Shown one piece after another: positions 1-64,000 of a stretch of DNA of 64,000 nt; the first letter of the stretch is position 1, and each line of letters begins with the position of its first letter. This stretch comes from Coniochaeta sp. PMI_546 (taxonomy: Eukaryota > Ascomycota > Sordariomycetes > Coniochaetales > Coniochaetaceae), in the NCBI GenBank assembly GCA_021432605.1, contig MU271151.1, positions 868,001 to 932,000 on the forward strand, written 5' to 3'. The notes beneath the pieces were generated by a model. It made no database searches and was not told the DNA's origin. It saw only the letters and a list, made by a program, of their open reading frames with translations. The position numbers were made by a program, and so were the translations under genes.

Positions 1-105
1 AAGAAGTTCTGGGACCAGGTCAAAGACGGGGACAAGGACGAGGTCACGCTACCGCCCAAGGACCTCGAGGACGGATCCGGGGCGGGGTCAGAGGACGATC
101 TGTAA
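1..105 (+). CDS. 3' end of an unidentified protein-coding gene
   Basis: An open frame runs from base 1 to a TAA at 103-105 and gives 34 residues. They are acidic and low in complexity: Asp, Glu and Lys dominate, and the end reads SEDDL. The upstream part lies outside the window, so the family cannot be named. A following AT-richer stretch fits a 3' UTR before the next gene on the same strand. The call rests on the clean stop and the coding-like composition only. Confidence 0.55.
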   Translation, partial: KKFWDQVKDGDKDEVTLPPKDLEDGSGAGSEDDL

Positions 106-182
106 ATGTCTGTATATGCCCTTTGTTTGAGGTGTGTATACTCCGCATGCGTCTTGAATACTAATGTAGGTGATATAAAGAA

Positions 183-2021
183 ATGGGAATCTTTGATGGT
201 GGTTTGTGGTTGGTCCAAAGTAAGCTAGCATCCAATGGCCTTTGTCATTCAGGATGTTCAAATACCATGCAATCCCGTAGCAACACTTTTTTTTGCGATA
301 TCTGTCCTGCTTTTGTATACGGAGACTGTCTGGATTGCGGCGTATATTCTCACCCCTCGAGAGAGCACAGGCACAAAATGGAATATGAAGCAGTGGACGC
401 GGCCATCATGGCCGAATATCATAACGAGGCCAGGCTGCTATACCTCCAAAAGACCAGCACTGACTTCTTCCATCTCTGGCGGGCCGGTTATGATGAAGCC
501 CAAAAATATGACCGCCAGAAACGGGCCGCAATTCTGCGACATATGCGGTTTCCCCGGTCCGGGGAGTGGGTGGGCCACCAGGAGATGAATTGGGGGCCAC
601 CGCTGCACCGTATTGTCAAGAAAGCGCGGAGAAGGCGCGATCGATACCGGGACCAGGCCAATCGCAATGCCATGGCACTGGACCAGAACTTGCAGTTCGC
701 TGACCTGCGCGTGGGCAGGATACTCGGCTGGGGAGGACTCGGCATCGCGTGCGAGGTGGACGGGACAAAGCCGAATGGGGAGACGCTGAAGGTGGTGTGC
801 AAGGTTGCTCTTCATGGTACCGAGCAGGAGGCGATGGCCAAGGAGAAGCGCAATCACATCGAGACTGCCGGGGCGAGGCACATTGTTCAACGTGTTGTGC
901 TCGAGGAAAATCCACGGAGGACGACATCATCGAGTCGCGAAGGCCGCAGCAAGAAGCCGCGGGCCTCGACTCTCGGTTCTGTAGGTGAAGGTGTCGCAGA
1001 AATGACCGATGTTGACCGGGCACGGGTGATGGAGGATGTCAGGAACTTCAATAGGAGGATGCTGAGGAAACAACTAGATGCCAGGGACGACATGCTCTTC
1101 ATCGAGTTCATGCAACGCGGAGACTTGTACGGGTGCTTGTGCAAGGCCAGCATGAGCGACACGCCCTTCCCCGACCAGCTCCTGTGGCAGATATTCGACT
1201 GTTTGTTCAAGGGGGTCATCGCCATGGCGTACCCGGGCATTTGGCACAATCCAGAAGAGGACCCAGAGCACCACAACGTATCTCAAAAGACAGAATCATG
1301 TGAGCATCTCTGGGAGTTGGATCAAGTGGACAGCACCATGGTTCACTTCGACCTGGATCCGCAGAACATCCTCATTGGCGACTTTGACGGGGACGAGCAC
1401 AGTATCTTACCGGTCGTCAAGATCGCGGACCTCGGCCTCTGCTTGAACGTCGACATCCGCTTCAGAAATGACCCTCACAGGATGTGGGCGGCGCGACGAC
1501 GTGGCAAATTCACCATATACACGCCAGAGCAGTTCACCGAGGAATGGGACTATGTGAGAAGGACACCATTCTCGGAGCACGGTGTGCAAAAGGCGACCGC
1601 AGGCAACTACCACTGGTGGACGAACCTCTATCAGGTGGCGCAGGTGATGTGGCAGCTCATCACGCTGCACTCGATCGAGTACCCGCCGGTTGCCGTGCCG
1701 TACGACACAGAGCTTCCCGACGGCACCCTGGAGACGCAGTGGAGCTACGGCACGGGGCTGCTAGACCCTCACTACGACTATGTAGATCGGGATTTGCGGG
1801 AGCTGGTGATGTCCTGCATGAACCACAACCCGACGGATCGGCCGGACATGCCGCATATTGAAGAAGTTCTACGAGAGAAAATCCACAGGCAAGGGGAGAT
1901 GTCGGCGGAGGAGCGCAAAGCAGTGCAAGATTTTTGCGTACAGCTGTTTGCAGACCCTCCGCCGCCAGCAGCGGTGCCTGCGACCTTGTCTGCCGTGGCG
2001 GCGGCGCAGCTACAGTTGTGA
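183..2021 (+). CDS. Protein kinase-like protein with Cys/His-rich N-terminus
   Basis: A single 612-residue frame. A Gly-rich loop (GWGGLG, about residue 181) is followed by the candidate ATP-anchoring Lys207 in VCKVAL, a catalytic loop HFDLDPQN (His388, Asp390) and DLG at 416-418 replacing the usual DFG. This is the order of a Ser/Thr-type kinase domain, and the core residues suggest it may be active. Residues 20-65 hold CDIC, CLDC and HPSREHRH, resembling a divergent ZZ-type zinc finger, which favours the ATG at 183 over the internal one at 378. The C-terminus is Pro/Ala-rich. Substrate and pathway are unknown. Such divergent kinases are common as lineage-specific genes in filamentous ascomycetes. 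Confidence is high for kinase fold, low for the zinc finger. Confidence 0.8.
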   Translation: MGIFDGGLWLVQSKLASNGLCHSGCSNTMQSRSNTFFCDICPAFVYGDCLDCGVYSHPSREHRHKMEYEAVDAAIMAEYHNEARLLYLQKTSTDFFHLWRAGYDEAQKYDRQKRAAILRHMRFPRSGEWVGHQEMNWGPPLHRIVKKARRRRDRYRDQANRNAMALDQNLQFADLRVGRILGWGGLGIACEVDGTKPNGETLKVVCKVALHGTEQEAMAKEKRNHIETAGARHIVQRVVLEENPRRTTSSSREGRSKKPRASTLGSVGEGVAEMTDVDRARVMEDVRNFNRRMLRKQLDARDDMLFIEFMQRGDLYGCLCKASMSDTPFPDQLLWQIFDCLFKGVIAMAYPGIWHNPEEDPEHHNVSQKTESCEHLWELDQVDSTMVHFDLDPQNILIGDFDGDEHSILPVVKIADLGLCLNVDIRFRNDPHRMWAARRRGKFTIYTPEQFTEEWDYVRRTPFSEHGVQKATAGNYHWWTNLYQVAQVMWQLITLHSIEYPPVAVPYDTELPDGTLETQWSYGTGLLDPHYDYVDRDLRELVMSCMNHNPTDRPDMPHIEEVLREKIHRQGEMSAEERKAVQDFCVQLFADPPPPAAVPATLSAVAAAQLQL

Positions 2022-3188
2022 GCAACACGAGGGCGACCGGTAGGCCTTCATGTGACCCGTGGAGGTGGATGATTTCAGAAGGCGAATGTGAGTTGAATTA
2101 CCAAAGATTTGCTGGCCCGCATGGAATCGAAAAGGCTATATGATGGTCGTGGTAGATCACAGATGCAGCTGTGACCGTAGCGTGTTGTTCTGTCATTATA
2201 TGTGAAAATATGGGAACAACTAAGTGTTTTTGTCGGTTGTCGTGGTGTTTCGCGCCTTGTTTTCTATCATCTGTCTTTAATAGTCTGGAGGTCTAGTAGC
2301 AGGAACCGCCTAAATTTGCCATTTTGCCGAATAGTGTAAGACGAATGCGCTCATGGCCAACGGCGGCTACTGTATGATATCCGGAATACGGCATAATCTG
2401 TGAAAACATTGTACACTAGGGTGGGCTGATGGGTCGTGGAATGTAGCCCGTGGTGATATGACGTTGTCAATTTGTCGTTAAGGTCCCCTGGATCTGGTTT
2501 TGATGGGGTGCAGCAGGTGTGCAGCAGTGGATCGCGGGCGCTAACGCGATCCTGGCGACTCAGGGTGGTGCCACAGCAGGTTTTCTGATTCGATGGTCAC
2601 AACTCGCTCAACCGCACGTGTAAGTCTCTTGGTTGCCTGGCAACGCCCAACCCGAGATGTCAACATCGGACTCGACCCTCGATCTTGGCGCCCACTGCTG
2701 TTGCTACCACCCTCTTCCCTGTCTAGTCTCTCTTACTTTTTGATCCCAGATCTACATCTGTCCAATTGATACTGGAGTTCAACACAATTCCGCATACACA
2801 AACTTCACCTCAACAAGCTCCATCTCATAAACACCTAGACTGCAATTGAACACTCGTCTTCAAGCTAGAGTTCTCCTATCCATACTGTCACTCGCCTGAG
2901 CAAGGCGTCAGAGACAGAGCTTCACACTATAGTCCTTCTGCAAAGTCGACATCGACTGAGCACAACCGACTTATCCCATCTCGCCCGGCCGCCTGGCTTG
3001 CGCTGCGGAGGTGAGACTTGGACATCCTGAGAGAAGACTGTACCGTGTATTAGAACAGCGACTGACAATCGTTTTCTTGGCCAGTTTCGGAACCAATTCG
3101 ATCAGCACTCATTCAGCGAGTGCGTCAAGAATCACATCGACGACAACGAACGACTGACCCCCCTTCCGAACTCACATCTGCATCAACA
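2022..3188. other. Intergenic region and long 5' leader of the Swi5-like gene
   Basis: No coding sequence recognised. The first part is AT-rich downstream sequence of the kinase gene. From about 2700 the plus strand becomes pyrimidine-rich with many CT and CA runs, as in fungal promoters and 5' UTRs. A likely 5' UTR intron at 3011-3084 is listed separately. Confidence 0.5.
3011..3084 (+). other. Putative 5' UTR intron of the Swi5-like gene
   Basis: GTGAGA donor after GGAG, a CTGAC branch-like sequence at 3062-3066, a T-rich stretch and a CCAG acceptor ending at 3084. The intron would be 74 nt, a usual size here. It sits about 100 nt upstream of the chosen ATG. Confidence 0.45.
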
Positions 3189-6128
3189 ATGCTGTCCAAT
3201 CCACCACCAACACCCAGCAATCTTCACTCGCGCCAACGGCTGCATCGACGACAGAACTCGACGCCCACGGCTTTCGAAGCGGTGAAGATTGCACCGTTGC
3301 CCAACTTCAGATATCACGACCAGGCGCAGCAACAGCAACAACAACGGTCCCATGTGTCACATCGACGAGGCATGAGCCTCGACACAAGGCGACTCCAGCT
3401 GCAGCCACCATCATCGTCGGCAACGGGCACAAATCGGCAGGACTACTCTCCGGTAAGTACACCAACGACTAACAACCAAGGATTATCAACGACACCACAG
3501 CATGTCATGCGAGAAACGCAGCAGCAACGCACAGCGCGACTAGGGCCTAGCCAGCCCATCAACAGCACCAACGCTAGCAACTATGCCAGCAACAGCAGGA
3601 GGAACAGTGCTATCAACAGGCACAGCAACAACCAGAGTAGGAGCTCCTGCCACAGCCGAAACAGTAGCACCAGCAGCATCGGAAGCATCAACCACTTCGG
3701 CATAGACGAGAACAACAACTTTCTGATCTCCCCTCACGGAACACCCCAGAGCCAGAGGTTCGTCAACGTCATGCCAAGTACTAGACAAATGGAGGACATG
3801 AGCATGTCCTTCGGGCCGTACCTAAGCCAGATGGACGACATGATGCAGAAAAGCCAGCAAGGCTACAACAACGCCCAGGGACAGGACTTTGAGCTCTATG
3901 CTCCCGACAGCGCCCTGTCAACGCCCACTTTCCTGACGTTTGCCGAGGCAAGCCCAAGTGAATCCCCCCAGGGCTGGATCTCGGAGGGCGAGGCCACGAA
4001 CTCGCGCCGCTCATCCCGTCGCATCAGCAATGGGATCCTCGACCGGGTTGCAAAGTTCGAGAACATGGGCCCCGAACCAATACATAACGGAAGACCGTAT
4101 ACGCCCCCCGGACAGAATGACAACAGTAAGAGTCCCCATGTCATCGAGTCCGCCATTCTGGGCTTTTGCGGAAGCAGCAGGCAGCTAACAAGGAGAACAG
4201 TTTATTACCCCCCTACACCGGTGGAGACACCTCATGATCGTATCATGAAGCACGACCAGCAACGACCAAGCCGCTTCTCAGATGACTACGACGAGTCGCT
4301 GGAAGAGACCATCAAGCCAGTCCGCGGCAACAGATCGCAGCGAAGCACTGGTGTCTTTGAACAAATGCGTCAACAAGCGGAAGCCCAAGCCATGGCGCAA
4401 CAGCAATCCGGCCAGGAGCCCATGAGCACCATGTCCAGACCGTATGCAGACTCATGCATACCATCGGCCGACTTCATCGACATGACCACCATGGACCAGT
4501 TCGTCAAAATCGAGGGCGACTTTGAAGACCTCCCTGCCAGCAACCTCCGCAGCTCGCCACCAATGCATCCCCACATGGCCGCTTTCACCATGAACCGCGT
4601 CTTCGAACAGAAGCCAGATCTCCAACCGCACGACGTGGACTCGCAGGACACGGTAAGACCGGAGAGATCATCGGCACAGTCATCCCGCCGCAGCTCCCCT
4701 CACCGGCGGACCGAGTCTCTGGCATCTATCGTGAGCGCTGCCAGCATCTCCAGCATCAACATCGAAGAGACAAAGACAGACACGGGCGTGACCATCGACG
4801 AGATCCAAATGTACATCGACGGTCCCGACGCCGATGCCAAGTGGACCTGCACATACGAGTCGTGCGGCAAGAAGTTCGGCCGCAAAGAGAACATCAAGAG
4901 CCACGTCCAGACGCACCTGAACGACCGGCAGTACCAGTGCCCAACGTGCAAGAAGTGCTTTGTGCGGCAGCACGACCTGAAGCGTCACGCCAAGATCCAT
5001 ACCGGTATCAAGCCGTACCCGTGCGAGTGCGGCAACAGCTTCGCCCGCCACGACGCCCTGACCCGCCATCGCCAGCGAGGCATGTGTATTGGCGCATTTG
5101 ACGGCGTCGTGCGGAAGGTCGTTAAGCGTGGACGGCCGCGCAAGTACAGGCCTGACATGGAAGACCGCCTCGAGAAGAGCGAGCGGACCCGTCGTAAGAA
5201 CAAGGCGTCCGCCAGTGGGTCCCAGGCCGGTAGACACACATCCACGCCGAGCTCCGCCGGCAGTCAGTCAGAGTACTACGACAGCTCGGCTGCCAACTCT
5301 CCCTCGAACGACCATGACTTCGATGGAGTCCTCGACGACGCTCCTTTCCCTGACATGGACATGATGGATGTCGGGGTCATGGGCGCTAGCTCAGCAACCG
5401 CCCCGGCCTTGAACCTGCCCATGCACGACATCGGATCAACAACGTCGAGAGCAACTAGCACCAAGACCATGAGCCCAGCAGCGATATCCTCGGCCTTCAT
5501 GCCCACCTCGTCCAACTTTGAAGATAACAACACGTTCGACGTCACAAGCGTCAGCCCGGAACAGATCACCGCCGCGTCTCCCTCGACGATGAGCAACTAC
5601 TCCTTCCACGGCCTGCCAACCATGCCCGCAAGCCTCACCCGCGCCGCCGGTGCAGACACAGCACCGGCTTCTCCAGCCAAGAGCGTAACGAGCAATTATA
5701 CCCACCAACCCGGTACTCCGCCCGAGCTGTCTGCCTCCTCCTCCCCACCGCCCGCCAACACCGACTCCGGTGCCGGCGCAGCAGCGACCCAGCCGCCGCG
5801 CTACTTCGACCTCGACGACGTCGACGACTTCGACCCCAACGCCTCCGGGCTGTCGGACCACTCCATCGGCCTGGGCACCACCGTCGCCGCCCACGCCGCT
5901 GCCGTCAGCTGCGGGGCCGGGGCGGGCAACATGTCCGCGCTGTCGCTCGTGGACGTGCACGACGACATGCTCCTCCACGCCTTTGGCAGCCACGAGGACG
6001 GGCTGGTGCAGCTGCACCAGGCCGAGCGGGACATGATGATGGGTGGCGGGAAGTACTTCGAGGATGTCGACGAGGTTGCGCTGTTCACAAATGCGGAGGA
6101 CGTCGATGTTTTTTTTGGGAGTTCGTGA
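3189..6128 (+). CDS. swi5: Swi5/Ace2-type C2H2 zinc-finger transcription factor
   Basis: ATG at 3189 in a CAACAATG context; the frame is open further upstream but has no other ATG. Three consecutive zinc fingers lie at about 4840-5085 (CTYESC, CPTC, and PCEC followed by HDALTRHR). They are followed by an AT-hook-like KRGRPRK, the arrangement of yeast Swi5/Ace2, which drive late-mitotic and cell-separation genes. The rest is low-complexity Gln/Asn/Ser-rich activation-type sequence. An intron at 4126-4200 (GTAAGA donor, CTAAC branch, CAG acceptor, 75 nt) is stop-free and in frame; removing it joins NDN to IYYPPTP. A second candidate, 3453-3500 (GTAAGT, ACTAAC, CAG, 48 nt), is also in frame and less certain. 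The protein is 979 residues if both are retained. Confidence 0.88.
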   Translation: MLSNPPPTPSNLHSRQRLHRRQNSTPTAFEAVKIAPLPNFRYHDQAQQQQQQRSHVSHRRGMSLDTRRLQLQPPSSSATGTNRQDYSPVSTPTTNNQGLSTTPQHVMRETQQQRTARLGPSQPINSTNASNYASNSRRNSAINRHSNNQSRSSCHSRNSSTSSIGSINHFGIDENNNFLISPHGTPQSQRFVNVMPSTRQMEDMSMSFGPYLSQMDDMMQKSQQGYNNAQGQDFELYAPDSALSTPTFLTFAEASPSESPQGWISEGEATNSRRSSRRISNGILDRVAKFENMGPEPIHNGRPYTPPGQNDNSKSPHVIESAILGFCGSSRQLTRRTVYYPPTPVETPHDRIMKHDQQRPSRFSDDYDESLEETIKPVRGNRSQRSTGVFEQMRQQAEAQAMAQQQSGQEPMSTMSRPYADSCIPSADFIDMTTMDQFVKIEGDFEDLPASNLRSSPPMHPHMAAFTMNRVFEQKPDLQPHDVDSQDTVRPERSSAQSSRRSSPHRRTESLASIVSAASISSINIEETKTDTGVTIDEIQMYIDGPDADAKWTCTYESCGKKFGRKENIKSHVQTHLNDRQYQCPTCKKCFVRQHDLKRHAKIHTGIKPYPCECGNSFARHDALTRHRQRGMCIGAFDGVVRKVVKRGRPRKYRPDMEDRLEKSERTRRKNKASASGSQAGRHTSTPSSAGSQSEYYDSSAANSPSNDHDFDGVLDDAPFPDMDMMDVGVMGASSATAPALNLPMHDIGSTTSRATSTKTMSPAAISSAFMPTSSNFEDNNTFDVTSVSPEQITAASPSTMSNYSFHGLPTMPASLTRAAGADTAPASPAKSVTSNYTHQPGTPPELSASSSPPPANTDSGAGAAATQPPRYFDLDDVDDFDPNASGLSDHSIGLGTTVAAHAAAVSCGAGAGNMSALSLVDVHDDMLLHAFGSHEDGLVQLHQAERDMMMGGGKYFEDVDEVALFTNAEDVDVFFGSS

Positions 6129-6882
6129 AACGGGAAACGAATTCTTTGGGACTCTTGCGATGGATGACGTGCACTCTTCTTAGACTCGCCTTTCTTTCGG
6201 GAGTCAAACCTTTAATTACCAGGGCAGGCATGTGTCAGGAGAAGTCTCCAGCATGCTCTACTTCTCGATTCTGGGTTCTTTTCGACCTTTTTGCGCCTCT
6301 GGATGTTTTTACTCAGGCACCGTTTATTTACTTCGGCGAGATCGAGGTCTTGTTGTTAACGACGCTTATGTTGGGATGCCCCCGTGTATTCTAGGTTCGT
6401 GTCAGCTGTGTACTAATAGGAAGTCGGGTCACTCGGGGTGTTTTTCTTTGGAAGAGAGTAATGGGACGTCCCCATGTACGAGACGAGAAGACACGACGGG
6501 AGGGAAGAAAGACGCGGCGCGGTTTCCTTGGACGGCTGACACGAGGGTTTCTTTCCTCTTGCGGGCTTGCTAGAGATACGTAACATGACTGGATTCATCG
6601 ATGGAGAAGAGACCATTGCAATGTGCCCTGTGAATATTTCATGTGACTGTAATTGACCAGATTCGTCTGTCCCCCCTCTATGACACCAGCAGTTCGCTGT
6701 TAGTGAAATCCAAAGCACAAATCAGGACGTTTCATCATTTCCCGATCATGTTGGAAATGTTGGCCCCCACGACATTACTTTCTTCCGTGGACGAGTAAGC
6801 AGACGTCATATCCTCATAAATTCCGTGCCCATAACCTCTAGCACAACCTTCACTTCATCTCTCTTGTGCCCAAGAAATTAGT
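6129..6882. other. Convergent 3' intergenic region
   Basis: Lies between the stop of the Swi5-like gene (plus) and the stop of the Cys-rich membrane protein gene (minus). No coding, RNA or repeat feature recognised; it presumably holds both 3' UTRs. Confidence 0.5.
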
Positions 6883-7838
6883 TCACCCAAGCCGTCCGTC
6901 TTTTTCCGCTACGAACCCCGGCGACGGTGTCGGATACGGCGAGGGGTACGGCGACGGATAAGTAGGCGCGGGCGAAGCTAGAGTTGGCACATCGGTAGCC
7001 GGGGACATCGGTGGCCCGGCTGGTGCACTTGGCGCTAGCAAGCCGGCCTCGGCAGCTGCCTGCTTCTTCTTCTTGTCCCTGCGGATCAGCAGGAAGACGG
7101 CGGTGGCGCAGGCCACGCCGATGATGCTGCCCGCGAGGCCCACTCCGAGTGCGACGCCCAGGTCCTTATTGCTGCTGCTACCGCCGCCACCTCCTCCGCT
7201 GCTCGCCGAGCTCGAGGTGGACGTTGCTGATGCGGCTGTCACTGTCACGCCGGTCGCGAGGGCGGTTCCGGACGTCGATGTGGTTCTGCTGCTCGTGCTG
7301 GTGGTCCGGGTGCTCGAGCTCGTCGTCGTGGTTTTCTTGGACGTAGTTGATGTCGACGACGTGGTCGAGGACGTGAAAGCGACAGTGGCTGTGTTGTTGA
7401 GGGCAAACTGGGAGGTGCCATCCGTGCAGCAGCCAGAGCCACAGCAGTAGTCGCCAGACGAGCATTTCTGCAGCGATATCCAGCTGGTAGGTGTGTCTGT
7501 GGGAATTGTCAGAGACTCTGTACTTGGCATACCAGGGGCTGCAACTTGAGCGACGACTGACCTCCTTGACAAACTTGGGCACAACTCGGATCCTGCCAGG
7601 TCTTGTCGGTACAAGCACCGCGGAAGTAGTAGTGGCCCACCCAGTTGCAGAGGCCGTCTGCCATGCAGACATCGCCCTCGCTGGGGATACAACATGTAGA
7701 TGCTGTGCCGGTGCTTTTGCAAGGCACCCAGGTATATGTTCCGGCGACCGAGCCGTCGGGATAGTAGCAGGTCGCAGCGACCATAACGGCCCAGGCGAGC
7801 GGCGACAGCCATAAGGCCGGTATACGGGAGAAGCGCAT
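6883..7838 (-). CDS. Cys-rich single-pass membrane protein with Ser/Thr stalk
   Basis: Two exons, 7838-7562 and 7496-6883, joined across a 65-nt GTCAGT...CTGAC...CAG intron give 296 residues. The N-terminus is a signal peptide ending near MVAATC. The ectodomain has 14 cysteines, including a TCC pair and a terminal DYCCGSGCC block. It is followed by a Ser/Thr-rich stalk, a Gly run, one hydrophobic span (LGVALGVGLAGSIIG onward) and a basic stop-transfer RRDKKKK. The cytoplasmic tail is Pro-rich with YPSPYPSPYP. This architecture recalls Mid2/Wsc-like surface proteins, but the Cys-rich part is not a WSC domain and I do not recognise a named family. The long minus-strand frame running through this region from 7869 is wrong for exon 1, because the correct frame switches at the intron. 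Confidence 0.8.
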
Positions 7839-8840
7839 TGTTCAATGCTGTTACCGTCGTCGCGGACAACTAACGATGTACGCGAATGCTGAAGGCATTA
7901 ACATTGGCTTTGGGACTCATCCTCGTCGGGATGTTGCCCATCTTTAAAGAACCCAACTAGGACAACGCAGCCGCACTGCAAAGATTGGGAGGCTGATGTG
8001 CCAAGGCGTGATAGGGTGGCCCATTGATTGCTCGAGGCAATGGTGTTCATCGCATTCGTTGCCGGATTGGATTCGCGACTGCAAGTGGCTTCGTGCCAAG
8101 ACAGAAGAGGCAGGCTCGCAGCTCAGCTCCGACGCCACGAAATGGGCTGTCGTCCAGACTCTAGCAGGCTGCCAGCCCTGAGGTCTAGTGTAGAGCAAAC
8201 CTCTTTAGGAGGCCGAGCAGATCAGCGTCCGCATCCGCATCCGCATCCGTGCCCGATAACCACATCTCTATATTTTGAATAGACATTGCGATGGACATTC
8301 TCATTGTTTGTGTGGATTCGGTAGTCATCATGAGCGGCTACAACCTGCTGCACGATTGCGCCTGTTAGCTTTGGTGACATTTCCGACAGAGATGTGTTTA
8401 TCGCCGGTCAGGTACCTCAACTTTTGATCTCGCACCTCAGCTGTATTATATTTGGTCTCCTCGACTCGTCCTCTCGTCGTCTAATCCTGTCATCCTCAAA
8501 TCTTCTAATCGATTATTATGTTATTTCTAATTCGTACCTGGTGATTGCCAAAAGAGCTCAATCGACAGGAACAGTATCAAAAGAGGCACGCGCTAAGGTA
8601 AGGTACCTGACCTCAGCTTACCTTAGCAAGTTGTCACTAAGATAGCAGTTCCCCAGAATCCAGATCATGGCGCCCCACTATTTGTTAAGGTGAGAGTGGT
8701 GGTCAGGAATCGGGTATTGTACCGTACCTTACCCAAACCTATCCATCGCTCCTACCAAAAAAAAAACCCATGAGCTGCAGTGTTCAATTTGAAGGCTCAA
8801 GTCAGGTCAGCACACGATTGATCTGCTTGATGACTTGGAC
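7839..8840. other. Divergent promoter region with short repeats
   Basis: Separates the divergently transcribed membrane-protein and DUF4470/MYND genes. It contains a short run of the 6-mer GCATCC (about 8231-8248) and two perfect AGGTACCT palindromes at 8410-8417 and 8601-8608, the second inside an imperfect inverted TAAGGTA/TACCTTA pair. An A-run occurs near 8757-8765. No gene recognised. Confidence 0.5.
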
Positions 8841-11800
8841 ATGTTGACGCCGTCGCTCATTGTCCCGATCACACCGCTCTATGCGATCGGCAACACGCCT
8901 GCCGTGAGCTTGACGAGATGCCTTCCACAGGGTCTTGATGCCGACATCTTGCTGCTCGGATGCGGTGATGTGCGCCACATCCTCTACACTGCATACTCAG
9001 AGCAAGGCTTCCGTAAGTATCATTCTATCTCCAAGGCCTCGGACAGCCGTCATGGATTGGAAGTATTGACGGTCACCGGTTCGGCCATCTAGCTTCCCGC
9101 AAAATAGATGTTACTTGCTGTGATGTCCAAGAACATGTTGTTGGTGGGTATTCCCGCGACTTCTCTCAAACTTTTCTCTTGTCTTGTTCTGATGAGGCTC
9201 CAGCTCGCAATGTTCTTCTTCTCAGCTTGCTGTGCGGAGAGCACGCAGACACCCCGACAGAGGTGCTATGGAATGTGTACTATCACAGATACCTGAACGA
9301 ACCAGACATAAAAGTGTTGCAGGCTCAAGTTCGTAAGCTGTTGCATGTCTCGCCCTCTTTGCAGACATGGCACTCCTCTCCCTACGGCGCGGTCGTCCGG
9401 TTCTGCGACCAGGCCACGCTCGACTCCGTCCGTGCCGTCTGGACGCAGTACGATACCGCAGTCTCCGCCAAGGACACCAGTCAATACCAGGACAACTTCA
9501 GATCTGCCATGAGGAAGTCCAAAGAGCACAAGGAGAAGTCATACGGCCGGGGTTCAGCTGTCTATACAGCTGCTCGATCTGCCGCGCCAGTGTATTTGTC
9601 ACTGGCCACCGACCTGGGAAAGGCATTCGAGGATGTGTGGGACAAGGGTGTCACTGGAACTAGCAACCCTGCTGCTCAGCACCCCAATCCTGTCTTTGCA
9701 ACGGCTCTGTCCGACAGTGTTACACTGGCTTTCCCGTCTAACCCCCTGCTCAGCTTTCATCTGGCTACGGCAGGCCTGAATCTTACTGAGTTGTCGCCGT
9801 TGCGATCTAGTCCCTCCGCTGACGCCGGGCCGTCTTACTCGAAACTCGTGCAAGCAGCAAAGCTCCAGTTTACCGAGTGGACGAAGTCATTCACAGAGCT
9901 CTCTTCTAAAATCATAGTCCGTTTCGTCTTGGCCGACTGCTTTGCTTTCTGCCAGACCATCCAACATAGTCTGAGTGACGGAAAGACGAGTGCCAACTGG
10001 TATCGCCGACAACTGGATACGCGGCCTCTGGTTCTTGACGAAGCATCATACGCCACGGCTGGCGGTGCACCGCGGCAATTTGATGTTATTGACACGTCAA
10101 ATCTTTCGGATCACCTTGGCACACTAAACCTGCTCGTCTCTGCCAGTCCCCTACTGAAAGAAAAGCCTTCATCAACCCTTTATACCGAGATTATGGCACG
10201 AGGCACGGATGGCGAAAAGGACAAGTTCGAGTCACTTCTTTGCGGCCACACAAAGACCCTGTCACTTTTGATTGGCCTTGCTCCTGTCGAATACTGGACC
10301 AACGCGACGGCGGTGTCAAGTGTTGACGAATTGTTGGTTGCTCTCAGTGAGAAGAGCGAAAAGCCGGACGGTGAGCCAACCATACAGTCTCGGCTTGCAT
10401 GGAAGTTGGACCATCATCTGTGCGCTACCACTCCGGCCCCGGTGTCGATGGACCCAGGGAAACTAGCGAGCATCCTCTTCAGAGTATACCTCAATATGTT
10501 CAAGCACGAAAACCTGTCCTCACTGCAGCTCGGACTCGGTAACTCCGCCAAGGCAACCTCGTCTGCTTATCCGCAGTATCATCGGGGTAGCTTCGTAGCA
10601 GTCGTCAAGGCCGTCTGCGGCAAAGTCGAAACCGACGCCAAGGAAGTCGCCCGTCAACTCATCCAGTTGATCAACAGTGACAAGACGTTGATGTTTGGCA
10701 GTAACTACGCGCAGGGGTTAGCACTAGAGATGTCCAAGGCCGGCATCTACTCGGAACCGTGGCTGACAGGAGAAATTCGACGTGACCGCTCAAAGGGCAT
10801 GTTCTGCAAGTGGAGAGATATCCCGGAAGCCATTGCGGTCACACTCGTGGTGCCGCCCTCTCGTTGGAAGCCCGTCTTCAAAGAAGCGTCAGATAGGGGT
10901 ATTGGCCTGACCCTGGAGGGCCACTTACGCTCGGTCGGTCGCTGGCACAACATGTACGCCGACGTCCACGTCACGTTCGGCACTCTCACCGCATCAGGCT
11001 CGCGGGAAAGTGATGACTATGCAGTCAGCGTCCAGGAAGATTCCAGCGGTTTGCTCGGAGACTCGCCTATGGTCGCTTCTTTTAACGCCTCAGCCGCTGC
11101 CCTCCAAATAGACATGCAGACAAGCCAAGTAGCGCTCTGCCTGCAGAGCACCGTGCAGAATGCCATGTACTTCCAGAGCCGGCTTGGTGCGCCCATGGCC
11201 ATTTTCGAAACCAAGCTGGAGGACGGCAGGCATGTCCACATCACAAAGCATGCTCCTGGTCAGCAGGGCCTGCCGGTCGTTGGCTCATTGTCACGCCGGG
11301 CGGATCCCCCGATAGTCCAACCATCTGATACCACCCTCACTCCAGAGGTAGACCAAGCCTCTGGTAGGATCGTTGCAATCACAGGACGCGCAAATATCCT
11401 ATCTGACGAAGGCAAGAGGCTTCTCCAGGAAAAGGTCCCGATCACATTGCACCAGACGTCACCATTCACAATCGACATCATCTTTGGAGAACGTATCTTG
11501 GTGCATCCTCTCACCTATCGAGTGCCGATTACGCAAGAGAATAGCAAAACACGCATCGCGCGGAAGTCCAGCTATGTCGAGGTCGTTGCCCTGCTTGCAG
11601 AGCCTGGTGTCACTGGTAGTTTAGAGGACTACATCTTCCCCACCATCGCCGGCCATGGTACAGTAGCAGGGACTATCGTGCCCGTAACTCTCAACATCCC
11701 TCACCTGAACCTGGATTCTCTCCCCATCATTGACGCGACGGACAAGAAACCCATCCGTTTCCTCACCAACCTCGCATCCTTTACTTTCTCAGACCGCGAG

Positions 11801-12625
11801 CGCCGCCTGCGCGAAGAAGTGGAGTCGGCGACCAAGACGGGCCTTGCGCCGTCGGTACGTCTCAACTTCAAAGAATCGCTCTTCACGATGTTCATGCTCT
11901 CGTCGGGCCTGCAGGGCGGTCAGACTGGTCTTTTCGCGATAGCGCATCCCAAGAGCGGCATTCACATGCTGCTTTTCGTCTCTGCCCTCCGTCTCGACGG
12001 GGCCAATGCCTCTGTTGCGCTAGACGCGGCGGTCATTCCAATGACCACCGCGATGCTGAAGGACGATGACTTCGGCGCCTTTCTGCTCATTCTCCGTACG
12101 CTCGAGTGCTGTACCATAACCGTGGACGACGCCGAGCTGGTGCTGTGGAAGAAAGTACTCCCGGCGCTGGCGGAGCGTTGCCGGACCTGGACTCACGTCA
12201 GGGGTTGCGAATATGCTGTCCGAGGGACGGTTCCCGTTAGCCTAGAACCCGGCAGCCAGGTCCTCTGTAGCTGTGGACAGGGCAAGCTGCCCGAGAACTT
12301 TGTCGGTTTACCTGATTGGGAGGTCGCGGCGCGGTATGCGACGCGGATCGCGATTAGCCCGACATTTGCGGTGCCGTTTGTCGAAGACGTGATCGACAGG
12401 CAACTCGCGAAGCAAATCCGTGAGCAACGGGCGACGACGGCGGATGTGTCGCAAGAGGCGGAGGCGTGCCGGAACTGTGGACGGAAGGAGGCGAAGAACG
12501 GCGGCGCGTTGAAGAAGTGTCTCAGATGCTTGGAGGTCAAGTACTGCTCGGCCGAGTGTCAGAAGAAGGACTGGAAGAAGCACCGGATGGAGTGCAAGGA
12601 GGCCGAGGTATACGGCATGGAGTGA
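8841..12625 (+). CDS. DUF4470 and MYND zinc-finger protein
   Basis: Three exons: 8841-9012, 9093-9143 and 9204-12625, giving 1214 residues. Intron 1 has a GTAAGT donor, and intron 2 (60 nt) has GTGGGT. The tiny 51-nt middle exon restores a continuous DUF4470-like N-terminus: LLLGCGDVRHILYT is followed by DVTCCDVQ and NVLLLSLLCG. The C-terminus is a complete MYND finger: CRNC, CLRC, YCSAEC and HRMEC in the expected spacing. MYND fingers usually bind proline-rich partners. DUF4470 is known from fungal and ciliary/ribosome-related proteins but has no settled activity. The central 900 residues match nothing I recognise. The ATG at 8841 is the first in frame. Confidence 0.85.
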
Positions 12626-12949
12626 TCGGTTGGGGCTTCTTCACAAGGTGTACACTGCGGTCCAAATGTACACGCGGCTTGGGGGTGGTTCAGGTATATC
12701 TATGGCCCGCCGGCAGCAGCTGGATACTGTTGTGTAACTGTTAGATCGCCCGAAACGATGAAGCATCATACATTGATTCTGGGCAGATTCTCCCAGATGT
12801 CATTGCAAAACCCGAAAATAGTGCTCATCTTCTCACATCAAACTTTGCTTCTTTCTGGATACAACAGCCTCACGGTGTCATGTTTGGTTCAGGGGAGCGC
12901 ATGATAGTCTGGAATGCTCCTGTTCGAACTTCAGAGAAGTCCTAGACGC

Positions 12950-13278
12950 GGTCGATTGAACTATGTACTCCTCGAGTTAATGGTCGCTTGAACTTTGTCT
13001 ATGTGCTCTACAAGTTAATGGTCGGTTGATCAATGTGCTGCTCGAGTTAATGGTCGGCTGAACTTTGTGCTCCTCTACCTTAGTCAATGGTCGGTTGAGG
13101 TTGGGCCTAATGGTAGGCTTAACGGGTGAGTCAGTGCGGGGTTGGAGTGAAAGATAAGGTACCTACCTTACCTAACCGTATGCCCCCCAACAATGGTCGG
13201 TTGACCTCATTCTCTCCTTATGTGCTCAATGTTTGTCCTGAATTTTGGACCTACCATGGTCGGTTGAGCTATGTGCTC
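12950..13278. repeat. Degenerate direct-repeat array, core AATGGTCGGTTGA
   Basis: The core, exact or with one to three changes, occurs at about 12950, 12979, 13017, 13049, 13086, 13109, 13192 and 13256. Spacing is 23-38 bases for most copies. Several copies are followed by ACTTTGTGCTC- or CTCGAGTT-like sequence, so the true unit is about 32-38 bases. It lies wholly between genes. It could be a minisatellite, a decayed miniature element or a cluster of protein-binding sites. Confidence 0.75.
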
Positions 13279-13323
13279 CCTCGTACCTAAGTGCCAGAAC
13301 GAGCACATAGCTCAACCGACCAT
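13256..13323. repeat. Perfect 23-bp inverted repeat with 22-nt spacer
   Basis: Left arm 13256-13278 begins ATGGTCGG and ends TGTGCTC. Right arm 13301-13323 is its exact reverse complement. The spacer is 13279-13300. The arms are the last member of the direct-repeat array and an inverted copy of it. The structure could form a hairpin in DNA or RNA. No poly-T tract follows, so it is not an obvious terminator. Confidence 0.85.
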
Positions 13324-13747
13324 TAGATACAGGGCATTTCGGGGCTCCATAAGCGAACAGCTTCGACCCGGGCCGAAAACTCAAAAGTCAAAACCGGATG
13401 CCGGTAGGGCAACCACTGTTATGGGACACCGCCTCTTTCGTATCACCACTGTCTTTTACACGTACGCAGACCTGGCAGCTAGCTCGTGTTTGATTCACTC
13501 TCTTTCCCCGTCCGCGTCTGTAACATACATAGTAGGATCTTCTATTATTCCGCACGCCTGACCTTGTGAAGCATTAACAGGGGCATCGCTGACTTCGACA
13601 AGAGACCTAACGGAAATCCACACCTTTATCGTTTCCGGTGAGTTTGTGCTGTGTCCCTGATCCTCGCTATGAGTAGATCAGTCTGATATTGACCATTGTT
13701 CCGGAGGGTAGCGCCGAAGAGGTGCTAGCGCTAGGCCAGCGCCCACG

Positions 13748-14984
13748 ATGCCAGAATCGACAGAGAAACAAGTGGAAGGAGGCCGGGTCTTAGAACCAAC
13801 ATTGCTTGAATACGGGTGCACGCATTGGAGAAGTAGTAGTCAACGCGCAGCAGACCTATACGACCAGGGGGTCAAGCTGTGGAGAAGAGAAGACCTGGTC
13901 GACATCGAACAACAGCTTGCGCAATCGCGTACAGCAGAGAAGTTTACAGTTCGCCGCACCGACGGCAGCGTCGTCCACATCAAGAACCCCATATTTGGGG
14001 TGCAGAAGCCAATCTGGTACAATCCAACAACCTCTGTCTTCTAACTTAGCTGTGGGTGGCGGATATTTTTACTAACGGCAAGCAACCTCTAGGAAGCCTT
14101 ATGTCAAGTTCCAAGAGTACTGGCACCAGGTTCGAACCACACCCGACGGTCCACCTGAAACATACCAATGCACCTATCTCGTAGATTGGACAAACCAGAC
14201 GGTGCCCAACTACGAGGGGCCGATCGAAGGTGTTCGATTGTTGTTCGAAAACAGTCAAAAGAGATGGAACGCAAGCGCGACTTGCAAAGCCTTTACGTCA
14301 CAGCTTCGTCAACTTCTAAGCCAAGATGTGAATAGAAAGCAGGTAACAAAAATCGTTTGTTTCGGTCTGGGCGAGTTGAACTTGAAGCCGCCCGATTGGT
14401 GGAGGATAGAGAACAACTCTAGGCCAGACGACGAGCAGGAGACGGAAACAAGCTTGATAGAAGGAGCTCTAACACATCATGCCATTGCCCTGACTATGGC
14501 TAGCATCGCCCGTTCTTTAATCAGAAATGGCGATACGGGGGCAGTGAGATTGCTTACCCAGGATCCGTGTTACTCGGACGACACGAAGGACATGTTACGA
14601 GAGCTGGGATTTGAAGTTGTGGGAGATCATGGAGCTTGCGGTTTTGCAGAAATGGATGACGAGTCAATCGTATTCTCGGCCTTTGCCAAAGCGCCAGTAA
14701 AGCAAATCATTGCGGATCTCGCGCGGCCGGCCGTCATCATCTGCGCTAAGTCTACCAGCGCCGGCGTCTTTAGTCGTCTGAGGTATCTTTCCAGTCCAGT
14801 TTCTGTGCTATACTTGATTGTACCTAACATATGTCTTAGGAAACCGTGGGGAGACCCGGAATCTCCACGGACGAGGCAGATGTGGAAAGAATATGAGAAC
14901 TACGACTTTCCGGTTCACCCCGAGGATGTGAAGCTGGGAGGCTCGCTACAACAGTTGGTAATTCATGCTAGAATCGATCAGTAG
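13748..14984 (+). CDS. SRR1-like domain protein
   Basis: Three exons: 13748-14016, 14093-14782 and 14840-14984, giving 367 residues. Intron 1 (GTACAA donor, TACTAAC branch, TCTAG acceptor, 76 nt) splits a Trp codon and joins KPIW to KPYVKFQ. Intron 2 (GTATCT, CTAAC, TTAG, 57 nt) is stop-free and in frame, so it could be mistaken for coding. The middle carries the SRR1-like pattern: IVCFGLGEL, then ALTHHAIALTMASIA, then LLTQDPCY and a second strand ending in FSAF. SRR1 proteins in plants and animals affect circadian or heme-related regulation. In fungi they are mostly uncharacterised, so function here is unknown. Confidence 0.82.
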
Positions 14985-15529
14985 CACCGCCAAAGTGACA
15001 CTTGGCTCGTAAAAGTATCTCCTACCTCCGGCTCGCGCACCTGTAAGCTACGGCTGGCTTATCTCGTAGACTTAGATACGACAGTCTCGCTCTCGTCGTC
15101 GTCAAAGAGCCACAACCCAGCCTGAGAACGCTTTCCTGAAGTGGCCGTCCGGTCACGCTTGTACCGGGACCTTGCCTTTGAGTACGGACCGGCAACGTAG
15201 GTTTAGACCAGATTGTAATCAGCCTGTAACATTAATGATGATACTCAGACGAATGTGTAATGAAAGCAATAAGAGAGTTAAATGTAGGGGTAAAGCTAAA
15301 GGAAAATGGTATCAGCAGCTGCCGGCCCTGTTGGAGCAAGACTCATCCCATATATATTTTCAATCCCATCTACAAGACAACCCTCACGATAACAAGTCAC
15401 CGGGATATTAAATCCAACTGTCAATGTTGCAAAGCGTTCGTGAACGGTGATCAACTGGCCGTCGTGGAGTTGTCTCGGGAACGGCGACCACCGTGATCAT
15501 TGATCCTTGCCACTGAGAGTCTAGCGCAC
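14985..15529. other. Convergent 3' intergenic region
   Basis: Lies between the stops of the SRR1-like gene and the Zn2Cys6 regulator. AT-rich in its middle part. No gene or repeat recognised. Confidence 0.45.
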
Positions 15530-17774
15530 TCAGCCAATATCTCCTCCACCACCGTCACCCGCAAACATATCATGCATGAGAAAGTCGTCAGAGAGCCCAA
15601 ACAGGCCAAAACCAGAGATATCCTCCAGAAAAGCCGCTGTTAACTCCATCGGAAAAGTGTCGTTCTCCTGGAAACCCGGCACGTCCTCAATACCCCCCTC
15701 GACCACGGCCCCTACATCCAGTGCAGATGACGGAGTCATATAGCCACCAGCAGTGACTACGTCCTGATCCCTTGTTATCTCCTGCTGCTGCTGCTGGCCA
15801 TGTTGCCCGGCCATGCTGGGATTTGTCTGATCCGCTGCTTTGCGTCCGCTGACCGCTTCCTTCCGGTAGGCCCCCATCGCCGACAGAAACCCAGGAATGT
15901 CGGGTCGGACGGTTGATCCGTCAATAATTCCAAGTGCTCTGGCACAGCGCCGCAAGCAGCCGGCCCAGTATACCAACCGGTCATTCTTGCCCTTCCTACG
16001 GGCCCGGCTGGCGTTGCTCCCATCGTGGACGGGTGCTGTTCTGCGCTGGCCGTTGGGAGGTCCACTATCTCCTCCCCCGCAGGCCTCTTCTAGACGCTTG
16101 GCCGCTCGCTCGATGATTTGCGCTAGGTTGAAGTGCAGCGGATCGGCATGTTCCGGAGACGGGGAGGCGCAGGCGCGCAGGCGCGCGAGGGTGGTCAGGA
16201 TGTGGCCCGTCATGGCATAGAAGGGCAGGGACATGTGGTATAGCTTGGTCGGAGGGACGGAGAAGTGGACTTCCAGTCCGCCGAGGGCCGCCTGGAGGCA
16301 TAGCACGCGGGTCTCGGTTATGGAAACAGCGGCTGGTAGGGACCCTGGGGAGGAGGGAGCCGAGGGAGCCGATGTGATGGTTGGGGGGAGCGAGATCTGA
16401 TATAGGTGCATGCGGGCGGTGTGATAGGCCATGTGTAAGCAGGCTGAGTATATAGGTGTCAGTTCGTGTGTATCCCTTAAGATATGGGAGAGGCCGGCTA
16501 GCGTGGGCGCAAACTTACTGTCCTGTCGGATTTCTTCGGGTGTGTCATCCCAAAGATTTGTCAATATGGTCTCGAAAGGCGAGATATAGATTGAGAGGGG
16601 TGTGACGGCGCCATGACCGCATGACATGGTGTTTTTCTTCATGTCGCTAATCTGGGAGGTAATGTGCTGCAGCTTCACAAGCCTGGCCAGCCGGGCGTCA
16701 TTGGAAATGCCCGACCGGCTCAGCACGTCGCAGGCCTCGTCCAACTGTGCAGACCATGGTAGCGCCGTAGAGATGGGAATTATCAAGCTTGTCGTAACGA
16801 CGGTGCTCAGATAGAAGCAGCCGGCGTAGGCCCGGCGTTCCTCAAGCGTTCGAATGTGGGAGCTGAAAGCAGGCCCATGAACAGCTCTCCTCGGACCATC
16901 AAAAAGAGTTGCGGTTCTTTGCGACTCTGTCAATGGAGCTGTAGACTGGTTCAAGCCTAAGTCGACGGACATGGCCATGCACAGGTGCAAGAGGTTCGTG
17001 ATCTGCGGGTTGAACAGGCTTTGGGTGTGGGACCAGCCCAACAGTACCAACATCCCCTGGAGAACCGCGAGACTCTTCTGTCCTCGGATGAGGACGTGGT
17101 CGGCGAGCAAGGCGATGGATGCCTTGGAGAACTCTTCCTGGCTCCGAGCATCATGGTGAGCCGCGGCTGTCATGATGGCTAGAAAGAGAAGCGGCTTCTC
17201 GTCTCGAAGCTGTGAGGCAGTCATCGCCTCAGGTATCTCGACATATGGTGCTAGGACGGCTTGTTGCTGCCGGAATTGCAGCAGAAGCTCATCGGCCTCG
17301 TCGACGTCAAGGGTAATGCCGTGGCACTCAATGAAGGAGGGGAAAGACAACGGAGAGGATTTACCCGTCTGCGCTGGTCTTTCCGGGATGGTAATCGGGG
17401 GACCTTCTTGATTGTGAACCCCTTGGTTCGGGCTCACCTTGAGTAAAGCGACTATCTCATCGACCTTGTCGGCCAAGACAGCCTGCGCTGTTCTCCTTTT
17501 CCGTTTCTGATTATTCTGTGGTCGCACTACGCATGTTTTCTTCAGGAGTAGGCAGCTGCAGCGAAGAAGGCACGCGTGTTAGCTAGTAGGTGACAGTAAC
17601 CATGCATCAGGCATGCCTTAGCTTGAAGTACGAGAGATGAGAGCCCACTTACCGATCACAACTGCTGTTGATGCCGGAGCTGGTGCTGCTCGAAACACAC
17701 TTTGTCTTGGCCGTGGCACAGTTTGCGCATGCCCGGCGTGTCTCGCCATGGACAAATTTTACAGGTATCCCCAT
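15530..17774 (-). CDS. Zn2Cys6 fungal-specific transcription factor
   Basis: Exon 1 (17774-17653) starts MGIPVKF and carries ACANCATAKTKC plus a fourth Cys. Exon 2 starts at 17555 and supplies C-x6-C. Together they form a perfect C-x2-C-x6-C-x12-C-x2-C-x6-C zinc cluster, split by a 97-nt GTAAGT...GCAG intron. Basic KRKRR follows, then a leucine-rich segment that may be a coiled coil. The large middle homology region includes RGQKSLAVLQGMLVLLGW and ERRAYAGCFYLS, typical of this class. A second intron at 16518-16444 (GTAAGT, CTGAC, CAG, 75 nt) is stop-free and in frame; removal gives EEIRQD-TCLHMAYHTARM and a 690-residue protein. The C-terminus is acidic and Gly-rich. Target genes are unknown, and it is too far from the PKS locus to be assigned to it. 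Confidence 0.87.
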
Positions 17775-18770
17775 ATGTATGGCCGATGATGGTAAATGCC
17801 CTTCAATAAGCTTCAGGGGTGAGGCTTTGGAACTACTTGAGAAGGAAAGGGGAAAGGTTGATATGGTTGAGAAAGGAAAGACTGCTCAGCGTGTAAACCG
17901 GGAAGTTTCCTTTTTGGGAAATATCCCGCTTCAACCCACCGACGCCACTGTTCTCTTCTGTAGAAGGCCACGGAGTAGGTGGTTTGACAGTTCACGTCCT
18001 TTTGAGTTGCTCGCATTGAACCTCAACGATTTCGATAGAGGAAAAAAAAGACACTCAATGTCTATCAGATTTGAAGATACGACTATCTTCACCTGGCTAC
18101 ACGAGCTAGTACCACGACACCGTTTTCGGATGTGTTTCATCAAGGTCGTGATGCCACCAGCGCCGAGGCAGCACATAGACTAACAAAGCATCATACTACA
18201 TGTGGCGCACATTCAGAGCCTGTAAAGCGAGCATATTCCATTCCAGTTCATGCAGGAGTCTCTAAATTCCTGGCACTGGTAGTATTCTAAGTGGACAGCT
18301 TTGCACGGATGACTTCAGGGCCAACCGACTTATATGGTCGGCGTGGAACACAGTCCTCCCGCTCCTGTTCCTCAAACTCGAACCCTGTCATCCCTACATC
18401 CACGCATCTTGCTTGGCGAGCATCATGACACGGCCGTGGCCGTGGGTGCGCGTGCGATTGCCTAAGCTGAAAGTGCAGTAAGGAGGATAGCCCCGGGGTG
18501 GTGGCTGACACCAGAAGTAGATTCTAAAATGTTCTTGTTAAGGAGAGGACGGTATATGGGGTCCCAGCAGATCATCCATGTGTTGCAGTTCATCTGACAA
18601 CTACATGTGCCGACTGTCCCAATTCCAAATGTGCTGAAACGCCTGAACTTTCTCCCTTAAAGATCGGTCCACCTATGGTAAGACTAAGAATCCCCAACGC
18701 CGAGTATGCCAACAAAGGATGTGTAAAGTACAGGCGAAAGTCGTTTGTCGTCGTCACGGGAGGTGCTAGC
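17775..18770. other. Intergenic region upstream of the Zn2Cys6 regulator
   Basis: Holds the promoter of the minus-strand regulator and the 3' flank of the wsc1-like gene. A 171-codon plus-strand frame here overlaps the regulator's first exon and has no recognisable domain, so it was not annotated. Confidence 0.45.
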
Positions 18771-19798
18771 TCATGCGTTGGTGACCTTGATTTTGCGTCA
18801 GCTATGCCCATACCTAACATTAGTTCAATGAGGGACATGTCAAGACTCACTCGAAGGATCTTCCGGGAGTAATCCTCGTTATCGGCGATGCTGCCGTTGC
18901 TGACCCTTCGTTGTGCCATCACTGGGTCGAGGCGGGCGTCCGATACCGAATATCCACCGCTGCTGCCGGGTGGCTTGCCGGGGAAGAAGGTGCTGATGGC
19001 GGCGTTCCGGCGGTGTTTCTCCTCGAGCTCCTTATTGCGTCTGCGGCGCATGAAGAAAAAGACGCCACCTAAGATGCCAGCAACGGCGACGACGCCCACG
19101 ACGACGCCAGCGGCGATGCCGGCCGTGTTGGTAGAACCACCGCTCGATTTCCCCTGGTTCGCTGTGTTGGTGGCGGATACAATAACTGTCGCGGATTCTA
19201 AATGGATGCCACTGTTAGTACAATGCCCGGTGTTAGAGCAGACGATGCACTCGTACCGATTACCGTGGCAACGCTCGTCGGCTTTGATGTCGTGCTGGAA
19301 CTGGATGATGATATTACGCTGTCATCCGACACCTTCACGGCCAGTGTCAAGCCAGTGTTGTAGACGGTCCAGAAGAAGCTACCACCGCCTGCACATAGAT
19401 CCAGTCAGTCACATCGCTTCACCACCAGAAGAGACGGTAAGATACGCACAAGCATCCCAGTCGTAACCAGTGCATCCAATATTGCAGTTTGTGTCGTTCA
19501 CCAAGGCGGCCTTGGGGGGATATTTGTCTCCGCAATAGCATTCGTTGCCGCCCATCGAAGCAGCAACGGCATGGCCCTGGGCTTTGCAGTTCTCTACAGC
19601 GCATTTATCCTTGCTGTTATAGTCGAGAGTACCGATGCTCACGAGCTCGCCCGGTGATGAGAAGCAGCCTTGCACAACGGCCGCGTTCAATGTTGGTGTA
19701 GCTGCAGGCTCCTCGATACCCTTGGCTGTTGTCTGAGATGCCAGTGCTGGGACGGCGGCCAGCAAAGCTGCCGTCATGAATATTGAAATTGACCGCAT
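18771..19798 (-). CDS. wsc1: Wsc1-type cell-wall integrity sensor
   Basis: Four exons: 19798-19450, 19388-19257, 19197-18851 and 18785-18771, giving 280 residues. It has a signal peptide (MRSISIFMTAALLAAVPALA), then a WSC domain from GCFSS through NECYCGDKYPP and GYDWDACGGGSFFWTVYNTG. A Ser/Thr-rich stalk, a TM span (about 182-206) and RRRR stop-transfer follow. The cytoplasmic tail contains RRVSNGSIADNEDYSRKIL. The last exon encodes only VTNA and the stop; with it the tail matches the usual end of filamentous Wsc1 orthologues. Intron 1 uses GTGCGT, chosen because it creates the conserved AC-GG junction. Wsc1 relays wall stress through Rom2/Rho1 to the MAP kinase pathway; that role is inferred from family. 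Confidence 0.9.
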
Positions 19799-22700
19799 CG
19801 CGTATGTTGTCGTAGGTGGCTAATGGTATGGTCTCGATAGACTGCTGTTGACCTTCGATTTGATGAGAAATGATGGTGCTTTCGTCTGTCGGCGGTGTAA
19901 AGTTTTTCGATCGAAGTCCTTGATTGAAGTTTTCGTGATTGCGGCAGGCGAGGACCTGCGGCAGTGCAAGACGTGAAAGCAAATCCTCTTTGTCGAAGAT
20001 CAAAGGGCGTTCTCCCTTTCGGTGACGTTTGTTACGTCCTTTCCTGTTTTCGGCCAGCGGACAGGCTCACTTCCTTGTGGACATCGAAATCGATCGGCCT
20101 ATCTTGCCTCGGGGCTCAAGGTAATTGCTCTATCGAAGGGCGAGCAATCAGGTGAAGAAATCCAGATACAGGGAGTGAAGGAAGGAGAGGCAGGAGCGGA
20201 AACAGAAGCAGAAACTGGTAAGGAGGGTGAGGTGATTCAGCGGTGTTACGAAGCGAGAGACACGAGATGGAAAACGAGTGACTAGGTTTGGTGGGACCTC
20301 TTTGTTGTTGCGAAGGGCGAAGGGGAAGAGAGGAAGAGCGAGGAATGCCAGGGGAGCAGCCGGGGACTGGAGAGAGACTGGAGACCTGAGGACAGGAATC
20401 GAGAGACGCGGCCTCTGACTTTGCAGCGGTTGAGGAGCTTGTCCCTCCCTGGAACCCTTGATTTCTTCGCCGTCCAACAGGCGTGCAGGAAGCGGAAATT
20501 GCGGGTGCGTACCTGCATCACAGTCCCGGCCGCTTTACCCCTTCACGGATGGATCCACAGATCCACCCGAGAGCACCGATCAGCTGCACCACGGTATTTC
20601 TGGGCTTAGCAAGATGGAGTCAGTCCGCGTTGATGGCCAATGACATGCATTTATCGCAGAGACAAATGTAGCTGCTGCCATATCATTGGATTATCCAAAC
20701 CGCCAATATCAATGATCTTATACCATTGGACGATGGGATGGGAAAACCGGGTCCCCCATCAACATCATCAGGCACCAAAATCAGGGGTCGCGATTGCGCG
20801 AAAAATTGGAGATTGTCACTGCAGGGCAATTTGGGCACACCACAGTGTGTGCACAGCCAGCGACCAGACTGGGTGCACCTGCTAGCAATCTGTTATCATA
20901 CACACTGCTGAACCAAGCGCAAAGTATCAATCTGCTAACTGCTTCTCTCTGTTATTTCTGTCGTTCGGTTGAAACTTGTGAAACTTGAAACATCCGCCGC
21001 CAGGCGTGCACAATTTTACCGACTCATCCCCTGATTATCCATGTTCATAACCGGCAGAGCACGCACATGTGATACTTTCCATATATGACCTCCAACAGCA
21101 GCAGCAGCGAACATCAGTCCAACACTCTTCACCATGTGCATCGCCGGCCAGATTGAGGCTTAAATTGGCCTCCTGGTGTGCTCTGTTGGGAATGCGCCAT
21201 TGTGCGCCAGGAAAAACGGTCTGGCATCATGAGGATAAAAGGTCCCAGGGTCGCACTGACATCTGTGTGCCACATGGCTCCTGTTGCCACCCGCCGATAG
21301 TCTGCCAGTCTGCTTTGCCCTTGCAAGGCCGGCAGACGTGTATTGAAGATCAGCGCACGAAGGATCTATGTGTCCGAAGTAAAATATCTTTTTGCCTCGA
21401 GCCCTGTTGATGGCACGCAGTCAAGAGCTTCCCAAGAACCCAGCTCTACAGTGTAATTGACTGACCCCTGCAGGCACTCTCATCGCTTGTCCCAAACATT
21501 TTCTTCGCATTTGTGCCGGCTTGCACAGCCCCAAACAAGCGAAATGGGCGTTCAAGCGGATGAGATTTAACCTCGTATATACGTTGTAAAGACTAAAGCA
21601 AACCAAGCCCAGTGTCCAACAATTTCCACGCAAGAGAGTACAGGAGAGATCACACAAGGTGCTACATACAAAGCCACGACGTATGGCGTAAACCCTGGCT
21701 AGTCTTAGGGCAGATACGACACTTTCTGCCATGAGCACCGACTCCTTCAAATACCATAAAATACCCTGCCGCGAGGCTAGCTCTCATAAACACCAGCTTC
21801 TGTCTTCGATACCTTGGAACAGATCGACACACATTACTTCTACTGCCTGCGGGCCAGCGTCCTCTCACCCTCGGCAGGTGAATTTGTGGAGGAGGAAGTC
21901 TAGACGTGCACCGTCTGGCAACTGCGGTGTTCACCTCGTCGTGACGCAAGTGTCAGCGCCAGGACCGGTTGTTCCCCCAATCGAGTCGTTCTTGAGCATC
22001 CACGGCACTTCCCAATGCAATATGGACTACGTAGTGGCTACTAGCGAAGCACCTTGTACAATGGAATGGGAAAAGATGACGCGGATGGCTGGATATCATC
22101 ACTCCACTACCATAGTCCACTGTGGGGTGAACCAAGATGCCCGACACGATGAGCTCGCGCTTGGCCAGATCCTCGCTTTAGCTAATTGGGATTCTGCCGC
22201 AGCGTGACTGACTGGAAGGTCCGGAGCGGCGTACCATGTCCGACCTTGCCGGTGAGCAGGATACGAGCCTCAAGAACCTCGGAAGCTCTCGCTAATAATA
22301 AGGTCATGCTTCAAATCCTTCAAAGACCAATTCTCGAGGATCGTGGCGCTCCTTCCACTATGGAGACCGCGGCGCAAACTCTTTATACCTGAGAGTCCTG
22401 TATGTCCGAGCCAATAGTGAATCCAACAGAGCATGCATGATCGATACAACTAGAGGCAATGAAGCAATTGTCTCGAGGTGAACACGAATCCCTTTCAGCC
22501 GCCGGTCTTGGCTACATGGTACTACCAAGGCTCAAGTTAACCCGGGGCTAGGATGCCGCAGCCCGGCATATACACGTGTACAGGTGCAAGAATGCCTCCA
22601 GCTTTATGGTTGTCAACGTGTGTCAAATCGCTAAATCGTGCTTGTTCCTGGAGCAGGTACAGTACAATAGACGATAATGTTGGATGTGGAGCGCAGCAGG

Positions 22701-23046
22701 ATGATGCGAGTACATCCTTTCCGCAACATCTATGTGTGGGAGTGTCCCGTGTCTTTACTTTCTTGTATGCTGTCGACAGTACCTACTGTGTAGGTTAACT
22801 GCATCATCAGTATTCGACTACTCGTTCCTTAATCGTTCTGGTTATCACTGTCAATGCCGGAGCTAAATCATGACTAATCGAGCCATTGAGATCTGTGCAC
22901 CCAGTTATGCCGTGCATGCTCAGTTCGTAGCCGGTGATAGCCGGACTCACCATGAACGTCATATGCGGAGTAACAAAACACGGACAACGTCCTGTGCTTT
23001 CCTCAACCAGCGACACTGGCTGTGATCAAGAAGCCACCCGTCAACC
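19799..23046. other. Gene-poor 3.2-kb region
   Basis: The first kilobase is probably the promoter and leader of wsc1 (minus); the final few hundred bases are that of the AUH-like gene (plus). Between them I found no frame with a recognisable domain, no tRNA, no transposon termini and no tandem array. Short frames up to about 158 codons near 21731-22207 have no family resemblance and no convincing start context. Confidence 0.45.
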
Positions 23047-24225
23047 ATGTCTCCCAGAATCCAGCTTGCTACGGGCGCCCCGGCCGCTTTTCTCGGCCGG
23101 GTACGGTGTTGCAATGCCGCGCTCCAAGCTCGACCGTTCTTGCGCCTCGCCTGCTCCGGGCAGCGATCTGCCTACTCGACCGACTCGAGCTCCGCCAACG
23201 CAGGACCCATCATACGCGTGACCGATATACCGGCTCCCCATTCGGGTCACATCCGGATCCTCGAGCTCAACAGGCCGGGGGCACGCAATGCCATCTCCCG
23301 CGCTCTGCTCTACTCGCTGCGGGAGGAGATCGATGCGGTGCACGCGCAGTACGATGCGGCAACCGGGCACGAGATTCCCCAACCGTCTTGGAAGAAGAGG
23401 TTCGGCGGAGTCGCGGGCGAGGACCAGAAGGGCCCGACTAGAGCTCTGATTATCGCCTCGGCCGTTGACACGTCGTTCTGTGCAGGAGCTGATCTCAAGG
23501 AAAGAAAGGGCTTCACACCAGAAGAGTGCGTTCGCCTTTCTACTTCCGATTGAGACGTCTTGGGGTGACATGAGCTACGACTAACATGATACTTCGCTGC
23601 ATCTAGGACAAGTGCGTTCCTCACCGTCCTCCGCCAGACCCTGACACATCTCTCGACGCTACCTATCCCGACAATTTCGGCAATCAGCTCGATCGCCCTC
23701 GGAGGCGGCCTCGAGCTGGCGCTAGCCACACATTTTCGCGTGCTCTCTTCGCAAGCCGTCATAGGACTGCCGGAGACGCGCCTAGGGATAATTCCAGGCG
23801 CCGGTGGCACTTACCGGTTGACGAAGCTGATCGGCGCAGCTCGTGCTCGCGACCTCATCCTGACCGGACGGCGTGTGTCCGCTCCGGAGGCATACTTTCT
23901 CGGCATCGCGGATCGCCTTGTGGAAGTGCTGCCCGACTCCGAAGAACAGGCTAAGGAGTGGGAGGCTATGAAAGAAGAGGAGCGCAACAAGGTAGTCTTG
24001 GCGAAGGCGCGAAACTACGCTCTCAGTGAGGCCGTGAGGTTAGCTGGCGAGATTAGCGAGGGAGGTCCGGTGGCGATCAGAGCGGCGCTGAGGGCGGTCA
24101 TGGACCCGTCTCCGAGCGAGGAGGTCGAGAACAAAATGTACGAGAGAGTAGTGGCTACGGAGGATCGCAACGAGGCGCTGAAGGCCTTTGCCGAGAAGAG
24201 GAAGCCGGTCTTCAAGGGACGGTAA
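23047..24225 (+). CDS. Mitochondrial AUH-type enoyl-CoA hydratase (methylglutaconyl-CoA hydratase)
   Basis: Exons 23047-23525 and 23607-24225 give 365 residues, joined across an 81-nt GTGCGT...CTAAC...CTAG intron. The N-terminal 45 residues are Arg/Ala/Ser-rich without acids, as in mitochondrial presequences. The crotonase fold follows. FCAGADLKER is the hallmark of AUH proteins, and IALGGGLELALA and the Glu of GLPETRLGIIPGAGGT complete the CoA-binding/oxyanion and catalytic parts. AUH hydrates 3-methylglutaconyl-CoA in leucine breakdown; mammalian AUH also binds AU-rich RNA, which is not implied here. An insertion around KKRFGGVAGEDQK between strands is longer than in short-chain hydratases. 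Other enoyl-CoA hydratase functions are possible. Confidence 0.88.
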
Positions 24226-24822
24226 GGGAGACGCTATCTTGCAATCGTTTAGAAACGTGCCGTATTTCTCTGAAATCATGGCGGTTCCAGCCTGGGTGAG
24301 CTTAGAGCAGCTTTAACTCGGCAAGTTTGTACTCAAATCGTGGACACGAGTATGTAGCTCCAAGGTCACGATAGCCATCACCACCATTTCTGAGTCGTAT
24401 CTGTACTGTATATATACACGTACGCAGCCCTGCATGTAGCTAACTCTGTGCCATTCATGATCTGCGAATTGATGCAACCCATTGGGATAAGATTGTGCAA
24501 TGCTATTCATTGGACGTCATCAGTGGACCGTAGCTGCCATCACATGCGGACCGCCATCGTCACAGCTTGGAAGCTCAGAGCTGCAGGCCCCCCCAATGAC
24601 ATCATCCGCACTTCATCATCGGTTGCGCCTTACACGAACGAGCCTCAAATAAAAGGCGAAGACAACCTCGACTCAATATACTTTGGTCAGTCAGTTCAAT
24701 TTCAAAGTCCAATTCCATTCTCAGATTAACTTGCCTTACCTTTAATCATCAACACAAACCATACCACACTCGCATTTACTTGATTCTTCACAAACGCCAT
24801 CTACCAACACACACAAATCACC
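24226..24822. other. Intergenic region, promoter of the LEA-like gene
   Basis: No gene recognised. The last 150 bases are CA/CT-rich and lead into a good ATG context (ATCACCATGTC), as expected of a highly expressed fungal gene. Confidence 0.45.
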
Positions 24823-25355
24823 ATGTCATTCATCACGGAAACCGCTGCCCGCCGTGTGGCCACCCTCCAGATCCCCCGCACACTTGCCTCGTCAGCACCA
24901 CGTGCTGCTTTCTCGACGTCAATCCAGTTCCAGAAGTCGGCAGCAGAGACAGCCAAGGATGCCTTGAAGACCGTTGACCGCGCCGTGAGCGACAAGCTCG
25001 TCGACGGCATCAACGTCGGATGTACGTTTCATTACCCCCTCATAAGCACATTTTCTATTACGCGTTTCCTATGTGACTCGTAGGACTACTCTTCATGATT
25101 GAATATGACTAACGATACTTTTTTTTCCCAGCTACCGTTGCCCAGAAGGTCAAGGAAGTCAGCGAGGACGTTGTCGGATCAAAGTCCACCGGTGCCGCTG
25201 CCGAAGCCAGCGGGCAGGCCAAGGGAAAGGCCAGCGAGCTCGCCGGTGAAGCCAAGGGCAAGGCTGACGAGCTTGTCGGAGAGACCAAGGGCAAGGCGAG
25301 CGAGCTTGCTGGCAAGGCCAAGGGTACTGCCGAGCAGGCTCAACGGAAATTGTAA
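24823..25355 (+). CDS. Small mitochondrial LEA/CsbD-like stress protein
   Basis: Exons 24823-25021 and 25132-25355 give 140 residues; the 110-nt intron has GTACGT, a GACTAAC branch and a T-rich CCCAG acceptor. The N-terminus is Arg/Ser/Ala-rich and ends near RAAFSTSI, a plausible mitochondrial cleavage site. The C-terminal half repeats an 11-residue Lys/Ala/Gly-rich unit: GEAKGKADELV, GETKGKASELA, GKAKGTAEQAQ. This is the pattern of group-3 LEA and CsbD-like proteins, which are disordered in solution and become helical on drying or at membranes. A stabilising role during desiccation or oxidative stress is inferred. No enzyme motif is present. Confidence 0.82.
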
Positions 25356-25840
25356 GACTATGGAGGGCTTATCTGTTTTTTCTTCATCCGCTCCCATGGA
25401 CGACATCATGTCACACAGAAGGAGACAAGAGATTCAAGAGATTGGTAGCGAATGACGGATGGCGGATCAGGAGAGAGATGGAACTGTATAATACCTGATT
25501 GCAGATGGATATCGCATCGCCGGTTTGCGGTGCGAGGCTGTTTTTCATGATGAATGCTACGACATATGCTAATCCCTCCTGCTGCCTCGCATGATGTTCG
25601 GAAACTGACGACGTCTGCAATCGATTTGGGCTCGCGTGATTGGCCGTCTGCAGCTACGCAAGGCAGCCATGCATGCACATCGCTGCAAAATAACTCAGCC
25701 GCAACCACACCGAGTTATGCATATATAATTTGAGTACGAGACCATGGCGGTGCGCCAGGCGGAGACATATTTTGCTGCCAGAGGTGGCTCCTATGGCACA
25801 AGGCACATCACCACTGAGCTGAAAGAGACGAACTTGAGCA
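25356..25840. other. Intergenic region upstream of the HET-domain gene
   Basis: No coding or repeat feature recognised. A TATATAA-like sequence occurs near 25722-25728, about 115 nt upstream of the HET gene start. Confidence 0.4.
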
Positions 25841-28159
25841 ATGAAGGCGGACCAGGGACCCGTTAACGGGCAGTTGAGGACAAACGTGTTGGCAGGTCAT
25901 GATCAGGAACCCGGTCCGCTCACTGACTCGCCAAGAAGGAGTACGGGGTTTCCTTACCCGCCTCTTCCGTCAAATGACGGTCTACGAGTCCTCAACCTGC
26001 TGCCGGGGAACTTCTGGGACCCCCTGACCGGCAAGCTGGAATCGGTCCCGTTCTCGGCGAAGCCACGGTACATCGCGCTGTCCTACACTTGGGCGGACCC
26101 CGATCCGGACTATGCGACAATACCCTCTATGCCAAGAGAGGAACCCGTCTCCGTGGCTATTCCTGCTACTGATAGTGACACGGGAGATGAGGCTGCTCTA
26201 CCGGTGAACAAGGCTAAGCGGCCGCACATCAACATTAATGCAGCATCGCTTCCCCTGTTCCATAACCTCTCCCTTGCTCTGCGCTTCCTGCGCTCGCCGA
26301 CGCACTCCCTACCTCTCTGGGTTGATGCGATATGCGTCGATCAAGCTAACATGGACGAGCGCAACGCTCAGGTTGCCTTGATGGCTTTCATTTTCAAGCG
26401 GGCTGCCGGAGTCATCAGTTGGCTCGGTGTACCGAACCTCGAGGGCAGACCGGCTCGCAGGGGAAGCGCCTTTGGTAGGCGTAACGAGCGGTCCGATCTG
26501 CGAATGCTCTGGGAGACCCGGACCAGTCACCACATCGCCGGGCGCTTTGCTGACAAGGCTGTAGGGCCGGACCTTTTCAACTTTGTCAAAGATTCCATGC
26601 CACCGCTGCATTTCGACGAACGAAACAACGACGGTAATCCACTGCCCGTCCTCCGCAAAATAGCGACCGGTGATCGTATGCCCCGAGTCCACGATAATCC
26701 GTACTGGAGCCGCTTGTGGGTGATCCAAGAGGTCTGTCTGCCCAGCAACCTCGCTTTCGTGTTCGGTGGTGAGGTGTGGCCCGAGGCCCTCTTGCGGCAA
26801 ATCCTGGTGGCCGCGGAGACGATTTCGGGCCGTGTCCTTGTCGCGCAACAACCGGCCGAGATGACCATGGGGAAGCTGCTGGCTGCCCGAAAGGAGCGGT
26901 TCACCGACGCCATGAGGCTCGAATCGCTGATCGAACGTTTCATGCGCAGCGGTTGTGCCGAGCTGAGGGATCGCGTCTTTGGCCTGGTCGGTTTAGCCAA
27001 CGACGTTGACTCCTTTGCCCTGGACATCATGCACCCGCAGCATCGGCTCCTCACGGAGGACAGTGCTCAGGGACGTGGACGTGGTTCGCTACAGATCGAC
27101 TACACTCGAAGCTTCTACGACATATGGCGCGACGTCGTCTCGTACATGTATTTTCGGGCCAAACCGCTGCTTGATTTTGGAAAAGAGACTACGGGGATGG
27201 AGGACGAACGCAGAATCAGGGTGGTCAGGTTTGCAGGCGTTGTCCAAATGGCGTTTGAGGGGAAGGTAGAAGAAGAAGCTCCAAGGATGCCGAAGCCACT
27301 GCAGGGCACAGTGAGGAAAGCAGACTTGGAGGTGTCATCCGCTGCGATCAGAGGTCGAAGTCCTGGAACACGTCCATTCCGCGCCGGTGTAGGGACACTC
27401 ATACCTATGTCTGTGGCTCACCCCCCGGAAAGACAGATGATCCAAGCGAAAGGTTACGTCGCGGGGACCGTGGTGCATATTGGTCCTACATATGGAGAGT
27501 TTGTCGGCTCGTACCTCCAGCAGCAACGCTGGCTAGCGAGCTGGGACACACACTACCCCGAAGCCCGCGACCTCGAGAAGCTACGGCAGATGGAAGAGAG
27601 TTACTCTGCCAAGATAATAGACTACTCAGACACTGCTGTTGCGCGGATTCGCCACATCAACAACGATGACACGGTATGCTGGAACGTATTAGGCGTGGTT
27701 CCACCAACCACGGATTTCCCTGGGTTCTTCCCGCACCTGAACAATGACTCGGAACCGGTGCGATTCCTCGGCAGTGACTTCTGCATGGGACTCGCGCCGG
27801 CCGGAGTGCATGTCGGGGACCTGGTGGTCCGGTTCTGGAACTGCGATGCGGCTGTCATTGTGCGCAGAGGTAAAGGATTCTATCCAAGTTGTTATGGATT
27901 GGTCGGCCGGGCCGACGTCGCGGAGCCACATGGCCAGCGGAGAGACGGTATGGACGACACGGCCAAGGATGCCATGCGAATTTTCGGCGGTGACGGCGCT
28001 GCCGGTTCGGCCGGCGCCGGCGTAGATCGGGTGTTGCCCAAGCCGCTGCAGGGGCGCAGTTCTAGCCCCAATGCCAGCGGAGGGCCGAGGACAAAGGCCA
28101 TGTATGTCCGGCTGGACTTTGAAACGCTGCAGTTGATCTCTTCGGGAATTGCTCTCTGA
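25841..28159 (+). CDS. HET-domain (heterokaryon incompatibility) protein
   Basis: Uninterrupted 772-residue frame from an ATG in AGCAATGAAG. The three HET blocks are clear: YIALSYTWADPD (about 85), LWVDAICVDQANMDERNAQV (about 160) and WSRLWVIQEVCL (about 290). The second is followed by the usual MAFIFKRAAGVISWLG. The C-terminal region with GDLVVRFWNCDAAVIVR and YGLVGRADV is also common to large HET proteins. HET domains are TIR-like and trigger cell death when incompatible strains fuse; most genomic copies have no assigned allele recognition role. No NACHT, ankyrin or WD repeats are fused. It is not next to an obvious partner gene. Confidence 0.88.
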   Translation: MKADQGPVNGQLRTNVLAGHDQEPGPLTDSPRRSTGFPYPPLPSNDGLRVLNLLPGNFWDPLTGKLESVPFSAKPRYIALSYTWADPDPDYATIPSMPREEPVSVAIPATDSDTGDEAALPVNKAKRPHININAASLPLFHNLSLALRFLRSPTHSLPLWVDAICVDQANMDERNAQVALMAFIFKRAAGVISWLGVPNLEGRPARRGSAFGRRNERSDLRMLWETRTSHHIAGRFADKAVGPDLFNFVKDSMPPLHFDERNNDGNPLPVLRKIATGDRMPRVHDNPYWSRLWVIQEVCLPSNLAFVFGGEVWPEALLRQILVAAETISGRVLVAQQPAEMTMGKLLAARKERFTDAMRLESLIERFMRSGCAELRDRVFGLVGLANDVDSFALDIMHPQHRLLTEDSAQGRGRGSLQIDYTRSFYDIWRDVVSYMYFRAKPLLDFGKETTGMEDERRIRVVRFAGVVQMAFEGKVEEEAPRMPKPLQGTVRKADLEVSSAAIRGRSPGTRPFRAGVGTLIPMSVAHPPERQMIQAKGYVAGTVVHIGPTYGEFVGSYLQQQRWLASWDTHYPEARDLEKLRQMEESYSAKIIDYSDTAVARIRHINNDDTVCWNVLGVVPPTTDFPGFFPHLNNDSEPVRFLGSDFCMGLAPAGVHVGDLVVRFWNCDAAVIVRRGKGFYPSCYGLVGRADVAEPHGQRRDGMDDTAKDAMRIFGGDGAAGSAGAGVDRVLPKPLQGRSSSPNASGGPRTKAMYVRLDFETLQLISSGIAL

Positions 28160-30228
28160 AGGGATGTACGGAGGTGTGTCCAATTTCAGGATACGTATGC
28201 CCAGAATTAGACTGCTTCCCGGCTGGTCGGGAACGGGCGACTTGGAGGACGAGACCCCCTTTGTCTTGATCCCCAAGGGCGGCGGGGAGGATGACGCGGC
28301 CATCTGTTTCCCTCAGTCCCAAGAGTGCCGTGGATGTAACATTGGCACTAGGCAAAAGCGGTAGGACTTTTGCCGCAGCCTGGTTGTTTTAGTTGGACAG
28401 TCTGTTACCCTTGTGTCGTGTAAGACATCATCAAGTCTAGGGTAGTCACTAAGTCTAGTAGCATCTCATTTGTGGTCGACTCTATCTGTGGTTCTGCTCT
28501 GCCACAGCTCGCCATCAACGGACTTCATTTTCGAGCTGAGGTTCTGCAACTTCAAAGCAAGTTAAGTTAACTTCTCGCATCATCCCGTCCGGAAGTTGGA
28601 AACCCCCTGCGCGGGTCCGTCGTTTCGAGATGTTGAGATTCTAGAAAGATTGGCTAGCGCGGCAAAATCGGCACTGGGACAGTGGGACATGCAACCGTTG
28701 CTTCCGCTGTGGCTACTCGCAGTAGCGCCAGCATCACCCTCTAGCTCCAGTGGTAGCTCCCCCCTCAGGGGTTGCATTGTATTCGTTTTCCTGAATGCTC
28801 TCACGAGGGCTCCTCTGCTCCTGTCTTTTCACTTGTCTGAGTGCGGAGCTTTGGATTTTAGATATTTTTGAACACACCAACTTTGAATAAAGAGGCTGGG
28901 GGTTTATGCCGTGACATTTGCCAGCAACACCCAGCACCCAAGGGGATACCTACTATAGTACAGTAGGTACCTATGCTGAGATTTGAGTCCCACAGGCTGG
29001 GTACACTAGACACTTGGCAGACCACAGCCGAGTTTTGAAACCCTCGGAATCCAAAGATTACCTTACATAATATACGTCTCTGCTGGGTGCGGAAGTCAGG
29101 GAATAAGGTAGGTAAGTACACGTGTAGAGGTATGTGCTTCGTCTCTTCGGTTTATTTCTGCAGCTACACATTTACAGAGAGAAGTTAAGGTCCTTCGGTT
29201 GATTTTTAAGTGTACCTTATGTACCTCTATGCCTCACTACCGTACCTTATACAGTAGTATGTGGGGGAGTGAGAGAAAAGCGGTACCGGCACCGTTGAAC
29301 GCACCATCAGGGTTCTTCTCTTGTGGCGTCCGGGACTTGCATTAGCGGCATTGCCCGCTGAACGCCAAGGCCTGGACAAGCAGGTCCCGAATGCAATTGT
29401 TACCAGTCGCCAAGCCCCGCATCTCTTGGCGACCACAGCACTGTCTTGCCTCCATTTCACGACTCCATTTGACTCGAGGCTGGGATCCTCAAAGCTCGTC
29501 CTGTCTTTCCTCTACAGTAAGCTTACACTTGGGAAAAAGCCATCCATTCGTTTTGAGCTTCTGTCCCTGATCCCGTCTGGAGGTTCTTTGGCATCATCAA
29601 TGCTTTGAACAGTGCTCAGATTCCAATTACCGCTCTTCCGATTATTCATTAGCGGAGCAGACGAAAGAGAAGCCATGATCCGTGACATTTCCCATATTCT
29701 TCGACGCGACTAAGGACTGGCAGCCTCGGCCTTGCTTTTCTTTTCTGTATTGTACAATCAAATATTCTGTCACGGACTGACTGAGCCCGCACCATCTCGT
29801 TGGTCGCTGTCCTGTCCTTGGTGGTCGGTCTTCTTTCGTTTCAAGGCCGCCACTTGCCTGTCATTCCCTCATCAGCCTTACCTTCGAGTATATACATACA
29901 CACGACTATATTTTCGTCTCCTCAGCGAGGACACAATTCGAGCAGCATCACGGATATACATCAACTTCGCCTTTTTTGGGTCAAACAAAGGTCCTGCCCG
30001 AGTCGCCGCTATATTCCCCGCTCACCTATACTCTCATCCTAGCCTCGCAGGTGTGAAGTAGGACGACTCTTCTCTGTGGTACACTCTCTGCACCTCACCA
30101 GTCTCGGACGAGTACTTGCTGGCCAACCTCGTTTACCTTGGCGCCTGTGTATGGTGGTCATTTCCAAGAATCTCAGTCACATCCTTACCAGGGAAGTTGG
30201 AGAGGTGCTGCTGCTGTTCTAGTCCAGT
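28160..30228. other. 2-kb intergenic region
   Basis: No gene recognised. It contains an AGGTACCT palindrome at 28965-28972 next to a short inverted pair (CCTACT/AGTAGG), and several TACCTTA-type motifs near 29214-29250. The part after about 29600 is pyrimidine-rich and probably forms the promoter and 5' leader of the acyltransferase gene. Confidence 0.45.
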
Positions 30229-31693
30229 ATGGCCATAGGCAAGGAAGGGAATGTGAAGTGGGTGGACGTGAGTAGACCATGGAAGCTCCTTGATCGATCG
30301 CAATATCTGCTTCATAACACTGCGCGATAACTAACAAGCCATTCTCCAGGGTTTGCGCGGGATGGCATCGACGCTTGTGGTGCTGACGCACATTGCGCGC
30401 GCCTTTGACGGCGACCTATTTCTGCCTACAAGCCAAGAAAATTTACCTCCGCGGCTTCTGCAGTGGCCATTCTTTCGCATCCTTGTCCAGGGTCGTATAG
30501 GAGTTACAATCTTCGCTTTCGTCACCGGTTACGTCTGCGCGCTCAAGCCGATACGTCTGTGTCTGCAGGGCAACCAGGAGGCCGCATTCGCGTCCATCGG
30601 CAAATCCGCCCTTCGCAGAGTACCACGGCTCGTCTTACCGGCCGCCCTTGCCACCACCATCATCTGGTTCCTGACGCAGTTCGGTATATTTCTGGTCGCC
30701 AAGAGGTGCGATAGCTGGTGGGCTGGTGCCACGAGCCCGGATGCGACGCCATATCTGGGCGACTCTATCAAGAGCTTGATCAGCAACATTGTCTCGACAT
30801 GGACCCAGGGAAAGAATGATTACGATGGCAACCAGTGGACACTACTTCCCTTGTTAAAAGGCAGCATCTGGGTTTATGTGTTTATGGTGGCCACGGCCTT
30901 CACTCAGCAAAAGTACCGCATGCTCGCGAGCTTTGGCATGTGGCTGTACTTCTTCATCGGGTCTGATTGTAAGTTTGATGCGGTCGCCGTATGACCAAGG
31001 TCCATAGATAACATTCGCTAACTGGTGAACCTTTCTTTTCCTTTAGCTGCCTTTGGGATGCAATTTTTCTGGGGCGTGCTGCTGGCCGACCTCCAGAATA
31101 ACGACACCGCGAACGCCTTCCTGGCCGAGCGCCGACGGTTATGTCGTATACTGTCCGTCATCTTCATTTTCTTAGGACTTTCAATTGCATCCTTCCCTGA
31201 AGGTCACGCCGAGTGGATGGCATGGTCACGTGTGGAGCTTGCCATTCTCAAGCCAATACTCCCAAACGACCCCGACTTCCCACGATTCGCCTCCGGCATC
31301 GGTCTCGAACTCATCGCCCTCGGCTTGCACTTCAGTCCATGGCTGCGCGACCTCCTCTCTAGCCGCTATCTCCTGTGGCTCGGCAAGCAGTCTTTTGCCG
31401 TGTACCTGCTCCACGGACCTCTGCTGAGATGGATCCTGGTCTGGATGCTCTACGGCGTCAGCCTTCCGGCAGACGTGTTGAACGACAAGGGGGAAATGGT
31501 CCCCGGGCCGGCATTGCCGTTTCCGAGCAGAGCTAGATACATCACTGCGCTGGCCTTCTGGATACCGCTCAATTACGGCGTTGCCTTACTTTGGACGACT
31601 TATGTCGATCCGTGGTGTGCTCGGATGACGGAGCGCTTGGTTGGACATGTGCTATTGAAACGGAACGAAAAGGGGGCTGTGCTGCCATCATAA
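30229..31693 (+). CDS. Acyltransferase-3 family integral membrane protein
   Basis: Three exons: 30229-30267, 30350-30968 and 31047-31693, giving 434 residues. The 13-codon first exon ends WVD and joins across an 82-nt intron (GTGAGT, AACTAAC, CAG) to GLRGMAS, restoring the typical xDGLRGxA start of this family, with the His of VVLTHIAR that is essential in these enzymes. Several hydrophobic spans follow (FFRILVQGRIGVTIFAF; ILSVIFIFLGLSIA; YLLWLGKQSFAVYLLHGP). Members transfer acyl groups to sugars, sterols or secondary metabolites in membranes. The substrate here is unknown. It is about 5 kb from the polyketide locus with Nup37 between, so membership of that cluster is doubtful. Confidence 0.87.
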
Positions 31694-32910
31694 TGATGCC
31701 AGCGGATAACTATGCATATTTGGCGGGAGTTGATTAGAAAGCTTTTGACTTGTTGTTTTGTCTGGAGATCGGGACATCTGCCCTCTTTTGGAAGATGTCT
31801 GGCATATGCATACGCTTGTACACATACCTCGGCCTTGGTTTTTGTACATCGGGATGCCATCACGGCTCTGGCATGGATTCAATGGAGCATTGGTGTATGG
31901 ATCTTATACCTACCTAACAGTTGCATTCACAAACTTTACCCATGATAACAGTCTCTGCTGTCTTCCCACATGTGTCGTGGCCGAGGAGGACTGCCTGCAC
32001 GGTGGAACAGCTTCAGGACTAAAATGGACATTTAGTAGGGAACCATTGGCAGGGCGACAGTTTACAGCTGGTACTCTCTCCGCTGAAGTCCGTCCCATTT
32101 ACGCAATCTACAGCAAGACCACAAGACCACAAATCACAGGATGCACAACTACACGTCCAGGCACGAGATGTACCGACAACCATCACCATCCTCTCCAGTG
32201 CGCAGCCCCCGCGACGTCCATGAGTAGCGAGTACCCGTGGGAGAAGCGGTTGACAAGGGCAGCAAGCCGGCGAGGAAGATCCAGAGGGTTAGCCTCCTCG
32301 CTAGAAGTGAGGGACATCCAGAATGGTGTCGGCTCATGACGCCCACCGAACCCCAACCAACTTTTATCTGACCCAGCGCTGACACACACAGAGGCCGTGA
32401 AGCCCGGTGCCCGGCGAGGTTAGATATGGTTGGCGGTGAGCGCCGTCTTGTTTTACCGCTCGGAATACAGAGCTGATCAAGGATGGTTCTCGCCTTGTGC
32501 TCCACCCGGCCGTGCGGAAAGGCATTGGGATATGTGCTGTGTTAGGGATATGTCACTGCCTGCTTGCGGATATGACAGACAAACCCTGAGTCTCAGTTCC
32601 AGTTCACAGGGACAGTTGATCTTCATGAGGGAAGACTGACAACCTGCTGTGGCTGTACATCGAAGTGACGACACAACATAAGCATGAATGCAGGCCCTCT
32701 GCGTCTGGAATGTTCCATTTTGCCTAGTTATACAGGGTGTCAATAATCCGTGACAACTTTTCCTTGGGTATCCTACAGCCGTAATTCCATACGCCGTGTT
32801 GCATATATGCCAACTCAGGCATTCGAGTGATAATGCGACGGCAACAGGCAGCATCAATCGTCCTTGAAGATCTGTATGCAAGACCCGTCCCTAGCTGCTG
32901 ACAGGGAACC
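31694..32910. other. Convergent intergenic region
   Basis: Between the stops of the acyltransferase (plus) and Nup37 (minus) genes. Frames up to about 190 codons occur but show no domain and no codon bias; none was annotated. Confidence 0.4.
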
Positions 32911-35181
32911 CTATTCCTCTTCGAAGAACACGTGCTTGCGGCCGCTAGCGCGCTCGTGCTCCAGCTCTTCGAGCTCTCGGTCGATTTCCATGATATCCAG
33001 CATCTCTTCCTCCACGTCTCGTTCTTCAGCTTCCTCCTCGTCGTCACTGGCATCTGCCGCTAGGTTCATGGACTGGGCAAACGCAAGACCCGCGTCCCGA
33101 GTTTTCGAGGGCCGAAGCCGTGCCGACTCTGTGGCACCGAAGTCCTCGTCAACCTCGGTCGACGGTAAAGGCTTCTCCGCCGGCGGCTCGAAGAGCCCCT
33201 TGACCGACGGCCTCTGGCGTGATGAGCGACCAAGGTTGCCCGGCCGTGAGACGCTGAGGTTGAAGGCCACACTGCTGGGCTTCTCTGGGCGAGGGTAGGC
33301 TAGGATAGCGTTGGTAGAGCGATCGGTGAGACGCTTCTTCTTGTGCAGACCAAGCAAACGGTTAGCAGCTCGAGTGCCATCCTCGCTCTCGCGGACCACA
33401 ACTAGCCGGCTTTCACCTTGCACCAAGACATCAATCGGGAGTCCTTCTGTCGAGCCGGGCGCATCGTCAACTGGCGTCGATCCGTTCGAAGATGTGGTAG
33501 AGTCGTGTCTGTGTTTGTTTCCTCTCACCATAGCTTCAACGCCTGTGCAACGCTCGCCGAGAAGACCAGCACCCAGATCTGCTAGGCGAATCATTCTGGT
33601 CGGCTGGGCACCGCTGAACAGGTTCACGCCACCGCCGGACCCACGCCGTAGTTGCGCGTCCCAGAAGCGCGACATCGCAGGTATCACGGCAACAATAGGA
33701 TCTGCGCCTCCGATCCATAGCACGGCGCTCTCATCCGTGCTCGCAGGTGCACCTGTTGCCCTTAGCGGCTGTGCTCTTTGAATGGCGATACCACCCTTGA
33801 CAGCTGCGAGTTTCTCGACGCCTCCAGCGATTGACGCGGCCAAAGCATCGCGCCTTGTATGTGGTGTCATGGGCACAAATTCACCTCCCGGTCCGGGCAC
33901 AGACGGTGACTTATGCGAAACGGGGTTTCGTAGCGGACTGGTGCCCTCCAAATATCCAGATGCACTGAACGTTGTCAATGCAGCGCCGCGTAAACCTGGA
34001 GAGTGCTTCGTAAACAGTCCAGAATTGCCACCCGCGCTGCCAGAGGGTGGGTGCGCACCATCGATGTCCCAAATACCCCACTGACCATCAGCTAGGAGTG
34101 TCAGCACAGCACGGCCATGGGCGATCCAGTCTGCAGCGATAATCGGTTTCCGTGACGTTGACATCACGGAACCACGGGCAAAAGGCGGGTAAAGTGAGAG
34201 GAGCCATGAACCTTGAGTGGGGAACGGGCCTTCCGAGATGTCTTCGGGCAGTGACGGAATGGAGTAGTCGTAGATACGGACGGCGTGCGGCGAGGTAATT
34301 GCGAGAAGTTGAGTCGACTGTGAAGGATTAAATGATATACCACTGAGAGGTGTTGGCAGATATTCGGTCTGGAATGGATCGAGGCGGGCGCTGTTCCCAG
34401 CCTTGGATCCCAGTGTGACGTCCCAAAGGCGTAGCGTTCCGCTTGCCTCCCTGTTGTGCGACGCAACGACCACGCGCGTTGCATTGACAGCTTGAGAAGT
34501 CGAACCATCGCGCGACCTGCTTCTCTCGGCGGTGGACCTCGAATGTGTTACAAGGGACAGGGCTAAGCCGTCACTATGTCTGCTTTGGCCGCCTAAGCAC
34601 GTCAAGGTCTCACCCCACGTGCCCTTGCCTGCATGGGTAGCGAGTAGATCTTTCTTCGCCATGACCTTCGCCTTGAGCTGGTGCGAGGGTGGGGTCAATG
34701 GTATTGTGACAAGATATACCTCTCCCGTAGCGCAGGCCACGGCGAACACCATGCGATCCTTGAGAATCGCGGGACCACCTGATGCGGCAGCCTCTGGAGT
34801 GGATGGTGCCAATGGCAGCACCGCGATATGCAGGGCGGCTGTACCAAGCGAAAGATCCAGAGTCTGCACCACATCGGGATATGAAGACTCCTCGTTTGGC
34901 ACCGCTTCTTCGAACTCGGGCTTGTCTGCCTCTTCCGTCAAGCCAGGCTGCGAAACTTCGTCATCCGAGTCTATAATCATAAGAGCATCGGCCGAGTTTG
35001 TGCCGTTTTGCTTCGGCTGATTGCCACCATGGCTCGGGGATTTCAAGCGCCGGCCGCCCCGCCAGAGCAGTGTAAAGCCGCTCTCATGAGCGTAGATGAG
35101 GATAGTCGCGCCTTGAGAAGTCTGAACCGGGTAGCTCTTGACATCGTGGATCCGCCGCGAGAGGTTGTAACTGAATCTCAT
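32911..35181 (-). CDS. NUP37: Nucleoporin Nup37
   Basis: Single exon of 756 residues from the first ATG at 35181. The frame extends seven codons upstream to a TTG, which is not a normal start. The N-terminus FSYNLSRRIHDVKSYPV, ILIYAHESGFTLLWRGGRRLK matches the filamentous-fungal Nup37 pattern as I recall it. WD-like blades follow: TLRLWDVTLG, AVRIYDYSIP and GQWGIWDIDG. A long Ser/Asp-rich insert lies near 80-120. The C-terminus is acidic and probably helical (EERDVEEEMLDIMEIDRE). Nup37 docks on the Nup107-Nup160 Y-complex of the nuclear pore. As a housekeeping gene it marks the left edge of the polyketide locus. Alternative: another WD-repeat protein. Confidence 0.78.
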   Translation of the reverse strand: MRFSYNLSRRIHDVKSYPVQTSQGATILIYAHESGFTLLWRGGRRLKSPSHGGNQPKQNGTNSADALMIIDSDDEVSQPGLTEEADKPEFEEAVPNEESSYPDVVQTLDLSLGTAALHIAVLPLAPSTPEAAASGGPAILKDRMVFAVACATGEVYLVTIPLTPPSHQLKAKVMAKKDLLATHAGKGTWGETLTCLGGQSRHSDGLALSLVTHSRSTAERSRSRDGSTSQAVNATRVVVASHNREASGTLRLWDVTLGSKAGNSARLDPFQTEYLPTPLSGISFNPSQSTQLLAITSPHAVRIYDYSIPSLPEDISEGPFPTQGSWLLSLYPPFARGSVMSTSRKPIIAADWIAHGRAVLTLLADGQWGIWDIDGAHPPSGSAGGNSGLFTKHSPGLRGAALTTFSASGYLEGTSPLRNPVSHKSPSVPGPGGEFVPMTPHTRRDALAASIAGGVEKLAAVKGGIAIQRAQPLRATGAPASTDESAVLWIGGADPIVAVIPAMSRFWDAQLRRGSGGGVNLFSGAQPTRMIRLADLGAGLLGERCTGVEAMVRGNKHRHDSTTSSNGSTPVDDAPGSTEGLPIDVLVQGESRLVVVRESEDGTRAANRLLGLHKKKRLTDRSTNAILAYPRPEKPSSVAFNLSVSRPGNLGRSSRQRPSVKGLFEPPAEKPLPSTEVDEDFGATESARLRPSKTRDAGLAFAQSMNLAADASDDEEEAEERDVEEEMLDIMEIDRELEELEHERASGRKHVFFEEE

Positions 35182-36272
35182 GCGAATGTCAGCTACAAGA
35201 ATCAAAGATGGAGAGAAGAATCAAGAGCAGATATATTTGAAGGGAATGACCAACGCATATTGTGTATTTTGTGTCGTCCGACGGACCCGCGGAGACGGCA
35301 GAGAGGCCATTGCTACGCTGGACTGGATGACCGTGACGGTCCGTGACGCGCCTTGTGGCGTCTTTGCAGGCAGAGGGAGGGACCTGCGGAAGACTCGCTT
35401 GTTCTTAGTAGGTAGGTGTAGCAGCAGACAGGTTGTCGCTTCGAGTTTTGTATGTTGAGCTTAGAAATTTTGCACGTTTTGTCGATGTGAAATTTAAAAA
35501 CTTCACCAAAACTTCGCAAGGTAAAGGTCCAGAACGAAGCTATCACCGTTGCTTCGTCGAAAGGAAGGGACCCACCTCGAAAGGAGCTTGGACCATAAAA
35601 TGTGGGAGTGTTTGCAGGCAGCACGTGATGCGGCTCTGAAGTGGGGTGGGGTGCTTCTGAGGCCTCAGGTGAGAGACCTAAGGTACATACAAACCTTGGG
35701 TAAGATACCTTAGATACTTGCCTCCCTGGGTTACCCGATGGCCAGCGTCTGCAGGAGAACAGCCCTTCATCCCCCAGGCCGTCTTCTACTCGACACCAAT
35801 ATTGCGTCCATTCTCACGGCAATCTGGGTTAGCCCTCGACCATCCTACCAGGGTGCTCGTAAGCTGAGATTTCCTTGGGCAATCCCACCCAACAAGCAAG
35901 CATTGTCGACAAGAAAGGAAACACGACGATACGGACATCAGATGCTCGAACTCTTTACAGAAAAGGATTTCAGCATGGATACTAAATACAAGTGCGGTAC
36001 TACCTCTCTCCACGCTATCTAACTGCGCACGACTCGATTTCCATGGCATCGGGTCGAGACGTCAACCAATTACAGATATTCGGAGTTTAGCCCACACTGG
36101 ACCTCATTAATGCCAGCTGAGCAAGCAGACGATAACCGATGTGCGAGCTCCCTGCTGTTGCCAGTCCTGCCGGGCCTTACGGACAAGAATTTCATCTGGC
36201 TCTCCTAATGTCAACCCTTAAGCCCATGTCATGTCGTTGTTTCATGCACACACCCAACGAAGTAGCATATTA
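35182..36272. other. Intergenic region with TACCTTA-type motifs
   Basis: Holds the Nup37 promoter and the 3' flank of the FSH1-type gene. CTAAGGTACAT and ATACCTTAGATAC occur near 35668-35712. No gene recognised; plus-strand frames of 68-94 codons have no family resemblance. Confidence 0.4.
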
Positions 36273-37289
36273 TTACTTTTCCGACCTGTCCGACCTCCCA
36301 GACTCGCTGCTGAAGTCGGTGAAGTCTGTGACTGGAGTTTCGGTACCGGCTATCCCTCCTTTATCGACTCGGAGAATGACATCGTGCAGAATGTCTCCAA
36401 GCTCGCTGACAGTGTCCGCATCTCTCGGTACCAAGTGGCCTAAACCGTGATCCCACAGCATAGCTGTGTCCTGGTTGCACACATTATACAGCGCGACCGC
36501 AGAATACATGAGCGGGTCATTAGAGCCAAAGATATGGACCGTCGGAATGTCGATCACGCTGCTGCACTCATCCGCCAGCTTCGGAGCTATGCTACCATCT
36601 GCTTCGATGGCCAAGGGCGGTGTCCCGGAGAAAAAGATTCCGAACTTCAAAATCACGAACGTCAGTGATCCATGACATGAGAGTGGAAATGCGGTCTGTT
36701 GCTCTCCACGTCTGAGGTGCATTCGTCTAGGACGCATGCTGCTTACCTTGAGTCGCCTGGCCACCTTTTCTCTCACCCACTTGTTGTTCTCCTCGTACAG
36801 TATCGACGCTGCGAGCATAGCGCCCTCGGAGTATCCTAGTATGGCATCGATCTCAGGATCGTTGTCGATTACCTGCCGGATTCGATCCAGGGCGGCGCGG
36901 AACTTCTGCCGGAAATCTTCTGGGACTTTGGAGCCGGGAGTTTGGAATAGCCGCAGAGTAGCCTCGGGGGATAGTCCCCGCGGGAGCTGACGCACCCTCC
37001 GAAGGGCTTCGAATGCATCGTTTTCCGACGAGTCCAAGAATCGGTAGAGGGGTCGGCTGCCGAAGTAATGCTCCCACCCCGCAGGTGGCTCGACCTCATG
37101 CTCGCCTTGTGTGTAGGTGAAAGTTGCAAGTCCTCGAGCCTCCATGTGCTTAGCGAACGGGTCGAGTTGAACGCTGAAATTCTGCGGTAGATCAACCATC
37201 CCGCCATCAGCAAACTGCTTCCAAGCACGGTGAATAGACATTCTTACCTTGCTGCTTCCATAGGCACCCGGCAGACAGAGAAACTTCAT
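36273..37289 (-). CDS. FSH1-family serine hydrolase beside the PKS
   Basis: An alpha/beta hydrolase with start MKFLCLPGAYGSS, nucleophile Ser in GYSEGAML, acid Asp in FGSNDPL and His in DHGLGHLVPRD, the FSH1 (DUF341) triad. An in-frame, stop-free intron at 36746-36645 (GTAAGC, ACTGAC, GAAG acceptor, 102 nt) should be removed, joining RRLK to FGIFFSGTPPL and giving 304 residues. No signal peptide. It is transcribed away from the PKS over an 813-bp shared promoter region. FSH1 relatives such as LovG release products from reducing PKSs that lack a thioesterase. That role is inferred here from position and from the PKS ending in an ACP. Confidence 0.87.
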   Translation of the reverse strand: MKFLCLPGAYGSSKVRMSIHRAWKQFADGGMVDLPQNFSVQLDPFAKHMEARGLATFTYTQGEHEVEPPAGWEHYFGSRPLYRFLDSSENDAFEALRRVRQLPRGLSPEATLRLFQTPGSKVPEDFRQKFRAALDRIRQVIDNDPEIDAILGYSEGAMLAASILYEENNKWVREKVARRLKVSSMRPRRMHLRRGEQQTAFPLSCHGSLTFVILKFGIFFSGTPPLAIEADGSIAPKLADECSSVIDIPTVHIFGSNDPLMYSAVALYNVCNQDTAMLWDHGLGHLVPRDADTVSELGDILHDVILRVDKGGIAGTETPVTDFTDFSSESGRSDRSEK

Positions 37290-38102
37290 TGTGGCTTGTC
37301 CTTGCTCTTACCTCAATGTCCTGGTCGGTAAAACCTACAGAGTGATTACCTTCACGATGCAAGTCTTCAGGGGCTTGGCTGTTATGATGTGTGTCCTCCA
37401 CGAATGGTTGAGCTCACGCCGCCCACACAAGCCATTGGAGGAACTGTCAGTCTTTATGGCCGTTCACTTGTGTGTGGACGTCATTCAGACCTTCTGAGAT
37501 GCATCCCAGCGGATCATGCATCCCATAGTTTGTCAGGGTTCAACGAGTCCCTGAAGGCAACTATGCTTATGCAACAGGTTCAACATATGCCAAGCGGAAC
37601 TCTCCTGGGGAAGGACCGTAGTCGAGGATGTCTTAGCCTCTGAGTTCGCGACTTTTGAGTTTACAATTTTGTCCTGTCACCCAACTACTTCTTATCTTCA
37701 GGCTTCGGACCGTCAATGTGGAATCAGGGCCTTGCAGGAAAGTGTAATTGCCCCTGTCACTGCGGCTAACCTTAGGAACATCTTCGTTGCGAAGCGTCGC
37801 TGTACCAAAGTATGTACCTTATCCTGTTGACCGTTGTCTGATCACGCAACCCGAAGATGAGGCCAAACAGGCAGCTGTTGAATGCTGCCGGCTCTGTTTC
37901 ATTGATCAGGCGACGGAAGCAACCAATCGCTCACTGAAAGTGGCAAACTTTGAGATACTGAGATGAATTAGCTAAATCTTGAGCACAAACAACAGGTCTT
38001 GGCTGATAGCATATATGACACCTATTGCCATGATCGAGAAGACCCCTGTTTGCTCATCACCATCAATCGTTCTGGTCAACCCGTCTTTCGTTTACATCAA
38101 TC
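37290..38102. promoter_or_regulatory. Bidirectional promoter between FSH1-type hydrolase and PKS
   Basis: The 813 bases separate two divergent start codons. No ORF with a domain occurs within it. Its position implies shared regulation of the hydrolase and synthase. I could not identify a specific operator; no Zn2Cys6 regulator gene lies between the flanking housekeeping-type genes. Confidence 0.55.
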
Positions 38103-41100
38103 ATGGCCGCAGACGCAGAGCTGATGCCCATCGCCATCGTAGGCATGTCCTGCCGCCTTCCGGGAGATATCACCACTCCAGGCGAGTTCTGGAAGCTCTT
38201 GACCAAGGGTCGAAGCTGTTGGTCACCGATACCGAAGGACCGATTCAATGCCGCCGCTTACCACCACCCCAACCCGGAGAAGAAGGGGACCATGAACTCG
38301 CAGGGTGGTTATTTCTTGTCCCAGGACCTCGGGTTGTTTGACGCCGGTTTCTTCGATATGACAAAGAAGGAGGCCGAGACGATGGGTGCGTATATGATAT
38401 ATCTGCGCTTTGACGCCCAACCGAATCTCCAAAGTGACTAAATGCTTGTGCTAACTTCAGTTTCGTGGAGATCCCATACAACGTATTCTACTTGAATGCA
38501 GTTACGAAGCTCTGGAGAATGCAGGCATCCCGAAAGAGGACATCGCAGGCAAGAAAGTCGGTGTCTTTATTGGCTTGCCAGATATGGAGCACAGGATGGC
38601 CAACCTTCGTGATCTGGAAGACGTCCCGATGTTTGACCCCACCGGGGCCCAGGGAGCTTTTTTGGCTGGCCGAATTGCATACTACTTCGACCTTCGCGGG
38701 CCTACCCTTGCGATTGATACGGCATGTTCGTCAAGTATGCAAGCCCTACATCTTGCGGTCCAAAGTATCCGAAGCGGAGAGTCGGAACAGGCGATTGTGG
38801 GTGCATCGCATATCATCACCCAACCTGACGTCTGGGTTTCAATGGCCAAGCTGAGGTGCGAGACTGGCTTCCTTGGGACTGTATTTTGCTTTGGCCAACA
38901 TAGTGACTGACAAGGGCAGGTTATTCTCTGAATCAGGCAAGACACATGCCTTTGACCATCGTGCCAAGTCCGGTTACGCCAGAGGTGAGGGAGTGGGATG
39001 CCTAGTCTTGAAACCTTTGCATCAAGCCGTGGCCGATAATGACCATATTCGAGCCGTCATCGTCCAGACAGGCATAAGTCACAACGGTAGGACGGTTGGT
39101 AAGTGCTCAGCGGCTCCTTGACGAAGCTTGGCCACGAAGCGTCGGAACTGACACCAATATGGCTCGCCAGGCATTGTTGCACCTAGCTTGGAGGAGCAAG
39201 AGTCCTTGATACGACGAGTACTCGAGCAAGCCCAGATCGACCCTAAGGATATTGCCTTCTTTGAGGCACATGGTACTGGAACCAAGGTTGGCGACCCGAT
39301 AGAAGCGAGAGCTATCTACAGGGCGGTAGGAAGGAGCTTGACCCCTCGAGAGCCCCTGCATATTGGGTCAGTGAAGTCCAATATCGGCCATCTTGAGAAC
39401 GCCAGTGGCATCATATCCGTCATAAAGGCTGCACTGATGCTTGAGAAGAGTTTCATTGTCCCAAATGCGGATTTTGAGAGCGCGAATGCCGCCATTCCGC
39501 TGTCCAAATGGAACATGAGAGTTAGTGGTACAAAAGCGTCGGTGCTTGATTTGAGGACACAGAGCTGAACGGTTGACTAACTGAAACTTTGTTCCCGCCT
39601 AGATACCGAAAACTCAGCGCCCATGGCCCCTGAAAAAAGAGTACGTCTGCGTGAATAACTTTGGATACAGTGGCTCGAATGGACACGCTGTGCTCAGGCC
39701 AGCGCCGCAGCGGACTTCGATTGAGTACTTCGACCCTGCCAAGGATCATGAACGGATCATGGCTAAGCGCCTGTTCGTTCTGAGCGCCAATGACGAGACC
39801 GCTGTCCGGAAGAGCATGGAAAAGCTGGGGATATTCCTCGAGCAGCATGCGGAGCTGTACCAGACAACGATGCCTCGAAACTTGGCATACACACTCTGCC
39901 AGCGCCGGTCACACATGCCCTGGCGCGTAGCTCTCGTCGCGAACATGTGCTCCTCCCTCGCTTTGGCCCTCAACAGCCATGACGCCGTGCCCAGGCGCAC
40001 GCCTGCCCACAGCCCCAGAATCGCATTCGTCTTCACTGGACAAGGTGCGCAATGGCATGCTATGGGACGCGAGCTGCTCAACTCTCACCCTGCCTTTGCT
40101 TCGGCTATCCAGCGAGCTGATAGTCATCTAATGGCTATTGGCGCCAACTTCTCCATCGTGGAAGAGCTGACCCGCCAGGAGAAAGAGTCGCTTGTCGGCC
40201 TTGCGCATATCAGCCAACCTATTTGTACGGCTGTGCAAATTGCTTTGGTTGATCTCCTGTCGGCATGGGGTATTAGGCCATGTGCAGTGACGGGCCATTC
40301 GAGTGGCGAGATTGGCGCAGCATATGCCTCCGGCGCCCTGACGCTGGAATCGGCCATATCTGCAGCTTATTTTCGTGGCCAAGTCATTATCGAGCTACGA
40401 CAGAAGTATCCCGACCTTAAAGGGGCCATGCTGGCAGTCGGTGCAGGGGTGCGTGAGTGCGAATCGCTCTTCAAGATACTACAGCATCCGTTACAAGCTG
40501 TGGCCGCTTGTGAGAATTCACCGGAGTCAACCACAGTCTCAGGTGATGCTGAAGCGATTGACCTGTTGGCGTCTCTTTTTCAACAAATGGGTATATTCAA
40601 CCGGAAGCTGTTTGTGGATGTGGCGTATCATAGTCCGCACATGACACTTATTGCTGAATCGTACTACAAAGCGATTTCTGGTATTCGACTTCGCGAGACA
40701 CAGTCCGACGTTGCCTTCTACTCAGCTGTACGGGGGCGGAAGGTCGTAACGAATGAACTAGGTCCCCAGTACTGGGTCGATAATCTCACACAGCCCGTCC
40801 GCTTTTCCACGGCGCTGCAGGCCCTCTGGACGGGGAGCGAGCCGGATATCCTGGTTGAGGTTGGGCCACATGCTGCTCTCAAGGGTCCCATCATGCAGAC
40901 CCTCAAGAACTTGGGTATCCCGCAGGCAAAGTTCCCGAGATATCTGCCGACTCTTGTCAGAGGTCGCGATGCCACCGAAACCTGCTTGGAACTTGCTGGG
41001 CAGCTGTACATGCGCGGGTACGACAAGCTCAACTTCTTTAGCATAAATCACGAGCGGGCTGAAGTGGATACACCAGAGGTGATCCCAGCGTTATACTCAT

Positions 41101-44100
41101 ATCCTTGGTCCCGCCAACGATGCTGGTACGAGAGCCGCATCTCGCAACAGCATCGGTTCAAGCCCTTCCCCCGGCACGACCTCCTTGGTACACTCGCCGA
41201 CTGGAGCAGCGATTTGCAACCGACGTGGCGCAATATCATCAGGCTTGACGACCTACCCTGGCTCCGCGACGCTCGGGTCCGTGACAGGATTGTGTTCCCG
41301 GCCTCGGCCTTCATATCCATGGTTGTCGAGGCCGCCAGTCAACGAGCCGTACTTTTGGGTGTGGAGGAGCATGTAGGCGCATTCGACATTCAAGACATGT
41401 CCATTGACCAACAACTGTTCTTAGAGGATGGAAACGGCACCGAGGTCCTCTTGCACATTCGCGAGTCAGAGAAGTTTGGTGGCCACCAAGACGAGTTTCA
41501 AATTACGAGCTTTGAGGAGAAGCGTGGATGGGTAGCAAATTGCCACGGCTTCATTATTGCAAAGCCAATACGGAACGCCAGCGCTTCGACCATCCAGACC
41601 GAAATGCGTCGCCGTCCCGCGCCGCGTCCCCTTGATGCTACTTCAGGGGCCCATTTCTACCTCAATATGGCCTCCGCTGGAGTGAGATACCCACGTGGCT
41701 TCATGAGCATCGTCGGTGTTTGGACCGACGACAAGGGTGCTGTTGCCCAAGCTTGCGTCCAGGATACGCGTCTTGATATGCCGTTGGGATACGAATCGAC
41801 GTATCTGGTGCATCCTACTATTCTCCACTCTATGATTCAACTTGCGGATTCCAACATGGGATTCGGCAGCGACGCCGTACCCCGTCTGCCGTCCCACTTT
41901 CGCTATATCCAAATCCAACTAGATGATCGGTGGAAACGGACCGCGGGTTCGAGATTCGCGTTGCAATCAACGCGGGCTACAAGTGCAGACTCCTTTCTAG
42001 TCGAGCTGTTTGCCACAGCTGACGCTGAAACACCATCCATATCGATGTTGGGACTCGAACATTCTTCCTGGGAGACATCGACGACCCAGTCAGCGGACCC
42101 CAGAGAGCTGTGCTATAAGATCGAATGGGAACCCACTGCACAGCGACAAGCTAAGGAAGAGGACGCACAACATACAGGGCTGCAAGGCAAACGTGTCGTG
42201 ATTGTCACAGACCGACCACCAAGTGACGATCTCGTGGGCTCGTTGCTTTGCGCTTCCCAGTCACACACCGGCCTTTCTCCAAGAATCTCGAGCCTGCTTG
42301 ATGTGCACGACTACAGTGGCTTCTTTATCGTCCTGATAGAGCTCGATCGCAGCCTTTTGAGCTCTATCAGTGAGGCAGAGTGGCAGGCTGTCCGTAATCT
42401 GGTGACCCGCTGCGCTGGACTGTTATGGGTGACAGTCGGTGCCTCGAGGGTCCCTACCACACCAGACTCGAATATGATATTGGGTCTGCTCCGTACTGCC
42501 CGTTCAGAACTTGCTTGCATGGCTGCCACCATTGATCTCGACCCGTTCAGCGATCTCGAACCAGAGGCGCAAGCGGAATTGATCGACGATGTATTCAGAC
42601 GCGCAGTGCTATCGAATGACCCTTCAGCGGAGATGGAGTTTGGGGAGCAGGATGGCACTCTGGTTGTTCCATGCCTCGCCGTGGACGCAGACATGAACTT
42701 AAGAGTGCATCGCGAGCTGGGCAAAGCCAGACCATACCTGCAGAGCTTCCGGCAGCTCGGAAGGCACCTCCGCCTCAAGTTCGAGACTGCGGGATCTCTC
42801 GACTCACTCTATTTCGACGATGATACTTCGGCTAATGAGGAAATAGATGACCACGAGGTTGAGATCGAAGTAACCGCTACTGAGTTGACTAACGATGACG
42901 TCCCTCTACCTCTCCCTGGGACGTCGCCGACTTTTGTGGCTAGGCCGTGCAGCGGAGTCGTGTCGAGACTTGGCGTCAAAGTCAGCAACTTTTCCGTCCA
43001 CGACAGAGTATGTTGCCTCGCGGAAGGCGTCCTGGGCACGCACATACGAGTCCACGAAAGCAGCTTGGTACGCCTCCCCGACGATCTGGATTTCTCAACC
43101 GCAGCCACGCTCCCTCTGGTGTATACCACTGCATGGTATTCTCTGGTGGTCTTGTCACGTGTCAAAAGAGGCGAACGTGTCCTTGTTCAACTGAATGGAG
43201 ACTGTGGACTTGCGGCTATACACATCGCGCGAAGCCTTGGTGCTAAAGTCTTCGTTGCGGCCGAGAGCAGCAAAGCGACTGAGGAAGCCTTGCAGACGTC
43301 GGGAGTACCGATCACCCACGTCTTTGACCCCTCGAGCATTCACTTCTCTCGACTGATCAGCACCCTCACGAATGGAACTGGCATGGATATTGTCTTCACG
43401 TCCACACACAGATCTCAAGCCTCGGTCAGAGAGCTGGAGAAAATATGGGCTACTGTAACTCCATTTGGTCGGGTGGTTCATGCTCGCGGGGGACAAGAGG
43501 GCGAGCATCGTCGTGCCGCGACTGCAAGCATCCAAGAGAATGCGAGCGTTGCTACTGTCAACATGCTTACACTGGGAGCCAGAAGACCTCATATCGTTGC
43601 GAATGCCTTGCGAGATGTTATGGAGTGGTTCACGCAGGAGGATAGATCCAGGTCAATGGGCAGACTGCTCGTGTTGCCGATGGCGAAGCTGAAGGACGGG
43701 CTGTTGCTCGCTCTGAAACAGCCGCTGGGTCACGTCGTTGTTGTCTCGCAAAGCAACGATCCTGTGAAGGTGATTTCCCTTCTTTACCCCTACATATGCG
43801 CTGTTGAGTGGTTGAACATGAGCTGAGCCGTAACTCAGATATCCCATCCGCGGCTGACTTGCCTGCTCGATGCCAAAGGCACGCATATCATTATCGGAGG
43901 GACCGGTGGTCTGGGCCGGAGCATAACGCGATGGATGATCGAACACGGCGCTCGCCACATCGTTCTGGTCTCGAGAAGTGGCAGCCAGGACATAAAAGTG
44001 CAGCAACTTCTCGATGAAGTCCTTGGGGTTGCCGCTGTTCGTGTCATAGTATGTGACATTGCCGACGAGGAGCAAGTGCGGAGGCTTGTAGAGACATGTT

Positions 44101-45039
44101 CTAGGACAATGCCCCCAATTTGCGGGGTCGTCAATGCTGCAATGGCCCTTCATGTCAGTCTCCATAACATTCGCAACTGCGGCCTACGCCCTGGAGCTCT
44201 GCTAATCGTGGTTTCAGGACGGCCTACTCGAGGACACGACATACGAAGCGTACGAAGCTACCGTCCGGGCTAAGGTGACAGGTACATGGAACATCCACAA
44301 TTCCTTGGAAGCCGTGAATGCGCAGCTCGACTACTTCGTTCTCCTTTCCAGCGCGGCTGGTATACTAGGAAGTCGTGGCCAGGCAGCGTACGCAGCCGCA
44401 AGCACGTTCCTTGATTCATTCGCAGCCTATCGCTGTCACGAAGGGCTTCCTGGCGTGTCTCTGGACCTGACCGCGGTCACCGGAGCGGGCTACGTTGCAG
44501 AGAACAGCGCTCGTGCTGAGGACATCTTGAGGAACTTTGGTGGCGAAACCGTGTCTGAGGCCGAGGTACTGGCCTTGCTGGGTCTCGCTGTATCCGGCTT
44601 GGTACCACATCACTGCCTGACGGGGCTGAAACTTGTCCCCAACGCGGCTGGGGCCTTACCTTATTATGCAGAAGACCCCCGATTTGCACATCTAGCGGCA
44701 AGCGCTATAGCGGAGGATATATCCTCGTCTTCTGCCGAGCCTGGGAAGCCGATATCGTTCGGTGCGGCGTTCCGGTCCGCGAAGACTGAGGCACATGCTT
44801 GTGAAATCGCAGTTCAAGCCGTGCAGCACAAACTGTCCGACGTTCTCTCCGTGGGCCTGCAGGACGTCGATGCTGCGCGAAGCATGACATCATATGGGCT
44901 GGACTCTCTGACTGCCATAGAGGTGCGAAACTGGATCGCGCGGGAGCTTCGGGCGAACTTACAGATCCTGGAGTTGCTGACTAGCGGGTGTGTGAACGAC
45001 TTGGCAGCGCTGATCGTCAGTCGAGCAGCGAAGACTTAG
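38103..45039 (+). CDS. Highly reducing polyketide synthase (KS-AT-DH-ER-KR-ACP)
   Basis: Seven exons: 38103-38385, 38471-38855, 38920-39098, 39171-39520, 39603-43769, 43839-44153 and 44218-45039, giving 2166 residues. KS has Cys in DTACSSS, EAHGTGT and GHLENASG. AT has FVFTGQGAQ and GHSSGE. The DH double hotdog lacks its catalytic His (Ala956 in WLRDARV) and Asp (His1141 in HPTILHSM). A noncatalytic linker replaces any C-methyltransferase. The ER core is present (LPLVYTTAWYSL) but the cofactor loop reads NGDCGLAA instead of the usual GGxGxAA. KR keeps GGTGGLGRS, LLSSAAG and Tyr1951. ACP has GLDSL with Ser2123. There is no thioesterase. The product is unknown; reduction beyond the hydroxyl looks doubtful. 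It is shorter than typical 2300-2600-residue members. Confidence 0.92.
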
Positions 45040-45289
45040 CCAGGGCTGGGTCCCAAAGCTCGGAAAGCGGCTCGGCCCGCAACCACAACACTGCAAAGAC
45101 CTTAGACGAGATTGCGGGCCTGGGTCCAAATCTCACGGTGCCACCCTCACAGGGTTTGTTATGGATGATGGAATTTGACGCGAGCCCTCTTCAGCAATAC
45201 AAAGCCTGGGTATATACAATGAGGCACATTATATCAATACATATCATTTGGCCCTCCGTACTGACGACCACGGAAAATGTCCCCCCCAT

Positions 45290-46569
45290 CTATCGATACG
45301 CCGACGTGACGTCTCTTATATCAGGATCAGTCTCGTACTCACTGATATCGTGCTTCTCCAGTACGTGCGTCACCAAGCTCTGAACCCCCTTACACAGCGC
45401 GTCTCGGTCACGATGCTGGAAGCACAGGTAACATGCAAACCCCGTCCCTTCCCGATGGCACTTGACAATGAACCGGTCGGTCAACACGTACGTCCGGTCC
45501 TGGACGATCTCCACCACCTCTGCGCCATCAGAAGGGCCTCTCGATCGCCTCTCCCGCACTACCTCCTTGATAATGTTCCACGACCGACGGCCTTCGCCCT
45601 CGGACGCGATGACGGCGCCGCAAGCTGGACACGGACCGCAGGTTCCGCGGCCAACGAAGGCTCTGTCTAGCGGTCTACTGGTGCGCTGGAGGTCCTCTGC
45701 GTAGGGACAGAAGAGCGGGCCGGGCTTGTTGAACGCGATGAGCTTCTGCGAACGGCGGCTGTCCGTCCTGCCTGCTGCGGCAACCGAGGATGATGCTGTG
45801 CTGTCCCGGAGGGTTGGGGTCGAGGAAAACCTCCTCACCAGACCCATGGGGCGTTGTAGGGGCGCGGCTTGCAGCAATCGCTGGTATTGGTCCCTCAGTG
45901 CTCTGATGCTGCCCTCTCGGGCGAACTCGGAAGCGTTGAGGAGCACTTGGACATCCGGCGGCCTGCCGGTGACGAGTGCTTCTTCGAGCAGCTTTATCAC
46001 GGTTCCTTGCAGCGTGATAATCTGGCTTTGTAATTGGTTTTGGGCGATTACTGGCTATTCGTTAGAAACTTCCAACCAGCCAGACGAGTGTGTGCTTGCT
46101 TTTCTGATGAAGTCTTTTGACATGAGGCTTAGTGTCGTCACTTACAGTCGCCTTGAGCAAATCTAGGCCCTATCTCTGCGTAGTCGCGGTCGTACTCTCG
46201 TCGCACCATGGACCCGCCATATTCGAGCGAGCCTCTCAGGTCATCGTCGCCTCGCCGGCGTGGAGGAGAGCGAGAGCGAGAGCGATTTGAACCCCGGCGA
46301 GACTCCGCCTCGTCAACCCGCCGCTCCAGCTCTTTGATCTTCTGATCCTGCCCATGGTCCGTCTTGTGCTGTCTGCGTTTGTCGGCTATGCGATCGAACA
46401 GGTTGATCCCCGTGGTAAATGTTCCGACAATGGTAGAGATCAGAGTCGCGATGATGAATCCTTGCTACATGGCACGTGAGCTGGACGGTACCCCTGTATT
46501 TCCTGACGCTTTGCCGGAGACTCTGCTTACCTTGAGCCTCTTTTCCTCTATCATGTTTGCGTAATTCAT
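45290..46569 (-). CDS. Conserved membrane/RS-rich protein with C-terminal Cys/His motif
   Basis: Three exons: 46569-46531, 46464-46146 and 46050-45290, giving 372 residues. Exon 1 is 13 codons (MNYANMIEEKRLK), followed by GTAAGC. A hydrophobic segment (FIIATLISTIVGTFTTGI) lies at 15-32, then a charged coiled-coil-like stretch and an RS-rich segment (RSRSRSPPRRR). The C-terminal third contains CPAC, later CYLCFQHRDRDALC and HVLEKH, compatible with one or two zinc-binding sites. I do not recognise a named family. It converges on the PKS with a 250-base gap and likely marks the right edge of the polyketide locus. The frames agree across both introns, which supports the model. Confidence 0.75.
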
Positions 46570-47062
46570 TTTGGCAAGATTTTAAGGATCTGTGAAAATA
46601 CACGTAGAGATGCAGGCGTCAAATGAAAAACAGGGGTGCAATATGCCATGGAGATCTTGCGTCCAGTGTCTAGAACGAGGTGTCTGGGCCGCGGGTACGA
46701 TTTTGGGACGACGGGATATAAGCGTGTCCCAAACGATGACGACATGGTGCATTAGAACATCGGCAGACAACCACTCGAGATGTGTGACTGAAGACGTGAC
46801 CACAAATCAGCAACGCCAACCTTGAATTGAATGACAGCTTTTATTATAATTACAAAATTATTGCTACAAAGAATACAAGCCGTAAAACATATTCCATGCG
46901 AGAACGCAACCCAGTCTATCCCATTTGCCCGAGCCCCATGGCACTCAAACTGTGCGACTGGATTCCTGCCGATTTTACCAAACCATGTGTAACCTGGGGT
47001 GATAGAGAAGGTAAAAGGATACGAACCATTTATAAGACTGAAACTAGACGGTCTTCAGTCCT
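46570..47062. other. Intergenic region
   Basis: Promoter of the membrane/RS-rich gene and 3' flank of the WSC giant. AT-rich near 46830-46890. No gene recognised. Confidence 0.4.
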
Positions 47063-50000
47063 TTAGACTGGTAACGAAGCCCGTTTCTGGTACAGGTTGA
47101 GCCTCAAAGAGCCGCCGCAGAACTCGCTGGAATTCCCGCGACACGGCTTGTTGCACTGAGACTCCGTGACATTGCCACCAGGGGTGGCTCCCGCGTTGCC
47201 TGCCCAATTTATCGAGTTGTCGCACCAACACTCCCCAGAATACTCCAATCCAACAAAAGTATACATGTAGCACTGCGAGAGGCAAGATTCGACCGTCGCG
47301 TTGGCTAGGTTGGACACCTTGTTCTTGAGCAGTCGCCCGGACGAGGGCTCCGAGACACAGTGATAGTACGTGAAGTTGACGTTGCCCGGTACCGTCACCG
47401 GAGGGCCCGTGTACACGCTTGGGGCTGCAGATGTGGTCGACGAGGAGGTGGACGAGGAAGAGGAAGCCGGGGTGGATGTACTCGAGGACGATGTCCCGCT
47501 ACTGGTCGTGCTGCTTCTGGTGCTACTAGTGCTACTAGTGCTAGTGGATGAGGATGAGGATACACTTGAGGTAGTAGATGTCGCTAATGTGGACGAAGTT
47601 GACGAAGTGGAGGTGGTCGAGGTCGAAGATCGCGTTGACGAAGTAGACGAAGACGATACCCCGCTGCTGCTGGCTGTGGTCGTAGAAATAGTGGATGTAC
47701 TGCTGGATGACGATGAGGATGCGCTTGAGGTGCTCGTCCGGCTGGTGCTGGTCGAAGTGGCCGAGGTGCTGCTGGTCTGAGCAGCATTCGAATAAAGCTC
47801 GAGCCTGTTTCCGGCACCGCAGTACTCGGTAGAATCGCCGCCGCACACCATTTTGCAGTCGGCCAGAGGGGCCGAGGTGCTCGTGCTGTCCAGAGTGTTC
47901 CCGCAATAGCACTCCCGGCCGTACTCGGCTCCGAAATAGACGAATCCTGCGCAGTTGGCCATACAGCTCTCGAGCGTCATTCCATCGTACGCAAATGTGG
48001 CGCCCTTCAACGCGCGGGTACCTTGGCCCTCTGTCCAGCAGCCGACCAGGTTGTACGCTCCCATCTTTGCCCTGTGGCTTAGAGTAGGCACTGCCGACGT
48101 GCTGCTAGATGTTGTGGCCGAGGTCGTGCTGGACGATATAGACGACGAAGAACTGCGGGAAGTTGTGGAAGTTGTGGACGCCGAGGTAGATACGGACGAC
48201 GTGGACGAGGCCGCGGCCTTCAGATAGAGCTCCAGCCTGTTTCCTGCTCCGCAATACTCAGAGGGATCCCCTGGGCATAGGAAAGAGCAGTCATTCTGGT
48301 TCGCTGCTTTGACACTGCCTGCGTTAAGAGTGTTTCCGCAGTAGCCTGTCCATACACGTCAGTATATCGCCCCCTCGGCTAGGCTGGATCACGAGGGAAA
48401 CTCACATTCACGGCCATACTCAACACCGAAGTACGCGTAGTCAGCGCAGAAGGTAGAGCAGGATTCGAGTGTCATGGCATCGTCAGCGTAGGTCTTGCTG
48501 GACAAAGCGCGGGTCGAGGTAGCTTCGGTCCAGCAGCCCTGGAACTGCCAGGAAGTGCCCACGGTCTGCTTGATGGCAGGGCCTGTCGGGGTAGGACTTG
48601 CGCTGGTGGAGACCGTGGTGGAGGACACTGTGCTGGTAGATACCGTGGTGGTGGAGACGACGACCGTGCTGCTAGAGGTTGTGCTAGTAGAGCGTGTCGA
48701 GGTAGAGCTCGTGCTAGTGGAACTTGACAGGGCAGTAGCATTGAACTGGTAGACGTTGAGCCTGCTTCCTGCGCCGCAGTACTCGCTACTATTGTCTGTA
48801 TAGTTGGTCAGAAACGATATCCGAGGGAATAAAGTAGAGGCATATGGCTTGGTGCTCACCGGCACAGGGCATGTTACAGTCCCCAATGCTTGTCGAGACG
48901 GACCCTGTGGAAAATGCATTGGCGCACCAACACTAAACTTGTTAGTAATATTTACATAATAGGTAAAAGTACTAAAAGTAATTACCTCGCCACCGTACTC
49001 CAGACCGACCAAGGTGTATTTGGATTCGCAGGCTTTGATACAGCTGGCAACAGTCTTGGTCGTGACAGCTACTCCGTTCACGAGAGCTCGCATTCCGGTG
49101 GCCTCGGTATAGCAACCGATACTTGCATACCCATCAATTCCAGGATTAACACTGATTCCAGGCGTTGTGGTAGTGCCCCCACCACCATTGAGAGTATCGC
49201 GGAACACCGAGAGATAGGCGCCCCCGGCGTTGGCCCCCACGCCGTTGCCACCGCAGACCTGATTGAGGTCGCCAGCACAAGGGTAATTGCAGTTTGCGTC
49301 GTCCACCTGAAGAGTCGGTATGTTCGCTCCGGCGAAACACTCCTTGTTGTATTCCGTTCCGCAGTAAGCGTAGTTCCCGTTGGCACAAGCAGCGATGCAC
49401 ATGGCGTTAGTGTTGGCGTCGTTGCTGTACAGCTGTGTGGGCAGCTGGCGGCCGGGGTTGTTCTCCTTGAAGCAGCCCACATAGCGGTAGCGGCCCAGAC
49501 CATTGGAGAGCAGCGGCGGAGCTTGTTCTGAGACGGCCAGACAGGAAAATTGAATAAACTGCTTGCCCCAGTTGGGATCGTTGGTGTTCATGGTCCACTG
49601 GGCATTGCCGGAGTACGGCTCCACATTCCACTGTTCCTTGGGCACGGAGCAGTAGAGCGTCGCCGTCTGGCTCTCGCCGGGACCCAGAGTCGTGCCCTCT
49701 CCGAGATCGACCTGGTTGTTGGCCCCGATGATACCACTGACCCCGAAAGGCGGCTTGGAGACGGTCACCGACAACTCAGTCGCGCCGGCACCGCCAGCAT
49801 TGGTCAAGCGGAGCTTGAGGTACCTTGTTGTGTTCTCCGTTACGTTGCCGAAGGTGAAATTCTGTCCTGGCACATATGTCACCCAACTGGACCCATCGGG
49901 TGTCTGGAATTGGAGAAGAGCCACAGGGGCCTGACCGGAGGAAGCGGTGACCACGAGTGTTTTCGACCCGCCATTGAAGTCCACTACCGCGTAGACAGTG

Positions 50001-52497
50001 TAGTTACCGCTGGTGGTTGGGTTGAAGTTGACAGTCACAGTGGCATCAGAGTTGGCCGCGATGCTGGCTGGTAGGTCCTCGAAGGTGAATGGGCCGACCT
50101 TGGGTCCGGCAGCAGTGGTTTCCGGTGTGATGAACGGTCCGGAGGCGCCTGCCTGGGAATATTTAATGCCCGAGATGGTCAAGACAGAGTTTCCTTCATT
50201 GGAAAACAGCACAGTCTGATTGACACCTCCAGCAGCGGCTCCGGTGATAATCTCCTGGAATGTCAGTGTCAACGGGCTTATGTCAAGCAGAGCGCTAGCA
50301 CTAGACCCAGTTCCGGACAAGCGAACCGGAGTGTTCACACTGTAGCCGGCCACGTTGTTTGTAGTACCGATAGTGACACTGGTTGACAACAGGCCGACCT
50401 TGGTGGGCCTGAAATATGCCTTGAAGGTGAAGGAGGCGCCGGCAGCCACAGCGAGCGGGACAGTAGGCAAGGCGTCAAGGCCGAAGTCCGTCGAGTTCAA
50501 GGCAAAACTGTTCACAGTGACAGCAACCTTGGCCGTACAAGTCACTGTTGTCTCGGCAGTCGCAACACCGATCTCAGAAGCGCCGAAAGCGACAGGGCCC
50601 GTGCACTGAAGAGGCGGATTCGTCGGCGCGCCGAAAGCATATACATAACCTTGGGTCGTGCCTTGGTAGACGATGCCATCACCGAACACGGGTCTGGTGA
50701 ATTTAGTGACTCCGGGCACAGTGAACGACTTGACCAAGGTTAGCAAGCCACCGTTCGGTATCGCGTTGTAAATGCGGAGACTGGCCCCCTGCACGTCGCT
50801 CGTCCAGACAAGACCTGTACCGGGCTGGCCGAGAGAGGTGACTGTACCGTGACCGACACCGAGGATGCCGGCGTTATTTGTAGGGCTGTCGGCCACTTTG
50901 GTGAACGAAGGTACGCCGTTTGTGCAAGAGAACTTGAACACGTGACTCGGGTAGTTGATGACTGTATGAGGGTCAGCCTTGGGTGCTTCGCAAGTACATG
51001 GCCTTCCTGATCCGAGAAGGGCCAAGGGTTACGCAAGGGCCGTGCTGCAGTGCAACTTACCATTGATGTAGATATAACCCCCTTCCAACGGGTATACACC
51101 GGCACCAGCATACACAGAGTTCTCGTTCTGGTACACCTGAATAACCGCATCGCCGCTGTTTGGTCCATTGCGGTACCCTCCAAGGTTGTCTAGGTTCAGC
51201 CAGTACGTCTTGCCGCTCTTACCCGTGACGACACCGATGCGCCTGACATCTCCACAAGAGAAGGTGCTAGGCAGTATCTCCAGGGGACTCGTTCCCAAGT
51301 CCTTGTCAGCACCGTCCAGCGCCTGCTTCTCCTGGGGCATGAAGAAGTCGACAATGGTGAGGCTCCCGTCTCCGTTGATCGTCATGTGGACAGCCGCTTC
51401 TTCCAAGCTCGTCGGGGGATCTCGACCTGAAACTGGCACGGTAGCAAGCTGGGAGGCGTAACCGTTGCCAGTAGCGAAGAACATGGAGCCGGCATCGTCG
51501 GAGGCAAGTCCTCCGCCGGACATCCACACACCACCTCCGGGAGTGGTATTGGGCACACCTGCGCCCTCCGTAGCCCACCTCTCCACGTTGGCGCCGGTCG
51601 TCTTGTCCCAGCCCATGATCCAGCCGGTGAAGTTACTGGGGGTTGACGTCAGGGTCAGTCCCTCGGGCTCGCGCCACACGGAGGAGCACTTACTATTGGA
51701 CGCAATGCGAAGCGAAGCCGGCATATATGAACTGGCCGGAATGGAGCAGGGCCGGGCGCTGGTGATGGATGCCGCCATTGAAGCTCCGTGAAGGGTTGTT
51801 CCTCGCGACCGTCCCCTCGAGATTCACAGGAAAGTTGGGCCGTTCCGAGAGGTCGTTGACGTTGAGCGCATGCAGATAATACCGCCCGTTCGGCTTGCCC
51901 TGGGCGCCGTTGCCTCCGTTCTGGTTGGCGTACGTCTTGGCTGTGAGATAGAGCGTATCGGTGTCAGGGTCGATCACGCCCGTGGAAGTGATTCCAACAA
52001 GAGGATTGATATCGACACAGCCGTCGAGGTCAGCGGTCAGAAAGGGGATGTGCAGGTTTCTAGAGGCGACAATGGCACCCGTTTTGGCGTTCAGCTTGTA
52101 CACGTTGTTCTGTGTCGTAGCAAAGTAGACGTACTGCACCCCGTCGGAAGGAGTGTAGACGAGCGGCTGCGAGAAGATCTGCTCGCTGGCACCGTTGTAA
52201 TTGCCCGGCAGCAGGACCTTGAACAGCTGAGCGAATTGGTCACTCCCGACCACCGACGGATCCATATTGTGGTTCCTACATCACGAGCTTGCTCGTCAGT
52301 TGCCCCGAACTTGGTTGGACGCGGTGTAGAGCAACGGCACGACGGCGCGATTACAGAACTCACGTTTGGTAGCCCGCTCTCGTATTGTCTCCGCCCCAGG
52401 TAATGGTATCGGTCGACGCAAGCGAATGGACGAGGCCAGCAAAGGCCGTCAACAGCACCAAGGCCGCGGCAGCGATGGTCGATGCCATCTTGGACAT
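47063..52497 (-). CDS. Secreted PQQ-propeller, Ig-like, five-WSC-domain protein
   Basis: Seven exons: 52497-52364, 52275-51694, 51635-51061, 50961-48986, 48932-48860, 48795-48406 and 48345-47063, giving 1670 residues. A signal peptide (to about 27) is followed by a PQQ/quinoprotein-like beta-propeller to about 535, with blades such as QYVYFATTQNNVYKLNAKTG and GKTYWLNLDNLGG. Ig-like ASPM/SPD-2/hydin-type modules span about 540-915. Five WSC domains begin near 920, 1040, 1196, 1338 and 1570, separated by Ser/Thr-rich linkers. WSC domains bind glycans; no quinoprotein metal or cofactor residues could be verified. There is no TM span or GPI signal at the C-terminus (ends KRASLPV), so the protein is probably secreted or wall-held. 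WSC2 is split by two introns. Confidence 0.85.
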
Positions 52498-54966
52498 GAT
52501 GCCGAGTTCCAAGAACAGGGCTAACGAGCGTATGTCCGAGCAAGAGCGATTGAAGGTTGCATCACGAGTGAAGCGACAGTCCGGCAGTGGGACCGACCAG
52601 ATTGATAAACGGTAGTGGTAGCGTATGCGAACATTGGGGCTGAGGTCATAGCATTGAAACGAGTCCACAATCGTCCAGGGACCTTGTTGACCCGTCTTTC
52701 CAGGTCCCAGGACCGCCAGGGTGGTGGTGCGTGGACTGGGTCCGCTGGGCTCGAAGGGCCGGCTATGGCCTGCCGCTCTCTTTCATCGCCTCAGCTCCCT
52801 CGGCGTTCGACGCCATTCGGTTTGTGGAATATCAATATCATGTTGGCCTGGTCCACAGCCAAGCGCGCCAGCATTCGTTGGTCCATAAATCAAGGGCCAC
52901 GCATCTTCAGTGGACGCAGCGAGCAAAGCTGGACGAACCGGGTACGGCGGGACTCAGCTCCTATGCTAGCGCAATACTGCGAGTTCGCGACGGAAAACAA
53001 AGTTCAATATTCCGTAGACAAGGTGAGGGGGGATGTGCAGCTGGAAGTCGCTGATCAGCACGAGGGTACCGCGGTGTGGGCAAAGGAGCGAGTGACACGC
53101 TGGCGATAGTATTGCCAACCCTGCCAACCAAGACTTGCCTGCATACGATGTAACGAATGGCGACCAGGTCGGAAGACTGAGCCAGTGCTAACCTGGTTTG
53201 GGCGCCGACAAAGCCAAATATCGATCCTGAATCCACCAATTAGGAACAAGAATTGGATGACCATACTATGTAGTATGCGGTACCTGAACCGCGTCAAAAG
53301 ATGTGTGTGGATTGAGGTTGAAATGACGCTGCGTCCGAACATGAGGATGTGCACCAGTTTACCAAATACCCTGTCGATCTCTACACGTGTAGTGTATGCC
53401 AAGCCAGCCTCTACACTAGCAGGACTAGCTGGTCGCCCAGGTTCGGTACTCGGTTGTCCATGTCCATATATTTCATATGATGCATACAGCGCCTTACACA
53501 TCGCAGTATACACCGGGGCTTCACTGTACCTAAAGTGTAGACTGTCTGATCCATGTTCGAGTTTGGGCGTTGGATGAGTTGCCCATCCCGTGGTAACTTG
53601 CCCCCAGGAGGGGTGCCCAGCTCGAGAACAAGTAGGACAGCTGGCGCCGGTCTGGGTAAGGATTTGTCGAATAGTTCCAATAGTTGTTTTTCAGGTCATG
53701 TTCAGCTGTCTCGAAAATAGACTTCCGTCAGAAGTCTTGATGAGACCATGAGCTGATATTGTCAGGCTTCTTTTGTTCAGGACGTCGAACCACAAACGTC
53801 GGAACAAAGAACACGAACACGCCAAGGTACTGAGGTGGTGGGGTGGGTTCTTGTCGCTCCTGTGGCTTGCGCCAGTAAAATTGGGAAGGGTAGCTGCCGA
53901 AGTGGTGGACGCTGGCCAGCTGGGCTCGTTGAAGGGGTGGGGGCAAGTTGGGATGAGTTGCTTACTATGTACTGCCGGTATAGTACATGTAAGGTGTCTT
54001 GGTGAGGTTCAAGGAACGCACACATTCGAAGAGGACGGACCGTTGCCTTTGAGCAACGTATTCTTTTTGGAACGGGCCGCTTAGGTACTTTTCTCGTCCT
54101 CATCGTGCGTCTACCTCTACCATGAAGCACCGAACCCACGGTATCGCCAGTGGAGCTACGGTACCTTATCTGGTACCTGCAGCACCATCACGCCTTGTCA
54201 CCTGCGATGCATTCCTTTCTTTATCCGGCCCGGGTCATCTCATGGGCGGACGCGCTGAAAGCCTCGGTGCTTGAGCCTTCCAGGGCGCGTCTCGTCTTCT
54301 TTCGAATCACCTCAGTCGGTCCTATCTCCAGGGCAGGGTTCCGTGATAGGGATCCATGATCCTTCAAGCCACAGACGCTTGGTGCTGTTTTTGGAAAAGA
54401 TAAGGTTGGCGCCACCGTTGAAGTGGCGCCCTCAACTGTCAAGGGTGTCAACCGTCCGCCAAGGGAGGCCAAGGGAGGCCAAGGGAGGCCACAGTGATAC
54501 GAAACCAATAGCGCTTGTGGGCTAAACTCCGGATGACAGACCACGACAACTTCTGCGGTGAAAATATCAAGTGGTGGCGTTGCTGACGGCCCAAAATATA
54601 TGTTTGCAATCCTGCAATAAAACACGACAATCCCGAGTCTGGCCATATTTGCTCGGGATTTTGTCCCGAATGGTTGCTTTTCTTTTATTGTGATATCAGC
54701 CCGGGTAGATGGTTCAAGATAATTGCTCGATATTCGCCTGTTTCGTCCCGAAACTCCATTGCCTGTGGAATTGGATGTCAACCAAGCCGAGATACCTTAG
54801 AGGTCCTCAATAGAACTATACATGTCCCGAGGCTGATCAAAGCTGCCTCCAGCTGTCTTGATGCTCCGATGCCAATAACCGTGATCCGCCCAATGAATGT
54901 GACTCGATATCAAACTTGATGTGCCCCCTGTCCAACTCCGATCCCTTTGTTTCCAGATGAATATGT
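52498..54966. other. 2.5-kb intergenic region
   Basis: The first part is the promoter of the WSC giant. Several frames of 90-186 codons occur on both strands (for example 54221-54781 minus) but none shows a domain, a signal peptide or plausible splice-joined partners. A short tandem repeat at 54461-54490 is listed separately. Confidence 0.4.
54461..54490. repeat. Three tandem copies of AAGGGAGGCC
   Basis: The 10-mer AAGGGAGGCC is repeated three times without change. It is noncoding as far as I can tell. Confidence 0.9.
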
Positions 54967-55413
54967 TCAGACTTTGATGCCAGCAACAGGACAAGTGCCA
55001 TGCGTATGGCTTATATCCGGATGCCCGACAATCTTGCCCTTGTGATGCCCGACCTTGGCCTTTGTAACAGGACACTCGGCGTCGTCACCCTTGCCTTCGG
55101 TGCTGGGATGATCCGGAGGCAGCACTGTCGTAGCCGTGCCCACGACCGGACAGACGTCGTCGTCCATCTGCTGACTCTTTGGCTCCTGCACCACCTTCTT
55201 CAAGGCCGGGCAGGCCGAGGCATCATGGGGCGACTTGTCGTCCGGAATGGGCACGGACGGGTGCTTGTGTAGGTTGTGGTGGTGGTCTGTCGATGCTCCA
55301 ACGACTGGGCAGGTCTGGCCTGGGCGGGAGAGGTCGACATCGGGGTGCGAGGGCGGTAAGGTGCTATTGGTGGTGCCTACGACGGGGCAGACTTGCGACT
55401 CGGAAGCGGACAT
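54967..55413 (-). CDS. Two-module Cys-Pro/His-Pro repeat protein
   Basis: Single exon, 148 residues, ATG at 55413. Two tandem modules of about 65 residues share the order CPVVGT, LPPxHP, CPV, HH, HP, CP. Cys-Pro pairs are at 9, 35, 68 and 88, 114, 141; His-Pro pairs are at 23, 51, 102 and 131. C9-H23 and C88-H102 are both 14 apart; C9-C35 and C88-C114 are both 26 apart. All six cysteines are followed by Pro, as in heme-regulatory motifs, and His residues surround them. No signal peptide, TM span or enzyme domain. I do not know a named family; heme or metal binding is inferred from composition alone. The internal duplication argues strongly that it is a true gene. Confidence 0.8.
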   Translation of the reverse strand: MSASESQVCPVVGTTNSTLPPSHPDVDLSRPGQTCPVVGASTDHHHNLHKHPSVPIPDDKSPHDASACPALKKVVQEPKSQQMDDDVCPVVGTATTVLPPDHPSTEGKGDDAECPVTKAKVGHHKGKIVGHPDISHTHGTCPVAGIKV

Positions 55414-56142
55414 GACTGCTCCTGTTGATGCTGGGCTCGGAAGAATTGTGCTGAGACTGATCGATTCTTGACGAAAGAGGTACTATGCTTGTGTGACTGT
55501 TGATCGTGAGATAGATGCTGTCAGCAATGACTCGATGTTTACCTGAATTCAGTGTGAAGGGGACCATACAGTTCAAAACGTCGGTGAGAGGCAATGACAG
55601 AGAGGGAAGCCGAGTGCGTCGACCTGATCGAGGGAGGTGCTGCCTTTGTAGCTCTTAACCTTTCTTCTGCCTAAGCTCCCCGCCTAAGGTCGGTTCACCC
55701 CGCCAAAGCTCAGCCCCGAGCAGTCATGCGCACCTTGAGACATGACGTAGAGGTGGCCGGCAGCCAATCAGATTGAACCTAAAGGTAATCCCCACCAAGG
55801 AAGGCCTAGTGGGAAGGAGCATTCTTATGCAGTCCTCACAAGTTAGACTGGTTAGGTACCTTATGCCACCTCACTCATCTATGGGCAGATAGGTACGGAT
55901 ATTGATAATTGTTGCTGATTTTGTCTTGATTTTCTTGTCCAAAGCTCGTCTTCCCGTGTCGTTGTACTTCCTTGCTGGATCAAGTCGCAGCACGAATCTT
56001 CCACTTAGGTAGAGTTACCCGTCACCCAACGCTGTCCCAACCCAACTTTATGTCTGCTCAGCCCGCGTCGACTTCTTCCCCTTCCCATCGTTCTAAGCGG
56101 CTAATGATGTTCCTCAGACCATGTCCGCCAATTGCGGGTTTT
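55414..56142. other. Intergenic region upstream of the CP-repeat gene
   Basis: Likely promoter of the CP-repeat gene (minus). It contains an AGGTACCT palindrome at 55854-55861. No gene recognised. Confidence 0.45.
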
Positions 56143-56875
56143 CTAACTGCACACACTAGCGGTTGCTGTCGGCGTACTGATCGGTTGTGTGGTGATGTTA
56201 TCTGGCTTCGGCACGCCCTCAATACCCATCAACTCTGTGTAAAAGACTTTTGTTGCACATTAGCAAGCAGACACACCATTGTGAGGATTGTGGGGATCCT
56301 ACTTAGTGTCGAGTTGGCTGGGATCGGTCCAACAGTGTGGTCGCCATAGCCAAGTCGTGGTGGGATCGTCAACTTCCTATCCTGTCGTCAGTCCTGATCC
56401 ATAGGCTGCTATGGTCCCCACAGGCTGCTTATGCTGCCTCAAGACGCACCTCTTCTCGCCAATGCACATGTCGAGAAGGCCCTGGTCGAATCTGCGCAGC
56501 ACCACTTAGTATCTGATGAGACCCGCAGGCTGGAACGAGTCTCGGTTCGCAAAGAGAACTCACCCTTGGATGACCTCACCTGCCCCGAGGTTGAAGCTAA
56601 AAGGTCCCTCCGAGTCCTGGCCGTAGCCTGCGCCGCAATATCAGTATACAACAGTCGTGTCAGCCGCGACACTCTGGAATGAACGCACTGGAGTCGAACT
56701 CAGTTCCGTTCGTGAATGTACCGCGGTAGTTCACGGATATCGAGTCTCCTGCGTGAGTCTTCCGGTCGCACACAACAGACAAGGTGACTTCGATTTTGAG
56801 GTCCGAATCCTGTCCAAGGACCGCCGTCAAGCAGCCAGTGAGTGGGAGCGCAAACACGCAACTGGAGGCACGCAT
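56143..56875 (-). CDS. FKBP-type peptidyl-prolyl isomerase, secretory pathway
   Basis: Five exons: 56875-56689, 56627-56564, 56491-56450, 56376-56303 and 56246-56143, giving 156 residues. All exons are short, so no long frame reveals the gene. The N-terminal signal peptide MRASSCVFALPLTGCLTAVLG is followed by an FKBP2-like domain: LKIEVTLSVVCDRKTHAGD, VNYRGTF, GTEFDSSYG, FNLGAGEVIQGFDQGLLDM, GEKRKLTIPP, LGYG and LIFYTELMGIEGV. FKBPs isomerise Xaa-Pro bonds and bind FK506; ER members help secretory folding. The pocket-floor Trp (usually GW after EVI) is Phe here, seen in other active FKBPs. The tail is Thr/Ser-rich and lacks an HDEL-type retention signal. Introns are 56-73 nt, with GTGCGT, GTGAGT, GTGCGT and GTAGGA donors. 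Confidence 0.9.
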
Positions 56876-57499
56876 TGTAAGAGTTCACTCCGGCTATGGA
56901 AGACGACGCAGAGGGGACGATCAATTGAGGTGCATCTGTCAAGACGAAGGAGCGCATCTGCATATATAAGGTGCCCAAGGTAAGGAGCTTCGCCGCAATG
57001 ACCTGGCAATTCCGAAAAGGCAATGCTTTGGGAATGTTGACAGCCTGAATCCCGGCTGTCAATAGACATGAGATTACCGAGCGCCGATATTACCCTGCGA
57101 TGACTTGCATGCTATATCACCCGCAGCATAGCTTCCGGCCCCAGTCGATAACGCAGGGTTCGAATCTCTTCAATTTGTACTGTTCGAGTCCAGTGTCTAG
57201 CCTGAGCTGGAGGTTATGTTCGGAGCAAGCAATTTGCACGCTCCTGAACCAGCACGGTGGCAATCGTGCGACAGTGTAGCAGAAGCACAATCTCAGTCTG
57301 GCGGGCTATCCAGTCTGGAACCTTCCATAAAGGCATACTCATCGACATTTTTGAACATGACTTTTATTGTGCTGGCCAAGTGAGTTTTGAGCTCTCAGTC
57401 AAATAGCTAAAGTTACTGAAATAGGTTGGCAGCAAGCCGTGAGGACCATGCCATCAAGACTGAATCGAGGCCTCTGGCAGCGAGAATCCCACCAGCTCA
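56876..57499. other. Intergenic region between FKBP and GH55 genes
   Basis: Promoter of the FKBP gene. A GGTTCGAATC B-box-like string at 57157-57166 lacks a matching A box or acceptor stem on either side and was not called a tRNA. No other feature seen. Confidence 0.4.
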
Positions 57500-60279
57500 T
57501 CACGGCGTGTACCTGCCCACATCGCCACCTGTACCCGGCCACGAACCCTGGAAGCTGCCTTGTGTTTGGATGTTGGTCCCGTCGGCCAAACGCAACGTTG
57601 CCCAGGTGTCCTTGGAGCAGAGACCAAAGGCCTGAAGGTTAGACGGCGTCTGTTGGATCCAATGCATCACGTCTGTGGCAGTACGTCACGTGTTAGCAAC
57701 CTGTGATTCAGTTCGATCGACTGCCATAGTCGTCATTCCACGGAGATGAGTGGGGGACACTTACTCTGACACTGGTACGCCCCAGCGCATGATTGATAAC
57801 CCGGGCCGCTGAAGAACGCCCACGAAGCGGACGCATAGGTGTAAATGTTCGATCCGCCGTTGATGTAGTTTGCAAAGCCCATGCGGCAACGCGTGTCGCC
57901 GCCACCACACCACGAGAAGTCAGGATCACCCCAGTTGGTGACATCAGCAACCCAAGGGGCGGGAGGAGTCTGTTGCACGTGGTCGCCTTGGTCGTAGTTG
58001 GTCTCGGTCTGCAGCAGCGAGACCAAGACGTTGCTTGCCTTGCGCAGGTTGAGCTGGTAAAGCCACCAATGCTCGGAGCCCAGAGCATGGATCCAGGTGC
58101 CCTTGGTCGCCTCGACGAGCGCGCCTCCCTTAGCCGCGATGCTAGAGCCGCCGCTGCCCTCAGTCATGTGGTCCGCGACCCAATTCCAGACATTTTCGAC
58201 GTAAGCCGACGAGGTTGGGGCGAAGTGCATGCCGATGAAGGCAGCCTTGCACTCGTTGCTCGGGTCGGTGCAGGTGTTGGTCAGGGCACTGGCTCCCAGG
58301 GTTCCTCCGACAGTCACAAGAGAGTTCCACAGCGCGACCTGACCGGGGGAAGAGCCCGCCATGTTGAACTGAACGATGATGGCACCGGGAAGGACATCGG
58401 AAACTGTGAATCGCATGTCCTGAATTTGAGCTGTGCCGACATCACCGCCGTTACCGACAGCAACCACTGGCTTGGGGTTGTTTGAGTCCTTGAAGAAGGC
58501 GCCGTTGCCGGTGATTGTGGCCCAGGCCTCGCCGACGATACGAGAACCCTTGGGAATGAGAAGCGTCGAGTCGACCCTGTACTTGCCGAAGGGGAAGTAG
58601 GCGATCTTGTTGTTAGCCGCCGCATACTGCAAGACCTGGTTGAGAACTCCTGATTCGTCGATGGAGTGGTCGCCCAGGACCGTGTGGCCACCGTTCTGGG
58701 CCGGGTCCTTGACGTTGATGAAGTCCGTCACGGGGTTGTTGGCATAGTTAGGAGCCGGAAGCACAGGGTAGTTGCCACCCGGGGCCAGGGCAGCAGGCCT
58801 GTTGTTGGTGGATGTTGTCGCTCCGTAGACCGGGTTGCGTCCGACCGTGTTTCCATACGAGAAAGTGTTGACATGGCTCTGTGCGCCGAGCACTGTGCCG
58901 GAGGGCACCCGAGCGACGTCCGAGTTGGTGTCTTTGCTGAGGTTCTCGATGACGAAGGACGGGTAACCATCTGTAATGAATGTGACACCCGAGTTGACCG
59001 ACTTGGCGTCAATGAGAGCTATCCATGGCGCGCTTCCTATATCCAGTTGTTAGTGCCGTGACCACGTGTGCATGATCATACAACTTACCAGAAGTGTGGT
59101 GGACGCCAGTCCCACAGGTGTCGAACGTCGGAGCAATGATGCTGAAGGTGTTGCCGCCAGTGATGAGCATTCCGACCGTGTTCTGGTAGAAGTAGATCGA
59201 CTTGAAGAGGGCTTGCTGATGGCCGTTGACCCATATTCCGTTCTGGTGCGGCTACATGAGCGACAAAGTCCGAGAAAAAGAAAACATTGTGTGGATGGAG
59301 TCTAGAAAGGTATGGTGACTTACCTGTCCTCTTTCCACGCGGACGTCAGCAAGACCAAGAGTCGAGCCTCTCCCAAGCTGGATACCGGTATGGCCTTGAC
59401 CGTTTACTGAGGATGCCATTGTGATTCTGACATTTTGCAACTGGGCCGCCTGTGCCACACCCCACCACAATGCGGTGAAAGTGTTGCCTGTTCAAGAGCC
59501 AGGCAAGTCAGCATCTGAGATGGTCTGATCCTTCCAGGGCCTGAGATGGGCCATGTGTGGACGACTATCGGGCTTACCTCCGGGGATGCTTGTTGTGTCA
59601 AGCACTAGATTCTTCAATCCAACCGCGAAAGAGAGTTCGCCAGAGACTCCAGTTGCCGGATCTTGACCTGTTGCCGCAGTTAGATCTGGAGCCGCATGGT
59701 AACGCGCCTTTTTTGCTTCATCAACTTACCTGAGACCAACGTGGCATCACCAGACCAAGAAGCGGATGCCTTGATGATCGGAGGATTCGTTGCATCACCC
59801 ATCAGAATAGTGTCCGTATTCATGCGGATCGTCTGGCTGATTGTGTACGTGCCAGGAGGGATGTAAACGACCTGCATGCTTTGTCAGCTGTACACCCCTT
59901 CGCGGGTTAAGGGGCTTGCGCGACCATACCCTAGGCTGGGAAGCCAGCCATTCGGGATGTCTGGTTCCACCGTTGGTGCCGGCGTTGATAGCACGCTGAA
60001 TAGACGATCCGTCTCCGGCAGTAGCAGCCATGAAGACGGGGTAGCTGAAGTCAGGATCCAGGTCCGGTGCATAGCCGCGATATTGACCGGAGTGATCCAT
60101 ATTCGCGTACCTGGTAGGATTGAACGTGTTAGCGCAGTGCGCTGGATAGCTTACTCGAGCTGTACATACCAGAAGCTTGTCGCACGCCGCACAAGATCAT
60201 TTTCGGAGTGGTTGGCGGCCGGGATGGCCGCAACAGCCGCTCCGTGCAGGAGGACGGAGAGTGTGGACGACAGCTTCAT
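57500..60279 (-). CDS. GH55 exo-beta-1,3-glucanase
   Basis: Eight exons: 60279-60170, 60110-59930, 59871-59730, 59667-59578, 59487-59324, 59242-59089, 59036-57765 and 57672-57500, giving 761 residues, the usual GH55 length. A signal peptide (MKLSSTLSVLLHGAAVAAIP) and an RR site precede SFWYANMDHSGQYRGYAP, typical of GH55. The fold is two tandem right-handed beta-helices: VVYIPPGTYTISQTIRM in the first, IAYFPFGKYRVDSTLLIPKG in the second. The end reads SNLQAFGLCSKDT and TGGDVGRYTP as in fungal exo-1,3-glucanases. Substrates are laminarin-type glucans of wall or prey/host; wall remodelling or mycoparasitism are both possible. Seven introns of 52-92 nt have consensus sites and consistent phases. 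Confidence 0.93.
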
Positions 60280-62407
60280 CTTCAGTCACCGTTTCCGTGA
60301 TCTGGGATCTTGACTCTATCTGCCGATGCGAGACACGTCTGTTTCCGACATGACTAGACATGCTGGAGACATGCTGGGAAGCTGAGGCTCATATAGCATG
60401 TCGATGGTTGCATCGTGTATGGGGTTGACCAGACCCTAGATTTCGGGCAGTCAGGTGCTCATCAATGCTACTCAAGAAAACCTGACAGTCAGCATTGATG
60501 GTCGGTCAACTCGGCCCATTGCGAGTGCTACAAGCAAGTCGGACCGTTCCTTTGCTAGGGTAGCACTAGCCACAGCCCTAGTGTTGAGGACACGAGAGGC
60601 GGATGCTATCGGCAAGAATCTAGGCAGCGACATTTACCTGGTCCTTGGGCAAAATTGGCAGATGCTTGATTACTGAGGTGCCCGGTCGCGGCGCATCTGT
60701 AGGGTTGTATCAAACACGACTCCCCAGAGTGCTGCCCCTAAGGCGGCAGGGGTCGGCCCACCGATTTACGACCTGCCCAATAAAGATGTTTATACCCGTC
60801 TTCCCATACGAGCGGCGATCCACGACGGGACAGATGGTGCATTGCGGTTTGGAATTAGGGATCGACACCCCTTGAGTCCCGGTAGAGGGGGTGGTATCTG
60901 TGTGTAATTGCCAGCGTGCTGCAAGACTGCAGTAAGCTTAAATAATAATATAGCATGTCTCTAGATTGTATTCTACTGTCATGTGCTGCGGAGACGCCGT
61001 CATACCTAGTATTGAGCTGACCATTTCTATTTCTATCTCACTTCCAGCATCTCATTTCGCATATCACTCGCAGGAAGTGTGGCAATCGCTCATGGCGTAT
61101 AATACAACGTTATACTCCGCGGTAAGCTGACAGCGTTCGCGGAAGATCAGAATCTGAACACTAGATCTAGAACTCCGATGCACTTTCTCACTAGCTAAGC
61201 CATAAGCCTTTCGCAAGTGCGCAAGAAGCGTGAGTAGCACGACATCATTGTATGCAATCAGCACTATCTAGAGCATCGCTACGATGAGTCCTGTAAGGTG
61301 CAGTTACTGTGAGCGGACTGTAAGTGCCATACACTAATGGGTATGCCAAGTCATTATGTCATTGCTTCCTACCTCTACTGGAGGATCAACAAGCCAGTAT
61401 AGGTACCAGTTATTGATAATTTACACGATGCCGCGCATACCTCGACTCGCATCGCAGCACTCTCCACTCTGCGCTCACTTCAACCCCTTGTCACATTCTG
61501 TCTTGTGGTAACATTACCGTCCGTTTGTGCGGAGCGACGTGGAGTAGGATAGGCCACATGTGTTGGCCGCAGACAAAAGCATTGAGTTGCTGGCCTCAAC
61601 ATATTCTCCGCTGCTTACGAAAGAGTGACCTTCTGGTCATCACAAGGCGACACAGACGTTCACTACTGCTCAGTTCTGTGCAGTATTACCGCCACCTCTC
61701 TGAAGCCGTGACAGCAAAGAATTCCAATGCAGCTGGACTATGCAGAGAGAGAGATTTAGCGTGCAAGACATGGACACAATGATTCAAGGTATCGAGGTGC
61801 TAGACGGGTCAAGACGGGGCCTTGTGAAAGATTGGTGCTCTACAGGATTCCATGAAAGCAATGCCGATACACCATAAGACATTGCAAGGCATAACTTGTC
61901 GCTGACGGCAAGTCATGGCGGAAGCCGTTGACAGTTGCAAAAAGCCAGGGTCAAGGTTCTTTCCAATCATGAACAAATCGCGGTCAAGACAATACGAGAG
62001 GTCTTGGAACGATGCGGAGGGATTTTGGCACGTTCTGCTTGCCCTAACCAATGATAAAGGAAGGGCCGCCGGACGGATTTTCGTCGATAGAAGCCATGGT
62101 CCCACCGGAACCACATATTGCCTTCCTGATACTGACCCCAAGACTTCGGAAGATAGACGGGAAGGCGAACAATCCATCCTAACCAACTGTGCTGGACTGT
62201 GCTGGCCTAGCTTCCATACCCAACTGAATGCGTATGCCCCTAAGTCATGAAGGGGTCAAAATCATTCTCCAAGTCGTCCTTTCGATTATAGATAAAGTCT
62301 CATACGCTGACTCTCCAATAGTTGGATTGGGATAGAGAACTAGACTGTAGTCCTGATATGAAATAAACATAACATCCCCCCGTGGCGATTCCATCATCGT
62401 GACCAGC
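60280..62407. other. 2.1-kb intergenic region
   Basis: The first 300 bases are the GH55 promoter. The rest is AT-richer with no domain-bearing frame, repeat or RNA gene recognised. A 125-codon minus frame at 61809-62186 has no family resemblance. Confidence 0.4.
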
Positions 62408-64000
62408 TTACTGCGCGATCCTGACATCCACCTCTTGCACGTACGGAACACCCTCCTCTCCATTAACAGCAATGAACACGATGTCGTCCACTCCGTCACT
62501 CGACTCCGGCAACTCTTCTCCCACGTCAGTCCAAAGCTCCTTCCCAAGCACCACGAAGTCAAAAGTCCAAGTGTTTCCCACCCTGGTCCAGCTCGTGTTG
62601 AAAAATCTGCTATCGTCATCATCAACCGTGACGTCCGTCGCCCCGTCGCAGCTGACAGTAACCTTGAACTCATCCCACTCCTTGACCGCGTCCGTCGGCG
62701 AGTTGATCGTCATCGCAAGCGGGTTCGTCTCTCCCGTGGCGTCACTAATCAACTTCTCGGCATCGGCCGCCAACGCAACACCGACGTCGTAGTCCTCCGC
62801 GTCCACCCATGCGAGAATATTCTCGTAGCAAAACACGTTCAGTCCGTTCGGGGCTTTCGCAGCGAGATGCATGTGCCCCAAGTGCCGGCCCCCTTCGACC
62901 GGTACGGCGAACAACGATCCCACGTCTTTGCTCAGACAGCTCAACCACTGTCCTGCCTCGGCTACAGCATTATCCGCCGTGTCCAATACCTTCACTGTCA
63001 GGCTCACCAGCGACCTCGGCGCACCAGGCGCGAGGACGTCCATGCCGGCCTGGTAGAAGATGGTCTTCTTGTCCTTGCCGCCGCCGATGCTCTGATACCA
63101 CGGGCGCTGGAAGCTGAAGGTACGGCTACCAGCAGTTGCGGGTGGCAGCCGCTCATTGGCTTTGGCCTGGAAGGCGATGAAGAAGGCGCCGAGGTCGATC
63201 TGCTTGGAATGGTCCGGCGTGGTCTTCACGAAGGAGGCAAAGTTGGCCCAACCCTCGGCCATCTTAGGGCCGAAGTTCTTGAGGTCGTCGTAGGTCATGA
63301 TCTTGCCCGTTGACGTGGCATACCAGATGGACTCTGTACCGTTGCGGACCGTCGTGACGCCGACGCCTTTGTTGGCGGGATCGACCGCGGTGATGGCGAG
63401 TTGGTCGTCGGCGATCTTGGAATGCTCCGCCTTGTACTGTTGGTAGTATCCTTTAGGGCCGGTGGTGATGTTGCTTTCATGAGTGCCATCATAGCTGTCG
63501 TCAATATCGTTGGTCAGGTATTCCTCCACGCTCTCAGCGCCGGTGTGCGGACCTGCGCAGGCGTCGAGAGCCACCCATTTCTTGGAGTTTGTTGTCATGT
63601 ACGATATAAAGGCGTGGTTTGTGAAGGCGTTTGACCTGGCGATCATCTCGGCCGGGGTCGGGATCTCTTTGTCATTGTCAATGTTGCGGTAAAATGGCTG
63701 TTATGAAGTTAGAATCATGGCCTTATGTGCAGATTAGGGATTTCCTCTCGGCAACTTGCATTGTTGGTCTGGCCCCAACCAACGAGGTTGGTGTCTTTAA
63801 TGTACCCAAATGGCTCCTTGAACATCCAACGCACCCGTCCATCAGGAACACCAAGAAGTGTTGCCAGTTGAACGATACCTGCTTGGTCGTAGCAGTTAAG
63901 GGTATTGCCGGCAGCCTCCTTGTTGTAGTCATCCAGCCAGGAATCGAGATGAAAAGAGTTGCCGTAACCGCCTCCAGCATAGCTAGGGCTGCCGTGCCAC
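62408..64000 (-). CDS. Unknown protein with transglutaminase-like Cys-His-Asp pattern (5' incomplete)
   Basis: Two exons are visible, beyond 64000 to 63760 and 63697-62408, at least 510 residues. The join needs a GC-AG intron (GCAAGT...TAACAG). The segment around NCYDQAGIVQLATLLGVP, then NHAFISYM, then WVALDACAG has a Cys, a His and an Asp in the order and local context of transglutaminase-like peptidase folds (Cys at a helix start, His and Asp on strands). I infer that fold but do not recognise a named family. The C-terminal half, with acidic patches such as VTVDDDDSRFFN, looks like two beta-rich domains. The N-terminus and any signal peptide lie outside the window. Alternative: an unrelated secreted fungal protein. 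Confidence 0.7.
63698..63759 (-). other. GC-AG intron
   Basis: On the minus strand the upstream exon ends GACCAACAAT and the intron begins GCAAGT. It ends CATAACAG after a CTAACTTC branch-like site, 62 nt long, phase 0. GCAAGT is the usual donor of the minor GC-AG class. Without it the frame meets a stop at CCATGA inside the intron. Confidence 0.75.

Follow-up and report, generated by a model that had tools for sequence, protein, structure and literature searches.

The open reading frame (ORF) at 54967-55413 of the 64,000-nucleotide window, the whole stretch of DNA analysed here, encodes a protein built from two copies of a Cys-Pro/His-Pro (CP/HP) module, and its sequence is best read as that of a small soluble, disordered, domain-less heme-binding protein with multiple CP motifs, a tentative reading to which we assign a probability of about 0.42. 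Heme binding by this protein is plausible, not established. The preliminary description of this DNA had proposed a duplicated CP/HP module unaccompanied by any other recognised domain, and searches of Pfam and NCBIfam together with an alignment of one half of the protein against the other found the duplication to be real.

Each of the six cysteines (residues 9, 35, 68, 88, 114 and 141) is followed by proline, as the preliminary description had stated, with CPV at 5/6 of these sites, and the four His-Pro pairs it had counted lie at residues 23, 51, 102 and 131. The six CP units follow one another in the order A-B-C-A'-B'-C' (Table 1). Unit A consists of CPVVGT and then LPPxHP, unit B of CPV with a His cluster and one HP, and unit C is a short CP(A/V) end; every A and B unit thus has one Cys-Pro and one His-Pro, with 14-17 residues between them. 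The spacings described earlier as matched are identical in the two modules, with 14 residues from Cys9 to His23 and from Cys88 to His102, and 26 from Cys9 to Cys35 and from Cys88 to Cys114. Correspondence is looser later in the modules, where second Cys and second HP lie 16 versus 17 residues apart and second and third Cys 33 versus 27. The best-kept block is VCPVVGT....LPP.HP, spaced identically in both halves.

Table 1. Positions of the ORF, its repeat units and neighbouring features in the window
Feature	Position	Strand	Details
Complete ORF	54967..55413	minus	ATG to TGA, uninterrupted, 148 aa / 148 codons
Unit A, module 1	55342..55392	minus	residues 8-24, VCPVVGTTNSTLPPSHP
Units B + C, module 1	55195..55314	minus	residues 34-73, TCPVVGAS...HHH..HP...ACPALKK
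Unit A', module 2	55105..55155	minus	residues 87-103, VCPVVGTATTVLPPDHP
Units B' + C', module 2	54970..55077	minus	residues 113-148, ECPVTK...HH...HP...TCPVAGIKV
Upstream region scanned for iron/heme motifs	55414..56660	minus	1,247 bases
Two adjacent WSC-domain ORFs	47063-51025	minus	two matched stretches each
Highly reducing polyketide synthase	36273-45039		acyltransferase, dehydratase, zinc-dehydrogenase-like, KR and carrier domains

Both the CP enrichment and the internal duplication are beyond chance. Among 200,000 composition shuffles of the protein, none contained six CP and none contained five CPV. At least four HP appeared in 13,243 of them (6.6%), and the number of HP by itself is therefore not striking. 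Set against window ORFs (12 of the 16 of at least 250 aa, those with a Pfam match at E <= 0.001), CP accounts for 6/6 of the cysteines here versus 4/149 there (Fisher p 1.2e-8), and HP for 4/13 of the histidines versus 11/212 (p 0.006). Alignment of the two halves scores 108; of two sets of 5,000 shuffles each, the plain ones peaked at 69 and those preserving CPV, CP and HP as units at 81. The modules share 60 aligned columns, 25 with identical residues and 35 changed, and at 18 of the 25 identical residues the codons differ; synonymous divergence is saturated (pS 0.84) and pN is 0.47. Three aligned CP pairs, two HP pairs, the rest of VCPVVGT, LPP and HH have been kept. Saturated synonymous sites together with the kept CP and HP pairs therefore point to constraint and not to a recent copy, and the internal duplication is old. 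Since the module alignment is anchored on the kept residues, it speaks for constraint on the gene and is not an independent test of each residue. The two halves also differ in codon choice: all three Cys codons are TGC in the first half and TGT in the second, His is encoded by CAC in 6/7 cases in the first and by CAT in 5/6 in the second, and GC3 is 0.79 versus 0.61. The halves may have different histories.

Codon statistics place this frame modestly ahead of the other five. On a codon score trained on 10 window stretches, one of which lacked a Pfam match, the frame reaches 0.145 per codon, the best of six, followed by 0.023 for plus-strand frame 0. GC3 of the complete ORF is 0.705, and its synonymous preference was equalled by 0/2,000 background back-translations. 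The product has a mass of 15.4 kDa and a pI of 6.2 and contains six Cys, a single Arg and 13 His, with His clusters in HHHNLHKH, HH and SHTH. No domain scored above cut-off in Pfam or in NCBIfam, and AlphaFold returned no confident structure (mean pLDDT 39.7, from lone-sequence input, which often yields a poor model). On the strength of these two results the protein's features are consistent with a disordered chain, and we infer disorder in the cell. Two further identities were considered and rejected, namely a secreted peptide precursor (there is a single KK and no hydrophobic N-terminus) and a zinc finger.

Of the possible readings of the six CP sites, heme is the most specific, because the same genome's ALA synthase (ALAS) and heme lyase (HCCS) carry CPF and CPV motifs. 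The first exon of ALAS contains MCPFMKK and RCPVMGK, and the Pro/Ser-rich N-terminal region of HCCS contains CPVKH and CPVPH. The sites CPVVG, CPVAG and CPALKK of the 148-residue protein are most like those of ALAS, with which they share CPxxKK and CPVxG cores. According to the available part of one source, CP motifs occur in the N-terminal region of eukaryotic ALAS, except in yeast, and the yeast heme lyases are Cyc3 and Cyt2 (PMC7140478). The better of two weak Pfam matches was to the ALAS presequence family Preseq_ALAS (PF09029; E 0.001, 19.9 bits against a cut-off of 21), a match reproduced by 0/10 shuffles that kept the CP/HP units; the other, Gmx_para_CXXCG (E 0.23, 11.2 against 25 bits), was set aside. 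The PF09029 profile searched over this genome at E <= 1 gave no match, neither to this gene nor to the genome's ALAS, and no first-look candidates arose, so that this result is uninformative. BLAST of the protein against the N-termini of ALAS and HCCS gave E 0.035 or worse in a two-sequence database with filters off. As BLAST was not significant and Preseq_ALAS stayed below its cut-off, we do not claim homology to ALAS or HCCS. Unlike an ALAS presequence, moreover, the protein is not basic and has no synthase domain. CPV motifs are common to it and the HCCS N-terminus, but those of HCCS have His close behind them, and identity as a heme lyase was rejected on the absence of the lyase domain (PF01265). 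Two cytochrome heme-lyase loci of the genome exceed the Pfam cut-off, L011 (G000:C20) and L012 (G000:C6), the same number as the Cyc3 and Cyt2 of yeast.

The proposal of a heme sensor, carrier or buffer in the preliminary description is thus partly supported, by the number of CP and CPV sites and by the ALAS- and HCCS-like cores, and is weakened by the immediate surroundings of those sites. The Hap1 heme-motif consensus is K/R-C-P-V/I in the accessible text of PMC9491583; V follows CP at 5/6 sites here, but K or R precedes the Cys at 0/6. The nine-mers around the six CP sites carry net charges of, in order, -1, 0, 0, -3, -2 and 0, none positive and three negative; the genome's ALAS and HCCS nine-mers carry +2, +1, +1 and 0. 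In the portion available of PMC6356037, positive net charge favours heme binding by CP nine-mers as a tendency and not a strict rule, and negative charge around CP is said to inhibit binding in peptide work. An aromatic residue after CP is found in 0/6 nine-mers, compared with 40% of mammalian CP cases, and an aliphatic residue ahead of CP at 4/6 sites (counted by eye), compared with about 87% (mammalian figures from the part of PMC10377097 available). CP motifs are described as the best explored heme-regulatory motifs (PMC6356037, PMC10377097, each in extract); taken alone, they are insufficient to show heme binding and often neither bind nor regulate, in the extract of PMC5758875.

If heme is the ligand, several hemes could be bound reversibly through the Cys-Pro thiolates, with the histidine of His-Pro, 14-17 residues beyond the Cys, as a possible second ligand in four units of the six. 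In the available text of PMC10377097, CP peptides are mostly penta-coordinate, with or without further His, and hexa-coordination needed a nearby His and rose as the His came closer. Histidines of His-Pro at 14-17 residues are therefore possibly no ligand at all. The protein would serve to buffer or chaperone heme and, less likely, to sense it: in Hap1, a cluster of six CP motifs is a strong heme binder with no role in heme regulation, as far as the extract of PMC5758875 goes, so that a buffer would fit better than a sensor. We infer both the Cys/His coordination of heme and this cellular role. A bolder version, a 'heme-thionein' in which six Cys-Pro thiolates and the His-Pro imidazole of the A/B units would hold several hemes per 15-kDa chain, seems to us improbable; if true, it would parallel metallothionein, with heme in place of metals.

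Known systems offer partial parallels. Several CP motifs stand within one protein here as in the yeast transcription factor Hap1, but here in a chain of 148 residues that has no other domain and, as noted, no basic residue before any Cys. The heme-binding regions of Bach1 and Bach2 contain CP motifs, and their disordered regions are parts of large transcription factors. There, too, it is a disordered region that binds heme (according to titles in the reference list of PMC10377097), which resembles the apparently disordered chain described here, although the latter is small and domain-less. Among fungi, the closest functional parallel in the literature surveyed appears to be Hhy1 of Schizosaccharomyces pombe. 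Heme binding by Hhy1 likewise depends on a CP-type motif: its CPC motif is required for full hemin binding, a change in it lowered hemin affinity 7.4-fold, and a change in the other CP motif was without effect; unlike the present protein, Hhy1 has 463 residues and an amidohydrolase-like domain (all from the portion available of PMC13135908). Among the matches listed in a search of mainly open-access literature on the protein's motifs and on fungal CP proteins, none described such a protein in its title or the opening of its abstract. To our knowledge, the known CP-motif proteins carry these motifs on enzymes or transcription factors, and the buffering and movement of labile heme in the fungal cytosol is largely an open question. 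Should it bind heme, a nearly pure CP/HP repeat protein would be a minimal and easily tested heme carrier or sensor.

We rank heme ahead of two other readings of the repeats. The protein could be a disordered scaffold or regulator in which the repeated CPVVGT and LPPxHP stretches serve as short motifs for docking a partner protein and the cysteines, instead of binding a ligand, take part in redox chemistry or are modified. The equally spaced best-kept block agrees with this, since V, G, T, L and PP belong to it besides the possible ligands, and the low mean pLDDT from the single sequence (39.7) agrees as well. However, every aligned CP pair has been kept though 35/60 columns changed, and we know of no docking motif that fits either stretch, which leaves docking unlikely in our judgement. 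Less likely again is a disordered buffer of zinc, copper or nickel in which all six cysteines and the clustered histidines bind the metal, with CP merely exposing the thiols. A content of 13 His and six Cys in 148 residues and the acidic pI would suit such a role, and neutral or negative CP surroundings may suit metal cations better than heme. Against it, the cysteines are 20-33 residues apart, no metal-binding family scored above cut-off in Pfam and none was found in NCBIfam, and the proline after every Cys would be left unexplained. Metallothioneins have their Cys in CC, CxC or CxxC clusters; all three patterns are absent from the protein, and metallothionein was rejected for that reason. 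If a metal or a partner protein is bound in place of heme, the protein would show how poor a predictor of heme CP motifs are, even when repeated.

We consider it very unlikely that the protein assists mitochondrial heme attachment or the control of ALAS as an accessory factor, operating during import or within the intermembrane space. The CPV and CPALKK cores resemble motifs of the genome's HCCS and ALAS, and the weak Preseq_ALAS match points the same way, but a single Arg and an acidic pI are unlike a matrix presequence, the lyase and synthase domains are absent, and likeness outside the motifs is not significant.

Searches for relatives of the 148-residue protein covered its own genome, viral contigs, plasmids, the PDB and prokaryotes. 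In its own genome there is no paralogue, the gene itself being the only true match; a further match on C6 (27% identity, E 0.25, one internal stop) was taken as chance. In viral contigs, 8 stretches matched a pattern with the protein as query and 16 with the 69-column module alignment, 0 being confirmed in either case, and the DNA pattern of the module gave 0 matches. No relative was found among plasmids or in the PDB, where a match at E 0.4 was rejected as beginning in a His tag, and 0/2 prokaryote genomes contained one. In the phylum to which G001 belongs (reached via the Streptomyces locus L017), 1 of 396 prokaryote genomes gave a match, L030, at E 1.1e-4 as calculated for one genome, with at most 15 candidates scored per genome among the matches listed. 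L030 was dropped as chance, since no plus-strand frame of at least 60 residues in it has two CP. These collections are the wrong places to look for a fungal protein, so absence from them means little. That absence agrees with a chance ORF and no gene at all, a reading we find scarcely credible against duplicated modules whose synonymous sites are saturated and amino acids kept, a codon score higher than in any of the other five frames and a synonymous preference reached by none of 2,000 null sequences.

The motifs ATCWGATAA and CSAATN12RWT are iron/heme regulatory motifs. Neither occurs in either orientation in the scanned upstream region, nor does a composite iron site, and this absence, like that of a relative in the collections searched, counts against the heme reading; the same 1,247 bases contain one WGATAR, three of its complement, three ATTGG, no CCAAT and one GAAnnTTC. 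Upstream of the ATG, at 55497-55542 on the minus strand, GTAAAC is followed by CTGAC and AACAG, which fit the intron consensus, and this stretch could be a short 5'-UTR intron. The ORF stands alone, with no other ORF of at least 250 aa close to it. None of the 16 window ORFs scanned belongs to a heme or iron family (4/16 matched nothing), so the genomic context gives no help on function; the domains found include HET, WSC and highly reducing polyketide synthase (PKS), with a fungal transcription factor just under cut-off, a set that points to a filamentous fungus as the owner of this 33.5-Mb genome.

About 1.2 kb upstream lies an FKBP-like stretch (56660-56875, minus strand), a 71-aa frame that stops early. 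It matches G000:C7:1599758-1599913 with 50% identity (E 1.1e-8), adjoining an FKBP_C match at C7:1599402-1599686, and is not itself among the genome's two FKBP_C matches; the frame has the look of a second copy that has been truncated. Downstream, a WSC-domain ORF lies about 3.9 kb away. The highly reducing PKS, about 10 kb from the ORF, has an ORF for an FSH1-type serine hydrolase near it; this is a probable secondary-metabolite cluster.
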